DNA of 40,254 nt from a virus. The notes under the pieces are model-generated. The model made no database searches, was not told where the DNA came from, and saw nothing but the letters and a program-made list of their open reading frames with translations. The stretch spans positions 1-40,254 of the IMG/VR virus record IMGVR_UViG_3300045996_000418; one strand, written 5' to 3'. Both the position numbers and the translations under genes were made by a program. This document shows, piece after piece, positions 1 through 40,254 of the stretch (the first letter of the stretch is position 1; every line of letters begins with the position of its first letter).

Positions 1-115
1 CAGGCGGCTCCCGCTGGGCGCATCGATGTTGTTGCGCATGCATGACGCAACCGGGTTGAGCATTGCCAGCATGAGGATGATTGCTGATATTCCGCCGTTC
101 GTGGGGCGAGCATGA
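1..115 (+). CDS. 3' part of the HTH gene, duplicated by the linear cut
   Basis: This is the C-terminal portion of the 78-aa helix-turn-helix protein encoded complete at 40006-40242. It appears truncated here only because the circular molecule was opened inside the gene. Its TGA overlaps the ATG of the next gene (ATGA at 112-115). It is not a separate gene or a pseudogene. Confidence 0.85.
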   Translation, partial: RRLPLGASMLLRMHDATGLSIASMRMIADIPPFVGRA

Positions 116-127
116 GCCGGCCAAGTC
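1..127. repeat. terminal direct repeat, left copy (circular join)
   Basis: Identical base for base to 40128-40254. It covers the last 115 bases of the HTH gene at 40006-40242 and the first bases of the gene at 112. A gene chain continues through it, so the two copies represent one locus in a closed circle of about 40,127 bp. A repeat of exactly 127 bases is most simply an assembler k-mer overlap, not a packaged terminal redundancy. Confidence 0.93.
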
Positions 128-435
128 CAACATTCGAGTCCGCGCTGGCAGAAGTATCTCGCGCAACGCAAGCGCAGCCCGGAATTAAATATGTGGGGAT
201 GATCCAGGCATGCATGGAGGCGCTCGAATGCAGTCGATCGATCGCATGCAGAGCGATTACAACATTGCGCGAAACTGGTGAGATTTACGTATCAGGCCGC
301 GGCTACTACTGGATTGGCTCTGGGCATGAGCCAGACGACAGGGTGCGGCGGACAGTGCGGGCTGCGGATGTTCAGCGGGTAGGCGGCGTGCGGCTATCGC
401 CTATCGAGTGGTCAGTTCGACAAATGGGAGGGTGA
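112..435 (+). CDS. small winged-helix-like early protein (107 aa)
   Basis: Translationally coupled by an ATGA overlap to the HTH gene at the circular join. Residues about 20-70 alternate predicted helices and end in a basic, Gly/Tyr-rich hairpin (ISGRGYYWIG-like, seen as VSGRGYYWIG), which resembles the wing of a winged-helix fold. No named family is recognised. As part of the rightward early operon just upstream of the late control region it may be regulatory; this is inferred from position and shape only. Confidence 0.75.
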   Translation: MSRPSPTFESALAEVSRATQAQPGIKYVGMIQACMEALECSRSIACRAITTLRETGEIYVSGRGYYWIGSGHEPDDRVRRTVRAADVQRVGGVRLSPIEWSVRQMGG

Positions 436-436
436 G

Positions 437-664
437 ATGGCAGACGTACTTGAGTTCAATGGGGTAACGCGGCTAAAGCTCGACCCGCAACGCGTACTCA
501 GCAAAGCGCTAGAGGCCGGCCTTTCCTCCGCTATCGTGATTGGCTATGACGCGGATGGGAAATTCTACTTCGGCAGCACTGACTCGGACGGCCCGTCTGT
601 GTTGTGGGATTTGGAGAAAGCCAAGCAGATGCTGCTCAGCATTGTCGACGAGGAGGGCGAGTGA
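437..664 (+). CDS. hypothetical early protein (75 aa)
   Basis: Preceded by a clear GGGAGG ribosome binding site and starting two bases after the previous stop. The protein is compact, acidic at its C-terminus, with alternating strands and helices (SSAIVIGYDADGKFYFGSTD). No family recognised. Its final A is shared with the ATG of the next gene (TGATG), so it is cotranscribed and coupled. Confidence 0.78.
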   Translation: MADVLEFNGVTRLKLDPQRVLSKALEAGLSSAIVIGYDADGKFYFGSTDSDGPSVLWDLEKAKQMLLSIVDEEGE

Positions 665-804
665 TGTGGAGACGCTTTGCTTATTACGGCGCCGCCGTGG
701 TCATGGCGATAACGCTCGGCGCGAATGGGTTTGGCATAAACACAGGTGGCTATTGGTTGGTCATGGGTTGTTTGGCTGTGATGCTGGTGACGTTTAGGTC
801 ATGA
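664..804 (+). CDS. small membrane protein (46 aa)
   Basis: Start shares one base with the preceding TGA. The protein has a short basic N-terminus (MWRR) and two hydrophobic stretches, about residues 6-20 and 29-43, joined by a Gly/Asn-rich loop, consistent with a two-span inner-membrane protein. The stop overlaps the next ATG (ATGA). Function unknown; a role in superinfection control or as a lysis accessory is conceivable but not shown. Confidence 0.72.
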   Translation: MWRRFAYYGAAVVMAITLGANGFGINTGGYWLVMGCLAVMLVTFRS

Positions 805-1013
805 CTAAATCTCTAGAAGCCGAGAACTACGCCGCCCATTTTGCCGGGGCGAGGTTGACTGTACAAAAAACCAATGCCGTCGAGGCGAAATATTACGGCC
901 GAGGCGGCGACCCAGCCAATCATGTTGAGTTTCCGAGTGAGATTGAGAGGCGGCGAAAAATCAAAGAAGCGCGGCAGTTGAAAAAATCGCAGTATCGTAA
1001 AAAGGGGAAATGA
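801..1013 (+). CDS. small basic hypothetical protein (70 aa)
   Basis: Coupled to both neighbours by ATGA overlaps. The C-terminal third is very lysine/arginine-rich (ERRRKIKEARQLKKSQYRKK), suggesting contact with nucleic acid. No family recognised. It lies directly before the candidate late antiterminator. Confidence 0.74.
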   Translation: MTKSLEAENYAAHFAGARLTVQKTNAVEAKYYGRGGDPANHVEFPSEIERRRKIKEARQLKKSQYRKKGK

Positions 1014-1411
1014 TGCTCAAACGAGTGCGGAAAGAGGATGTGAAGAATGATTCGTTCCGGATGCTTGACCCGCTTGAATATTGCCTATCCTGCTGGACAA
1101 CGGCAATGCATAACGACCCTGACCGCGATGTCGGCATGCAGACAATGCGCCTCCCGGCGGGCGAATCGGATGCATACGGGCGCGACCCGAACGAGGCTGA
1201 CCTTGCGCGCGAGATCGAGATCGGAACCGCAACGGGCGCAATGATCGACAGCCTGCCGAGAATACAGTGGTGGGCAATCCGCAGGCTGCGCGGGTTGACA
1301 AATGTGTGGGATTTCCCCAATGCCGATCTATTAGCAGTTGGCCCGCAGGCTCAGGCGGCGCTAACCGAAAAGCTGCGCCGCAATGTTGTTACGCGAGTAT
1401 TTTTTCTATGA
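1010..1411 (+). CDS. candidate Q-type late antiterminator (133 aa)
   Basis: It starts at the ATG of an ATGA overlap; a second ATG follows immediately. It is the last gene of the rightward early operon and lies directly upstream of a strong promoter that is followed at once by an intrinsic terminator, the position and layout of Q in lambdoid phages. The sequence carries a Cys-x2-Cys pair (residues 25-28), an acidic middle and a conserved-looking C-terminus (VWDFPNADLL, then a basic helix). I recall similar proteins at this place in betaproteobacterial phages but cannot name the family. The antiterminator role is inferred from position only. Confidence 0.6.
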   Translation: MMLKRVRKEDVKNDSFRMLDPLEYCLSCWTTAMHNDPDRDVGMQTMRLPAGESDAYGRDPNEADLAREIEIGTATGAMIDSLPRIQWWAIRRLRGLTNVWDFPNADLLAVGPQAQAALTEKLRRNVVTRVFFL

Positions 1412-1427
1412 TTTCCTCAAATAATCA

Positions 1428-1456
1428 TTGCGATCAGGAATTTTGTTTGATATATT
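1428..1456 (+). promoter_or_regulatory. late promoter (PR'-like)
   Basis: TTGCGA at 1428-1433, a 17-base spacer, then TATATT at 1451-1456. Transcription would start near 1463. A terminator lies only about 35 bases downstream, as at lambda PR'-tR', where Q modifies RNA polymerase at the promoter so that it ignores the terminator. Confidence 0.65.
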
Positions 1457-1496
1457 GCAAAGCGAAGGGTGATTTTTCACGCCCATAGCAAACGTA

Positions 1497-1520
1497 AGCC
1501 GGCCACTGAGCCGGCTTTTT
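1497..1520 (+). terminator. intrinsic terminator just after the late promoter (tR'-like)
   Basis: A perfect 7-bp stem AGCCGGC/GCCGGCT with a 6-base loop is followed by five T. It would stop late transcription within about 60 bases of its start unless antiterminated. Confidence 0.8.
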
Positions 1521-1548
1521 GCATTGTGTTTATGCGCCAGGCTCATAA

Positions 1549-1593
1549 AAGCGCATAACCGGCGCATAACGGAGGCGCATAACGGAGGCTCAT
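1549..1593 (+). repeat. tandem 13-bp repeats before the packaging genes
   Basis: Two exact copies of GGCGCATAACGGA (1561-1573 and 1574-1586) are preceded by a partial copy (AGCGCATAACC, about 1550-1560) and followed by GGCTCAT. The last units also provide the GGAGG of the next gene. Phased repeats a few hundred bases upstream of terS could be small-terminase binding sites (cosB- or pac-like); this is inference. Confidence 0.7.
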
Positions 1594-1758
1594 ATGCAGC
1601 AACCGACCAAGCACGACGAACGCGAGCTGATGCAAGAGCTACAGCGCAAACGCGAGACGCCAGAGCATCGCGACCCACAATGGGCTCATGACTTCTGGCG
1701 GCGTGAGGATAACGACCGGATCAGGCGACAGCTTGGATTCGGCCTCATCCAGCATTAA
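1594..1758 (+). CDS. small charged hypothetical protein (54 aa)
   Basis: ATG at 1594 has a GGAGG site 5 bases upstream. The 54-aa product is almost wholly charged helix (many Arg, Glu, Asp, Gln; one FWRRED stretch). It lies between two intrinsic terminators at the head of the late operon, before the terminase genes. No family recognised. Confidence 0.68.
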   Translation: MQQPTKHDERELMQELQRKRETPEHRDPQWAHDFWRREDNDRIRRQLGFGLIQH

Positions 1759-1786
1759 CCCAAATCTCCTCCCCTTCACGGGATTC

Positions 1787-1817
1787 GCCCGCACTGGTAA
1801 CGGTAGCGGGCTTTTTT
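1787..1817 (+). terminator. intrinsic terminator
   Basis: Stem GCCCGC/GCGGGC with a 13-base loop, followed by six T at 1812-1817. It separates the 54-aa gene from the next small gene. Confidence 0.75.
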
Positions 1818-1828
1818 ATTTATAGGCC

Positions 1829-2059
1829 ATGACTAACTGCTTGCTCTACGCGCTCTCGCTATACATGCGCAGAGCAAGCAAGGGCCGCCCAGGATACATA
1901 GCAGTACGCCGCAGCAGGTTCGGCAGATTCCCCCATTTCATCTACATCGAGCAGCGCAGGACAATCAGGATGATCAGCTATGTGCCGATTGATCCGAGGC
2001 GCAAGACGTGCCCGCCGCCGTTGTTTCGCGGGCGGGTTAGGTGGGGCGATGGGCAATAG
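1829..2059 (+). CDS. small conserved late phage protein (76 aa)
   Basis: Basic 76-aa protein resembling a recurrent phage family I recall upstream of terminase: N-terminal Tyr/Leu/Arg helix, RRSRFGRFPHF motif, VPIDP, then a C-terminal PPLFRGRVRWGD. The ribosome binding site is weak (AGG). No function is known to me. The pattern of conserved aromatic and basic residues makes it a real gene despite its size. Confidence 0.66.
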   Translation: MTNCLLYALSLYMRRASKGRPGYIAVRRSRFGRFPHFIYIEQRRTIRMISYVPIDPRRKTCPPPLFRGRVRWGDGQ

Positions 2060-2085
2060 CGACAATCACAACAAAGGTGTCTGAT

Positions 2086-2424
2086 ATGTCTGAAAACAGA
2101 CGGAAAGCAGACAGCCCTAAGCGCAAGGCACCCAAGACCGCATTCGCTAAGGGCGTGTCTGGAAATCCTGGCGGCCGACCGCCGAAGACAGAAGAGCAGC
2201 GCACGCTTGAGGCGATGTGCCGCGAGAAGACGCAGGAGGCGCTGGATGTGCTGCTGCAGATCATGTCCACTGGCGAGAACGAGCGCAACAAGATCACTGC
2301 AGCAATGGCGATCATCGAGCGGGGGCATGGCAAGGCGGTGCAGCCGACGACCGTTGGCAACCCGGACGGCTCGCCTCTCGATATGAACCTGAAAGTGAGT
2401 TTCATCAAGCCCGATGCAGGTTGA
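2086..2424 (+). CDS. terS: terminase small subunit (112 aa)
   Basis: The N-terminus carries a basic stretch and the FAKGVSGNPGGRPP motif found in DUF5681-type small terminase and DNA-binding proteins, followed by helices. It would recognise the packaging site and load the large subunit. ATG at 2086 is preferred over upstream starts because AAGG lies at suitable spacing and the homology begins there. It overlaps terL by 11 bases, the normal terminase pair arrangement. The tandem repeats at 1549-1593 are candidate binding sites. Confidence 0.82.
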   Translation: MSENRRKADSPKRKAPKTAFAKGVSGNPGGRPPKTEEQRTLEAMCREKTQEALDVLLQIMSTGENERNKITAAMAIIERGHGKAVQPTTVGNPDGSPLDMNLKVSFIKPDAG

Positions 2425-3679
2425 ATTTCCCGACAAGCTGCGCTTCCTGTTTGAGCCGGCCCGCTACAAGGTGGCGCATGGCGGCAGGGGGAGCGGCAAG
2501 AGTTGGGGATTTGCCCGTGCCTTGCTGCTTCAGGGCGCCTCTGAGCCGCTTCGCATCCTCTGCACGCGCGAAGTGCAGAAGTCGATCAAGGATTCCGTTC
2601 ACAAGCTCCTGAGCGACCAGATACAGGCGTTGGGCTTGGGCTGGTTCTATCAGGTGCTGGAAAACGAGATTCGCGGCAAGAACGGCACCGAGATTACATT
2701 TGCCGGCTTGGCGACGCACACCATTGAGTCGATCAAGTCGTATGAAGGCGTGGATCGGGTCTGGATCGAAGAAGGTCAGGTTGTCCGCAAACGCTCCTGG
2801 GATGTGCTGATTCCCACCATCAGGAAGCCGGGCAGCGAAATTTGGTGTACCTACAATCCTGAGTTGGAAACTGATGCCACGCATCAACGTTTTGTGGTCA
2901 ACCCGCCGCCTGATGCGGTGGTGATGCAAATGAACTATGTTGACAATCCCTGGTTCCCTGCGGAGCTGGAGGCCGAGCGCAAGCACAGCCAGCTAGTCAA
3001 CCCGAAAGACTACGACTGGATATGGGAAGGCAAGTGCAAACCCGCTGTTGCTGGCGCCATCTACTACGATGAAGTAGCGAAGGCCGAAGCAGAGCAGCGC
3101 ATCTGCAATGTGCCGTATGACCCGATGCTGAAAGTGCATGTCGTCTTCGACCTGGGATGGAACGACGCGATGGCAATCAGCCTGGTGCAAAAGCATACGT
3201 CAGAGATTCGGGTGATCGAGTACATCGAGCAGTCGCACAAGACGCTGGATTACTACAGCAACCTGCTGCAAGAGCGCAAATATCGCTGGGGAACGCTGTA
3301 TCTGCCGCATGACGGCCGGCACAAGGATTACAAGACCGGCAAGAGCGCGGAAGAAATTATGAAGGCGCTGGGCTGGACGGTTGCTATTACGCCGAACATG
3401 AGCATCGAGGACGGTTTGCGCATGACGCGCATGACGTTCGGGCGCATGTATTTCGACAAGACGAAGACGGAACGGCTGATCCAGTGCGCCAAGCGTTACC
3501 GGCGCAGCATTAACCAGCAGACGAATGAGCCAGGCGCGCCGCTCCACGACGAGTGGAGTCATGGCGCCGACAACCTGCGCTATATCGCGGTAAATGCTGA
3601 AGACATGACAAACGAGGACTACGGAAACATCCGCCCACTCGAACAGCACGAACCAGACGCAGATGGATTCTTTTTCTAA
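2414..3679 (+). CDS. terL: terminase large subunit (421 aa)
   Basis: Packaging motor ATPase and nuclease of the PBSX/Terminase_3 type. Walker A is GGRGSGKS at residues 23-30, Walker B with catalytic Glu is DRVWIEE (about 114-120), and the coupling motif WCTYNPE is at about 144-150. The RNase H-like nuclease begins at VVFDLGWND (Asp246) and has later acidic positions in LPHDG and DEWSHGADN. Length is normal for the family. It would pump DNA into proheads through the portal encoded next and cut the concatemer. The enzyme class is certain; headful versus cos packaging cannot be decided here. Confidence 0.96.
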   Translation: MQVEFPDKLRFLFEPARYKVAHGGRGSGKSWGFARALLLQGASEPLRILCTREVQKSIKDSVHKLLSDQIQALGLGWFYQVLENEIRGKNGTEITFAGLATHTIESIKSYEGVDRVWIEEGQVVRKRSWDVLIPTIRKPGSEIWCTYNPELETDATHQRFVVNPPPDAVVMQMNYVDNPWFPAELEAERKHSQLVNPKDYDWIWEGKCKPAVAGAIYYDEVAKAEAEQRICNVPYDPMLKVHVVFDLGWNDAMAISLVQKHTSEIRVIEYIEQSHKTLDYYSNLLQERKYRWGTLYLPHDGRHKDYKTGKSAEEIMKALGWTVAITPNMSIEDGLRMTRMTFGRMYFDKTKTERLIQCAKRYRRSINQQTNEPGAPLHDEWSHGADNLRYIAVNAEDMTNEDYGNIRPLEQHEPDADGFFF

Positions 3680-3688
3680 GAAAGCACA

Positions 3689-5821
3689 ATGACAGACTCG
3701 ATCCCCACCAGCACCGCACTGGCGCAGATACTAGAGTCGCGCCTGATCGAGTGGGAGCGCGCTCGCAAGCCGCAAGAGTTGAAGTTGTTGGAGTGCTATC
3801 AGGATGTGATGCGCATTCCGCGTGACGATGACACGAGCGGCACCGGGGCAGCCAGGGCGCGCAAGGCAAAATCGTTGTTCATTGGATCGACCCGGAACAA
3901 GGTGCGCTCTGCGTCCGCGAAGATCAATGATGCGCTGTTCGGGAATGGTCAAATGCCGTTCGATACCGAGCCGACGAACGAAGAGTTGAAAGAGTTTGCG
4001 GATGTCGTGGAAGACATCATTACTGACCAGATGGAGCGCGGCAAGTACAAGGAAATGCTCTCGACTGGCGTCGATGTTCTGACGACATACGGCACGGGTT
4101 TTGTCTTCGGCCCCTTCGTGCGCCGCGAGACACTGACCGAAACAGCGCCGGACGGCATGGGCGGAATCCAAGAGCAGAAGTACGAGTTTGATTTGCCGTA
4201 CTACGAGCTCGCGAACACGCTGGACGTTGTGCCTGATCCCGAAGCGCGGGACATCAAGCGCGGGCTCGGCGTTTTCTGGGTAACCATGGAAAGCCCGCAC
4301 ACAGTCGCAGCGTGGAGGGCGGATAGGAACTACAAGAACATCGACCAGGCGCTGATCGGCGCGTCGGATAACGGCAATGAAACCGGCTCTGAGATGGCGA
4401 GTCAGTTGCGAGGCAATGTCGAGTTCTGGCACAACAACAACCGGATAAAGGTAGCGCGGTACTTCGGCAAGGTCAGCAAGCAATCGCTGAAGGAGCATTT
4501 GTATCCGGAGGCCGACGACACAAGCGGCGAGCTGGTAGACGTGATCGCCATCATGGCTGGCGGCGTAGTCGTCAAGATTGACGAAATGCCATATGCGAAC
4601 AAGTGTCCTTCATATCGCTGTGTTTATGAGTCGGTCGCAAATGAGATTTGGGGCGTCGGCGTTGCCGAAAATAACGCGCCCCACCAAAAGACGGTTAATG
4701 CTGCTTTCCGTTTGTTCATGGAAGGCAAGGGCATGGCTCTGCTTGGCACCAAGTCTGTTGACCGGTCCAAGTTTCTGCCAAGTGAGGACTTCAAAAAGTA
4801 CCCCGGGAAGGTGTATCAGTTCAAGCCTGGACTGTCGCCCGATGAGCGCAAGACCGCTGTAATCGAGCACGTCGAGCCCGACATTACGGATGGCTGGAAA
4901 GACGTCATCGCCATGTCTGAGCAATTCAGCGACGACGACACGGCGATTACAAAGTACACGCAAGGCGACGACTCGCGCAATCTGAACAAGACCGCCAGCG
5001 GGATCAGCATGATTATGTCGGCCGCATCACTCCCGACGAAGAAGGTTATCCAGAATATTGACTCAATGTGGATCGAGCCGACCGTCGAGGGCTATATCGA
5101 GTGGAATTTGAAATATCTCGATCCCGAAACAGTATTCAAGATTCACGGCCAGAAGCACGCGGAAGCGTGGGCGCGCATCAAGCAGTTCGGCAAAACGTCG
5201 TTCATGACGTGGAAGGCCACTGGAACTGCGTCGTTTATGGCCAAGGAGGTGTTGGTTAATAAGATCCGCGCCTTTGCCGAATTCGCCATGGGCAATCCGG
5301 TGACTGCGCCACTGGTTGACGCCCGCGAGCTGCTGGAGCAGACCTGGAGCGCGATGGAGATCGGCAAGGAAAGCCCGGTTGTCAAGGACGAGGACGGGCA
5401 AGCCGCGTTGCCGCCGCAAGTCAAGCAGCAAATGGAGCAGATGAGCCAAGAGAAACAGATGCTGGAGCAATCCCTGCAAGAGCTTGGCGAGAAGTATAAC
5501 GAGCTAAACGGCGCCCGCGACGTTGATATGGACAAGCTCAAGATTGACGCATACAAGGCGCAGACCGAGCGACTGAAGCTGCTGACCCCATTCCTTACGC
5601 CGCAAGCCGCCATGCAACTAGCCGCGGAGATCGGCATCGACATCACACAAAGCCCGGACATTACGCCGAACGAGAAGTCAATGACGGCAGCAGAAACTGA
5701 GCCTACGCAGGAAGAAATTCCGCCCGAGATGATCGAGGAAGCGCCGCCAGAAATGATGCAGCCAGAACAAGAGCCTCCTAGCGAGGCTTTTTTTACGACT
5801 GAGCAACCGAATCAACTATGA
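3689..5821 (+). CDS. portal protein (710 aa)
   Basis: Located immediately after terL with a 9-base gap. The length and order match the long portal proteins of P22-like and N4-gp56-capsid podoviruses. The N-terminus is helical and charged, the middle has the mixed core typical of portals, residues about 560-640 are a Gln/Glu/Lys-rich coiled coil, and the tail is acidic and Pro/Glu-rich. It would form the dodecameric DNA channel and motor dock. The extreme 3' end contains an intrinsic terminator hairpin (5772-5794), and its stop overlaps the next ATG (ATGA). Confidence 0.88.
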   Translation: MTDSIPTSTALAQILESRLIEWERARKPQELKLLECYQDVMRIPRDDDTSGTGAARARKAKSLFIGSTRNKVRSASAKINDALFGNGQMPFDTEPTNEELKEFADVVEDIITDQMERGKYKEMLSTGVDVLTTYGTGFVFGPFVRRETLTETAPDGMGGIQEQKYEFDLPYYELANTLDVVPDPEARDIKRGLGVFWVTMESPHTVAAWRADRNYKNIDQALIGASDNGNETGSEMASQLRGNVEFWHNNNRIKVARYFGKVSKQSLKEHLYPEADDTSGELVDVIAIMAGGVVVKIDEMPYANKCPSYRCVYESVANEIWGVGVAENNAPHQKTVNAAFRLFMEGKGMALLGTKSVDRSKFLPSEDFKKYPGKVYQFKPGLSPDERKTAVIEHVEPDITDGWKDVIAMSEQFSDDDTAITKYTQGDDSRNLNKTASGISMIMSAASLPTKKVIQNIDSMWIEPTVEGYIEWNLKYLDPETVFKIHGQKHAEAWARIKQFGKTSFMTWKATGTASFMAKEVLVNKIRAFAEFAMGNPVTAPLVDARELLEQTWSAMEIGKESPVVKDEDGQAALPPQVKQQMEQMSQEKQMLEQSLQELGEKYNELNGARDVDMDKLKIDAYKAQTERLKLLTPFLTPQAAMQLAAEIGIDITQSPDITPNEKSMTAAETEPTQEEIPPEMIEEAPPEMMQPEQEPPSEAFFTTEQPNQL
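5772..5794 (+). terminator. intrinsic terminator inside the 3' end of the portal gene
   Basis: Stem AGCCTC/GAGGCT (6 bp, 5-base loop) followed by seven T, all within the last portal codons. It lies just before the SGNH tail gene, which is bracketed by a second such structure at 8111-8137. Confidence 0.72.
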
Positions 5822-8070
5822 ATATATTGAGCGCCGGCAACATGCAACTTGTTGCCCTATCCGCGAATGACAGCCTTAATCTGCAGACGCGCGGCACGGT
5901 GACCGTCGAGGCAGTCTCTGGATTGGGTATCGCAGCAGGCGTAATAGGCACATATACCAGCGGATCGAGAACACTCGGCCCATATGCTGCTGGCGTTATC
6001 AAGATCACCGCAGGAATGGCGGATGTTATATTTGGCGTGACCGATGGTGACGATGCCGGAACGATCGCGCGCTTTGCCATTGATTCTGCTGGCGGCGTGG
6101 CCGGCTTGGCTGCGCCAGATGGCGCGCTCATTACGCTTGGCGGAAGTTCCGGCTCCGGTTCGGGTTCCGGTGTCGATGCAGAAGATGTCGGGTTCGATAT
6201 TGTCTTGTGCGCTGGCCAATCGCAGATGGAGGGAAACCCAACATCTGATCCGTTGATCGATGTCGGAGACTCGCGCATGTATCAGTTCGCCAGTTATAAC
6301 GGCGATGCGGCCACATACAGAAAAATATTGTCGGGCGCGGATCCACTGTACATGACGAGCGGTCTGCGAACTGGAAAAGTCGGCCTGGCCACCTGGTTCG
6401 GAAAAGCCTACCTTTCCACAATCCCTACAAATCGCAAACTACTCCTAATCCCTGTCGCCGTTGGCTCAACCGGGCTGGTGGGTAGCTCATGGGAGTCAGG
6501 CAATCCAGGGGGATCTCTTTATGAGTCAGCAATCACACAAGCAAACCTAGCAATCGCAGCTGCGCAAGCGTGGTATCCCAGCAGCCGATTCGTCGGCACG
6601 ATCTGGGCGCAAGGAGAAGCCGACGCATTGGCAGGTATTTCCCAGGCCGTCTACGCTGCAGCCCTCAAAGATGTGATTGCTGGATGGCGTTCACGCATCA
6701 CCGATGCTGCCGATTCCTGGTTCGTAATTAGCGGCATGGTGCCCGAATACATCGCGGCGAACTCAGCCTCTTACACGCCGATCAGCCTCGCACACCAACA
6801 GGTAGCAGAAGAGACAGATCGTTGTGGTTATGTAGCGGGAGCAACAGGATACGCGGTCGGCGTCCACTATTCCGCGCCGGGCGTGCGCGTAATGGGATCT
6901 CGGATGGGATTGGCTGTCTATGCGGCAAGTACGTACAGCGCAACGCCTACAGTCCCCGAAGTGGCAACAGCCATCACAATGAGCGGCCCGTCTTCTGGCG
7001 TTGCATCTGAGGCGTCCTCGAACTTCGCGATTGGCGTTAGTCCCGTCGGCGGTACGCTATCTGGCACCGTCACCGTCACTCCATCAGATGGCGCAGCGGG
7101 CGGCACTTTCTCCCCGACCAGCCTGGCCTTGACCACAGCATCCCCGAGCGGCACGTTCACCTACACCCCCGCAACAGAGGGTGCAAAGACAATCAGCGTT
7201 ACCAATAGCGGCGGCTTGTCTAACCCATCCAACATCACTTACACCGCCAGCGCATCGGCCACTGTGCCAGGTGCCCCAACAATCGGCACAGCGACGGCGG
7301 GCGATACAACCGCAAGCGTTGCGTTCACGGCGCCGGCGAGCGACGGCGGCAGTGCAATCACCGGCTACACCGCCACGTCTACGCCAGGCGGCCTGACCGG
7401 CACAGGGACATCGAGCCCGGTCAGCGTGAGCGGCTTGACGAATGGCGTTGCCTACGCGTTCACTGTCCGCGCCACCAACGGGGTCGGTAATTCCGCGGAA
7501 TCCGCAGCCTCGAACAGCGTTACTCCGGCGGCAATCACTGCGACCTATGCCACGCTGAACCCGGCTGACAAGAACGCAGCCATGACGCTATCGAACGGCG
7601 ACCTGACCGCGACGGCTCAGGCTGGAAACGCCGCGTGGCAGGGTGTTCGAGCAACGGCAAGCATTACGGGCAAGAAGTATTGGGAAATCACGCTGAACCA
7701 AGTAAGTGCCAGCGGAATGATGCTCGGCGTCGGCAATGCGAGCGCGACGCTCAGCAATTTTGCCGGCTTCGATAACAACGGCTGGGGCTACTATCAGACC
7801 GGCTCGAAATTCCACACTTCGAGCGGCGCGTACGGCGCAAGCTATACCGCCGGCGACGTGATCGGCGTAGCGATGGATATGGATACGGGATCGCTGACGT
7901 TCTACAAGAACGGCGTATCGCAGGGCGTGGCCTATACCGGCGTCACCGGGACGATCTACCCGTTGTTCACGTTTAAGGGCGGCACACCGCCGGGGGCTGT
8001 CACTGTCAATTTTGGGGCGTCGGCATTTGCCTATACGCCACCCACCGGCCACGCCGGACTGACGTCATGA
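5818..8070 (+). CDS. tail/adhesin protein: SGNH esterase-like, Ig, Fn3 and SPRY domains (750 aa)
   Basis: Modular protein. Residues 1-105 form a beta-rich head, then a Gly/Ser linker (108-118). About 125-370 is an SGNH/sialate O-acetylesterase-like domain, with AGQSQMEG (Ser135), WAQGEAD and a GVHYS histidine motif. About 385-485 is Ig-like, 487-572 fibronectin III (PGAPTIGTATAGDTTASVAF) and 580-745 a SPRY/lectin-like domain (YWEI at its start). It probably binds and deacetylates host glycans. The Asp usually three residues before the catalytic His is Val here, so activity is uncertain. Its place between portal and scaffold, flanked by two terminators, suggests an inserted cassette. Confidence 0.82.
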   Translation: MNILSAGNMQLVALSANDSLNLQTRGTVTVEAVSGLGIAAGVIGTYTSGSRTLGPYAAGVIKITAGMADVIFGVTDGDDAGTIARFAIDSAGGVAGLAAPDGALITLGGSSGSGSGSGVDAEDVGFDIVLCAGQSQMEGNPTSDPLIDVGDSRMYQFASYNGDAATYRKILSGADPLYMTSGLRTGKVGLATWFGKAYLSTIPTNRKLLLIPVAVGSTGLVGSSWESGNPGGSLYESAITQANLAIAAAQAWYPSSRFVGTIWAQGEADALAGISQAVYAAALKDVIAGWRSRITDAADSWFVISGMVPEYIAANSASYTPISLAHQQVAEETDRCGYVAGATGYAVGVHYSAPGVRVMGSRMGLAVYAASTYSATPTVPEVATAITMSGPSSGVASEASSNFAIGVSPVGGTLSGTVTVTPSDGAAGGTFSPTSLALTTASPSGTFTYTPATEGAKTISVTNSGGLSNPSNITYTASASATVPGAPTIGTATAGDTTASVAFTAPASDGGSAITGYTATSTPGGLTGTGTSSPVSVSGLTNGVAYAFTVRATNGVGNSAESAASNSVTPAAITATYATLNPADKNAAMTLSNGDLTATAQAGNAAWQGVRATASITGKKYWEITLNQVSASGMMLGVGNASATLSNFAGFDNNGWGYYQTGSKFHTSSGAYGASYTAGDVIGVAMDMDTGSLTFYKNGVSQGVAYTGVTGTIYPLFTFKGGTPPGAVTVNFGASAFAYTPPTGHAGLTS

Positions 8071-8315
8071 ATACAGAAGACCGAATAACTCATATCAATC
8101 ACGCCATGCAGGCCATCCAAACCGGGTGGCCTTTTTTATTGGTCGAGATAGAAAGCGCGATCAAGCAAAAGACGGAAAGCCTGATCTCGCAGAACAACGA
8201 AGAGACGCGCGGAGCCATCAAGGCGCTGCAAGATTTAATGAATTTGCCTGAAGCGCTGCAGCAGGAGCGCGAAGGTTTAATCGCCGCACTATCCGAAGAG
8301 GACGCTGCGAATTGA
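8067..8315 (+). CDS. small helical protein before scaffold (82 aa)
   Basis: Coupled by ATGA to the SGNH tail gene. From about residue 25 it is a continuous charged helix (ESAIKQKTESLISQNNEETR), likely a coiled coil. No family recognised. Codons 16-24 contain an intrinsic-terminator-like hairpin with six T, so the true gene may once have begun downstream (a TTG or GTC region after 8138), with the present start acquired when the upstream tail gene was inserted. Confidence 0.66.
   Translation: MNTEDRITHINHAMQAIQTGWPFLLVEIESAIKQKTESLISQNNEETRGAIKALQDLMNLPEALQQEREGLIAALSEEDAAN
8111..8137 (+). terminator. terminator-like hairpin inside the start of a small ORF
   Basis: Stem GGCCA/TGGCC (loop 11) followed by six T. 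The structure lies within the 5' coding part of the 82-aa ORF. It pairs with the hairpin at 5772 to bracket the SGNH tail gene. Confidence 0.6.
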
Positions 8316-8329
8316 AGCAGTAAGGACTA

Positions 8330-8344
8330 TCCGATCCTATCGGA
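8330..8344 (+). promoter_or_regulatory. hairpin just upstream of the scaffold gene
   Basis: Perfect 6-bp stem TCCGAT/ATCGGA with a 3-base loop, 14 bases before the scaffold ATG and directly 5' of its AGAGGA site. It could tune translation of the scaffold; no T tract follows, so it is not a terminator. Confidence 0.45.
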
Positions 8345-8358
8345 CCCTAGAGGACACT

Positions 8359-9141
8359 ATGCAGACGAATGACGAATACCAGAAGGAATACGACAAAGCA
8401 GCAGCAGAGCTGGAAGCGGCGGCAAACGGCACTCCCGTAGCCACTACCGCAGAACCGGAGGTCAAGGCAGAGCCTGTAGCGGAGCCCGCGAAGGAAGAGC
8501 CGAAAGCCGAAGAGCCAGCAAAGCAACCCGAAGAAAAGCCAATCGACCCGGTTGAAGAACTGCGGTTGAAGCTGGAGAAGGCCGAGAAAGCGCTCAAGGA
8601 TACCCAAGCGTGGGGAACCAAGAAAGCGCAGGAACTGGCACGCATCCAGCGCGAGAGCGAGTTGGCGCAACGCGAAGCGAAGAAGCCGCAGATTCTGGAC
8701 CAAAACCCGGAATTGGCCGAAGCGATTCAGTACGTTGTATCCGACCCGACGCCAAAGATTCAGGCCGAAGACAAGCAGCAGGAGTGGCTATCGATCGTAG
8801 ATCGTGCTCACCCCGGCATTTTTGCTGCAGACATCGACCCTGAACTTGAAAAGGCGATTCTTGCGAGGCGCGAAACGGGTGGCGCTGATTGGTCCGACCC
8901 CATTGTGGCTATTGCGGAAATCACTGCGGAAAAACTGGCGCACGCAGAACGGCAAATCGGAAAGAGATTTGCCGCTGAGGCAGCCAGATTGCAACAGAAA
9001 AGCGCGATGTCTGTTCCCGGCGCCGGCTCTTCGGCTGTCACTGCACAGCCGGTAGATAAGGCGTTGGAAGAGGTTAAGCGCATTCAATCCATGTCTGACG
9101 CCGAGTTCGCCGCTGAGGTGCGACGCGTCAAAGGTTATTAA
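8359..9141 (+). CDS. capsid scaffolding protein (260 aa)
   Basis: Lies directly before the major capsid gene. The first 75 residues are an Ala/Glu/Pro/Lys repeat-rich, disordered segment (EPVAEPAKEEPKAEEPAKQP), followed by a long charged coiled coil and a basic C-terminal helix (ADAEFAAEVRRVKGY-like). This composition, size and position are characteristic of phage scaffolds, which template prohead assembly and then leave. No protease motif is visible. Start chosen at the ATG following AGAGGA. Confidence 0.82.
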   Translation: MQTNDEYQKEYDKAAAELEAAANGTPVATTAEPEVKAEPVAEPAKEEPKAEEPAKQPEEKPIDPVEELRLKLEKAEKALKDTQAWGTKKAQELARIQRESELAQREAKKPQILDQNPELAEAIQYVVSDPTPKIQAEDKQQEWLSIVDRAHPGIFAADIDPELEKAILARRETGGADWSDPIVAIAEITAEKLAHAERQIGKRFAAEAARLQQKSAMSVPGAGSSAVTAQPVDKALEEVKRIQSMSDAEFAAEVRRVKGY

Positions 9142-9160
9142 TTTCCGATAGGAGCATCAA

Positions 9161-10150
9161 ATGGGTACTACCACTACCTCCCAAGTCGCACCAGGCACGC
9201 AGGCGTTTTACGATCGCAACCTGCTGGAGCGCGCAAAACCCGCCGAAGTGCATGGCCGCTACGGCCAGAAGCGTCCGATTGCCAAGAAGAGCGGCAACCA
9301 GATCAAGTTCCGCCGTTACTCGGCCTTGGCTGCCGCAACCACAGCACTGACCGAAGGCGTCACCCCGACCGGCTCCGAGCTGGCCGTGACTGACATCACC
9401 GCAACGCTGGCGCAGTACGGCGATTTCGTCACGCTGTCCGACGTGGTGGATATGGTCAACCAAGATCCGGTTATCACCGAAGCGACCGAAGTTCTCGGCG
9501 ACCAAGCCGGCCTGACAATCGACCAGGTGCGCCGCGACGTGCTTGTTGCTGGGACCAACGTCGCCTATGCCAACGGCGTGGCGAACCGCGCAGCCGTCAA
9601 CGTCAAGCTGTCCACTGCCGATCTGGACAAGGCAATCCGGTTCCTGAAGAACCAGAACGCCAAGTTCATGAAAGAAGGCATTCCGCCTTCGACCGGCGTT
9701 GGCACTGGCGCGATTCGCAAGGCGTACATCGCCGTCATCCACCCCGATGTGGAGTTCGACGTCGAAAGCCTGACCGGCTTCAAGCCCGTTTCCGACTACC
9801 CGTCGCAGATGGGCGTGATGGAAGACGAAATCGGCGCTTACAAGAACATCCGCTTCGTGTCGTCCACGAATGCCAAGCTGTTCGCAGGCGCTGGCGCTGC
9901 CGGCACGACCGTCTACAAGAACAACGGCGCGAACTTCGACGTGTATGCCACGCTGATCTTTGCGGCCGACGCTTACGGCGTGTGCCCGCTGTCCGGCGAG
10001 GCGATGAAAACCATCGTCAAGCCGCTCGGCTCGGCTGGTTCGGCTGACCCGCTGGACCAACGTTCTTCGGTCGGCTGGAAGGCCATGACGACCACCAAGA
10101 TTCTGAACGAATCCTGGATGATCCGCCTGGAATCCGCCGCCTCGCTGTAA
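9161..10150 (+). CDS. major capsid protein, N4-gp56 family (329 aa)
   Basis: The sequence matches the N4-gp56 capsid family: N-terminal QAFYDRNLLERAKP, then KKSGNQIKFRRYSALA, TALTEGVTPTG, the YGDFVTLSDVVD element, and a C-terminal ITTKILNESWMIRLE-type end (seen as TTTKILNESWMIRLESA). HK97-fold shell subunit forming the icosahedral head. Strong GGAG site upstream. Codon use is notably GC-rich and regular, as expected for the most highly expressed virion gene. A terminator follows immediately (10168-10192). Confidence 0.92.
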   Translation: MGTTTTSQVAPGTQAFYDRNLLERAKPAEVHGRYGQKRPIAKKSGNQIKFRRYSALAAATTALTEGVTPTGSELAVTDITATLAQYGDFVTLSDVVDMVNQDPVITEATEVLGDQAGLTIDQVRRDVLVAGTNVAYANGVANRAAVNVKLSTADLDKAIRFLKNQNAKFMKEGIPPSTGVGTGAIRKAYIAVIHPDVEFDVESLTGFKPVSDYPSQMGVMEDEIGAYKNIRFVSSTNAKLFAGAGAAGTTVYKNNGANFDVYATLIFAADAYGVCPLSGEAMKTIVKPLGSAGSADPLDQRSSVGWKAMTTTKILNESWMIRLESAASL

Positions 10151-10167
10151 TCGGTAGCAACCTATAA

Positions 10168-10192
10168 GCCCGCCTAACCCGCGGGCTTTTTT
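10168..10192 (+). terminator. intrinsic terminator after the capsid gene
   Basis: Stem GCCCGC/GCGGGC, 7-base loop, six T at 10187-10192. It is followed within four bases by the TTGGAGA ribosome binding site of the next gene. Confidence 0.82.
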
Positions 10193-10205
10193 ATTGGAGA
10201 AACAC

Positions 10206-10496
10206 ATGAGCGATGTAGCAGAAAAGACCGGAGAAGCCAAAGCCCCCAAGGCCAAGGAGCTGAAGAAGTACAAGGTCACAATCCACAGCGAAGGCGAAGG
10301 CGGCGACAAGGGCGACGTCCTGATCGGCCACAACTTCAAGCTCATCCAGATCAAGCGCGACTGCGAAGTTGTAATTGATGAAAACTTCCTTGGCGTCCTG
10401 AAATCGACGGTCATCGACACGATGGTTAAGGATGGCGAAGGCAAGATGAAGCCGGCCAAGGTGCCGCGCTATAACTTCACGGCTGAGCCTGTCTAA
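10206..10496 (+). CDS. small virion-associated protein after capsid (96 aa)
   Basis: ATG at 10206 has GGAGA six bases upstream. The N-terminus is Lys/Ala-rich; the remainder is beta-rich with regular charge alternation (KYKVTIHSEGEGGDKGDVLI). Proteins of this size after N4-gp56 capsids are often decoration or head-completion factors, but I recognise no specific family. Its TAA shares a base with the next ATG. Confidence 0.72.
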   Translation: MSDVAEKTGEAKAPKAKELKKYKVTIHSEGEGGDKGDVLIGHNFKLIQIKRDCEVVIDENFLGVLKSTVIDTMVKDGEGKMKPAKVPRYNFTAEPV

Positions 10497-11155
10497 TGCC
10501 CGCAACCTGGACGCTGCCAGTGCAAGACATCCTCACGGATGCGCTTGAGATCGTTGGCGCAATCGGCACCGGGCAAACTGCCTCGGCGGAAGACCATGCA
10601 GTCGCCTTGCGCGGCTTGCAAGGCATCCTTAAAGAGCTGCCGATCCACGGCCTGTCGTGGCCGAAGGTTACGTCTGCGCCTGTTTCGCTGACGTGGGATG
10701 TTGGAACTCCCTCTGAGATTGCGCTGCCTGCCGATTATTTCGGCGTGCCGCAGATGTACTACCTCGCGGACGACGGCGGCAAGGTCAATCTCGAAGTGTT
10801 GGCGAAGGCGCGATATGACGCGCTACCGGATCCGGCTGCGACCGCAGAACATCCGCAATTTGTCTACATCGCGGCCGACAAAACAGCGTTCTTGTACCCG
10901 GTGCCGACCGAAGACCCGGGATTAATGCTGACGTATCAAGCAATCGTACTGGATGCGACGGTTGCCGCTCCGCCCGATGTTGCGCAAACGTGGATTGCCG
11001 GGCTTGGCTTGTGGGTGGCGAACGAGATTTCACCGAAGTTCGGCGTCAGTCTTCCAGAGCGCCAGGACATTGAACGCCGCTTTCTGGCTCGCCGGGCGCT
11101 GATGCTTGCTCATGCGACGGAAACCGCGCCAATCTGCATTTCGGTGGCCGACTAA
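10496..11155 (+). CDS. head-tail connector, P22 gp4-like (219 aa)
   Basis: The N-terminal helices ILTDALEIVGAIGTGQTASA and the ALRGLQGILKELP segment are typical of the P22 gp4-like packaged-DNA stabilisation family, which binds beneath the portal after packaging. A central beta domain (PADYFGVPQMYYLAD) and a C-terminal helix follow. Length is as expected. It is coupled by TAATG overlaps on both sides and is followed by a gp10-like protein, the same order as in P22-type tails. Confidence 0.82.
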   Translation: MPATWTLPVQDILTDALEIVGAIGTGQTASAEDHAVALRGLQGILKELPIHGLSWPKVTSAPVSLTWDVGTPSEIALPADYFGVPQMYYLADDGGKVNLEVLAKARYDALPDPAATAEHPQFVYIAADKTAFLYPVPTEDPGLMLTYQAIVLDATVAAPPDVAQTWIAGLGLWVANEISPKFGVSLPERQDIERRFLARRALMLAHATETAPICISVAD

Positions 11156-12573
11156 TGCCCCGCGTAGCCCTCTTATCCGCGTCCTACACGGCGCAGAGCC
11201 GCATTGCGAACGCGCAGCGCTGCATCAACCTGTACCCGGAGGCGAACCCGCCAGACTCGCCAGCTCCGACAACCTTTTACGGTACGCCGGGCTTGCTGCT
11301 GCGTTACACGATTGGCGGCTCGGGCAGTGTTCGATGCCTCTACCGCGCAAGCACAGGGGCGCTCTTCGGCGTGCGCGGATCAAAACTGCATCGCTACAAC
11401 TCGGGCTCCTGGACCGAGCTTGCGACGCTCGCCACATCTTCCGGCGTGGTGGTCGCCGCTGACAACGGCATTTCTGCTGTGTTTGTGGACGGCACGACGA
11501 CGGCGCCAACCGTCAACCTTAGCTCCTACGCGACTGGCGCGATGTCGGGGGCGGGCTGGTATGGCGCGGATTTCGTCGCCTATACCGATAGCTTCTTCGT
11601 CTTCAACAAGCCGAATTCACAGACCTACTACAAGACCGGCGCGCTAGATCTGACCTTAGACGCACTGGATTTTGCGAGCGCAGAGGCATTGCCGGACAAG
11701 CTGATCTCCCTGCTGGTCGATCACCGTGAAATCTGGCTGTTTGGGGAGGCGTCCACAGAAGTGCACGGCAACACAGGAGCGGCGGATTTCCCCTTCGAGC
11801 GCATCGGCGGGGCCGTGATGCCGATGGGTTGCGTAGCCAAGCACTCGCCAGCGCGCATCGATAACTCGGTCGTGTGGCTGGGCCGAAATGAGAACGGCGA
11901 GGGCATGGTGTGGCGGGCTCAGGGCCATAACCCTGTGCGCATTTCCACCCATGCGATCGAGGCAGAATGGCGCGGGTATTCCCGCATTGATGACGCGCAG
12001 TCTTATGTCTATCAGCAGAGCGGACATGAATTCTACGTTTTGACCTTCCCGACCGCGAACAAGACATGGGTATGGGACGCGGCGACGCAGTTATGGCACG
12101 AGCGCGCATATCGAAACAGCGGCAACGAACTCGGCCGGCATCGCTCATCCTGCCATGTGCTTTATGAGCGGATGAGCCTTGTTGGTGATTTCGAGAACGG
12201 CAACGTCTACGAGCTGGACCCTGAGACATACAGCGACAACGGAGACGTCATCAAGCGGATCAAGACCTTCCAGCACATGGTTGCGGACGGTCGGCGCCAG
12301 TTCTTCCAGCGCTTCGAGCTGGACATGGAAGTGGGCGTAGGCAATGCCGACGACGCCGACCCGCAAGTGTCCGTCACCTGGTCGGACGACGGCGCGCGCA
12401 CTTGGAGCTCGACATTAAACCGCTCGCTCGGCGCCGTTGGTGAGTACGGCAAGCGCGTAGTGTTTAACCGCCTCGGATCGGGCCGCAATCGGGTGTTTGA
12501 GGTATCCACCACGGCAAAGGCGAAAGTGGCCCTGCAAGGCGCTTTCGTTGATGCGACGGCGGGGGCTTCATGA
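11155..12573 (+). CDS. tail hub / packaged DNA stabilisation protein, P22 gp10-like (472 aa)
   Basis: The protein has the family pattern SYTAQSRIANAQRCINLYPE near the N-terminus, then GTPGLLL and a series of beta-propeller-like strands (FVAYTDSFFVFNKP, WLGRNENGEGMVWR, FYVLTFPTANKTWVWD). The C-terminal part carries VTWSDDGARTWSS. In P22, gp10 forms the hub below gp4 and holds the needle and tailspikes. Coupled by TAATG and ATGA overlaps. Confidence 0.84.
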   Translation: MPRVALLSASYTAQSRIANAQRCINLYPEANPPDSPAPTTFYGTPGLLLRYTIGGSGSVRCLYRASTGALFGVRGSKLHRYNSGSWTELATLATSSGVVVAADNGISAVFVDGTTTAPTVNLSSYATGAMSGAGWYGADFVAYTDSFFVFNKPNSQTYYKTGALDLTLDALDFASAEALPDKLISLLVDHREIWLFGEASTEVHGNTGAADFPFERIGGAVMPMGCVAKHSPARIDNSVVWLGRNENGEGMVWRAQGHNPVRISTHAIEAEWRGYSRIDDAQSYVYQQSGHEFYVLTFPTANKTWVWDAATQLWHERAYRNSGNELGRHRSSCHVLYERMSLVGDFENGNVYELDPETYSDNGDVIKRIKTFQHMVADGRRQFFQRFELDMEVGVGNADDADPQVSVTWSDDGARTWSSTLNRSLGAVGEYGKRVVFNRLGSGRNRVFEVSTTAKAKVALQGAFVDATAGAS

Positions 12574-13718
12574 CTGTCGCCCGCATTAATGAGCGTCTGC
12601 TGCAACAGCTTGGCTTTGATCGCACGACCATTGAGGCACTGCGCCACTTGATGGAAAAGGTCGGCGGCGAAATTGGCTCTTCGCTCGTCATCTCCGTCAA
12701 CGATAAGTCGGGCGTCGTGGTCCTAACCACTGACGACATTGACGAGGGTGCGGCGCAGTACTTCACTCAGGCGCGTGCGCGGGAATCGGTAAGCGCGTCT
12801 GGCAGCGGCCTATCCTACGACTCTGCAACGGGCGAATTCGAATCCAACGGCACGGACGCGAACACGGCGAGCACGTTGGTGTTCCGCGATGCATCGGGTA
12901 ACTTTAGTGCAGGGACGATTACTGCAAATCTGAGCGGGAACGCCGATACTGCGACGACCGCAGATAGTGCCGCAGAGGCAGCGCACGCCGCTTCTGCAGA
13001 TGAAGTGCCATTCTCCGGCGTGGCCGGCAAGCCGGCAACGGCGTCCGGCTACGGGATTGCGTCAATTGACGCCATACCGATTGGGGCAACGACGCCGAGC
13101 GCCGGCAGCTTTTCGAGCGTGGCCGCTTCTGGGGATATGACCTATTCCGCGACCGGGCAGCGCATCAAGGGCGACATGAGCAACGCCACTGCCTCGAATC
13201 GCTTAGCGCTCCAGAACTCAACCGCGAACGCAGGCACTACCGTTAGCGTCATCCCGAACGGATCTGGCGCAACGGCAGGCGTGAATCTGGAAACGGATTC
13301 CACGATGATGAATTCGGTTGTTTTCAACATCGTCGCCACAGCTACGGATTGTCGGCTTAATGCAACGAAGCGAGCGGGCGGCGCACTTTTGCCAATGACG
13401 TTCTACACGAACGGCTCGGAAAGCGCTCGCATCGATACATCCGGCAACCTGCTGATACAAAAAGCCGGCGCCGGCCTCCGCATCAAAGAGGGCGCAAACG
13501 CAAAGATGGGGACGGCAACACTTGTTGCTGGCGCGGCGACTGTGGCGAACACATCGATCACCGCAAGCAGCCGCATTTTTCTGACGAGCCAAGCTGACGG
13601 CGGCACGCCGGGATGGTTGCGCGTATCTGCCAGAGTGGCCGGAACAAGCTTCACGATTACCTCGTCCGACGCCTTGGATACATCAACAGTTGCCTATCTG
13701 ATTTTGGAGCCGAGCTAA
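12570..13718 (+). CDS. tail fibre / needle-region protein (382 aa)
   Basis: N-terminal helical adaptor (1-45), then VVLTTDDIDEGAAQYFTQAR, a repeat motif common in phage tail fibres, and ANLSGNADTATTADSAAEAA, another fibre hallmark. The rest is low-complexity, beta-rich and Ser/Thr/Ala-rich, fitting an elongated trimeric fibre. A conserved C-terminal domain (from about 290) probably forms the tip. It sits after the gp10-like hub, where P22 has the needle gene; whether it is needle or fibre cannot be settled. Confidence 0.75.
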   Translation: MTVARINERLLQQLGFDRTTIEALRHLMEKVGGEIGSSLVISVNDKSGVVVLTTDDIDEGAAQYFTQARARESVSASGSGLSYDSATGEFESNGTDANTASTLVFRDASGNFSAGTITANLSGNADTATTADSAAEAAHAASADEVPFSGVAGKPATASGYGIASIDAIPIGATTPSAGSFSSVAASGDMTYSATGQRIKGDMSNATASNRLALQNSTANAGTTVSVIPNGSGATAGVNLETDSTMMNSVVFNIVATATDCRLNATKRAGGALLPMTFYTNGSESARIDTSGNLLIQKAGAGLRIKEGANAKMGTATLVAGAATVANTSITASSRIFLTSQADGGTPGWLRVSARVAGTSFTITSSDALDTSTVAYLILEPS

Positions 13719-14287
13719 TGAAAAACTTCCTGCAACTCGCGGCTGGACTTGATGTCCTCCCGCTCCTGCTCGCAATTAAGCGCCGCCCGGAGCTATGGAA
13801 AGAGGACACGTATTTGCGCGACTACCCGCAGGGGCCGTTTGGGGAGATTGAATCAATCATGCTGCGCTTCCCAACTAAGGGCGTGTACGAGACAGAGGCT
13901 GAGATGCAGAATCATCTCAGCACATACGACCAGCATGAAAACATCGATTACCCGGCGTACAAAATCCTTTCAGAAGCGCGTCCTCTGGTGATGAGCCTAA
14001 TGAGTCGCGTCGGCGGAGAGCGCCTTGGCCGCGTGATGATCAACAAGATTGCGCCAGGCGGGAAGATATTCCCGCACGTAGATACCAAGTCGCATACGGA
14101 CTATTACAGTCGGTTCCACATCGTTTTGCAGAGCCAGCCGGGCGTCTCGTTCCGCTCGGGAGATGAGCAAATTTACATGGGTACGGGTGAGGCGTGGTGG
14201 TTCGATAACAGCCAAGAGCATGAGGTTATCAACAACAGCGCGGACGATCGCATACACATGATTGTTGATGTGAGGACGAGCAAATGA
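13718..14287 (+). CDS. aspartyl/asparaginyl beta-hydroxylase-like 2-oxoglutarate oxygenase (189 aa)
   Basis: Contains the cupin-core signature of the family: KIFPHVD (His120, Asp122), SRFHIVLQS, GTGEAWWFDNSQEHEVIN (His168), and a C-terminal basic residue (Arg178) positioned to bind 2-oxoglutarate. It would hydroxylate a peptide side chain or related substrate using Fe(II), O2 and 2-oxoglutarate. It begins in a TAATG overlap with the fibre gene and is coupled by ATGA to a GNAT gene, so it is made with virion proteins. The substrate is unknown; a tail protein is an attractive guess. Confidence 0.82.
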   Translation: MKNFLQLAAGLDVLPLLLAIKRRPELWKEDTYLRDYPQGPFGEIESIMLRFPTKGVYETEAEMQNHLSTYDQHENIDYPAYKILSEARPLVMSLMSRVGGERLGRVMINKIAPGGKIFPHVDTKSHTDYYSRFHIVLQSQPGVSFRSGDEQIYMGTGEAWWFDNSQEHEVINNSADDRIHMIVDVRTSK

Positions 14288-14739
14288 TTACGTGCCATGT
14301 CGAATCATTTGAGGATCGTCTTGATGAATTGAAGGCGCTTCTCCCGGATCATTACAAGGAACTCGCGCTCAATCAGGATGCAGTCCCGCTTGATCCGCAA
14401 TATGAGGTCTATATCGACCGCGAACGCAGCGGCGGGCTTCTGTTCATCACCCTTCGAGAGGCTGGTGCGCTTGTTGGCTACTTCATTGGGTTTGTCGCCC
14501 CAGGGCTGCATTACAAAACCTGCCTGACATGCACGATGGATATTTTCTACGTGCGCAAAGACAAACGAGGCGGCAGCGCCGGGGTGCGCCTGTTTCGCTT
14601 CGTGGAAGCCGAATTGCGTCGACGAGGCGTCCAGAGGTGGTTTATGGGGTCGAAGGTGCACGCAGACGCTAGCGCCCTATTCAGGAGAATAGGGGCAGCT
14701 CCGGTCGAAACGTATTTCAGCAAATGGCTGGGAGATTAA
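14284..14739 (+). CDS. GNAT-type acetyltransferase (151 aa)
   Basis: GNAT fold: strands and helices lead to the acetyl-CoA binding motif A, MDIFYVRKDKRGGSAGVRLF (about residues 80-99), followed by a helix and HADASALFRRIGAAPVET, the C-terminal motif B region. It would transfer an acetyl group to an amine on a small molecule or protein. Start overlaps the stop of the oxygenase gene (ATGA). The two enzymes together, between fibre and ejection genes, suggest modification of a virion component; substrate unknown. Confidence 0.82.
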   Translation: MITCHVESFEDRLDELKALLPDHYKELALNQDAVPLDPQYEVYIDRERSGGLLFITLREAGALVGYFIGFVAPGLHYKTCLTCTMDIFYVRKDKRGGSAGVRLFRFVEAELRRRGVQRWFMGSKVHADASALFRRIGAAPVETYFSKWLGD

Positions 14740-14740
14740 A

Positions 14741-15787
14741 ATGGTTGCAGCAGCAGTAGTCGGATCGGCGGTCGTTGGCGGCATCGCATCGAGCAGCGCC
14801 TCAAGCAAGGCCGCCAAAGCACAACAGAAGTCGGCGGCAGACGCGAATGCGACGCAACTGAAGATGTTCAATCAGTCGCGTGACGATCAAGCGCCGTGGC
14901 GCGCGTATGGCGAGGGCGGACTCAACGAACTTGCGTACCGCCTCGGCATCTCGGCTCCCGGGTCTACTGGCGCAGGACAAGCAAATCAGCTGGCCACGGC
15001 GAGCCAAACGCCTCAAGTCGCGCAAGAAATCGAATCATACGGTTCAATCCGCAATCGGCTGATGCCGCAGTATATGGAGATGGTGACGCAACTCGGCGGC
15101 GAGGGCGATAGCGTGGTTCGCGCCGTCAACAACGCCAAACTGGAAAGCGCGATTGATGCAGAGATGAAGCGCCAGCAAAGCACCGTCAATGCAGCGCCGC
15201 AGCCATCAGCACCACAACAGGCCGTGCAGCAAGGCGCAGCTCGGCCAGGCCAGCAAAATGACCCGAACTTTGGCTCGCTGCTAAGGGATTTTTCCTTGGC
15301 CGACTTTGAGAAAGACCCCGGCTACGATTTCCGCATGGCCGAAGGCATGAAAGGCATCACGAACAGCGCGGCAGCTCGCGGCGGCCTGCTTTCCGGCGCG
15401 GCACTGAAAGCCGCAGGGCGCTACAACCAGGATTTCGCATCGAACGAGTTCGGAAACGCCTATAACCGATTCAACAACAACAAAACGAACCAGTTCAACC
15501 GCCTGGCATCTCTTGCCGGGGTTGGCCAGCAGGCCGCAACGCAGATCGGGAATCAGGGCATCGCAACCGGCCAATCCATGGCTCAGAACCAGATCGGCGC
15601 AGGAAATGCAAGGGCCTCCGGCTATATCGGCCAATCAAACGCGCTGACCGGGGCCATCGGCCAAGGCTGGAATATGTACCAAGGCAATAAGATGATGGGC
15701 ATGTTCGGAAATCAGGGCGGGAACAGCATGGCCGGCTACAACGGCGCATACAGCAATCTCGACTATGACGTCGGAAACATGAGCTAA
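14741..15787 (+). CDS. ejection/DNA-transfer protein, P22 gp7-like (348 aa)
   Basis: The hydrophobic Ala/Val/Gly-rich N-terminus (VVGSAVVGGIASSSASSKAA) followed by an Ala/Gln-rich helix is typical of internal virion proteins that leave the head with the DNA. The second half has AEGMKGITNSAAARGGLLSG and Asn/Gln/Gly-rich repeats (NQIGAGNARASGYIGQ). First of three consecutive ejection-type genes. GGGAG site upstream. Family assignment is by composition and position. Confidence 0.75.
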   Translation: MVAAAVVGSAVVGGIASSSASSKAAKAQQKSAADANATQLKMFNQSRDDQAPWRAYGEGGLNELAYRLGISAPGSTGAGQANQLATASQTPQVAQEIESYGSIRNRLMPQYMEMVTQLGGEGDSVVRAVNNAKLESAIDAEMKRQQSTVNAAPQPSAPQQAVQQGAARPGQQNDPNFGSLLRDFSLADFEKDPGYDFRMAEGMKGITNSAAARGGLLSGAALKAAGRYNQDFASNEFGNAYNRFNNNKTNQFNRLASLAGVGQQAATQIGNQGIATGQSMAQNQIGAGNARASGYIGQSNALTGAIGQGWNMYQGNKMMGMFGNQGGNSMAGYNGAYSNLDYDVGNMS

Positions 15788-15796
15788 GGACAGAAC

Positions 15797-16960
15797 ATGC
15801 CAATCGATCCAAGCATTGCCCTTCAAGCTCGCCTGCCGCAGTTTGATAACCCGCTCGCGCAAATGGCGCAAGTGAGCCAGTTGCAGCACGCCCAGAAACA
15901 GAATCGCCTTGCCGACTTGACGTTTGCCGGTAAAGAGCGAGAAATGCAGCAAGAGAATGCGCTGAGTCAGGTATATAAGAGCGCCCTTGGTAGTGATGGC
16001 GCAATCGACCGCAACAAGCTGTATAGCGGACTTGCGCAAGGCGGGCTCGGCGCAAAACTTCCTGGCATTCAGAAGGGGTTCGCCGATCAAGACAAATCTC
16101 AACGCGAAGCCGAGCGCGCAGGGCTTCAGCAGGCCATCGAGAAGCAAGCCATCATTTCGCAATATGCAGGAGCCGCCAAGGATCAGACATCCTGGGATCA
16201 AGGGCTTGCAGCACTGCAAAGCATGGGCGTCGATGTAAGCCAGGTCCCGCAGCAGTTCGACCCACAGACAGCGGCAATGCTTCGTGACCGCTCTCTGACT
16301 GGCGCGCAGCAACTTGAGCAAGTTTGGAAGCAGAAAGGCTACGACCTCGACATTTCCAAGTTCGGATACCAGCAGCAGAACGATGCGACAAACAGGGCGG
16401 TAACGATGCGCGGGCAGAATATGACCGACGCGCGCGGACGGGATACGAATGACATCAATCGTCAGCTCGTCGGCCAAGAGCGTCAGCTAAAAATCGACAA
16501 GCTCCAGGCGGAGAAAGACGATCGCACACGCCAAAAGCAAGCCGCCGTCGCCAAGGCTGAGGAATCGCTTGCTGTGATCGACAAGGCAATCAACCACCCA
16601 GGAAGAGCGGCAGCAACCGGCACAAGTAGCGTCCTCGATCCGCGCAACTATATAGCCGGCACAGAGCCGATGAACTTCCAGGTTGTCCTGGATCAGCTCG
16701 GTGGGCAGGCTTTCTTGCAGGCGTTCGAGTCCCTCAAGGGCGGCGGACAGATTACCGAAGTCGAGGGCAAGAAAGCGACCGATGCAATGGCGCGCCTCAA
16801 CCGCAAACAGAGCGACGCGGAGTTCAAGAAATCTTTGGAGGATCTGCGATCGGTGGTTTCCACCGGACTTGCGCGCGCAAAAGGGGTCAGTGTCGAGCCA
16901 GCTGCGCCAGCCTCCGGATCCAGCAACATCGACGCGCTACTGAAGAAATACGGGGGTTAA
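15797..16960 (+). CDS. internal virion/ejection protein (387 aa)
   Basis: Starts after AGGACAG. Nearly all helical, Gln/Ala/Lys-rich (QLQHAQKQNRLADLTFAGK) with a long coiled coil through about residue 270 and a Gly-rich linker before the C-terminus. It lies in the second position of the ejection block and corresponds in place to P22 gp20. It probably forms part of the trans-envelope DNA conduit. No catalytic motif seen. Confidence 0.7.
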   Translation: MPIDPSIALQARLPQFDNPLAQMAQVSQLQHAQKQNRLADLTFAGKEREMQQENALSQVYKSALGSDGAIDRNKLYSGLAQGGLGAKLPGIQKGFADQDKSQREAERAGLQQAIEKQAIISQYAGAAKDQTSWDQGLAALQSMGVDVSQVPQQFDPQTAAMLRDRSLTGAQQLEQVWKQKGYDLDISKFGYQQQNDATNRAVTMRGQNMTDARGRDTNDINRQLVGQERQLKIDKLQAEKDDRTRQKQAAVAKAEESLAVIDKAINHPGRAAATGTSSVLDPRNYIAGTEPMNFQVVLDQLGGQAFLQAFESLKGGGQITEVEGKKATDAMARLNRKQSDAEFKKSLEDLRSVVSTGLARAKGVSVEPAAPASGSSNIDALLKKYGG

Positions 16961-16962
16961 GA

Positions 16963-18654
16963 ATGGCCGACATCAAGCAGCTCGAAAGGGCGCTGATCAA
17001 TGCGGACGCCGCAGGTGATGCCGATGCCGCGCGCGCGCTTGCCGGCGAGATCCGGAAGATGCGGAGCGCTCCGAAGGCCGGCCCGGCAGCCGCCGAGTCG
17101 TCATTGATGGGCGACATTGCGCAAGGTGCCGGGAATCTCGTTGCCGGCGCAGTGCGTGGCGCAGGGTCAATTGGCGCAACCATCCTTGCCCCTTACGACA
17201 TGGCAAAGGACGCCATCGCCGGCAAGGGCCTATCGCTCGAATCGAATCGGCAGCGCAGGGCTGGCATAGACGGCGGCTTGCAGCTGATGGGGGCGGAAAC
17301 AGATTCCATGCTCTATAAAGGCGGGAAGCTCGCCGGAGAAATCGCCGGAACTGCCGGCGTTGGGTCCGCCTTAGGCATTGGAGCAAAGGCGGCAGGGGCG
17401 GCGCCCTCGGTTGTGAATGCGCTGACCACCTCGGGATTCCGAGCTGGCGCAACACCCGGCGCTGCGAACATGCTGACGCGTATGGCTGGTGGCGCGGCGA
17501 CTGGCGGCGCAATGGCCGGCCTTGTCAACCCTGAAGACGCTGCGATGGGGGCTGCAATCGGCGGGGCTTTGCCGCCTTTGGCAAAACTGGCTGGCTCGGT
17601 CGGCTCTGGCATTAAGCGCGGCATTACAGGAGCGCCGGCAAACCCCAGAATGCTCGAAGCGGCCCGCGCGGGCGCGCAATCTGGCTACGTGGTGCCTCCT
17701 GCCGACCTCAGTCCGGGCATTGGTACCGAGCTGCTTTCCGGCCTATCCGGCAAGATCAAGACTGCGCAAGTTGCCAGTCAGCGCAATCAAGATGTGACCA
17801 ACAAGCTTGCCGGCAAAGCATTGGGGCTGGCTGATGACGCTCCGTTGACGGTAGAGGCGCTGGGCAAAATCCGCGAACAGGCGGGGGCGGCTTACGAGGC
17901 TGTGGCGTCTGCCGGATCTGTCAGCCCGGGCGCATCCTATGCTGCAGCACTGGACGACGCAATCAAGCCGTTCGTTAGCCAGGCCAAGTCCTTTCCTGGG
18001 CGGAAAGCGCCGGCTGTGGTGGCTGATATTCAGGCGCTAAAAACTGAAGCATTCGATGCAGGCGACGCAATCGAGGCCATCAAGGTGCTACGCAACGATG
18101 CGGACGCGGCCTACCGATCGGGCGATAAGCTAGCCGGCAAGGCCTACAAAAAAGCGGTGGAAGCGCTGGAGGGGGCGATTGACGAGCACTTGGTCAAGAC
18201 TGGCGCCCCTCAAGACTTGCTGAAGAACTACCGCGGCGCCCGCCAGACAATCGCAAAATCATACACAGTACAAAGCGCGCTGAACCCGGAAACGGGCGCG
18301 GTGAACGCATCGAAGCTGGCCGGCGACCTACTCAAGGGCAAGCCGCTGTCCGGTGAATTGCGCAACATTGGGGAATTTTCTGCCGCATTCCCAAGGGCGA
18401 CTCAAGCCCTCAAGGAAACACCGAAGGCGCTCAGTCCACTGGATTACGCGGTGACCGGAACAGCCTCGCTGACGACCGGAAATGTACTCCCGCTTGCTTT
18501 GCTAGGAGCTCGACCTGTTGCAAGAAACATGCTGCTGTCAGGACCGATGCAGCGCGCCGCAATGCAAGTGCCAGGACAAAACAGGCTGTCGTCTTTGATG
18601 CAAGGAGCGGTGCCGCTTGCATACAGGACTGCCCCGCTTATCCCCGGCCAGTAA
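16963..18654 (+). CDS. internal virion/ejection protein (563 aa)
   Basis: Starts two bases after the previous stop. N-terminal helix rich in Ala/Asp, then an extended Gly/Ala-rich membrane-active region (about 55-215, with GAILAPYD-like and GGAATGGAMAGL segments) and a C-terminal helical domain with Lys/Ala repeats. Position and composition match the P22 gp16-type ejection protein. No lytic transglycosylase motif seen. Two terminators and an antisense small ORF lie beyond its stop. Confidence 0.72.
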   Translation: MADIKQLERALINADAAGDADAARALAGEIRKMRSAPKAGPAAAESSLMGDIAQGAGNLVAGAVRGAGSIGATILAPYDMAKDAIAGKGLSLESNRQRRAGIDGGLQLMGAETDSMLYKGGKLAGEIAGTAGVGSALGIGAKAAGAAPSVVNALTTSGFRAGATPGAANMLTRMAGGAATGGAMAGLVNPEDAAMGAAIGGALPPLAKLAGSVGSGIKRGITGAPANPRMLEAARAGAQSGYVVPPADLSPGIGTELLSGLSGKIKTAQVASQRNQDVTNKLAGKALGLADDAPLTVEALGKIREQAGAAYEAVASAGSVSPGASYAAALDDAIKPFVSQAKSFPGRKAPAVVADIQALKTEAFDAGDAIEAIKVLRNDADAAYRSGDKLAGKAYKKAVEALEGAIDEHLVKTGAPQDLLKNYRGARQTIAKSYTVQSALNPETGAVNASKLAGDLLKGKPLSGELRNIGEFSAAFPRATQALKETPKALSPLDYAVTGTASLTTGNVLPLALLGARPVARNMLLSGPMQRAAMQVPGQNRLSSLMQGAVPLAYRTAPLIPGQ

Positions 18655-18724
18655 TAAGCCCGTAAAGGAAAGCAGCAAAGATGATTACGCCCGCTTTAAT
18701 CAGCATCCAGTCAATGTAGTCCAT
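18638..18724 (-). CDS. tiny antisense membrane protein (28 aa)
   Basis: A 28-aa reading frame on the opposite strand: an acidic-aromatic start (MDYIDWMLIKAG) then one hydrophobic span and a basic end. It resembles tiny single-span proteins I recall from other phages, but the comparison is from memory. There is no Shine-Dalgarno; an extended -10 element sits seven bases before the ATG, allowing a leaderless message. Its 3' end overlaps the 3' end of the ejection gene by 17 bases. Confidence 0.5.
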   Translation of the reverse strand: MDYIDWMLIKAGVIIFAAFLYGLITGRG

Positions 18725-18730
18725 CAAAAA

Positions 18731-18739
18731 ATCATACCA
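18731..18739 (-). promoter_or_regulatory. extended -10 promoter for the antisense small ORF
   Basis: Read on the minus strand the bases are TGGTATGAT, an extended -10 (TGN plus TATGAT). Start of transcription would fall at the ATG at 18724. No good -35 is seen, as is common for extended -10 promoters. Confidence 0.4.
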
Positions 18740-18741
18740 CA

Positions 18742-18763
18742 GCCGCCCCGAGCGGCCTTTTTT
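18742..18763 (+). terminator. intrinsic terminator
   Basis: Stem GCCGC/GCGGC, 5-base loop, then C and six T. First of two in tandem between the ejection block and the tailspike. Confidence 0.75.
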
Positions 18764-18765
18764 AC

Positions 18766-18791
18766 GCCCCGCGAGTCGGGGCTTTTCTTTT
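18766..18791 (+). terminator. second tandem intrinsic terminator
   Basis: Stem GCCCC/GGGGC, 7-base loop, then TTTTCTTTT. The T tract runs straight into the TTGGAG ribosome binding site of the tailspike gene. Confidence 0.72.
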
Positions 18792-18801
18792 GGAGCCTCA
18801 C

Positions 18802-20883
18802 ATGGCCGGCAGTCTCTTACCGCAACCAAAGCAATTATTCCAAACCGACTCATGGGGGCCAGGTGTTGGATACAAGATTTACACGTATGAGCCCGGAACG
18901 CTGACAGCCAAGGCGACCTATACAAGTTCCGCGCTGACCACGCCAAACACCAACCCAGTGATCGCCAATGCACGCGGCGAGGCGGTCATGTTCGGCACCG
19001 GCTCATATCGAATCATTCTCAAAGATTCGATTGATGTAACGGTATGGGATCAGGACAACGTTCAAGCTATTGGCGGTGCGGCGGATACGCTGCGCACTGA
19101 CCTTGCTGCAACGACTGGCGCATCGCTTGTCGGCTACGAAGGTACAACCGTCGATGCAATGCTGGACAAGCAGCAAGTCCGCATCAATCACAAAAACTTC
19201 GCTTACGACTACAGCGATACAACAACCATCATCTACGACGGCTCGACCGGCGACGGGTTACATCGCCATTTCGGACAGATCGCAGAAGGCATCGACGGTC
19301 GCCTGCACCTTGTCTATGGACGCAGTCCGACGCACGGTCTGACGGCTGGACAGACGGCGTGGCATCGATATTCTGACGATGGTGGGGCCACGTGGTCCGC
19401 TGAAACTGAGGTTATCCCTGCTGATGCACTATTGGATCAGCGTTCATTGTCAATGTGCGTCACGCCTACCGGGCGCATTGTCCTGATCTACGCCAAAGTG
19501 TTGGCGGACTCTACCAATCTCGTAACGTTTGGACTGCGCTATTCCGATGACAACAGCGAAACGTGGACGCAAGGTGACGACATCGTCACAATCAATTTCA
19601 CCTACTGCCGATCCTACGGGCGCATCAAGCTGATTCCGGGAGACAGTAACAATACGTATCGGCTGGCGTGGACGCCGTACTATCGCAGCGGCAGCGGGCC
19701 AACGACGTACCGCGTGGCCGCCTGGTACTCTGATGCGGACAGCGATGGACTGGACTGGACCGAGGGTGCGCCGATCGTGGATGACACGACCGGGCAGACC
19801 GAGTGCGAAATCGTCGCCATCAACGCAAAGCTGTGGTTTGCGGTTACGCGCGGAGCAACCGGGCTGACGCTGTATAAGACGACTGATGCCGGTGCTACCT
19901 GGAGTTCGATTGGCGTGGTTACCATAACAGCGTCCGACAGCTGGGTGGCTCCGACCCTTGACAAATTTCACAAGGACGGCAGTTGGTTCCTTGCGCTTGG
20001 TTACTGCAATCGTTCGCAGGATACGCAGAACTGGCGCATTGTCTCGGTTGACTCCGCGTTGACATCGGCGGAATTCGGAGAAGAGATTGACGTCGCCACC
20101 GACATGGTGAATGCATCAGGCTACCAGTGCCCGGTAACTGACCCGAATGGCAACCTCTATATCGAGGGCGGCACGGCCTACGTCGAATTCAAGGAGTACG
20201 TCGGGCAGGTGTACACCCAAGTAAGGTTCGTCCGCATTGACTTGCTGGCCCTGCAGGCTCAAAACGGATGGACGCTGCGCACGATTGCCTCGGGCGCCAT
20301 CACGGTTCCCGGGAATACGCTTGAGACGACAATCTCCATAGATACCGAGGGCGCCGCCGCAACCGATGACTTGGACACAATCAACGGTGGAAAATACGGG
20401 CAAATTTATGTTTTCCGCGGGCCATACGCGACAGCCAGTCGCGACCCAATACTTAAAAGCGGCACCGGAAATCTATTCTTGAACGGCGATTTCCGCTTTA
20501 ACTCTTTGACCAGCCGACTGACCGCCTTGCGGCTGGAGGCTGGCTGGTTCGAGGTTTCAAGAACTGACGACTACACGCCGGCAGCGATCGTTATTACCTC
20601 GGATGCAATCACCGTACCATCCAGCGCCATTCCAATTTTTGTCCTGATTGACACGGAAGCGGCGGCAGCGACCGACGCCCTCAGCACCATCAACGGCGGG
20701 CGAGAGAACCAGATTATCTACCTCTCCAGCGCGACCAGCTCGCGCGATCCAACGCTCGATGAAGTTGGAAATATTGCGCTAAGTGCCGCTGGTAATTGCA
20801 CACTCACCAATCCGTCCGACCTGATTGGACTCATCAAGCGCGGCGCCACTTGGTACGAAATATCCCGCTCGGACAACGGCTGA
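18802..20883 (+). CDS. tailspike with sialidase-like (BNR) domain (693 aa)
   Basis: The first 110 residues are a head-binding adaptor like those of P22-type tailspikes (LPQPKQLFQTDSWGP, YTYEPGTLTAKATYTSSAL, ANARGEAVMFGTGSYRI). Residues about 130-470 form a sialidase/BNR propeller with three Asp-box motifs: YSDDGGATW, YSDDNSETW and TTDAGATW. The C-terminal 200 residues are two diverged copies of a unit of about 95 residues starting AITVP and ending WFEVSR/WYEISR. It would bind and probably cleave a surface polysaccharide. ATG at 18802 is set by GGAG upstream. Glycan specificity is unknown. Confidence 0.86.
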   Translation: MAGSLLPQPKQLFQTDSWGPGVGYKIYTYEPGTLTAKATYTSSALTTPNTNPVIANARGEAVMFGTGSYRIILKDSIDVTVWDQDNVQAIGGAADTLRTDLAATTGASLVGYEGTTVDAMLDKQQVRINHKNFAYDYSDTTTIIYDGSTGDGLHRHFGQIAEGIDGRLHLVYGRSPTHGLTAGQTAWHRYSDDGGATWSAETEVIPADALLDQRSLSMCVTPTGRIVLIYAKVLADSTNLVTFGLRYSDDNSETWTQGDDIVTINFTYCRSYGRIKLIPGDSNNTYRLAWTPYYRSGSGPTTYRVAAWYSDADSDGLDWTEGAPIVDDTTGQTECEIVAINAKLWFAVTRGATGLTLYKTTDAGATWSSIGVVTITASDSWVAPTLDKFHKDGSWFLALGYCNRSQDTQNWRIVSVDSALTSAEFGEEIDVATDMVNASGYQCPVTDPNGNLYIEGGTAYVEFKEYVGQVYTQVRFVRIDLLALQAQNGWTLRTIASGAITVPGNTLETTISIDTEGAAATDDLDTINGGKYGQIYVFRGPYATASRDPILKSGTGNLFLNGDFRFNSLTSRLTALRLEAGWFEVSRTDDYTPAAIVITSDAITVPSSAIPIFVLIDTEAAAATDALSTINGGRENQIIYLSSATSSRDPTLDEVGNIALSAAGNCTLTNPSDLIGLIKRGATWYEISRSDNG

Positions 20884-20902
20884 TTGATCATAAGGAAGCG
20901 CA

Positions 20903-21136
20903 ATGGACCTCAATCAAATATTCATCTTCGCCCTAGCCTGCATCGTCGGCGCTCTAGGTTGGTTTGCTCGCGTGCTGTACGACGCAACGCAATCGCTGAA
21001 AAGTGACGTGAACGATCTACGCGTTCTGATCGCAACTGAATTCGTTCGCTATGACCGAATGCAGGACGCCATGAAGCCAATCATGGACTCCTTGCAGGAG
21101 ATTAAGCAGACGTTGTCAACCAAGGCGGACAAATGA
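20903..21136 (+). CDS. membrane-anchored coiled-coil lysis-region protein (77 aa)
   Basis: One N-terminal membrane span (about residues 5-26) followed by a charged helix (TQSLKSDVNDLRVLIATEF) likely to be a coiled coil. AAGGAAG site upstream; the stop overlaps the lysozyme ATG (ATGA). The anchor-plus-coil plan and the position before the endolysin fit a spanin- or holin-related accessory, but there is no diagnostic motif. Confidence 0.75.
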   Translation: MDLNQIFIFALACIVGALGWFARVLYDATQSLKSDVNDLRVLIATEFVRYDRMQDAMKPIMDSLQEIKQTLSTKADK

Positions 21137-21543
21137 ATCTCGAACTACTGGAGCAAGAACTGACCCGCGACGAGGGCAAGCGCAAGTTCGCCTACAAATG
21201 CACGGCAGGAAAAACCACTATCGGCATTGGCAGGAACTTGGACGATGTCGGCCTGACCGACGAGGAAATCCGACTGCTGTTCAAGCACGACATTCAGCGC
21301 GTTTGCGTCGATCTCGACCGGGCGCTGCCGTGGTGGCGCGATATGTCGGACGCGCGGCAGCGGGTGATTGTGAACATGGCATTCAACCTCGGCATTAATG
21401 GCCTGCTGAAGTTCAAGAATACGCTGGCCGCAATGGAAGCTGGCGAGTGTAAGCGCGCCGCGGCGGGAATGCTCGATTCGCTGTGGGCGCGCCAAGTTGG
21501 CGATAGAGCAAAACGACTGGCAAAAATGATGGAGGCAGGATGA
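21133..21543 (+). CDS. endolysin, T4/P22-type lysozyme (136 aa)
   Basis: Glycoside hydrolase family 24 muramidase that cleaves peptidoglycan at lysis. The catalytic spacing E-8-x-5-T is present as Glu14, Cys23 and Thr29, with the sequence TTIGIGRNLDD following. Cys replaces the usual second Asp; Cys is a known natural alternative at this site. No signal peptide or SAR helix is visible, so export should need the holin encoded next. ATGA overlaps link it to both neighbours. Confidence 0.93.
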   Translation: MNLELLEQELTRDEGKRKFAYKCTAGKTTIGIGRNLDDVGLTDEEIRLLFKHDIQRVCVDLDRALPWWRDMSDARQRVIVNMAFNLGINGLLKFKNTLAAMEAGECKRAAAGMLDSLWARQVGDRAKRLAKMMEAG

Positions 21544-21944
21544 ACCCGTTAATCCTTGGTCCGCTCTTCGAGCTAGGCGGCAGCATCATCAATCGCATGT
21601 TCCCCGACCCGGCAGAGAAGGCAAGGGCGGAGCTTGAGTTGCTCAAGATGACGCAGGCCGGCGACCTGCAACAGATCCTTGCCCAGCTCGAAATCAACGC
21701 GAAGGAAGCGCAGCATCCGTCCATGTTCGTGGCTGGCGCAAGGCCATTTATTTTGTGGGTCTGTGGATTCGGGTTTCTTTGGGCGACAATTGGCCGGCCT
21801 GTCGCGGTTTGGGTTGCGCTGGCAAAGGGGTGGCCACTTCCGCCTGAAATAGACGCAGATGTTTTGATGTATGTGCTCGGCGGTCTATTGGGGCTTGGCG
21901 GCTTCAGGTCGTATGAAAAAGTTCGAGGCGTGGCATCAAAATAG
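21540..21944 (+). CDS. three-span holin (134 aa)
   Basis: The pattern is that of the GTA/3TM holin family: an N-terminal amphipathic segment with FPDPAEKARAELE, a Gln-rich helix, QHPSMFVAGARPFILWVCGF (first span), then a second span around LWATIGRPVAVWVALAKG and a third at VLMYVLGGLLGLGGF, ending in a basic tail. It would form the membrane lesion that releases the lysozyme. Overlaps the lysozyme stop (ATGA). Confidence 0.85.
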   Translation: MNPLILGPLFELGGSIINRMFPDPAEKARAELELLKMTQAGDLQQILAQLEINAKEAQHPSMFVAGARPFILWVCGFGFLWATIGRPVAVWVALAKGWPLPPEIDADVLMYVLGGLLGLGGFRSYEKVRGVASK

Positions 21945-21952
21945 ACAAGTAG

Positions 21953-21995
21953 ACCCCTCCAATGCGCGGTACAATGTACCTAACATTGGAGGGGT
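21953..21995 (+). promoter_or_regulatory. long hairpin burying the HNH gene ribosome binding site
   Basis: Outer arms ACCCCTCCAATG (21953-21964) and CATTGGAGGGGT (21984-21995) are a perfect 12-bp stem. Inside it, GGTAC/GTACC (21968-21972 and 21976-21980) forms a 5-bp stem with loop AAT. The Shine-Dalgarno GGAGGGG (21988-21994) of the gene starting at 22000 is entirely within the right arm, so it is sequestered in any transcript that includes the whole hairpin. Confidence 0.82.
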
Positions 21996-21999
21996 TGAT

Positions 22000-22641
22000 A
22001 TGGGAGCGCTTGTTGATTTGACCGGCCAAAAATTCGGCCGGCTGACCGTCACGCGGAAGTCTGAGACAGTTAGCAAAGTCGGGGCTTTATGGGTCTGCCG
22101 CTGCGACTGCGGGAGCGAGGTTTCGTCGAACTCGTTAAAACTCAGGAGCGGGCACACAAAATCATGCGGGTGCCTGCGTTCCGATACCAAAACGAATTTG
22201 CAGCACGGGCAAGCCAATCGGACCACCACTTATAGAACGTGGAAAGAGATGCGGCAGCGGTGCCTAAATCCGAAGTCGGATAAATGGAAATGGTATGGCG
22301 GACGAGGCATTTCCATCTGCCAGCAGTGGGAAAGCTTTGATGTGTTCTTGCGGGATATGGGAGAACGCCCGCTTGGGATGACGCTGGATCGCATTGATTC
22401 AGACGGAAATTATGAGCCAGCTAACTGCCGGTGGGCCACGGCGAAACAGCAGGCAACAACTAATCGCGGCGTTATTAAGAAAGGCAACACCCCGCACAAC
22501 AAAACTCCTCTGGCGGACATAGAGAAGATGCGAGCACTGAAAGCAGCGGGCTTAAAGCTGAGAGAAATTGGAGCTTTGTTCGGGAAAGATGTGTCGGTGG
22601 TTTCTGGACTTATTAACCACGGGGCAAGACCAACAAAATGA
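22000..22641 (+). CDS. HNH-type (homing) endonuclease (213 aa)
   Basis: N-terminal zinc-ribbon-like region (GQKFGRLTVTRK, then WVCRCDCG and SCGCL; residues about 9-60), followed by an HNH-like core seen in phage free-standing endonucleases: TTYRTWKEMRQRCLNPKS, WYGGRGISICQQW, LDRIDSDGNYEPANCRWAT. A C-terminal helix-turn-helix-like part (LKLREIGALFGKDVSVVSG) would contact DNA. It probably cuts intronless or endonuclease-less alleles near its own site and so spreads. ATG at 22000 is 5 bases after GGAGGGG. Lower GC and different codon use from the late genes suggest recent arrival. Confidence 0.8.
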   Translation: MGALVDLTGQKFGRLTVTRKSETVSKVGALWVCRCDCGSEVSSNSLKLRSGHTKSCGCLRSDTKTNLQHGQANRTTTYRTWKEMRQRCLNPKSDKWKWYGGRGISICQQWESFDVFLRDMGERPLGMTLDRIDSDGNYEPANCRWATAKQQATTNRGVIKKGNTPHNKTPLADIEKMRALKAAGLKLREIGALFGKDVSVVSGLINHGARPTK

Positions 22642-22665
22642 AAGAGCCATGCGCATTGAATGAGG

Positions 22666-22686
22666 CCCGCTCCGGCGGGTTTTTTT
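22666..22686 (+). terminator. intrinsic terminator after the HNH gene
   Basis: Stem CCCGC/GCGGG, loop TCCG, then seven T at 22680-22686. Probable main end of the late operon. Confidence 0.85.
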
Positions 22687-22712
22687 ACGCCCATACCAAA
22701 TAGGAGCAAACC

Positions 22713-22868
22713 ATGTGGATTCTCTTGATCGTCTGGCAGCTCGATACGTTCGCAACGGTCATTGAGACTGCGGAGGAATGCCGTGAGCTTGCTCAGCTCA
22801 ATGCGCTGTACTGGTCGCAATCGGGGCAAGTGGCGCAGGCTATGTGCATGCGGAGCTTCGAGATATAG
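22713..22868 (+). CDS. small hydrophobic-start protein (51 aa)
   Basis: ATG with AGGAG six bases upstream. The N-terminus MWILLIVWQLDTF is hydrophobic, then a cysteine-containing helix (ETAEECRELAQLNAL) and a short tail with Cys-Met. This shape resembles small phage membrane-associated proteins of unknown role. Last plus-strand gene of the late side; the next gene is convergent and only 12 bases away, with no terminator between them. Confidence 0.6.
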   Translation: MWILLIVWQLDTFATVIETAEECRELAQLNALYWSQSGQVAQAMCMRSFEI

Positions 22869-22880
22869 TTTCAATATCCA

Positions 22881-23177
22881 TCACGCTCCCTCCTTTGGGT
22901 GGCTGACCTCTAGCTTTGCGATAACAGATTGCACGATGGCGTAGCGGACAGCGGTTTTTTTGTCGGGGTGATCGGCAAACTTGGCGAGCACGAACGAATT
23001 CTGATTGAAAAAAACCTCTATCCCATCATATTCGTGATCTTCGGTCGGGTAGCAACCATGCTCGACCATGAGCGAAAAGGCGGCAGCATCCGACCGGCAC
23101 CACTGCGGCCACATTCCCCATTTCGGCACTTCCATCAGTTCGGCAAGCCGGTTTTCAGCCTGTTCGTACTTGTCCAT
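22881..23177 (-). CDS. hypothetical protein, last gene of the leftward operon (98 aa)
   Basis: ATG at 23177 is preferred over the GTG at 23180 because AGGGG lies five bases upstream of it. The sequence has aromatic/Cys signatures (PKWGMWPQWCRSDA), an acidic middle (CYPTEDHEYDG) and a regular C-terminus. No family recognised. It ends the series of small minus-strand genes beyond the integrase and lies just on the far side of attP, so the attachment site separates it from its operon in a lysogen. Confidence 0.72.
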   Translation of the reverse strand: MDKYEQAENRLAELMEVPKWGMWPQWCRSDAAAFSLMVEHGCYPTEDHEYDGIEVFFNQNSFVLAKFADHPDKKTAVRYAIVQSVIAKLEVSHPKEGA

Positions 23178-23328
23178 CACTTCCCCTTTCCATCAATTAA
23201 AACTGAGCAAATTCCGTTCCGCAAAAATATTTGACCCCGCGCCGATATTGGCTTCCAGGCCCATCAAGTTTACAGATTTGCGGAACTTTATCGCGCCTAC
23301 TGCCTTGATTTGATTGGATTGCGCCATG

Positions 23329-23391
23329 GACTTAAAATCCGCCGCTTACCCGAGAGGGGGCGTACCGGTTCGATTCCGGTCTCGGGCACCA
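23329..23391 (+). other. 3' part of tRNA-Leu(UAA): attachment core
   Basis: GGACTTAAAATCC is an anticodon arm with anticodon UAA. A variable-arm region follows, then a T-arm ACCGG-TTCGATT-CCGGT (23364-23380), acceptor strand CTCGGGC (23381-23387), A and CCA (23389-23391). The 5' acceptor strand GCCCGAG and the D-arm are missing upstream, so no complete tRNA is encoded. Integration here would restore the 3' end of a host tRNA-Leu gene. Confidence 0.85.
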
Positions 23392-23402
23392 TTATCATAG
23401 TG

Positions 23403-23424
23403 CGTTATCGCGATCACGATAACG
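23403..23424. repeat. 8-bp inverted repeat in the attP arm
   Basis: CGTTATCG/CGATAACG around a 6-base spacer, 11 bases beyond the tRNA CCA. No T tract. Could be a factor-binding site in the attP complex. Confidence 0.55.
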
Positions 23425-23491
23425 GATTTCCTGTCAAAATCCATCATATCCAAGTTCCGCAAAATACAGCCAGTTCCGCAAATTATGTGGT

Positions 23492-23794
23492 TCATTGCAC
23501 TTCCTTTTTCGCTTCGCCGAGTATCTCGTTGATCTTTTTTAGGTTCTCGGCCTGCCTCAAATGCTCCTGAAGGAAGGCGATTAACTCGACCACTCCTTGT
23601 TCATCAATCGACGTTCTAACACTTTTGCTGGAGCTCGCCCCAAAGCCCTTGTTCTGGATATAAAGCGAAACATTTCCGTCGGTCACTGTCTCCAGCTCAA
23701 TTGTTGAAGTTCCATTGCTCCACTCCTCATCGCCGGTAAATTCACGAACGCTCCTGTACGAATTTCTAACGGTGACATGTATTTTATTTGTCAT
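23492..23794 (-). CDS. hypothetical protein (100 aa)
   Basis: N-terminal half is beta-rich (KIHVTVRNSYRSVREF, GTSTIELETVTDGNVSLYI), C-terminal half a helix (VVELIAFLQEHLRQAENLKK). No family recognised. It overlaps the HTH gene by 11 bases and is cotranscribed with it, last of the cassette before attP. AT content is higher than in the late genes. Confidence 0.74.
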   Translation of the reverse strand: MTNKIHVTVRNSYRSVREFTGDEEWSNGTSTIELETVTDGNVSLYIQNKGFGASSSKSVRTSIDEQGVVELIAFLQEHLRQAENLKKINEILGEAKKEVQ

Positions 23795-24113
23795 TTTTTA
23801 TCTCAAAAATCTTTTCCATAATAGCCAACTTCCCGGCGGCACTCAGAGAGTCAAATTCCCCTGCCATGCGCATCGTAAATTGGCTTAACCCATGGCCCTC
23901 CGTGCCCGCAACACCTCCATTCAATGTAGCGAGTTCGCCGACAGGCACGCCAAGCGCCTCCGCTATCTTGCTGAACCTTGCTGTCTTTGGCCTGCCTCCA
24001 TGCAGCCATTTGCAAACCGTTTGTTGCGAAACATTGAGGTGGCCAGCCAGTTCTTTTTGGGTGATTCCCCTCACTTTCATGATTCTGGCAATGTTTTCGC
24101 TGATATTGTTCAC
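23784..24113 (-). CDS. HTH regulator, Cro/CI family (109 aa)
   Basis: Xre-type helix-turn-helix at residues 4-62: IARIMKVRGITQKELAGHL, NVSQQTVCKWLHG, RFSKIAEALGVPVGELATL. The C-terminal 40 residues contain a short helical extension that may dimerise. The GTG start is supported by a GTGA overlap with the preceding 54-aa gene. It is distinct from the CI and Cro proteins at 34-35 kb. As the HTH gene after several tiny ORFs behind a palindromic promoter it may autoregulate this cassette, in the manner of Aca proteins. Confidence 0.84.
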   Translation of the reverse strand: MNNISENIARIMKVRGITQKELAGHLNVSQQTVCKWLHGGRPKTARFSKIAEALGVPVGELATLNGGVAGTEGHGLSQFTMRMAGEFDSLSAAGKLAIMEKIFEIKNDK

Positions 24114-24274
24114 GATTTATCCTTCTGGGCTTGCCTCCACATCTTGTAATCCGGATGCCGATACAGCGACTCTTCGCGCACCCCGGCCTTTTTTGCGGCA
24201 TCTCGACCAGTCATGCCTTTTGTCATTACAAGGCGTAGGGCCTTTCTCATCTCGGCCGAGGTTTTTGCAGTCAT
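24110..24274 (-). CDS. small HTH-like protein (54 aa)
   Basis: 54-aa frame with start and stop both in 4-base overlaps with its neighbours (ATGA and GTGA). The sequence MTGRDAAKKAGVREESLYRH looks like a single helix-turn-helix of the resolvase or LuxR-like kind used to choose DNA. No longer family recognised. Strong coupling to both neighbours makes it real despite its length. Confidence 0.7.
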   Translation of the reverse strand: MTAKTSAEMRKALRLVMTKGMTGRDAAKKAGVREESLYRHPDYKMWRQAQKDKS

Positions 24275-24456
24275 GGCACTCGCCCAGCCTCATCGTAAGC
24301 ATCGCGAATAGCCTTTATCTTCGCAAGCCCCTCTTCCACGGCTTTAATGTAATTATCTGGGGCGTCCCAGCACGTCTCGCCAGCGCGATTGGTATCGCAT
24401 CGAATAGTGTCTCGGAATGCCGCCTCAATAATGACGGCGATAGTGGATGACATCAT
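24271..24456 (-). CDS. small hypothetical protein (61 aa)
   Basis: Two ATGs (24456, 24453) follow a GGAG site. The product is a short acidic alpha-helical protein with two Cys (IRCDTNRAGETCWDAPDNY). No family recognised. Coupled to the 54-aa gene by ATGA. Small, acidic and placed upstream of an HTH gene, it has the general profile of an anti-defence protein; that is inference only. Confidence 0.72.
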   Translation of the reverse strand: MMSSTIAVIIEAAFRDTIRCDTNRAGETCWDAPDNYIKAVEEGLAKIKAIRDAYDEAGRVP

Positions 24457-24458
24457 TT

Positions 24459-24821
24459 TTATTTCTCCAGAATTGCTTCCAGTTCATCGGCAAATGCGCG
24501 AAAGGCTTTGGCGGCAGAGACATAAAGATCCCTTACATCGTCTTCCGCGTAGCTTCCGAGCTTTTCAAGTATCTCAGTCCGGAGATCGACCTTCATGAGG
24601 CAGCCAAACCCGGGCTCATCCCAATATGCCCGCATTTCAAAAGGGTTGGCTGATTGGGCGTGCCTGTCGGGGCCGAAAGTGGAAACCAAATAAAAAATAT
24701 TTGCCTCAATTGCCTCGTCAATCTCTCCTTTGGCAATCACGCTGCGCTCATGCGCTTCTATTTTCTCAAGCTCGTCACGCAACTCAGGCGACATGTTTTC
24801 GCGGGTGTGAAGCTTTAGCAT
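24459..24821 (-). CDS. hypothetical acidic protein (120 aa)
   Basis: First gene of the cassette downstream of int, with its own promoter and a GGAGGG site. Acidic helical protein with a central NIFYLVSTFGPDRHAQS and FEMRAYWDEPGFGCLM stretch. No family recognised. Located as an anti-CRISPR gene would be relative to an aca gene; no further evidence for that function. Confidence 0.76.
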   Translation of the reverse strand: MLKLHTRENMSPELRDELEKIEAHERSVIAKGEIDEAIEANIFYLVSTFGPDRHAQSANPFEMRAYWDEPGFGCLMKVDLRTEILEKLGSYAEDDVRDLYVSAAKAFRAFADELEAILEK

Positions 24822-24835
24822 ATTCCCTCCAATGA

Positions 24836-24876
24836 ATGAGGCTTTATGTTATGACATAAAGTCATATTGAGCAAGG
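24836..24876 (-). promoter_or_regulatory. promoter with overlapping palindromic operators, cassette after int
   Basis: On the minus strand: TTGCTC, 17 bases, TAACAT, directed at the 120-aa gene. Overlapping the spacer and -10 are two palindromes, CTTTATG/CATAAAG (24842-24848 and 24855-24861) and ATGAC/GTCAT (24851-24855 and 24861-24865). This suggests repression by a dimeric HTH protein, most simply the one at 23784-24113. Confidence 0.6.
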
Positions 24877-25908
24877 CTATTTTGTCGGCTTCACAAGCTT
24901 TCCGCGGCGATGCCTCACATAGTGCGCGGTCATGGCCTGCGTCGTGTGCCCCAGCTGGTCCTGTGCTGCAGCAATCCCGGAGCGCTCTTCCGTGTCAGTC
25001 CCCGCCTTCGCCCGAAGATCCCGAAACTGAAATGCCTTGATGAGCCCGGCAAGCTCCGGCTTATCCTTCGCGGCTTTTACCCTGGCTCGATCGAACGCGC
25101 CGCGGAGCTCGGATGCCGTCATTGCCTCGCCTTTTGATGTGGTGATGAGCCGCATGCTGATGACCTTCCGGCCGCTTAATCGCTGGATGACCGCGGCAAG
25201 CCTTCCCTCTATCGACACTCGGATCTTCTTGCCGGTCTTGTTTTGCTCAATCAGGAGCTCACCTTCCTTGATGTCTGCCCGGGTGAATTTCAGCACGTCC
25301 GCGGGGCGCTGGCCGGTGAGATAAGCCAAGTCCATGGCATCCCGTAACGGCTCCTCTGCTGCAGCCCATACTGCGGCATATGTGGCATCGTCAATGTACG
25401 AATCCCGGCCTTTCTCAACAAAGCCCTTAATGCCTGCCGCTGGGTTCGGTGCCGCGGTCAAGCCCTGATCCCGTGCATAGTTGAAAACATGGCTGAAAAG
25501 CGCCTTCTCGCGATTCGCGCGGATCTTGGCGGTCTGTCCGCGCCAGTCTAGAAATTTGCGCACGTCCACCGGCTCAATTTCGTCCAGCGGCACCGGTGGA
25601 TTGTCGAAAAATTCATATAGCTTGGCCAACTCTTTCAGATTGTCCGCCCGGGTTCGCGGGGCCTTCGTCGGCAATACGTCCCGCTGGTATCTCTCCGCGG
25701 CATACCGAAAAGTAACCAATGCGCCCCGCGGCTGGTCGGCAACCGTGAGTTCAGCCCACTTCTGCACGGCTAGAACATAATCAGTTCCAAGCGGCAATTC
25801 TCGCCGCGGCTTCTCGCCGGTGTCCAAGTAGAAATAAACGCGCTTGCCGCGGTGGCGGGCTCGCATGCCTTTCGGCAGATTGGCGTTTCTGGTTGGCTTG
25901 CGGCCCAT
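24877..25908 (-). CDS. int: tyrosine-recombinase integrase (343 aa)
   Basis: N-terminal arm-binding region (1-60), SAM-like core-binding domain (about 65-155), and catalytic domain with Arg201 in YLTGQRPAD, Lys224 in EQNKTGKK, Arg299 in FQFRDLRAKAG, His321 in LGHTT and nucleophile Tyr330 in AHYVRH. The box II position usually His is Arg296, as in a set of phage integrases. It would recombine attP (1.5 kb downstream) with the 3' end of a host tRNA-Leu gene. It follows the DUF4224 gene with a 4-base gap, the usual xis-int order. Confidence 0.96.
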   Translation of the reverse strand: MGRKPTRNANLPKGMRARHRGKRVYFYLDTGEKPRRELPLGTDYVLAVQKWAELTVADQPRGALVTFRYAAERYQRDVLPTKAPRTRADNLKELAKLYEFFDNPPVPLDEIEPVDVRKFLDWRGQTAKIRANREKALFSHVFNYARDQGLTAAPNPAAGIKGFVEKGRDSYIDDATYAAVWAAAEEPLRDAMDLAYLTGQRPADVLKFTRADIKEGELLIEQNKTGKKIRVSIEGRLAAVIQRLSGRKVISMRLITTSKGEAMTASELRGAFDRARVKAAKDKPELAGLIKAFQFRDLRAKAGTDTEERSGIAAAQDQLGHTTQAMTAHYVRHRRGKLVKPTK

Positions 25909-25912
25909 GTCA

Positions 25913-26122
25913 CTACCCCATCAACACCCGCGGAACCCATTTCCGCTTCTGTGGCGCTTCCGCCTTGCCGCCCTCTAAAGCAGACCGGCATACCACCGGA
26001 TGGCCGGTCGCATTGACGTGAAACGGGATTCCCATATCTCGCAGCGCCTTGATCTGGAGGCTTTTCATTTTACGCCCGGTCAGTTCGGCTATTTCGTCGC
26101 CGTCAAAGAATGTGGCACTCAT
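25913..26122 (-). CDS. DUF4224 excisionase-like protein (69 aa)
   Basis: DUF4224-type small protein: FFDGDEIAELTGRKMKSLQI, ALRDMGIPFHVNATGHPVV, CRSALEG. This family is found next to phage integrases and has an AlpA/excisionase-like wHTH; here it would help excision. ATG at 26122 follows GAGGAG. A longer frame upstream is a shadow of the preceding gene. Confidence 0.82.
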   Translation of the reverse strand: MSATFFDGDEIAELTGRKMKSLQIKALRDMGIPFHVNATGHPVVCRSALEGGKAEAPQKRKWVPRVLMG

Positions 26123-26126
26123 CTGA

Positions 26127-26420
26127 TTACTCCTCAACCATCCGATATTTCTCCGGAATGACCGGATAGTCATCCTCTTCGCCCTGCAGCTCGATGATCA
26201 CAGGCCCGTGCCGCATGTCGCCGGTCATCGCGCCTTTCATCTGCCGGCGCTCTGGGCCGGAGAGATTCGACCATTTGCTGATGTGGCACGGCTCATCGAG
26301 CAGGCCGCGAGGCCGACCGCGCTCCATCGCGCCGACCGCAATGCCGCGCTCTTCGCACCATTCCTCAGCTTCGCGGCAGGCTTCGAAGTTTCCGCCGAGT
26401 GTGTCGAATACTTTTTTCAT
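26127..26420 (-). CDS. hypothetical phage protein (97 aa)
   Basis: ATG after AAGGAG, using the same upstream context (GGAGTAATCAG) as the next gene. Cys-containing helical start (MKKVFDTLGGNFEACREAEE), then a basic loop (MERGRPRGLLDEPCHISKW) and an acidic C-terminus. No family recognised. Coupled in the leftward early operon. Confidence 0.74.
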   Translation of the reverse strand: MKKVFDTLGGNFEACREAEEWCEERGIAVGAMERGRPRGLLDEPCHISKWSNLSGPERRQMKGAMTGDMRHGPVIIELQGEEDDYPVIPEKYRMVEE

Positions 26421-26424
26421 CTGA

Positions 26425-26667
26425 TTACTCCTTCCCAGCCTGCCGCAGCAGCGCCTTGCACTCTGCCGCGAAATAGTCGATCTCTTCTTCGGATTGCAGA
26501 AAGAAGTCGTGCGGCGTCTCGTCGTGGTCCGGCTCCTGATTGTCGCCACGGACGACGATATACGGTCCAGCGCCCTGGTCACCGATGCGAATGGTGACTC
26601 GATTTTTCCCGAATACCGGGCTTTCGTCGTTATGCACGATGACGCGCTCCGTTGTGTAGGCTTTCAC
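26425..26667 (-). CDS. hypothetical protein (80 aa)
   Basis: GTG start supported by a GTGA overlap with the preceding stop and a GGGGGAAG site. Beta-rich N-terminus (TERVIVHNDESPVFGKNRVT) and acidic helical C-terminus (SEEEIDYFAAECKALLRQA). No family recognised. Confidence 0.72.
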   Translation of the reverse strand: MKAYTTERVIVHNDESPVFGKNRVTIRIGDQGAGPYIVVRGDNQEPDHDETPHDFFLQSEEEIDYFAAECKALLRQAGKE

Positions 26668-27098
26668 TTCTTCCCCCTTGCCTCGATAGCCCGCGCGAGC
26701 CCAATAACGCCGTCATGACTAAAGCGCGGTCCGTCCCACAGCCCGGACTTGTCTTCGTGCTCGGCAACCAGCTCGAATATCTCCTGCTCTGTCATTGGCT
26801 GCTCTGCTACCGGAGGGGCGAGAGCGGCGCACACAACATCCAGCAGCGCTAGAAATTGCCCCATCTGCCCGCGATACCACCCGCCCTCAGTGCAACTCTC
26901 TGCGCTGCGCGCCACGCGATCACGCCTTTCTGTCATCTCGACGATAAAATCGCGCTTCCATTTATCGGCAAGCCTGTTGCTCTGCGCTGCCTCTTTGTTA
27001 TCCCGCCGCGCCTCGGCAATGCAGGCATCGCACAGAGTCGGGTATTTGCGGTCGCAGACGGGGTGATGTGCGGGCGCTGCCTCTTTGTTGGGTGTCAT
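26664..27098 (-). CDS. hypothetical protein with Cys pairs (144 aa)
   Basis: Start ATG at 27098 overlaps the previous TGA (ATGA); the much longer open frame upstream is not coding. Residues about 10-25 hold HPVCDRKYPTLCDACIAEAR, a probable metal site, followed by a basic helix and a region typical of ead/Ea22-like early proteins, with EQPMTEQEIFELVAEHEDKS at the end. Function unknown. Confidence 0.74.
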   Translation of the reverse strand: MTPNKEAAPAHHPVCDRKYPTLCDACIAEARRDNKEAAQSNRLADKWKRDFIVEMTERRDRVARSAESCTEGGWYRGQMGQFLALLDVVCAALAPPVAEQPMTEQEIFELVAEHEDKSGLWDGPRFSHDGVIGLARAIEARGKK

Positions 27099-27316
27099 GC
27101 ATTCCTCGCTTTCAATTGCCACATGCAGCGGCTGTACTCGGCCAATCCTTCCTTGCTCAGGCGCTGGAGCGCGCCACTGATCTGCCTGCTGGTGAAGTCG
27201 TGGCCCTCGCGCTTGAGCATGGTGCGGGCGTAGTGAGCCTGTGTGGCTCCGCGCTCCAGTGCAGCCAGCACGTAATAGACGATGGTTTGCCCTGCGAGCA
27301 TTGGTCTTGGTGTCAT
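27095..27316 (-). CDS. small winged-helix-like protein (73 aa)
   Basis: Helical protein with the pattern of a small DNA-binding fold (IVYYVLAALERGATQAHYAR, then REGHDFTSRQISGALQRLSK and a short EYSRCMWQL wing). ATGA overlaps on both sides. Likely a local regulator, target unknown. Confidence 0.76.
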   Translation of the reverse strand: MTPRPMLAGQTIVYYVLAALERGATQAHYARTMLKREGHDFTSRQISGALQRLSKEGLAEYSRCMWQLKARNA

Positions 27317-28332
27317 CCCGCTTCCCCCGCGCTTTGGGAAATAGCTGCGTCGATAGCGTCAATGACTTCGCTCGCCTTGGCGTTGGCCCGATTGTTGTGC
27401 GTTTCAACCTGATAGTCACTGCCTTCACCGCAACCATATCCACGCTTCGTCAGCATTCCGTGCAGCGCTTCGCGCGCCCGCCGCAGCAACGATGCATTCT
27501 TGTCGGACGGCTCCGGGTCGGACCACCATTCGTTATCGCTTACCCATCGTCCTTTCGGCTCCGCGTCCTTCTGCTGCTCTTGCGCTTGCCCTGCATAAGT
27601 CGTCTGGCCTGCTGCCGCTTCGGGGCAGGTTTCCTCGTGCTTGCCGTCTGCTGATAGCAGGCAGTCGTGGCAGGCCATTTCCGCAGCGTCACGAAAATGG
27701 TCAGGCGCTTGCCCTGCCCGATAGCCGGCATTCAGCAACGCCCATCCCGGCTGCCCATCGGTTATCGCTGCAATGCCGCCTGGGCATGCCTCGCCGTCGT
27801 GGAGTGCTGATTTCGGCTCCAACTCTTTGATCTGCCACACGGCATCAAGGCTATCCGCATCCCGCGCCATCGCGGCTAGGTGTATCACTTGGCGCCCGGT
27901 CAGTTCGAGCGGTGCCATCTGGTAGCGGAGACCATGCGGCAGGCAGTTGTTCGCTTGCCCTGCTGGTGGTTGAGCTAGGACTTCTACCGCCTTAGCATAA
28001 ATTCTCTTAATGTTTGTCCATGAAATTTGAATTTGATGCGTAATTTCGCCGTCATCACAAAAATCACACGTATCTTCATCAAATTCTGGGGGCTCTCCGT
28101 TACACCATTGGCAGAGCTGCTTTACGGGTTCCGTGAACTCCCCAATTAGTGCACTCTTCGCGCCATTCTTTGCTGTCAAGCTTCTTGGCATCAGAACATA
28201 GTCTTCCGGCTCTGCTGCTGCGAGTGCGGCGGCCAGCCACTTCATTGCGCCGACGGTTCCGAGTTCTGATACTTTGGCGAGTGCCTCATCTATCAGCGCA
28301 CGGCGCAGCGCGTCTTGTGTTTGTGTGGTCAT
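27313..28332 (-). CDS. early protein with zinc-ribbon-like segment (339 aa)
   Basis: Largest accessory protein of the leftward operon. Helical N-terminus, then two close Cys pairs (LCQWCNG and TCDFCDDG, residues about 73-92) that look like a zinc ribbon, a middle with LELTGRQVIHLAAMARDADS, a further Cys/His patch (CHDCLLSADGKHEETCPE) and an acidic, Gln-rich linker before a C-terminal helix. It looks mosaic, like Ea/ead proteins of lambdoid phages. Function unknown. The ATGA overlap fixes its place in the coupled series. Confidence 0.76.
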   Translation of the reverse strand: MTTQTQDALRRALIDEALAKVSELGTVGAMKWLAAALAAAEPEDYVLMPRSLTAKNGAKSALIGEFTEPVKQLCQWCNGEPPEFDEDTCDFCDDGEITHQIQISWTNIKRIYAKAVEVLAQPPAGQANNCLPHGLRYQMAPLELTGRQVIHLAAMARDADSLDAVWQIKELEPKSALHDGEACPGGIAAITDGQPGWALLNAGYRAGQAPDHFRDAAEMACHDCLLSADGKHEETCPEAAAGQTTYAGQAQEQQKDAEPKGRWVSDNEWWSDPEPSDKNASLLRRAREALHGMLTKRGYGCGEGSDYQVETHNNRANAKASEVIDAIDAAISQSAGEAG

Positions 28333-28532
28333 GGCAGCATTACCTTCGCATCATGTGAAACTTCGAGCCAGCCGCCGCAAGCACGGTGCTGGAATTGCTC
28401 GCCCCGAATCGGCCCATCTTCCAGACCAATGACCCGTTTGCAGTGCGGGCACTTGACGATCCAACTTCCGTCACTGTCCTTCGCAACGCGGCTCACCGTC
28501 AGGATTTCATCGGTCGCTTGTTGGTCAGCCAT
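28329..28532 (-). CDS. small zinc-finger-like protein (67 aa)
   Basis: ATG at 28532 has GGAGG six bases upstream; earlier in-frame starts lack a site. Contains KCPHCKRVIGLEDG and HRACGGW, three Cys and one His spaced for a metal knuckle. Likely nucleic-acid or protein binding. No family recognised. Confidence 0.72.
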   Translation of the reverse strand: MADQQATDEILTVSRVAKDSDGSWIVKCPHCKRVIGLEDGPIRGEQFQHRACGGWLEVSHDAKVMLP

Positions 28533-28902
28533 TGTCGCCTCCATTGTTAGACTGCTCGCGAACCCAAGCATTGAATCCGTCAAGTATTGGGCGGATGTTC
28601 TGGTCGTCTGCCCAGCCTGCGAAGCCGATGAAACCGTCTGTGTTGAAGGTCACGGCCTCGCGATTATCGAAGTAGTCCGCCTTGCAGCGCAGTTCGCCGT
28701 ATCGCCCCCACTTTGTTTCTTTGACGACACCGCGCTGCTTGCAGCGGAACGTACCTTGTATTGCTCCGCTGGCCTTCATGTGCTCGTTGATCAGGTTGCG
28801 CAGGCGCTGCATGCTCGCCGGTGTCAGCGCTGCGTAGGAAAGGCCGGCCGACTTGAATGCTGCTCGCGCCTCGCTGCGTGCGTTTTCTCCTTGAGTACCC
28901 AT
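28525..28902 (-). CDS. hypothetical early protein (125 aa)
   Basis: ATG at 28902 shares a base with the previous TGA (TGATG). Helical N-terminus ending in LTPASMQRLRNLINEHMK, then a mainly beta C-terminal domain (YGELRCKADYFDNREAVTFN, GFIGFAGWADD). It resembles accessory phage proteins from the same position in betaproteobacterial phages as I recall them. Function unknown. Confidence 0.76.
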   Translation of the reverse strand: MGTQGENARSEARAAFKSAGLSYAALTPASMQRLRNLINEHMKASGAIQGTFRCKQRGVVKETKWGRYGELRCKADYFDNREAVTFNTDGFIGFAGWADDQNIRPILDGFNAWVREQSNNGGDNG

Positions 28903-29096
28903 CACGCACCCTCCTTTCCTGGCTGCTGCGCCTGCTCGATAACTGCGCAGAGAATCGCCGCTTCCTCGGGTATGGCTTCGCGCTGCTCGGTCGTCAGGTG
29001 GAACTGGCAGCGCCAGTGCGGAGCCTGCCCCTTCGGCCCGGTGCGGTAGACAGTGGTGCCGTGCATCGGCCCTTGGTTGCAAACTTCGCAGTTCAT
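28902..29096 (-). CDS. small Cys-rich protein (64 aa)
   Basis: Starts in an ATGA overlap. N-terminal MNCEVCNQGPMHG and HWRCQFHL give a possible C-x2-C...C-x2-H metal site; the C-terminus is helical. Resembles small phage zinc-knuckle proteins. Confidence 0.72.
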   Translation of the reverse strand: MNCEVCNQGPMHGTTVYRTGPKGQAPHWRCQFHLTTEQREAIPEEAAILCAVIEQAQQPGKEGA

Positions 29097-29674
29097 GTCG
29101 GCTCCTTTGGCTGCTGCGCCATTGCTGCGCGGATGGCGTCATCTAAGTTCTTGTGCAGTTCATACTCGGACAGCGATCCGATCTGAACCCCCACAAGCTG
29201 CCCACGCTTGCCCCGGTAATGAATCTGCGCCTTCGTATCCCGCAACAAGCGATACATCGCAGCCTGTTCTGCATCCCGCGCATCGGCGTCCTGCTCGCCC
29301 TGTTCAGCACGTCCGTGCAGCCAATCAATAACCACAGCGCGGATGTTGCAAAAGGCTTGCTGGTCTTCCGGTTCGCACAATTCCATGCAGCCCTCTACCT
29401 GCTCCAGTGCTTCCCGAATGGCTGTCGCCTGCCGGTCTGCCAAGCTGTTCGGCTGCTCGCTTACAGGGGAAGCTCCTGCGGAACTTTTCCCTTCGGGTGC
29501 AGCGGCACGGCGGTTCCAGGCTTCGATGGCTTCGTCGTTTGAGTGCTTCCACGTCCCTGACCCCATGCAAACGGGCCAGAAGACGCAGGTGACTCTGGCG
29601 GTATCGCCGTCTCTTGAGTGCACGATGTGCCCATCGCGGCCGCAGAACGGGCAGGGCAACAGATCATTCGCCAT
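29093..29674 (-). CDS. Lar-like restriction-alleviation domain protein (193 aa)
   Basis: Residues 1-60 match the Lar family pattern: NDLLPCPFCGRDGHIV, then VTCVFWPVCMGSG and NDEAIEAWNRRA. Lar proteins protect phage DNA from type I restriction by boosting modification or inhibiting cleavage. The C-terminal 130 residues are an unrelated helical domain with LEQVEGCMELCEPEDQQAF. ATG at 29674 follows AAAGGAG. The domain assignment is good; an actual anti-restriction role is inferred. Confidence 0.78.
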   Translation of the reverse strand: MANDLLPCPFCGRDGHIVHSRDGDTARVTCVFWPVCMGSGTWKHSNDEAIEAWNRRAAAPEGKSSAGASPVSEQPNSLADRQATAIREALEQVEGCMELCEPEDQQAFCNIRAVVIDWLHGRAEQGEQDADARDAEQAAMYRLLRDTKAQIHYRGKRGQLVGVQIGSLSEYELHKNLDDAIRAAMAQQPKEPT

Positions 29675-30230
29675 GCTGCTCTCCTTTGGGCGCGGATGGG
29701 GTGAGGGCGTCAATTTCGTCAAGTAGATCAGCGGCTGCGCTGTGGCGATAAGCGTAAATTGCGCCCGCCTTGTTGATGTTGAATTCCACCATTGCCTTGC
29801 ATTTTGTTTTAGCCGCTTCCTTGCACTCGTTGAATCCGGCGAGGCGTTCGGTTACGAGCTTTTCACGCAGCAATTGCACTGTGGATGTGTTCTTTTCACA
29901 CGCTTCTTGCATCAGTGACTCAAGATTTCGGATGTATTTCATCCTCTCATGGACGATGCTTTCCAACTCCGCAATGCGCTTGCTCTGGTCATCCTGCGCA
30001 GTGCGGGAGAGCGAAAGCAGTTCCTCCACCGCACGCGCGAGACCATCCACGATCACATCCTGCTCTGTCGGCTGCGCTTGCGGGGTGACGAGTAGAGCGG
30101 CGACATCGGCGTAGCGCACCCAATGTCCATCTAAGCCCTCTTCCATCGTAGCGGGCGGATCGCCGTACCAGATCGGGTCGTATCGCGTCAGTTGCCGCAG
30201 CACTTCGTCTTTATTCGTGGTCATTCTCAT
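29664..30230 (-). CDS. coiled-coil early protein (188 aa)
   Basis: Residues about 65-130 form a strong coiled coil (QSKRIAELESIVHERMKYIR), flanked by an N-terminal WYGDPP/WVRYADV domain and a C-terminal helix. Similar accessory proteins (Ead/Ea22-like) occur in lambdoid early regions. Starts at 30230 (or ATG 30224) after AAAGGGG and overlaps the small membrane gene by 20 bases. Confidence 0.78.
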   Translation of the reverse strand: MRMTTNKDEVLRQLTRYDPIWYGDPPATMEEGLDGHWVRYADVAALLVTPQAQPTEQDVIVDGLARAVEELLSLSRTAQDDQSKRIAELESIVHERMKYIRNLESLMQEACEKNTSTVQLLREKLVTERLAGFNECKEAAKTKCKAMVEFNINKAGAIYAYRHSAAADLLDEIDALTPSAPKGEQHGE

Positions 30231-30330
30231 GCCCCTTTTTCCAGTCGTCCGACGCCGATATGAGCGCCCCTATGCCAAATAGGCATAGAGCCATTGCTAG
30301 TGCCGCTAGGGCTAGGAGGGCGGTTGTCAT
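30211..30330 (-). CDS. tiny membrane protein with SDDWKKGHEND tail (39 aa)
   Basis: Start shares one base with the SSB stop (TGATG). An Ala/Leu-rich membrane span (residues 3-27) is followed by a short hydrophilic tail ISASDDWKKGHENDHE. The tail is nearly identical to that of the 44-aa protein at 33674-33808, showing the two are paralogues. Function unknown. The tail probably faces the cytoplasm or periplasm as a binding peptide. Confidence 0.68.
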   Translation of the reverse strand: MTTALLALAALAMALCLFGIGALISASDDWKKGHENDHE

Positions 30331-30746
30331 CAGAAGGGAATATCCGAACCGTCATCCATGTCCGAGAAGTTCGGAGCAGGTCGGGCGTTAGTTGCTGGGG
30401 CTTGGCGCGGGCCAGGGGATGCGCTTTGTCCGCCCGCCTGCTTGCCGCCTTGCAGTTCAATCTCATCAATCCGAATGTCGGGACTGATTTGCTTCGTGCC
30501 GTCTTTATTGGTCCACTCGCGCAATGTCAGCGATCCGAAAACCGTTACCTGCTGGCCCTTCGTCAGGTATTGCGAAAGCGCCTCGCCGCGCTTGCCGAAG
30601 ATCGCGCAGTTAAACCAGTTCGTCGTTTTCTTGTCGCCAAAGCCCGTATCGGAGGCCACGCGGAAATTACAAATTGCATCGCCGCTCGGGATGAATTTGA
30701 CTTCTGCGTCTGCTGCAAGTCGGCCTGTTGCTGTGATCTTGTTCAT
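30330..30746 (-). CDS. ssb: single-stranded DNA-binding protein (138 aa)
   Basis: OB-fold SSB: NKITATGRLAADAEVKFIPSG at the N-terminus, TNWFNCAIFGKRGEAL, TKGQQVTVFGSLTLREWTNKDG, then a Gly/Pro/Gln-rich linker and the acidic C-terminal tip DMDDGSDIPF that recruits host replication and repair proteins. AAGGGGC site upstream. It follows the recombination exonuclease. Confidence 0.95.
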   Translation of the reverse strand: MNKITATGRLAADAEVKFIPSGDAICNFRVASDTGFGDKKTTNWFNCAIFGKRGEALSQYLTKGQQVTVFGSLTLREWTNKDGTKQISPDIRIDEIELQGGKQAGGQSASPGPRQAPATNARPAPNFSDMDDGSDIPF

Positions 30747-30756
30747 TGACCGCCCC

Positions 30757-31386
30757 TTAAACGTGATGCTCTAAATTGATTTGCTCGACCAACTCTTCGA
30801 GATACTTGTTCGCCGCTTCGACCTTTTGCTTGATCTTCGCTTCCAGCGCCTTATCCCGCGAGTAAGGGACGACCGTCACGCGCAGCGCGGGATTGATGTT
30901 CTCGACGTAGTGCAGCTCCGGGTCTTCGTAGCCGATCAGCTCATCCGGCGTATTGACCAGGCAGTAAGCAATCTCGAATTGGTCAACATCCCACAGCATC
31001 ATGTAAGCTCGGCCTTGCCACTCGTAATCTTTATCCATGCCGGCCGCAGCGGTGGCCGGGAAGGTTGGAATGGACCACGACGATTTAATATCGATGATCT
31101 TGCGACCAGTGAAAATGTCGCATTCGCCGGTGATCCATTCGTTATTGCGGCGCTCAGTGTTCTTCTTGTGCGACGTGAAAAAAACGGAGTTGTATAGATC
31201 GATTGAATCCTGCTCGACAATCTGACCCTTCGACATTTCCTTGCTCGAAACCGTCTTGTGATAGCTGTAGACGTATTCCTTCGCCAGTTCGGTGACGAAT
31301 GTCTTCGCTCCCACAGACAGCACCTCGTCTTTCGACTTCGGCTCTGTCATGATCTTGCCAAGCGAGCTGGCTCGAATCCTAATCAT
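30757..31386 (-). CDS. PD-(D/E)XK exonuclease, YqaJ/lambda-exo-like (209 aa)
   Basis: The nuclease core is visible: an N-terminal ASSLGKIM segment, KGQIVEQDSI (Glu58), ITGECDIF (Asp90), IIDIKSS (Asp99, Lys101) and WQGRAYMML with Gln124, the metal-binding and QxxxY-like motifs of phage recombination exonucleases. It would resect DNA ends 5'-3' for single-strand annealing or recombination. ATG at 31386; a longer upstream frame is a shadow. It overlaps the preceding gene by 8 bases and precedes SSB. Confidence 0.86.
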   Translation of the reverse strand: MIRIRASSLGKIMTEPKSKDEVLSVGAKTFVTELAKEYVYSYHKTVSSKEMSKGQIVEQDSIDLYNSVFFTSHKKNTERRNNEWITGECDIFTGRKIIDIKSSWSIPTFPATAAAGMDKDYEWQGRAYMMLWDVDQFEIAYCLVNTPDELIGYEDPELHYVENINPALRVTVVPYSRDKALEAKIKQKVEAANKYLEELVEQINLEHHV

Positions 31387-31867
31387 GTGCAGCCTCAAGC
31401 GCCTGGCTGACTTTTTCTTCCTGAGCTGGCGTAAGGAAGAAATTGGCCTGCAACTTCTCCAGCGAGTAGTCGCCCTTCTGGATCGATTCGATAGCCGCTT
31501 CAAGGCGCTTGTCGGAAATGTTCTGCTTGGCCGGCTCGGCAACGCTCGGCCTGATCCGTAGACACTCCACCAGTTCGCCGGCAAGTTTCGTTGTGCTGGC
31601 GTACAGAGTGATTCGCTTGCCGCGCCAGTCTTCGATATACGGCCCATACAGCTTGTGAATTGATTTCGAGTTCGTCACGTTGAGGATCAGCGGCTTTTGC
31701 CCTACAAGATGCGCAACAACACACTCTTCCTTTTTCCCGCCAGAGCCAGTCACGACCTCGTTCTGCACGTAATCAATCGTTACCGTCATGTCTTCGCCAT
31801 CCGGCATTGCATACGCGCCGATGTAATCGGGATTGATCAGTTGCTTCCAGTGCGTCTTGCTTGTCAT
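31379..31867 (-). CDS. recombination-module protein of unknown fold (162 aa)
   Basis: Starts THWKQLINPDYIGAYAMPDG and continues with a beta-rich domain (LTVTIDYVQNEVV-like, VTGSGGKKEECVVAHL, LILNVTNSKSIHKLYG, KRITLYAST), ending in a helical hairpin (IESIQKGDYSLEKLQANFF). I recall such proteins next to YqaJ-type exonucleases in many phages and take it to be an annealing or DNA-binding partner, but I do not know a named function. ATG chosen at 31867 after GGAGAAGG. Confidence 0.76.
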   Translation of the reverse strand: MTSKTHWKQLINPDYIGAYAMPDGEDMTVTIDYVQNEVVTGSGGKKEECVVAHLVGQKPLILNVTNSKSIHKLYGPYIEDWRGKRITLYASTTKLAGELVECLRIRPSVAEPAKQNISDKRLEAAIESIQKGDYSLEKLQANFFLTPAQEEKVSQALEAAHD

Positions 31868-31949
31868 GTCCTTCTCCACTTCGTTATTGTTCGAGCCACG
31901 GACCGCCACATCATCAAAATCCGCCCTGACCGGCAGGTTGGTATGCGTG

Positions 31950-32147
31950 TCATGTCATGCTCCGATCCGACCGCGCAATTGCGGCGCGCTTCTGGTAATA
32001 GGCGACGTTCATCTGCGCTTCCCGCGCCCGTTGCAGCTCAACATCCGCGCAAATCAGGTAATGCCGCTCTGCGCGTTTGAGCCACCACCGCGATAGACTG
32101 CGGACAACTGGCAATACCGGCATGCTTGCGAGTTCGGTAAATGTCAT
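31950..32147 (-). CDS. small basic protein (65 aa)
   Basis: Start overlaps the 31-aa gene stop (ATGA), TGAGG upstream. Short N-terminal hydrophobic/Arg part (LPVVRSLSRWWLKRAERHY) and a basic, Gln/Ala helical C-terminus. No family recognised. The 82 bases between its stop and the next gene hold no convincing gene. Confidence 0.7.
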   Translation of the reverse strand: MTFTELASMPVLPVVRSLSRWWLKRAERHYLICADVELQRAREAQMNVAYYQKRAAIARSDRSMT

Positions 32148-32239
32148 AGAAGCCTCATCACAGAATCAGCAAGCCATTCGGAGCAGGCATACAGCAGCCA
32201 GATCGCAGCGAGGGCGGCGTATTCTTGGGCGCGGATCAT
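32144..32239 (-). CDS. tiny membrane-like protein (31 aa)
   Basis: 31-aa frame bounded by ATGA overlaps on both sides, which argues it is translated. It has one hydrophobic segment, EYAALAAIWLLYACSEWL, and a short basic-hydrophobic end. Function unknown. Confidence 0.58.
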   Translation of the reverse strand: MIRAQEYAALAAIWLLYACSEWLADSVMRLL

Positions 32240-32553
32240 GCCGCCACCGGGTCGAATGACAGCGCCAACAGGTTCTGGATCTGTCCTTCTATATGCGCAC
32301 ACTTCGCGGTCGCTTCGGCGCGGATGGCTTTAGCCTCTTCGCGCAACGCTTCGACCTTGTTGTCAACCATCTTGCGTTCATCCAAAAGGTGGACTGTGAG
32401 TTCAGCGTCGCCGACCAAAGTCCAGCCACAAGATTCCATGTTTGCGCTTGAGAGTGCCAGCGCCTCAATCCGCTCGCCGTTGAGCAATTCCTGCGGCGAG
32501 ATGCTGGAGTGCGGCGTAATCCATGCCCTCGTTTTTTCGGTTACTGTTTTCAT
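32236..32553 (-). CDS. helical early protein, first gene after the structured leader (105 aa)
   Basis: ATG at 32553 has a strong GGGAGGAATC site. N-terminus MKTVTEKTRAWITPHSSISP followed by a short beta region and a long coiled-coil helix (ERKMVDNKVEALREEAKAIR). No family recognised. It is the first gene after the 516-base non-coding leader, so its expression depends most directly on it. Confidence 0.78.
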   Translation of the reverse strand: MKTVTEKTRAWITPHSSISPQELLNGERIEALALSSANMESCGWTLVGDAELTVHLLDERKMVDNKVEALREEAKAIRAEATAKCAHIEGQIQNLLALSFDPVAA

Positions 32554-33069
32554 GATTCCTCCCTGTTGATTGGTTGTCAGTGACCGGGCTACCTTCCCCG
32601 CTACAATCTGCGCCGAACCCGCGAACGATGTTCTCTCCGGCGATCTATCGGCCCCACTCCGCAGCAGGGCAGTTCCAGTCATGCGGCCACCAACAAGTCA
32701 GGCGGCTGTTATCAACCATCGCTCGACCAGAGGTCGCAATCCCCGGTGTTACCTCGTCAGCGAAACGAGTTAGCGATCACCATCTGCATGGCCTGACTTG
32801 TTCCCCCTGCTTGCTGCTCCCGGCAAGGGGTTCGGGCTCACGCACATCTCAAAAAATCATCTAGATAAATCTCTGTATTTTTCGCGCCGCATTTCAGCGG
32901 GTCCGCACGAGTCTTGCGGAAAGACAATTCATTACATGGCGACCTCCGAAAATCATCCGGCCATTTCGGCGGTGGCCGTAACGCCTTCGAAATAGGCGTC
33001 GGTGATTAAGCGCACCGACAACGCTCAGGCCGCTAACGAAGGGCGCACTTAAGGGCCACTTCAGTGCAG
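32554..33069 (-). ncRNA. 516-base structured non-coding leader of the early operon
   Basis: No convincing gene on either strand. It contains a dense series of perfect stems (positions on the plus strand): 12-bp 32692-32703/32791-32802 enclosing a 6-bp stem (32718-32723/32772-32777) and two 5-bp hairpins (32724-32736 and 32753-32769); a hairpin 32805-32830; TCCGCA/TGCGGA 32902-32920; GGCCA/TGGCC, ACGCCT/AGGCGT and CGGTG/CACCG between about 32959 and 33020; and an AT-rich patch at 32849-32880. PL transcripts cross it. Function unknown: riboregulator, antitermination element or cis-acting leader. Confidence 0.5.
32895..32947 (-). other. possible leader peptide / AUG-stop minigene
   Basis: On the minus strand a strong GGAGG (32947-32943) stands five bases before ATG-TAA (32937-32932), a start followed at once by a stop. 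A second ATG at 32932 opens a 12-codon frame (MNCLSARLVRTR) that runs through the TCCGCA/TGCGGA hairpin. It could control the leader RNA by ribosome occupancy. Confidence 0.35.
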
Positions 33070-33288
33070 TCAATCTGCGGCCAGAACCTGATGAAACTGG
33101 CCAATCTCGCCCGTCGTGCTGCAGTCAGTCGGGGCCACGTTTTTGGTGGAACTCGGTTCGTTAATCACATTTCGCATTTGCTCCATGACGTTTGCCGATA
33201 CGACACCCGTTTTCTCGTAGTCGAGCGAGGCGGCGAGGCATATGTAATAGAGGGCGTGTAGGCGCTCTGCTGTGGCGATATTGTTCAT
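33070..33288 (-). CDS. small helical protein (72 aa)
   Basis: ATG at 33288 in an ATGA overlap with the previous gene. Helical with Cys and Tyr (TAERLHALYYICLAASLDYE), then a polar C-terminus. No family recognised. Second gene of the PL transcript, ending just before the structured leader. Confidence 0.7.
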   Translation of the reverse strand: MNNIATAERLHALYYICLAASLDYEKTGVVSANVMEQMRNVINEPSSTKNVAPTDCSTTGEIGQFHQVLAAD

Positions 33289-33503
33289 GCGGCGCCTTTT
33301 GCGATGTAATCCTGGCGGGCCTTGTCCATAACATCGGTGATTTCGTCGAGGGTCCGGAAAGGACCAATTGCTTCCGTCCTGAGCGGGCAATCAGAAACAA
33401 GGATTGCTCCAGTGAAATCGCCTGAAGTGAGTTGCCCCATGCCGGAAAAGCAGTCAAAACGCTCCCTTGTGTATTCCGGCCCCGCTTCCTGTTTTTCTTG
33501 CAT
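33285..33503 (-). CDS. first gene of the PL transcript (72 aa)
   Basis: ATG at 33503 has GGGGAG six bases upstream; an ATG at 33509 is too close to that site. Small acidic protein with FDCFSGMGQLTSGDFTGAIL and an aromatic beta pattern, ending in a helix. No family recognised. By position it corresponds to lambda N or another first PL gene, but there is no Arg-rich motif. Confidence 0.72.
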   Translation of the reverse strand: MQEKQEAGPEYTRERFDCFSGMGQLTSGDFTGAILVSDCPLRTEAIGPFRTLDEITDVMDKARQDYIAKGAA

Positions 33504-33544
33504 GCTCATCTCCCCGTTGTTGCTGTGTGCTGTTGATGAGAAGT

Positions 33545-33573
33545 ATTATCGGAGAACCGATTTACGTTGTCAA
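33545..33573 (-). promoter_or_regulatory. leftward early promoter PL
   Basis: On the minus strand: TTGACA (33573-33568), 17-base spacer, GATAAT (33550-33545), 11 of 12 matches to sigma70 consensus. Start near 33538, about 35 bases before the first gene. Both operator copies nearby overlap its elements. Confidence 0.85.
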
Positions 33574-33586
33574 GCGGAATTCCGAT
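33548..33586. promoter_or_regulatory. left operators OL1 and OL2
   Basis: ATCGG-AGAA-CCGAT at 33548-33561 (overlaps spacer and -10) and AGCGG-AATT-CCGAT at 33573-33586 (just upstream of, and touching, the -35). Same 14-bp plan as the three sites at 34934-34990. The 15 bases from 33572 are the exact reverse complement of OR1 and its flank (ATCGGAATTCCGCTT). Confidence 0.85.
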
Positions 33587-33624
33587 ATTTAATCAAGAAA
33601 GTTTTGACTGAGCGCGATGGACGC

Positions 33625-33646
33625 AAAAAAACCCGCGCATGGCGGG
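33625..33646 (-). terminator. terminator of the repressor transcript
   Basis: On the minus strand: CCCGC/GCGGG stem with 5-base loop followed by seven T (33631-33625). It ends the CI-side transcript just upstream of PL. Confidence 0.82.
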
Positions 33647-33673
33647 CTTGGTTAACGAGAGGGGGAGGGCGGT

Positions 33674-33808
33674 CTATTCTTCGTAGTCGTTCTCATGCCC
33701 CTTCTGCCAGTCATCTGAGATTGAAATCAACACACAAACAAGGGCAGCAAATGCGGCGGCTGCAGCAAGGCAGAAAATTATTGTTATTGCTCTCAACTGG
33801 CTATCCAT
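33674..33808 (-). CDS. tiny membrane protein with SDDWQKGHEND tail (44 aa)
   Basis: A 44-aa frame: short polar start, an Ala-rich membrane span (ITIIFCLAAAAAFAALVCVL), then ISISDDWQKGHENDYEE. This tail matches that of the 39-aa protein at 30211-30330 in almost every residue, so they are paralogues. No good Shine-Dalgarno is visible. It is in the repressor transcript, so it may be made in lysogens, while its paralogue belongs to the early lytic operon. Confidence 0.62.
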   Translation of the reverse strand: MDSQLRAITIIFCLAAAAAFAALVCVLISISDDWQKGHENDYEE

Positions 33809-33841
33809 ACGTTTCGCGGCAGTCCGGCGTGCCGTTGCGCC

Positions 33842-34081
33842 TTACTCTTCTTTCCCTAGCCGGATAAATAATCCGTCCCGGCCCCATCTCTTTATAAGTT
33901 CGTCCACCAGCTCGCCGTCGGTGAAGTCTTTGAGCGCCGTGCGCCTCTCGAAGCTGGCCGCGACGCGATCAATTACCTCGGCATTCATTGATCCTGTTTT
34001 CGCATCAGCGGCGGCTTTTAATTTCTTCTTCAGATCGGCGGGAAATCTGATGTTTAATGGGTTTATATCGCGGAATTTCAT
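33842..34081 (-). CDS. Arc/MetJ-type ribbon-helix-helix regulator (79 aa)
   Basis: KFRDINPLNIRFPADLKKKL is the RHH strand and start of helix, followed by KAAADAKTGSMNAEVIDRVA and a C-terminal acidic region (DFTDGELVDELIKRWG). This is the Arc repressor pattern (NIRFPADLK...SMNAEVIDRV). ATG at 34081 starts the homology but lacks a clear ribosome site; GTGs lie just upstream. Directly upstream is a 33-base inverted repeat (34101-34133), a plausible operator. Expressed in the CI transcript. Confidence 0.85.
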   Translation of the reverse strand: MKFRDINPLNIRFPADLKKKLKAAADAKTGSMNAEVIDRVAASFERRTALKDFTDGELVDELIKRWGRDGLFIRLGKEE

Positions 34082-34100
34082 GCGTGGCAGTGTATGGCGC

Positions 34101-34133
34101 TGCACCACAGTGGAATAGAACCACGGTGGTGCA
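34101..34133. promoter_or_regulatory. inverted repeat, candidate operator of the Arc-like protein
   Basis: TGCACCAC/GTGGTGCA (8 bp) with an inner GTGG/CCAC (4 bp) around a 7-base loop. Located 20 bases upstream of the Arc-like start. No T tract. Confidence 0.58.
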
Positions 34134-34386
34134 ACTACTGCCGCAAATCACCCTCTAAATATCAAACCTCATCCAATTTCCACCATCACCGACCAAATTA
34201 CTATGGTTAATGCTTTGTCTATTGCGCGCGCTGAAAAGCGGGAATATGCTGCGTATACATACAGTGCTTTCTGTTCCCCGCAGGCCAATCAAGGCCAGAA
34301 CCACGGATGCCGGTTGTTACATTTCCTAACCGCAACTTGTTACAAGCGGTGTAGTCTTATTCCTACAATAGCGGAGACAGATAGAT
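34134..34386. promoter_or_regulatory. intergenic control region with TTGTTACA repeats
   Basis: Non-coding. Two direct copies of TTGTTACA (34314-34321 and 34337-34344), the second inside the palindrome CTTGTTACAAG (34336-34346). A possible plus-strand promoter is TTACAA (34340-34345), 18 bases, TACAAT (34364-34369), pointing at the small ORF at 34387. Confidence 0.4.
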
Positions 34387-34560
34387 ATGAGCACAGAAGA
34401 AGAAGAGATGCTGCGTCGATTCCAGTTAATGACAAGAGGCGAAAAAGATTTTTATTTGCTCTCTTTCAGGGTGTGCACGGAGGGTCGAGAAAAAAAGAGG
34501 CCAGAACTAAAGCTCCTTGCGCCCCTTCCCGTCGGCGCGCTCCGCAGCAGCCTTAGCTGA
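34387..34560 (+). CDS. possible small protein opposite the repressor gene (57 aa)
   Basis: ATG 10 bases after GGAG; 57 codons with an acidic start (MSTEEEEMLRRF) and a basic middle (VCTEGREKKRPELK). Its 3' third overlaps the 3' end of the repressor gene on the other strand. Upstream promoter-like elements support it, but no homology is recognised and the last codons are an antisense shadow. Treat as tentative. Confidence 0.38.
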   Translation: MSTEEEEMLRRFQLMTRGEKDFYLLSFRVCTEGREKKRPELKLLAPLPVGALRSSLS

Positions 34561-34929
34561 TTTCAAAATAATGCTGCGCTCCTCTTTCGAGAGTTTTGCA
34601 TACGCCGAAGACAATTCAATAACCTCCTCCGCCGTCACTACGTCCAGATCTCGATCTTCTTCGGCATCGCCCCCACTTTTCGCGACAAGGCGCGGGTATC
34701 CTTCACTTCTTTTCATGTCGCCCTTGCCGGTGGCCAGCCAATAACTATCCACCTCGTATAAAGCCGCCAATGCCGGCGCGTAGGACGACCCCTGTCCGTC
34801 TTTTTCCAGCTCAGCAAGAGTCCCTTGTGCCATGCCCACTCTTTTGGCTGCTGCGGCCTGGGTGAGTTTTGCCCTCTTCCGCGCCGCCTTGAGGCGCACA
34901 CCGAAAGACGTTGATTCCTGATTTTCCAT
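34507..34929 (-). CDS. CI-type phage repressor (140 aa)
   Basis: Xre/CI helix-turn-helix at residues about 8-65: VRLKAARKRAKLTQAAAAKR, VGMAQGTLAELEKD, YAPALAALYEVDSYWLATGK. The C-terminal part has an acidic patch and a helix (ELSSAYAKLSKEERSIILK); there is no Ser-Lys autopeptidase domain, so induction cannot be by LexA-type self-cleavage in this protein alone. The ATG lies seven bases after a -10 (TATAGT), giving a leaderless mRNA like lambda cI from PRM. It faces Cro across three operators and would bind them and the two at PL. Confidence 0.88.
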   Translation of the reverse strand: MENQESTSFGVRLKAARKRAKLTQAAAAKRVGMAQGTLAELEKDGQGSSYAPALAALYEVDSYWLATGKGDMKRSEGYPRLVAKSGGDAEEDRDLDVVTAEEVIELSSAYAKLSKEERSIILKSAKAAAERADGKGRKEL

Positions 34930-34933
34930 AAAA

Positions 34934-34990
34934 ATCACTATACCGATATTTCTAATCGGTTTTCCGCTTGCAACTTATCGGAATTCCGCT
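34934..34990. promoter_or_regulatory. right operators OR3, OR2, OR1
   Basis: Three 14-bp sites with consensus ATCGG-N4-CCGAT: ATCAC-TATA-CCGAT (34934-34947, overlaps the -10 of the repressor gene), ATCGG-TTTT-CCGCT (34955-34968) and ATCGG-AATT-CCGCT (34977-34990, fills the PR spacer). Centres are 21 and 22 bp apart, two helical turns, as needed for cooperative binding on one face. Confidence 0.88.
34937..34942 (-). promoter_or_regulatory. PRM-like promoter of the repressor (-10)
   Basis: TATAGT on the minus strand, seven bases before the repressor ATG. No good -35, as expected for a promoter needing activation. OR3 covers the -10, allowing autoregulation. Confidence 0.65.
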
Positions 34991-34996
34991 TACTAT
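34968..34996 (+). promoter_or_regulatory. PR, rightward early promoter
   Basis: TTGCAA (34968-34973), 17 bases, TACTAT (34991-34996). Start would fall at or within a base of the cro ATG (35003). OR1 fills its spacer and OR2 abuts its -35. Confidence 0.8.
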
Positions 34997-35002
34997 AGAC
35001 GC

Positions 35003-35200
35003 ATGAACTGGACACAACTTCTTTCGGAAATAAGCGCATCCGGCGCGACACAAAAGGAAACGGCCGAGTTTTGCGACTGCGGCCAGTCAACTATTAGCGA
35101 GCTGCGGCTTGGCAAGATAAAAGAGCCGGCCCATAGCTTAGGGCAAAGCCTGATCAAGTTTCACGAGATGCGTACCCGCACCGACAAACCAACTCCCTAA
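35003..35200 (+). CDS. cro: Cro-type HTH protein (65 aa)
   Basis: Helix-turn-helix: LLSEISASGATQKETAEFCD followed by CGQSTISELRLGKIKEPAHS. Small size, divergence from the repressor, operator spacing and the terminator immediately downstream are all as for cro. No Shine-Dalgarno; the -10 of PR lies seven bases upstream, so the mRNA is probably leaderless. It would repress PRM and PL/PR early in infection. Confidence 0.86.
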   Translation: MNWTQLLSEISASGATQKETAEFCDCGQSTISELRLGKIKEPAHSLGQSLIKFHEMRTRTDKPTP

Positions 35201-35210
35201 AACATTTCCC

Positions 35211-35234
35211 CCGCAGCCGGCCTGCGGTTTTTTT
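35211..35234 (+). terminator. terminator after cro (tR1-like)
   Basis: Stem CCGCAG/CTGCGG with loop CCGGC, followed by seven T (35228-35234). It limits entry of PR transcripts into the replication genes. The 100 bases after it carry no gene. Confidence 0.85.
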
Positions 35235-35340
35235 GCGCCCGAATTTAAGTTTTTGATACCGATCAAGCAGCGCCCGGAAACATTGAACCAACCGAGTTTT
35301 TACCGAAGCACCAATCCTGAAACACTTTTACGAGGAAACC

Positions 35341-35601
35341 ATGAAACGAGCACCCAGAGAATCCGTAGTCCGACTTCTGCTTACCGAAGACGAAAAAGAG
35401 AGCTTTAAAAGCGCTTGCAACGACGTCGACATTTCAGGCAGCAAGTTTTTACGAGACTGCGCACTTGATCTCATCGAATACAGGAAGTCTATTCGCAAGA
35501 GCAGGGAAAGTGAATCGGCAGCAACTAGCTACAACATGGCTAAGTTTTGCCCAGGCCGATCTGGATACAAGCCGATTCAGCGAATGAGCATGCGTCTTTA
35601 A
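35341..35601 (+). CDS. small protein with RHH-like N-terminus (86 aa)
   Basis: GAGGAAACC before ATG. ESVVRLLLTEDEKESFKSAC and DVDISGSKFLRDCALDLIEY resemble a ribbon-helix-helix or mobilisation-type small DNA-binding fold; the C-terminus is basic and disordered. First gene after the cro terminator, the place of cII. Function by position only. Confidence 0.74.
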   Translation: MKRAPRESVVRLLLTEDEKESFKSACNDVDISGSKFLRDCALDLIEYRKSIRKSRESESAATSYNMAKFCPGRSGYKPIQRMSMRL

Positions 35602-35648
35602 TTACCCGTCAGCCGATGCAAACACAAAACAACGAGAACGAGGGAGCG

Positions 35649-35834
35649 ATGAAGAAAACAGAAATGCATGTGATTCAAAGCGCCCACCAGTGGCGCGAGC
35701 TGGATAAACAGTGGATCGCAGCGCCGGCAGAGCAGAAGACAGACATCAGTCGGCGGCTCGGCGATGCGAAACGCAAATTGCGCATGTCGTGCGATCTGGA
35801 TGCAGCGAATAACGAAACGAAGGCGAATCCATGA
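35649..35834 (+). CDS. small hypothetical protein (61 aa)
   Basis: ATG with GAGGGAG upstream; a longer frame from 35547 is a shadow. Helical and charged (VIQSAHQWRELDKQWIAAPA, DISRRLGDAKRKLRMSCDLD). ATGA overlap with the next gene. No family recognised. Confidence 0.7.
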   Translation: MKKTEMHVIQSAHQWRELDKQWIAAPAEQKTDISRRLGDAKRKLRMSCDLDAANNETKANP

Positions 35835-35998
35835 GTGAGCTCATCTACATCGAAAACATCAAAGCTGACGCTGAAGCGGCGGCAGATGCTGGCAAGCGGT
35901 CGGATGCATGCCCCAAGTCTTACAGCCCGCGCAATGCGGAGCTTTGGCTGCATTACTTCTATTCGCGGCAAGATCAGAACGAGCGGGTGGCAGCATGA
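35831..35998 (+). CDS. small protein with RMF/CrpP-like hints (55 aa)
   Basis: 55-aa frame between ATGA overlaps. ADAGKRSDACPKSYSPRNAE, then WLHYFYSRQ, faintly recalls the G-R-x-CPY...R...W pattern of ribosome modulation factor-like peptides. Homology is not certain. Gene status is well supported by coupling. Confidence 0.66.
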   Translation: MSELIYIENIKADAEAAADAGKRSDACPKSYSPRNAELWLHYFYSRQDQNERVAA

Positions 35999-36156
35999 AA
36001 TGCGATCTCACGCCGCACCACCTACAAATGTTCCGCGAGCGCTCTGCTCAGCCATCCGTTGTCCTGCGTCGCAAACGGTGCGCGTGTGGCGCTGTGGTGA
36101 CTGCGTTGCAGCTGACGCGGTTTGGTAGTTGTGGTGCTTGTGTGAGGTCGAAATGA
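35995..36156 (+). CDS. small Cys-rich protein (53 aa)
   Basis: Frame starting in an ATGA overlap. C-terminal half has CACG and GSCGAC, four Cys arranged as a zinc ribbon. N-terminal helix (LTPHHLQMFRERS). Likely nucleic-acid binding. Unknown family. Confidence 0.68.
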   Translation: MKCDLTPHHLQMFRERSAQPSVVLRRKRCACGAVVTALQLTRFGSCGACVRSK

Positions 36157-36437
36157 CTGCTGCAGCCACCTCTCGTCTCGCATACGACGAAATCCGCTCA
36201 ACCGGAAAACTCAACGAGCAGCAGAAAAAGATCATGGCTGTGATTGTTCGTGGCCGCGATTACTCGCTGCAAGAGCTGGTCATGCTGTCCGGGCTGCCGA
36301 TAAATGTAGTCTCAGGCCGAGTAAATGAATTGAAGAAAAGCCCGCTTGAGCTTCTTGAGCGCGCGCCAACACGCAAATGCACTCTGACCGGCAGCACGAT
36401 CCATCCGGTTCGCTTGCCGGCGCTTGAGGGTGGCTGA
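36153..36437 (+). CDS. winged-helix protein (94 aa)
   Basis: ATGA-coupled. LNEQQKKIMAVIVRGRDYSL, QELVMLSGLPINVVSGRVNE, LKKSPLELL gives a winged-helix fold of the type found in phage Nin-region and transcription proteins; the C-terminus (TRKCTLTGSTIHPV) forms the wing end. DNA-binding regulator, target unknown. Starts at ATG 36153. Confidence 0.78.
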   Translation: MTAAATSRLAYDEIRSTGKLNEQQKKIMAVIVRGRDYSLQELVMLSGLPINVVSGRVNELKKSPLELLERAPTRKCTLTGSTIHPVRLPALEGG

Positions 36438-36438
36438 G

Positions 36439-36876
36439 ATGAGTGCCATGGTCATCAATAGCGAAACCTCCCTGCAATCGGCAATCGGCGATCTGCGGGA
36501 AATGTGGAACAAGCATAAGTTCTTGCGCCTGAACGTCAAGGCCGGCAAAGACCGATCGCTCGACCAAAACGCAATCAGCCATTGCTGGTACGAGCAACTG
36601 GCGCGAGAAATCAAAGATGAAGACGCGCTCGGGTGGAAATCATTCTGCAAACTGAATTTCGCCGTACCTATCCTGCGCGCCGAGGACGAAGCATTCCGCG
36701 AGTTCTACGACAGCGCAATCAAATCCAGCCTGAGCTACGAAGAGAAGCTCCAGGCAATGAAGTTCGTTCCAGTCACCAGCCTAATGACAAAGCCGCAACT
36801 CTCCAAATACCTGGAAGAGATGCAGCGGCATTTTCTCGGGCGCGGCGTGCGGCTTGAGTTTCCGGAGGCGAAATAA
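36439..36876 (+). CDS. NinB-like recombination protein (145 aa)
   Basis: Matches lambda NinB (Orf): a central KAGKDRSLDQNAISHCWYEQ motif (RSLDQN is diagnostic), a Trp-containing segment (DALGWKSFCKLNF) and a C-terminal VPVTSLMTKPQLSKYLEEMQ. Orf/NinB binds single-stranded DNA and helps RecF-type recombination in place of host RecFOR. ATG 36439 preferred, GAGG upstream. Followed by a protein of unknown function and NinG, as in lambda-type Nin regions. Confidence 0.86.
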   Translation: MSAMVINSETSLQSAIGDLREMWNKHKFLRLNVKAGKDRSLDQNAISHCWYEQLAREIKDEDALGWKSFCKLNFAVPILRAEDEAFREFYDSAIKSSLSYEEKLQAMKFVPVTSLMTKPQLSKYLEEMQRHFLGRGVRLEFPEAK

Positions 36877-37260
36877 ATGTCGATCAAATCTAAAAGCGGA
36901 GGACGTATGGGTGCATTTTGTGTGTTCGGCGTGAGCCTAGAGGACTGCAAGATCAAAGCGCGGCGGAAGGTAAAAACCTACGACAAAGCGGAGAAGCGCC
37001 CACTTACCCAGGACGAATGGGCGGAGCGCGTGCAAAAGCTGGCGCGAGAGCTTTTCGAGAGCTGGAGCGTGACGCCGAAGCAGATTTCCCCCGCTTTTGA
37101 TGCGCCGCAGTTCTGCGAGGACTGGCTAAAGATCGCTGCAATTGATCGTCAGGTTATTACGCCTCGGATCATGTGCCGGGGCGAAAAGATCGACCCGAAA
37201 GGCGCTCCAGTTATTCGCAAAGGTGCGCCGGTTATTGGCTGGATTCCGTACGCAGCATGA
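36877..37260 (+). CDS. conserved Nin-region protein (127 aa)
   Basis: Two starts are possible: 36877 (GGAGG eight bases upstream) or 36907 (GGAGG four bases upstream). The family I recall begins near MGAFCVFGVSLEDCKIKARR. It has a basic helix, EWAERVQKLARELFESW, AFDAPQFCEDWLKIA and a C-terminal beta part ending GAPVIGWIPYAA. I do not know a function. The stop overlaps the NinG ATG. Confidence 0.74.
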   Translation: MSIKSKSGGRMGAFCVFGVSLEDCKIKARRKVKTYDKAEKRPLTQDEWAERVQKLARELFESWSVTPKQISPAFDAPQFCEDWLKIAAIDRQVITPRIMCRGEKIDPKGAPVIRKGAPVIGWIPYAA

Positions 37261-37877
37261 TCCGCGCCATCTCTCCCAAGCCCAAGCTGCGCACATGTGC
37301 AAACCGCGCATGTCGCAACAAGTTCGAGCCGACCGAGCGTCACCCGTTCGCCGTTGCTTGCTGCACTGGCTGCGAAATCATTTTGGCGAAGCAGCATATC
37401 CAGAAGATCGAGGCGGCCCGGGAGAGGAAAGCACGCAGGGAAGTGAAGGCGCAACGCATGGCGGACAAGGAAAGGTTGATTCAACTCGAGCCACTCGAGT
37501 ATTTCCACAAACTGGCAGAGCGCGCCTTTAACGCATTCATCCGCGCCCGCGATGCTGACAAGCCATGCATCTCCTGCGGCCGCTCCAATGCGGAGAAGTG
37601 GGACGCTGGCCACTACATCGCTGTAGGTGCTAACCGCACTCTGCGATACGACGAGGACAACGTGCACAAACAATGCTCCAGGCCCTGCAACAAGGATAAG
37701 GGCGGCAATTCCATTGAATACCGCAAGGAACTGCTCAACCGGATCGGCGTTGCGCGACTTGAACGCCTTGAGGGCTGGCATGCGCCGCGCAAATGGACGC
37801 GCGAGGAATTGCTCGAGATTCAGGCGACATACAAAGCCAAATTGAAGCTGGCGATGAATAAAGAGGAGGTCGAGTGA
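37257..37877 (+). CDS. NinG (Rap)-like recombination nuclease (206 aa)
   Basis: NinG family: N-terminal Cys pairs (CANRACRNKF, ACCTGCE), long charged coiled coil, then PCISCGRSNAEKWDAGHYIA, LRYDEDNVHKQCSRPCN and GGNSIEYRKELLNRIG, the HNH-like metal core. Rap/NinG resolves branched recombination intermediates. Start at 37257 in an ATGA overlap; the next gene starts by GTGA. NinB and NinG here, with exonuclease and SSB on the other operon, give a full recombination set. Confidence 0.92.
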   Translation: MIRAISPKPKLRTCANRACRNKFEPTERHPFAVACCTGCEIILAKQHIQKIEAARERKARREVKAQRMADKERLIQLEPLEYFHKLAERAFNAFIRARDADKPCISCGRSNAEKWDAGHYIAVGANRTLRYDEDNVHKQCSRPCNKDKGGNSIEYRKELLNRIGVARLERLEGWHAPRKWTREELLEIQATYKAKLKLAMNKEEVE

Positions 37878-38659
37878 ACTACTACTCGCACCACATCGGC
37901 GATTACCTGACCGACACGGCGCATCTGTCGATTCTTGAGGATGGCGCTTACCGCCGCCTGATGGATCGCTACTACTCGACCGAGACGCCAATCAATTCAG
38001 ACGAAACAGCATTGTTCCGCGTTCTGCGTGCACGCTCACCAGAAGAGCAGGAAGCCGTTCGTGTGGTCCTGGAAGAGTTCTTTGATCTTACTGAGGCTGG
38101 CTGGACACACAAACGCTGCGACGCAGAGATAGAGGCATTCAGGGCCAAGAGTGGGAAGGCCGCAGAAGCAGCAAACAAGCGGTGGAGTAAGCCATCTGAT
38201 GCCAGCGCAATGCCAACGCATAGCGAACGCAATGCAGACGCAATGCCAACCAAGAACCAAGAACCGAGAACCAATAACCAAGAACCAACCAAGTCAAGGA
38301 CAGGGGCAACGCAACGCGCTTCGCGGTTGCCTGCCGACTGGACGCCGACAGCGGAAGACATTTCGTTTTGCAAAGCCGAACGGCAAGACCTCGATCCGCA
38401 TGAGACTGGAAAACGGTTTGCCGACTATTGGCATGCCGTTGGTGACGCGAAGGGGAGAAAGCTCGATTGGCCGGCGACATGGCGGAATTGGGTGCGCAAC
38501 GAAAAGCAGCAAGCCCGCGCCTCTCCTGCCGGCTACGAATCAGCGAAAGACCGCAGCCGCCGCGAGGCAGCCGAACAACTGACAGGCAGGAGCAACCATG
38601 AGCAACGTAGTCCAGATTTCATCGACATCAACCAACCCGGCTCCCATTTCGTGGGTTGA
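37874..38659 (+). CDS. O-like replication initiator, YdaU/DUF1376 type (261 aa)
   Basis: GTG start in a GTGA overlap. Residues 1-90 are a DUF1376/YdaU domain (NYYSHHIGDYLTDTAHLSIL, EDGAYRRLMDRYYST). Residues about 110-150 are a low-complexity linker (NQEPRTNNQEPTK). Residues 150-212 carry a DnaT-like element (LPADWTPTAEDISFCKAERQ, RFADYWHA, WPATWRNWVRNE). It would recognise the origin and recruit the P-like protein. The linker DNA consists of tandem heptamers that may be the origin itself. Overlaps the next gene by 62 bases. Confidence 0.84.
   Translation: MNYYSHHIGDYLTDTAHLSILEDGAYRRLMDRYYSTETPINSDETALFRVLRARSPEEQEAVRVVLEEFFDLTEAGWTHKRCDAEIEAFRAKSGKAAEAANKRWSKPSDASAMPTHSERNADAMPTKNQEPRTNNQEPTKSRTGATQRASRLPADWTPTAEDISFCKAERQDLDPHETGKRFADYWHAVGDAKGRKLDWPATWRNWVRNEKQQARASPAGYESAKDRSRREAAEQLTGRSNHEQRSPDFIDINQPGSHFVG
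38207..38286 (+). repeat. iteron-like tandem repeats, candidate replication origin
   Basis: Two GCAATGCCAAC (38207-38217, 38240-38250) with a GCAATGC between (38229-38235), then five head-to-tail heptamers AAGAACC, AAGAACC, GAGAACC, AATAACC, AAGAACC (38252-38286). The repeats lie in the linker of the O-like gene, as lambda ori lies in O. Confidence 0.68.
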
Positions 38660-39305
38660 GAAGCTGTTCAGCCACATGCAAGCGCTGTACGGAAACAAGT
38701 TCATCGACATGTGGCGCGACACGGACATAAAGCTTGTGAAAGATCTTTGGGCCGAAGAGATGGGCAAGTTGTCGGGAGTGGAATTGAAGCGCGGCTATGC
38801 GGGGTTGATGGCCCGCGATTGGCCGCCGACGTTGCCCGAGTTCGTGAAGGCCTGCAAGCCCTCCGTAGACGCCCTGGTCGCCTACTACGAGGCTGTCAAC
38901 GGGACGCAGGCAAGGGAGCAAGGCAAGAAGGGCGAATGGAGTCATCCGGCGATCTTCTGGGCTGCCGTGCCGATGTCCTACGACCTGAAGCATGTCGGCT
39001 ACTCGCAGATCAAAACGCGGTGGGAAAAGGCGCTCAAGGACGAGATGGAAAAGGGCGTATGGGCGGCAGTGCCCGAGCCTCTGCCGCAGCTGCCAGCACC
39101 AGGAAAAAGCGCGCTGTCACGCGAGCATGCCGAGAAGATGGTTTCGGAACTGAAGGCCGAGGGTATTGCAAAGGTGGCGGCCGACAAGACTGATCACAAG
39201 CTCTGGGCGAAGCGAATCATTGCCCGCGAAAAGAAGGGCGACAAGGATCTGACCGCGTTGCAAGTGCGCTTTGCTCGCGAGGCGCTGCGTGCGGCTACGG
39301 CATGA
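38598..39305 (+). CDS. P-like replication protein, helicase loader (235 aa)
   Basis: Sequence similar in shape to lambda P and P-like proteins: helical N-terminus (WVEKLFSHMQALYGNKFIDM, WAEEMGKLSGVELKRGYAGL, DWPPTLPEFVKACKP), then a helical middle (EWSHPAIFWAAVPMSYDLKH) and a basic C-terminus. It would load host DnaB at the origin through the O-like protein. No phage helicase or primase is present, consistent with use of the host replisome. GGAGCAACC before ATG. Confidence 0.85.
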   Translation: MSNVVQISSTSTNPAPISWVEKLFSHMQALYGNKFIDMWRDTDIKLVKDLWAEEMGKLSGVELKRGYAGLMARDWPPTLPEFVKACKPSVDALVAYYEAVNGTQAREQGKKGEWSHPAIFWAAVPMSYDLKHVGYSQIKTRWEKALKDEMEKGVWAAVPEPLPQLPAPGKSALSREHAEKMVSELKAEGIAKVAADKTDHKLWAKRIIAREKKGDKDLTALQVRFAREALRAATA

Positions 39306-39345
39306 CTAATTGGCTTGAGCCGGTGAGGCTGGATTGGAGGAAGAA

Positions 39346-39609
39346 ATGAAAAAGTACATAGCAAAGAAGGCGGCATGGTCAACCAACATATCGGAAGTTG
39401 ATGTCGAACGAGAATCGGGCTCGTCGGTGTGGATAGCTGGTCGCCGCCATGCGAAACGGTCGGAGTGGGAAAACTATTTCGACACATGGGAGCAGGCGCA
39501 TCAATTTCTCTTGGATTTAGCGCAGGAAGAGGTCGATTCCTGTCGTCTGCAGCTCGAGCGGGCGAAGGGCTATCTCGGCAACATCAAAGGCATGAAGAAG
39601 CCGTTATGA
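39346..39609 (+). CDS. small hypothetical protein (87 aa)
   Basis: ATG at 39346 with GGAGGAAG upstream. Beta-rich N-terminus (KYIAKKAAWSTNISEVDVER) and a coiled C-terminus (EEVDSCRLQLERAKGYLGN). No family recognised. ATGA overlap with the next gene. Confidence 0.72.
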   Translation: MKKYIAKKAAWSTNISEVDVERESGSSVWIAGRRHAKRSEWENYFDTWEQAHQFLLDLAQEEVDSCRLQLERAKGYLGNIKGMKKPL

Positions 39610-39803
39610 CCCTACCTCCCGACATCCACTGCCGCGAATGCCAGCTATCCATCGACCCGAGAATGCGCGGCGCATACAACCTGTTCGAGTGCCGAGACTG
39701 CCGGGTTCGGTATGCGCTGGATTTCATCGATCGGATAGCCGGGAAAGACGCCGAAAGTACGAAGGATGCGTTGTTCGAGAAGTTGGCAAAGGGGCGCCCG
39801 TGA
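39606..39803 (+). CDS. small zinc-ribbon protein (65 aa)
   Basis: HCRECQLSIDPRMRGAYNLF followed by ECRDCRVRYALDFIDRIAGK: two C-x2-C pairs of a zinc ribbon, then a helix. ATG in an ATGA overlap; an earlier long frame is a shadow. Function unknown. Confidence 0.7.
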   Translation: MTLPPDIHCRECQLSIDPRMRGAYNLFECRDCRVRYALDFIDRIAGKDAESTKDALFEKLAKGRP

Positions 39804-40009
39804 AGTGCCTCGAATGCGCAAAGCTGGATTTGCAGGCATTCCCCAAGCATGCCGTGATCGGCCTGGGCAAGTGCAAATCGGATCAGCTCGGCGAATTCCG
39901 AGGATTCGGCCGGCAAAGGGAGTGCAAGGATTTTGAGGCCGCAGACGCCGAGGTAGTGCAGAAGCGGGTTACGTGGTGGGACGGAAAATCAACGAAGGAA
40001 GCAAAATGA
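39800..40009 (+). CDS. small Cys-containing protein (69 aa)
   Basis: GTG start in a GTGA overlap. KCLECAKLDLQAFPKHAVIG, LGKCKSDQL and RECKDFEAADAE give Cys residues spaced for a metal site, resembling small zinc-binding phage proteins I recall from Nin-like regions. Function unknown. Confidence 0.7.
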   Translation: MKCLECAKLDLQAFPKHAVIGLGKCKSDQLGEFRGFGRQRECKDFEAADAEVVQKRVTWWDGKSTKEAK

Positions 40010-40242
40010 AAACACCAAATGCAGAAGCACTGCTCGATCATCTGCTGTCGCACATGGGGCCGAAGAACGACGCGGCCCTGGCGGCAGCCTTGGAGGTTGC
40101 GCCGCCCGTGATCAGCAAACTCAGAAACAGGCGGCTCCCGCTGGGCGCATCGATGTTGTTGCGCATGCATGACGCAACCGGGTTGAGCATTGCCAGCATG
40201 AGGATGATTGCTGATATTCCGCCGTTCGTGGGGCGAGCATGA
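40006..40242 (+). CDS. small HTH DNA-binding protein (78 aa)
   Basis: Complete copy of the gene cut at the window start. LLDHLLSHMGPKNDAALAAA, LEVAPPVISKLRNRRLPLGA, SMLLRMHDATGLSIASMR gives an Xre-like helix-turn-helix. ATGA overlaps with both neighbours (the next is at 112 across the join). Likely a regulator acting near the late switch; target unknown. Confidence 0.78.
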   Translation: MKTPNAEALLDHLLSHMGPKNDAALAAALEVAPPVISKLRNRRLPLGASMLLRMHDATGLSIASMRMIADIPPFVGRA

Positions 40243-40254
40243 GCCGGCCAAGTC
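40128..40254. repeat. terminal direct repeat, right copy
   Basis: Identical to 1-127. See the left copy: it marks the closure of the circle. Confidence 0.93.

Follow-up and report, generated by a model that had tools for sequence, protein, structure and literature searches.

Among the closest described systems is the put RNA of phage HK022, a pair of stem-loops of about 70 nt; one copy, putL, follows PL immediately, and a second one is found downstream of PR (PMC9378689). Temperate phages also encode small RNAs such as the C4 antisense RNA (RF01695) and isrK (RF01394); neither gave a match at any threshold in the DNA analyzed here, which is the entire 40,254-base viral record IMGVR_UViG_3300045996_000418 (hereafter, the window). 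Another structured RNA, RT-15 (RF03018), was found in three related phages, downstream of recombination genes (L015:9009-9198, L026:9063-9252, and L038:9200-9385), and was absent from the window.

The window carries a gene set of the temperate type, comprising an integrase, a cI-like repressor, an Arc-like regulator, a RecE-type exonuclease, and an SSB. A gap between two genes of its leftward early (PL) operon is compared below with these systems and with the early operons of related phages.

Results

Layout of the Early Operon

The features discussed are collected in Table 1. The sigma-70-like promoter enclosed by an operator-like inverted repeat is, as read from its sequence, the natural PL of the window, and a terminator-like hairpin lies just upstream of it, at the end of the cI/Arc unit. 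Sequence related to this hairpin was also observed preceding the early genes in an Achromobacter prophage (L014/L070) and in other relatives. The two small genes that follow PL could not be assigned to any family in Pfam or PHROG. After them comes the gap, and the ATG of the next early gene is preceded by a ribosome site, GGAGG, at 32558-32562. Viral contigs yielded no relative for any of these three small flanking proteins, and the phrog_2479 protein had none in the genomes searched.

Two further regions of the window were recorded. A probable attP core at 23323-23391 matched the 3' portion of a tRNA-Leu gene, CCA included. Repeats of AGTTCCGCAAA on its flanks (23277-23288, 23452-23463, and 23472-23483, for example) resembled integrase arm sites. 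A second long stretch left blank by the gene caller, 1412-2085, was located ahead of the likely packaging genes and contained a terminator-like hairpin at about 1498-1520.

Table 1. Features of the window and of the early operons of related phages, with their positions.
Feature	Position	Strand	Remarks
Intrinsic-terminator-like hairpin	33649-33629	minus	just upstream of PL, closing the cI/Arc unit
Predicted PL-like sigma-70 promoter	33573-33545	minus	TTGACA-17-GATAAT; 11/12 consensus matches; best minus-strand candidate
Operator-like inverted repeat	33547-33565 / 33569-33587		encloses PL; inverted-repeat search
Small gene 1 after PL	33509-33285	minus	74 aa; coding score 13.7
Small gene 2 after PL	33288-33070	minus	72 aa; weak coding score, 4.6
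Non-coding gap	32554-33069	minus	516 bases; from the stop of 33070-33288(-) to the start at 32553(-)
Cloverleaf-like four-way junction	32690-32804	minus	115 nt; predicted fold
P1, 5' arm	32791-32802	minus	perfect 12-bp closing stem; AACAAGUCAGGC
Small hairpin	32781-32790	minus	predicted; CAU(GCAG)AUG; adjoins P1 5' arm, D-arm position
Branched middle arm	32718-32777	minus	predicted; 6-bp stem and two hairpins; anticodon-arm or insert position
5-bp hairpin	32704-32717	minus	predicted; GGUUG(AUAA)CAGCC; 0 nt from P1 3' arm, T-arm position
P1, 3' arm	32692-32703	minus	GCCUGACUUGUU
Next early gene	32236-32553	minus	105 aa; phrog_2479, function unassigned; ATG at 32553
Long-stem module	L016:3335-3485		17-bp acceptor-like stem; tRNA-Leu-like D and T arms
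Long-stem modules	L017:2793-2943; L020:2069-2209		common 18-bp stem; both side arms vary with compensation
Long-stem modules	L042:3528-3711; L043:3057-3198		16-bp stem, 11/16 pairs replaced on both sides; side-arm sequences common
Cloverleaf-like module	L017:3385-3545		hairpin stacked on 3' arm
tRNA-like module	L022:10481-10600		tRNA by RF00005 (44 bits); 7-bp acceptor, D arm, T arm, encoded CCA
Element K	L014:4158-4289; L044:1720-1814; L055:4400-4534; L192:2495-2626		100+ others (L072-L195)

Coding Status of the Gap

Across the gap, each of the six frames scored negative in a 3-periodic Markov model trained on the long genes of the window itself, and no gene was placed there by a dynamic-programming gene caller. 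Hence, the gap is real and non-coding, as the first-pass annotation had stated when it singled out half a kilobase without a convincing gene. A short gene on either strand might have been overlooked, and open frames of 59-96 aa do exist on both, but every frame in the gap scored negative for coding, which makes this explanation very improbable. The gap was also located downstream of the predicted PL, as had been claimed. The word "leader" used for it did not hold, since it starts about 470 nt into the transcript, after the two small genes. No terminator-like site was found on its transcribed strand. A 21-nt match that recurred at about 32985-33005, seemingly a conserved hairpin or gene end, was rejected as a chance match to a TrkH coding sequence.

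Structure of the Gap

The folding of the whole gap was compared with that of shuffled sequences, and the minus strand was clearly more structured (z -2.75, 0/100 shuffles) than the plus strand (z -1.13). When five pieces were folded separately, the excess was confined to 32690-32804, which is strongly folded (z -4.19, 0/200 shuffles, for a piece picked after looking); the other four, including those with the other hairpins listed on first pass, gave z values of +0.46, +0.23, -1.12, and -1.02. In sliding windows of 120 nt on the transcribed strand, the mean was -1.17 in the gap vs. -0.31 in coding DNA of the same operon. The earlier description of the gap as densely structured was not confirmed along its whole length: one domain stood out, and the remainder was ordinary. 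The smaller hairpins that it named can be read in the sequence, and the perfect 12-bp stem was found in this domain. Dinucleotide shuffling of the gap produced a perfect stem of at least 12 bp in 11 of 2000 trials (0.55%).

The domain was predicted to fold with an MFE of -47.9 kcal/mol, the MFE structure and the centroid being the same. In this predicted fold, P1 closes 87 nt and the three inner arms occupy the positions of the arms of a tRNA. When the domain was shuffled, 23 of 500 sequences likewise folded with three or more branches and a closing stem of 8 bp or longer, so the cloverleaf-like layout alone is weak evidence. The domain lies about 735 nt downstream of the promoter (some 730 nt into the transcript), and the start codon at 32553 follows its end by about 140 nt.

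These data bear on two cis-acting explanations. The first, put forward in the first-pass annotation, is processive antitermination by an RNA like HK022 put, with which the polymerase would ignore the terminators of the early operon. The location in the PL operon is in keeping with it, as is the fact that the small early proteins examined matched no antiterminator family. Nevertheless, a single-sequence covariance model of the domain (R1) found one place in the window, with no copy on the PR side; putL follows PL immediately and the gap does not; a 115-nt four-way junction is not a pair of stem-loops; and the gap holds no terminator to overcome. Antitermination of this kind is thus quite improbable here. 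The second would be an mRNA element, such as an RNase processing site, a stabilizer, or a translation switch, which sets the expression of the gene at 32553. The gap stands directly upstream of that gene and its good ribosome site, and its 3' piece can form a long predicted stem near this site. However, that piece behaved like its shuffles (z -1.02), some 140 nt separate the domain from the start codon, and no riboswitch or leader family matched, all of which renders such an element unlikely.

Searches for Homologs

Searches of phages, plasmids, and 399 genomes from the order of Paraburkholderia detected no real similarity to the DNA of the gap. Across 60 related phage loci, R1 recovered only the domain itself (next best match, E 0.84), and it had no match in the same 399 genomes. 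The exact pattern of the 12-bp stem was absent across viral contigs, and a pattern of the frame plus an insert yielded three matches in all viral contigs, every one within coding sequence, which were rejected as chance matches. Additionally, Rfam 15 returned nothing at the gathering score for the window, riboswitch and leader families included; at E values up to 10 the hits were solely eukaryotic snoRNA and miRNA models, far under the cut-off. No tRNA was found in the window by ARAGORN or by Rfam RF00005.

Long-Stem Modules in Relatives

Relatives were collected by anchoring on the window gene 31379-31873 (phrog_21613), which gave about 60 phage loci and also anchored two bacterial prophages, of Achromobacter and Paraburkholderia. 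Their early operons often contained long non-coding gaps, and 21 of these gaps clustered by short blocks shared in a mosaic manner. Such gaps, 29.6 kb in total, held 16 perfect stems of 11-18 bp that close 50-250 nt, a number that includes pairs of related modules and hence not only independent cases, compared with 1.35 in shuffles (approximately 12-fold); the same search in 163 kb of coding sequence gave 14.

Many of these modules were predicted to fold in a cloverleaf-like manner, with 0 nt between a hairpin and the 3' stem arm, as in the window. Several followed a tRNA-like plan, in which an acceptor-like stem, a D-like arm, and an exchangeable insert are completed by a T-like arm stacked on the stem. 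Compensatory replacement was evident in pairs of modules: between L017:2793 and L020:2069 one side arm changed from CUACG/CGUAG to GCACG/CGUGC and the other from GCCAG/CUGGC to GGUGG/CCACC, and the L042 and L043 modules showed the reverse situation, with 11 of 16 stem pairs replaced and the side arms common. The closing stems of the listed modules from L016, L017, L020, L042, and L043 measured 13-18 bp, their shells differed, and some of them adjoined the element described below. In the module from L022, an insert replaces the anticodon arm, and ARAGORN makes no call.

Element K

A recurrent cassette, termed element K, was present in the early operon of 11 of the 59 relatives, on the sense strand in 11/11, and in more than 100 phage contigs overall. 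The pattern for its first hairpin (HP1) matched at least 120 times in viral contigs, and at least 112 copies with both hairpins and the closing stem were collected. The order is a closing stem of 7-9 bp, AA, HP1, an insert of 25-160 nt, the second hairpin (HP2), and, after 0 nt, the 3' arm of the stem. HP1 is a 4-bp hairpin, GCGC(AGGCUGAU)GCGC, whose constancy is partly imposed by the search pattern, and HP2 is a 5-bp hairpin, GCCGG(AGAUCAGCA)CCGGC. These dimensions are those of the acceptor, D arm, and T arm of tRNA, and the loops of the two side arms are mutually complementary (GCUGAU/AUCAGC).

The closing stem of K is supported by covariation. In 28 aligned copies, chosen for having the stem, two-sided changes occurred in five of the seven closing pairs, and the cells with such changes over all pairs numbered 42, vs. 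10.9 in shuffles. When copies were selected on the two hairpins alone, all seven pairs were present in 84 of 94, while shuffled partners gave a mean of 22.6. The G-U pairs in this stem favor RNA over DNA. Furthermore, the inserts were swapped: at least 94 were distinct by their first 40 nt, identical inserts were found in different shells, and one was about 94% alike between the Achromobacter prophage and Escherichia phages Bas77-80, among others. NCCA followed the stem in 18 of 97 copies (background, 3%).

With regard to its distribution, one K sequence used as a query was present in 52 of 5426 genomes and was unannotated among the matches listed. In L014, K shortly follows sequence related to the PL region of the window; in two E. 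coli prophages (NZ_CP041919.1, near 2285472; NZ_CP061764.1, near 1953201) it lies between an antiterminator gene and a holin. Such cassettes, with their constant tRNA-like shell and exchangeable insert, are shared by phages of Escherichia, Klebsiella, Enterobacter, Pseudomonas, Achromobacter, and Burkholderia. No Rfam 15 family matched K, and no published description was found in a literature search that covered few subscription papers. Copies near phage tRNA genes were noted in L192, L094, and L108, and in L169, L152, L099, L146, and L044 the inserts or adjoining sequence resembled, by eye, D-arm or T-arm fragments of tRNA.

Comparison of the Window Domain With These Cassettes

The window domain showed the broad traits of the group, namely a perfect stem of at least 11 bp closing 50-250 nt (12 bp and 87 nt here) in a sense-strand gap of the early operon, and, in the predicted fold, a side hairpin that adjoins its 3' arm at 0 nt. 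The covariance model of K (R2), run with filters off, matched nothing in the gap at an E value better than about 1. Moreover, the side-arm loops of the domain are not complementary (GCAG vs. AUAA), and it lacks the elbow signature of the relatives, the GG/UUCRA loop pair. Because of this failure of the K model and the lack of loop complementarity and of a T-loop motif, the domain is at best cassette-like, and by analogy it would at best work like the cassettes of the relatives. Elsewhere in the window, K-model matches at 1266, 1490, and 2890 (E 0.014-0.027) were rejected, that at 1490 coinciding with the terminator-type hairpin mentioned above.

A serious rival explanation is that of chance structure or gene decay, according to which the gap is a spacer without function, left behind by gene loss or mosaic recombination, with a strong stem that arose by accident and no RNA role. 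In its favor, no search returned a homolog of the domain, only one of five pieces of the gap exceeded its shuffles, and other perfect stems of 11-12 bp exist in the window, some of them within genes. The z of -4.19 with none of 200 shuffles reaching it, the rarity of a stem of 12 bp or more (0.55% of shuffled gaps), and the existence of genuine co-varying RNAs at the equivalent place in relatives argue in the opposite direction. We consider a spacer of this kind a substantial possibility, although not the most probable reading.

Discussion

The reading that we prefer, to which a probability of roughly 0.45 can be given, is that the window domain is a functional non-coding RNA cassette of the general sort found in the relatives. 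The first-pass annotation had named a large phage ncRNA in the PL operon as one option; this broad idea gains from the one significantly structured domain and from the structured RNAs at the equivalent place in relatives, and the specific idea of antitermination is not supported. We infer that the domain is transcribed, processed, and functional, and that it would be one of the cassettes of this group.

Under the cassette reading, the gap would be a slot for a non-coding RNA in the PL operon, with the cloverleaf-like RNA of about 115 nt (32690-32804) as its active part. This RNA would be co-transcribed with the early genes from PL and probably excised as a stable small RNA, the long perfect closing stem and the stacked side arms providing a shell that may resist nucleases. 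The branched middle could then constitute a phage-specific payload that acts in trans, its target being an RNA or a protein of the host. As to the target, we can only speculate that the payload is a decoy for tRNA-directed host defenses, or that it acts by an antisense or protein-binding route; tRNA-directed defenses come first among the candidates, given that the shells imitate tRNA and that, in some phages, copies of K lie near phage tRNA genes.

A wider and more tentative proposal, which may be correct but to which we would give less than even odds, is that these elements form a large undescribed class in phages, built of tRNA-like shells with elbow-like side arms, a covarying stem, and, where tRNA has its anticodon arm, an insert that can be exchanged. 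The window domain would be a diverged member of this class, whose elements would be natural tRNA scaffolds with payloads swapped among phages of unrelated hosts. If the gap is indeed a slot for RNA cassettes, unannotated gene-free stretches of early operons would be where phages keep their trans-acting RNAs. A constant shell with an exchangeable insert would also allow a direct experiment on which insert protects which phage, and against what.

Regarding known systems, HK022 putL and putR are, like the window domain, structured RNAs in the early PL operon of a temperate phage, but put is present in two copies of about 70 nt and the window has a single-copy four-way junction some 730 nt into the transcript. 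With phage-encoded tRNAs and tRNA-like structures, including the tRNA scaffolds used in biotechnology, the domain shares a cloverleaf-like four-way junction; it differs from tRNA in having a branched middle instead of the anticodon arm, and in lacking the T-loop UUCRA and the CCA. Element K has a stem of 7-9 bp instead of 12 bp, and its sequence constants are missing from the domain. Nevertheless, K and the tRNA-like cassettes have in common with the window domain their place, strand, perfect closing stem, side arm at 0 nt, and overall size, together with a middle arm at the position of the insert.
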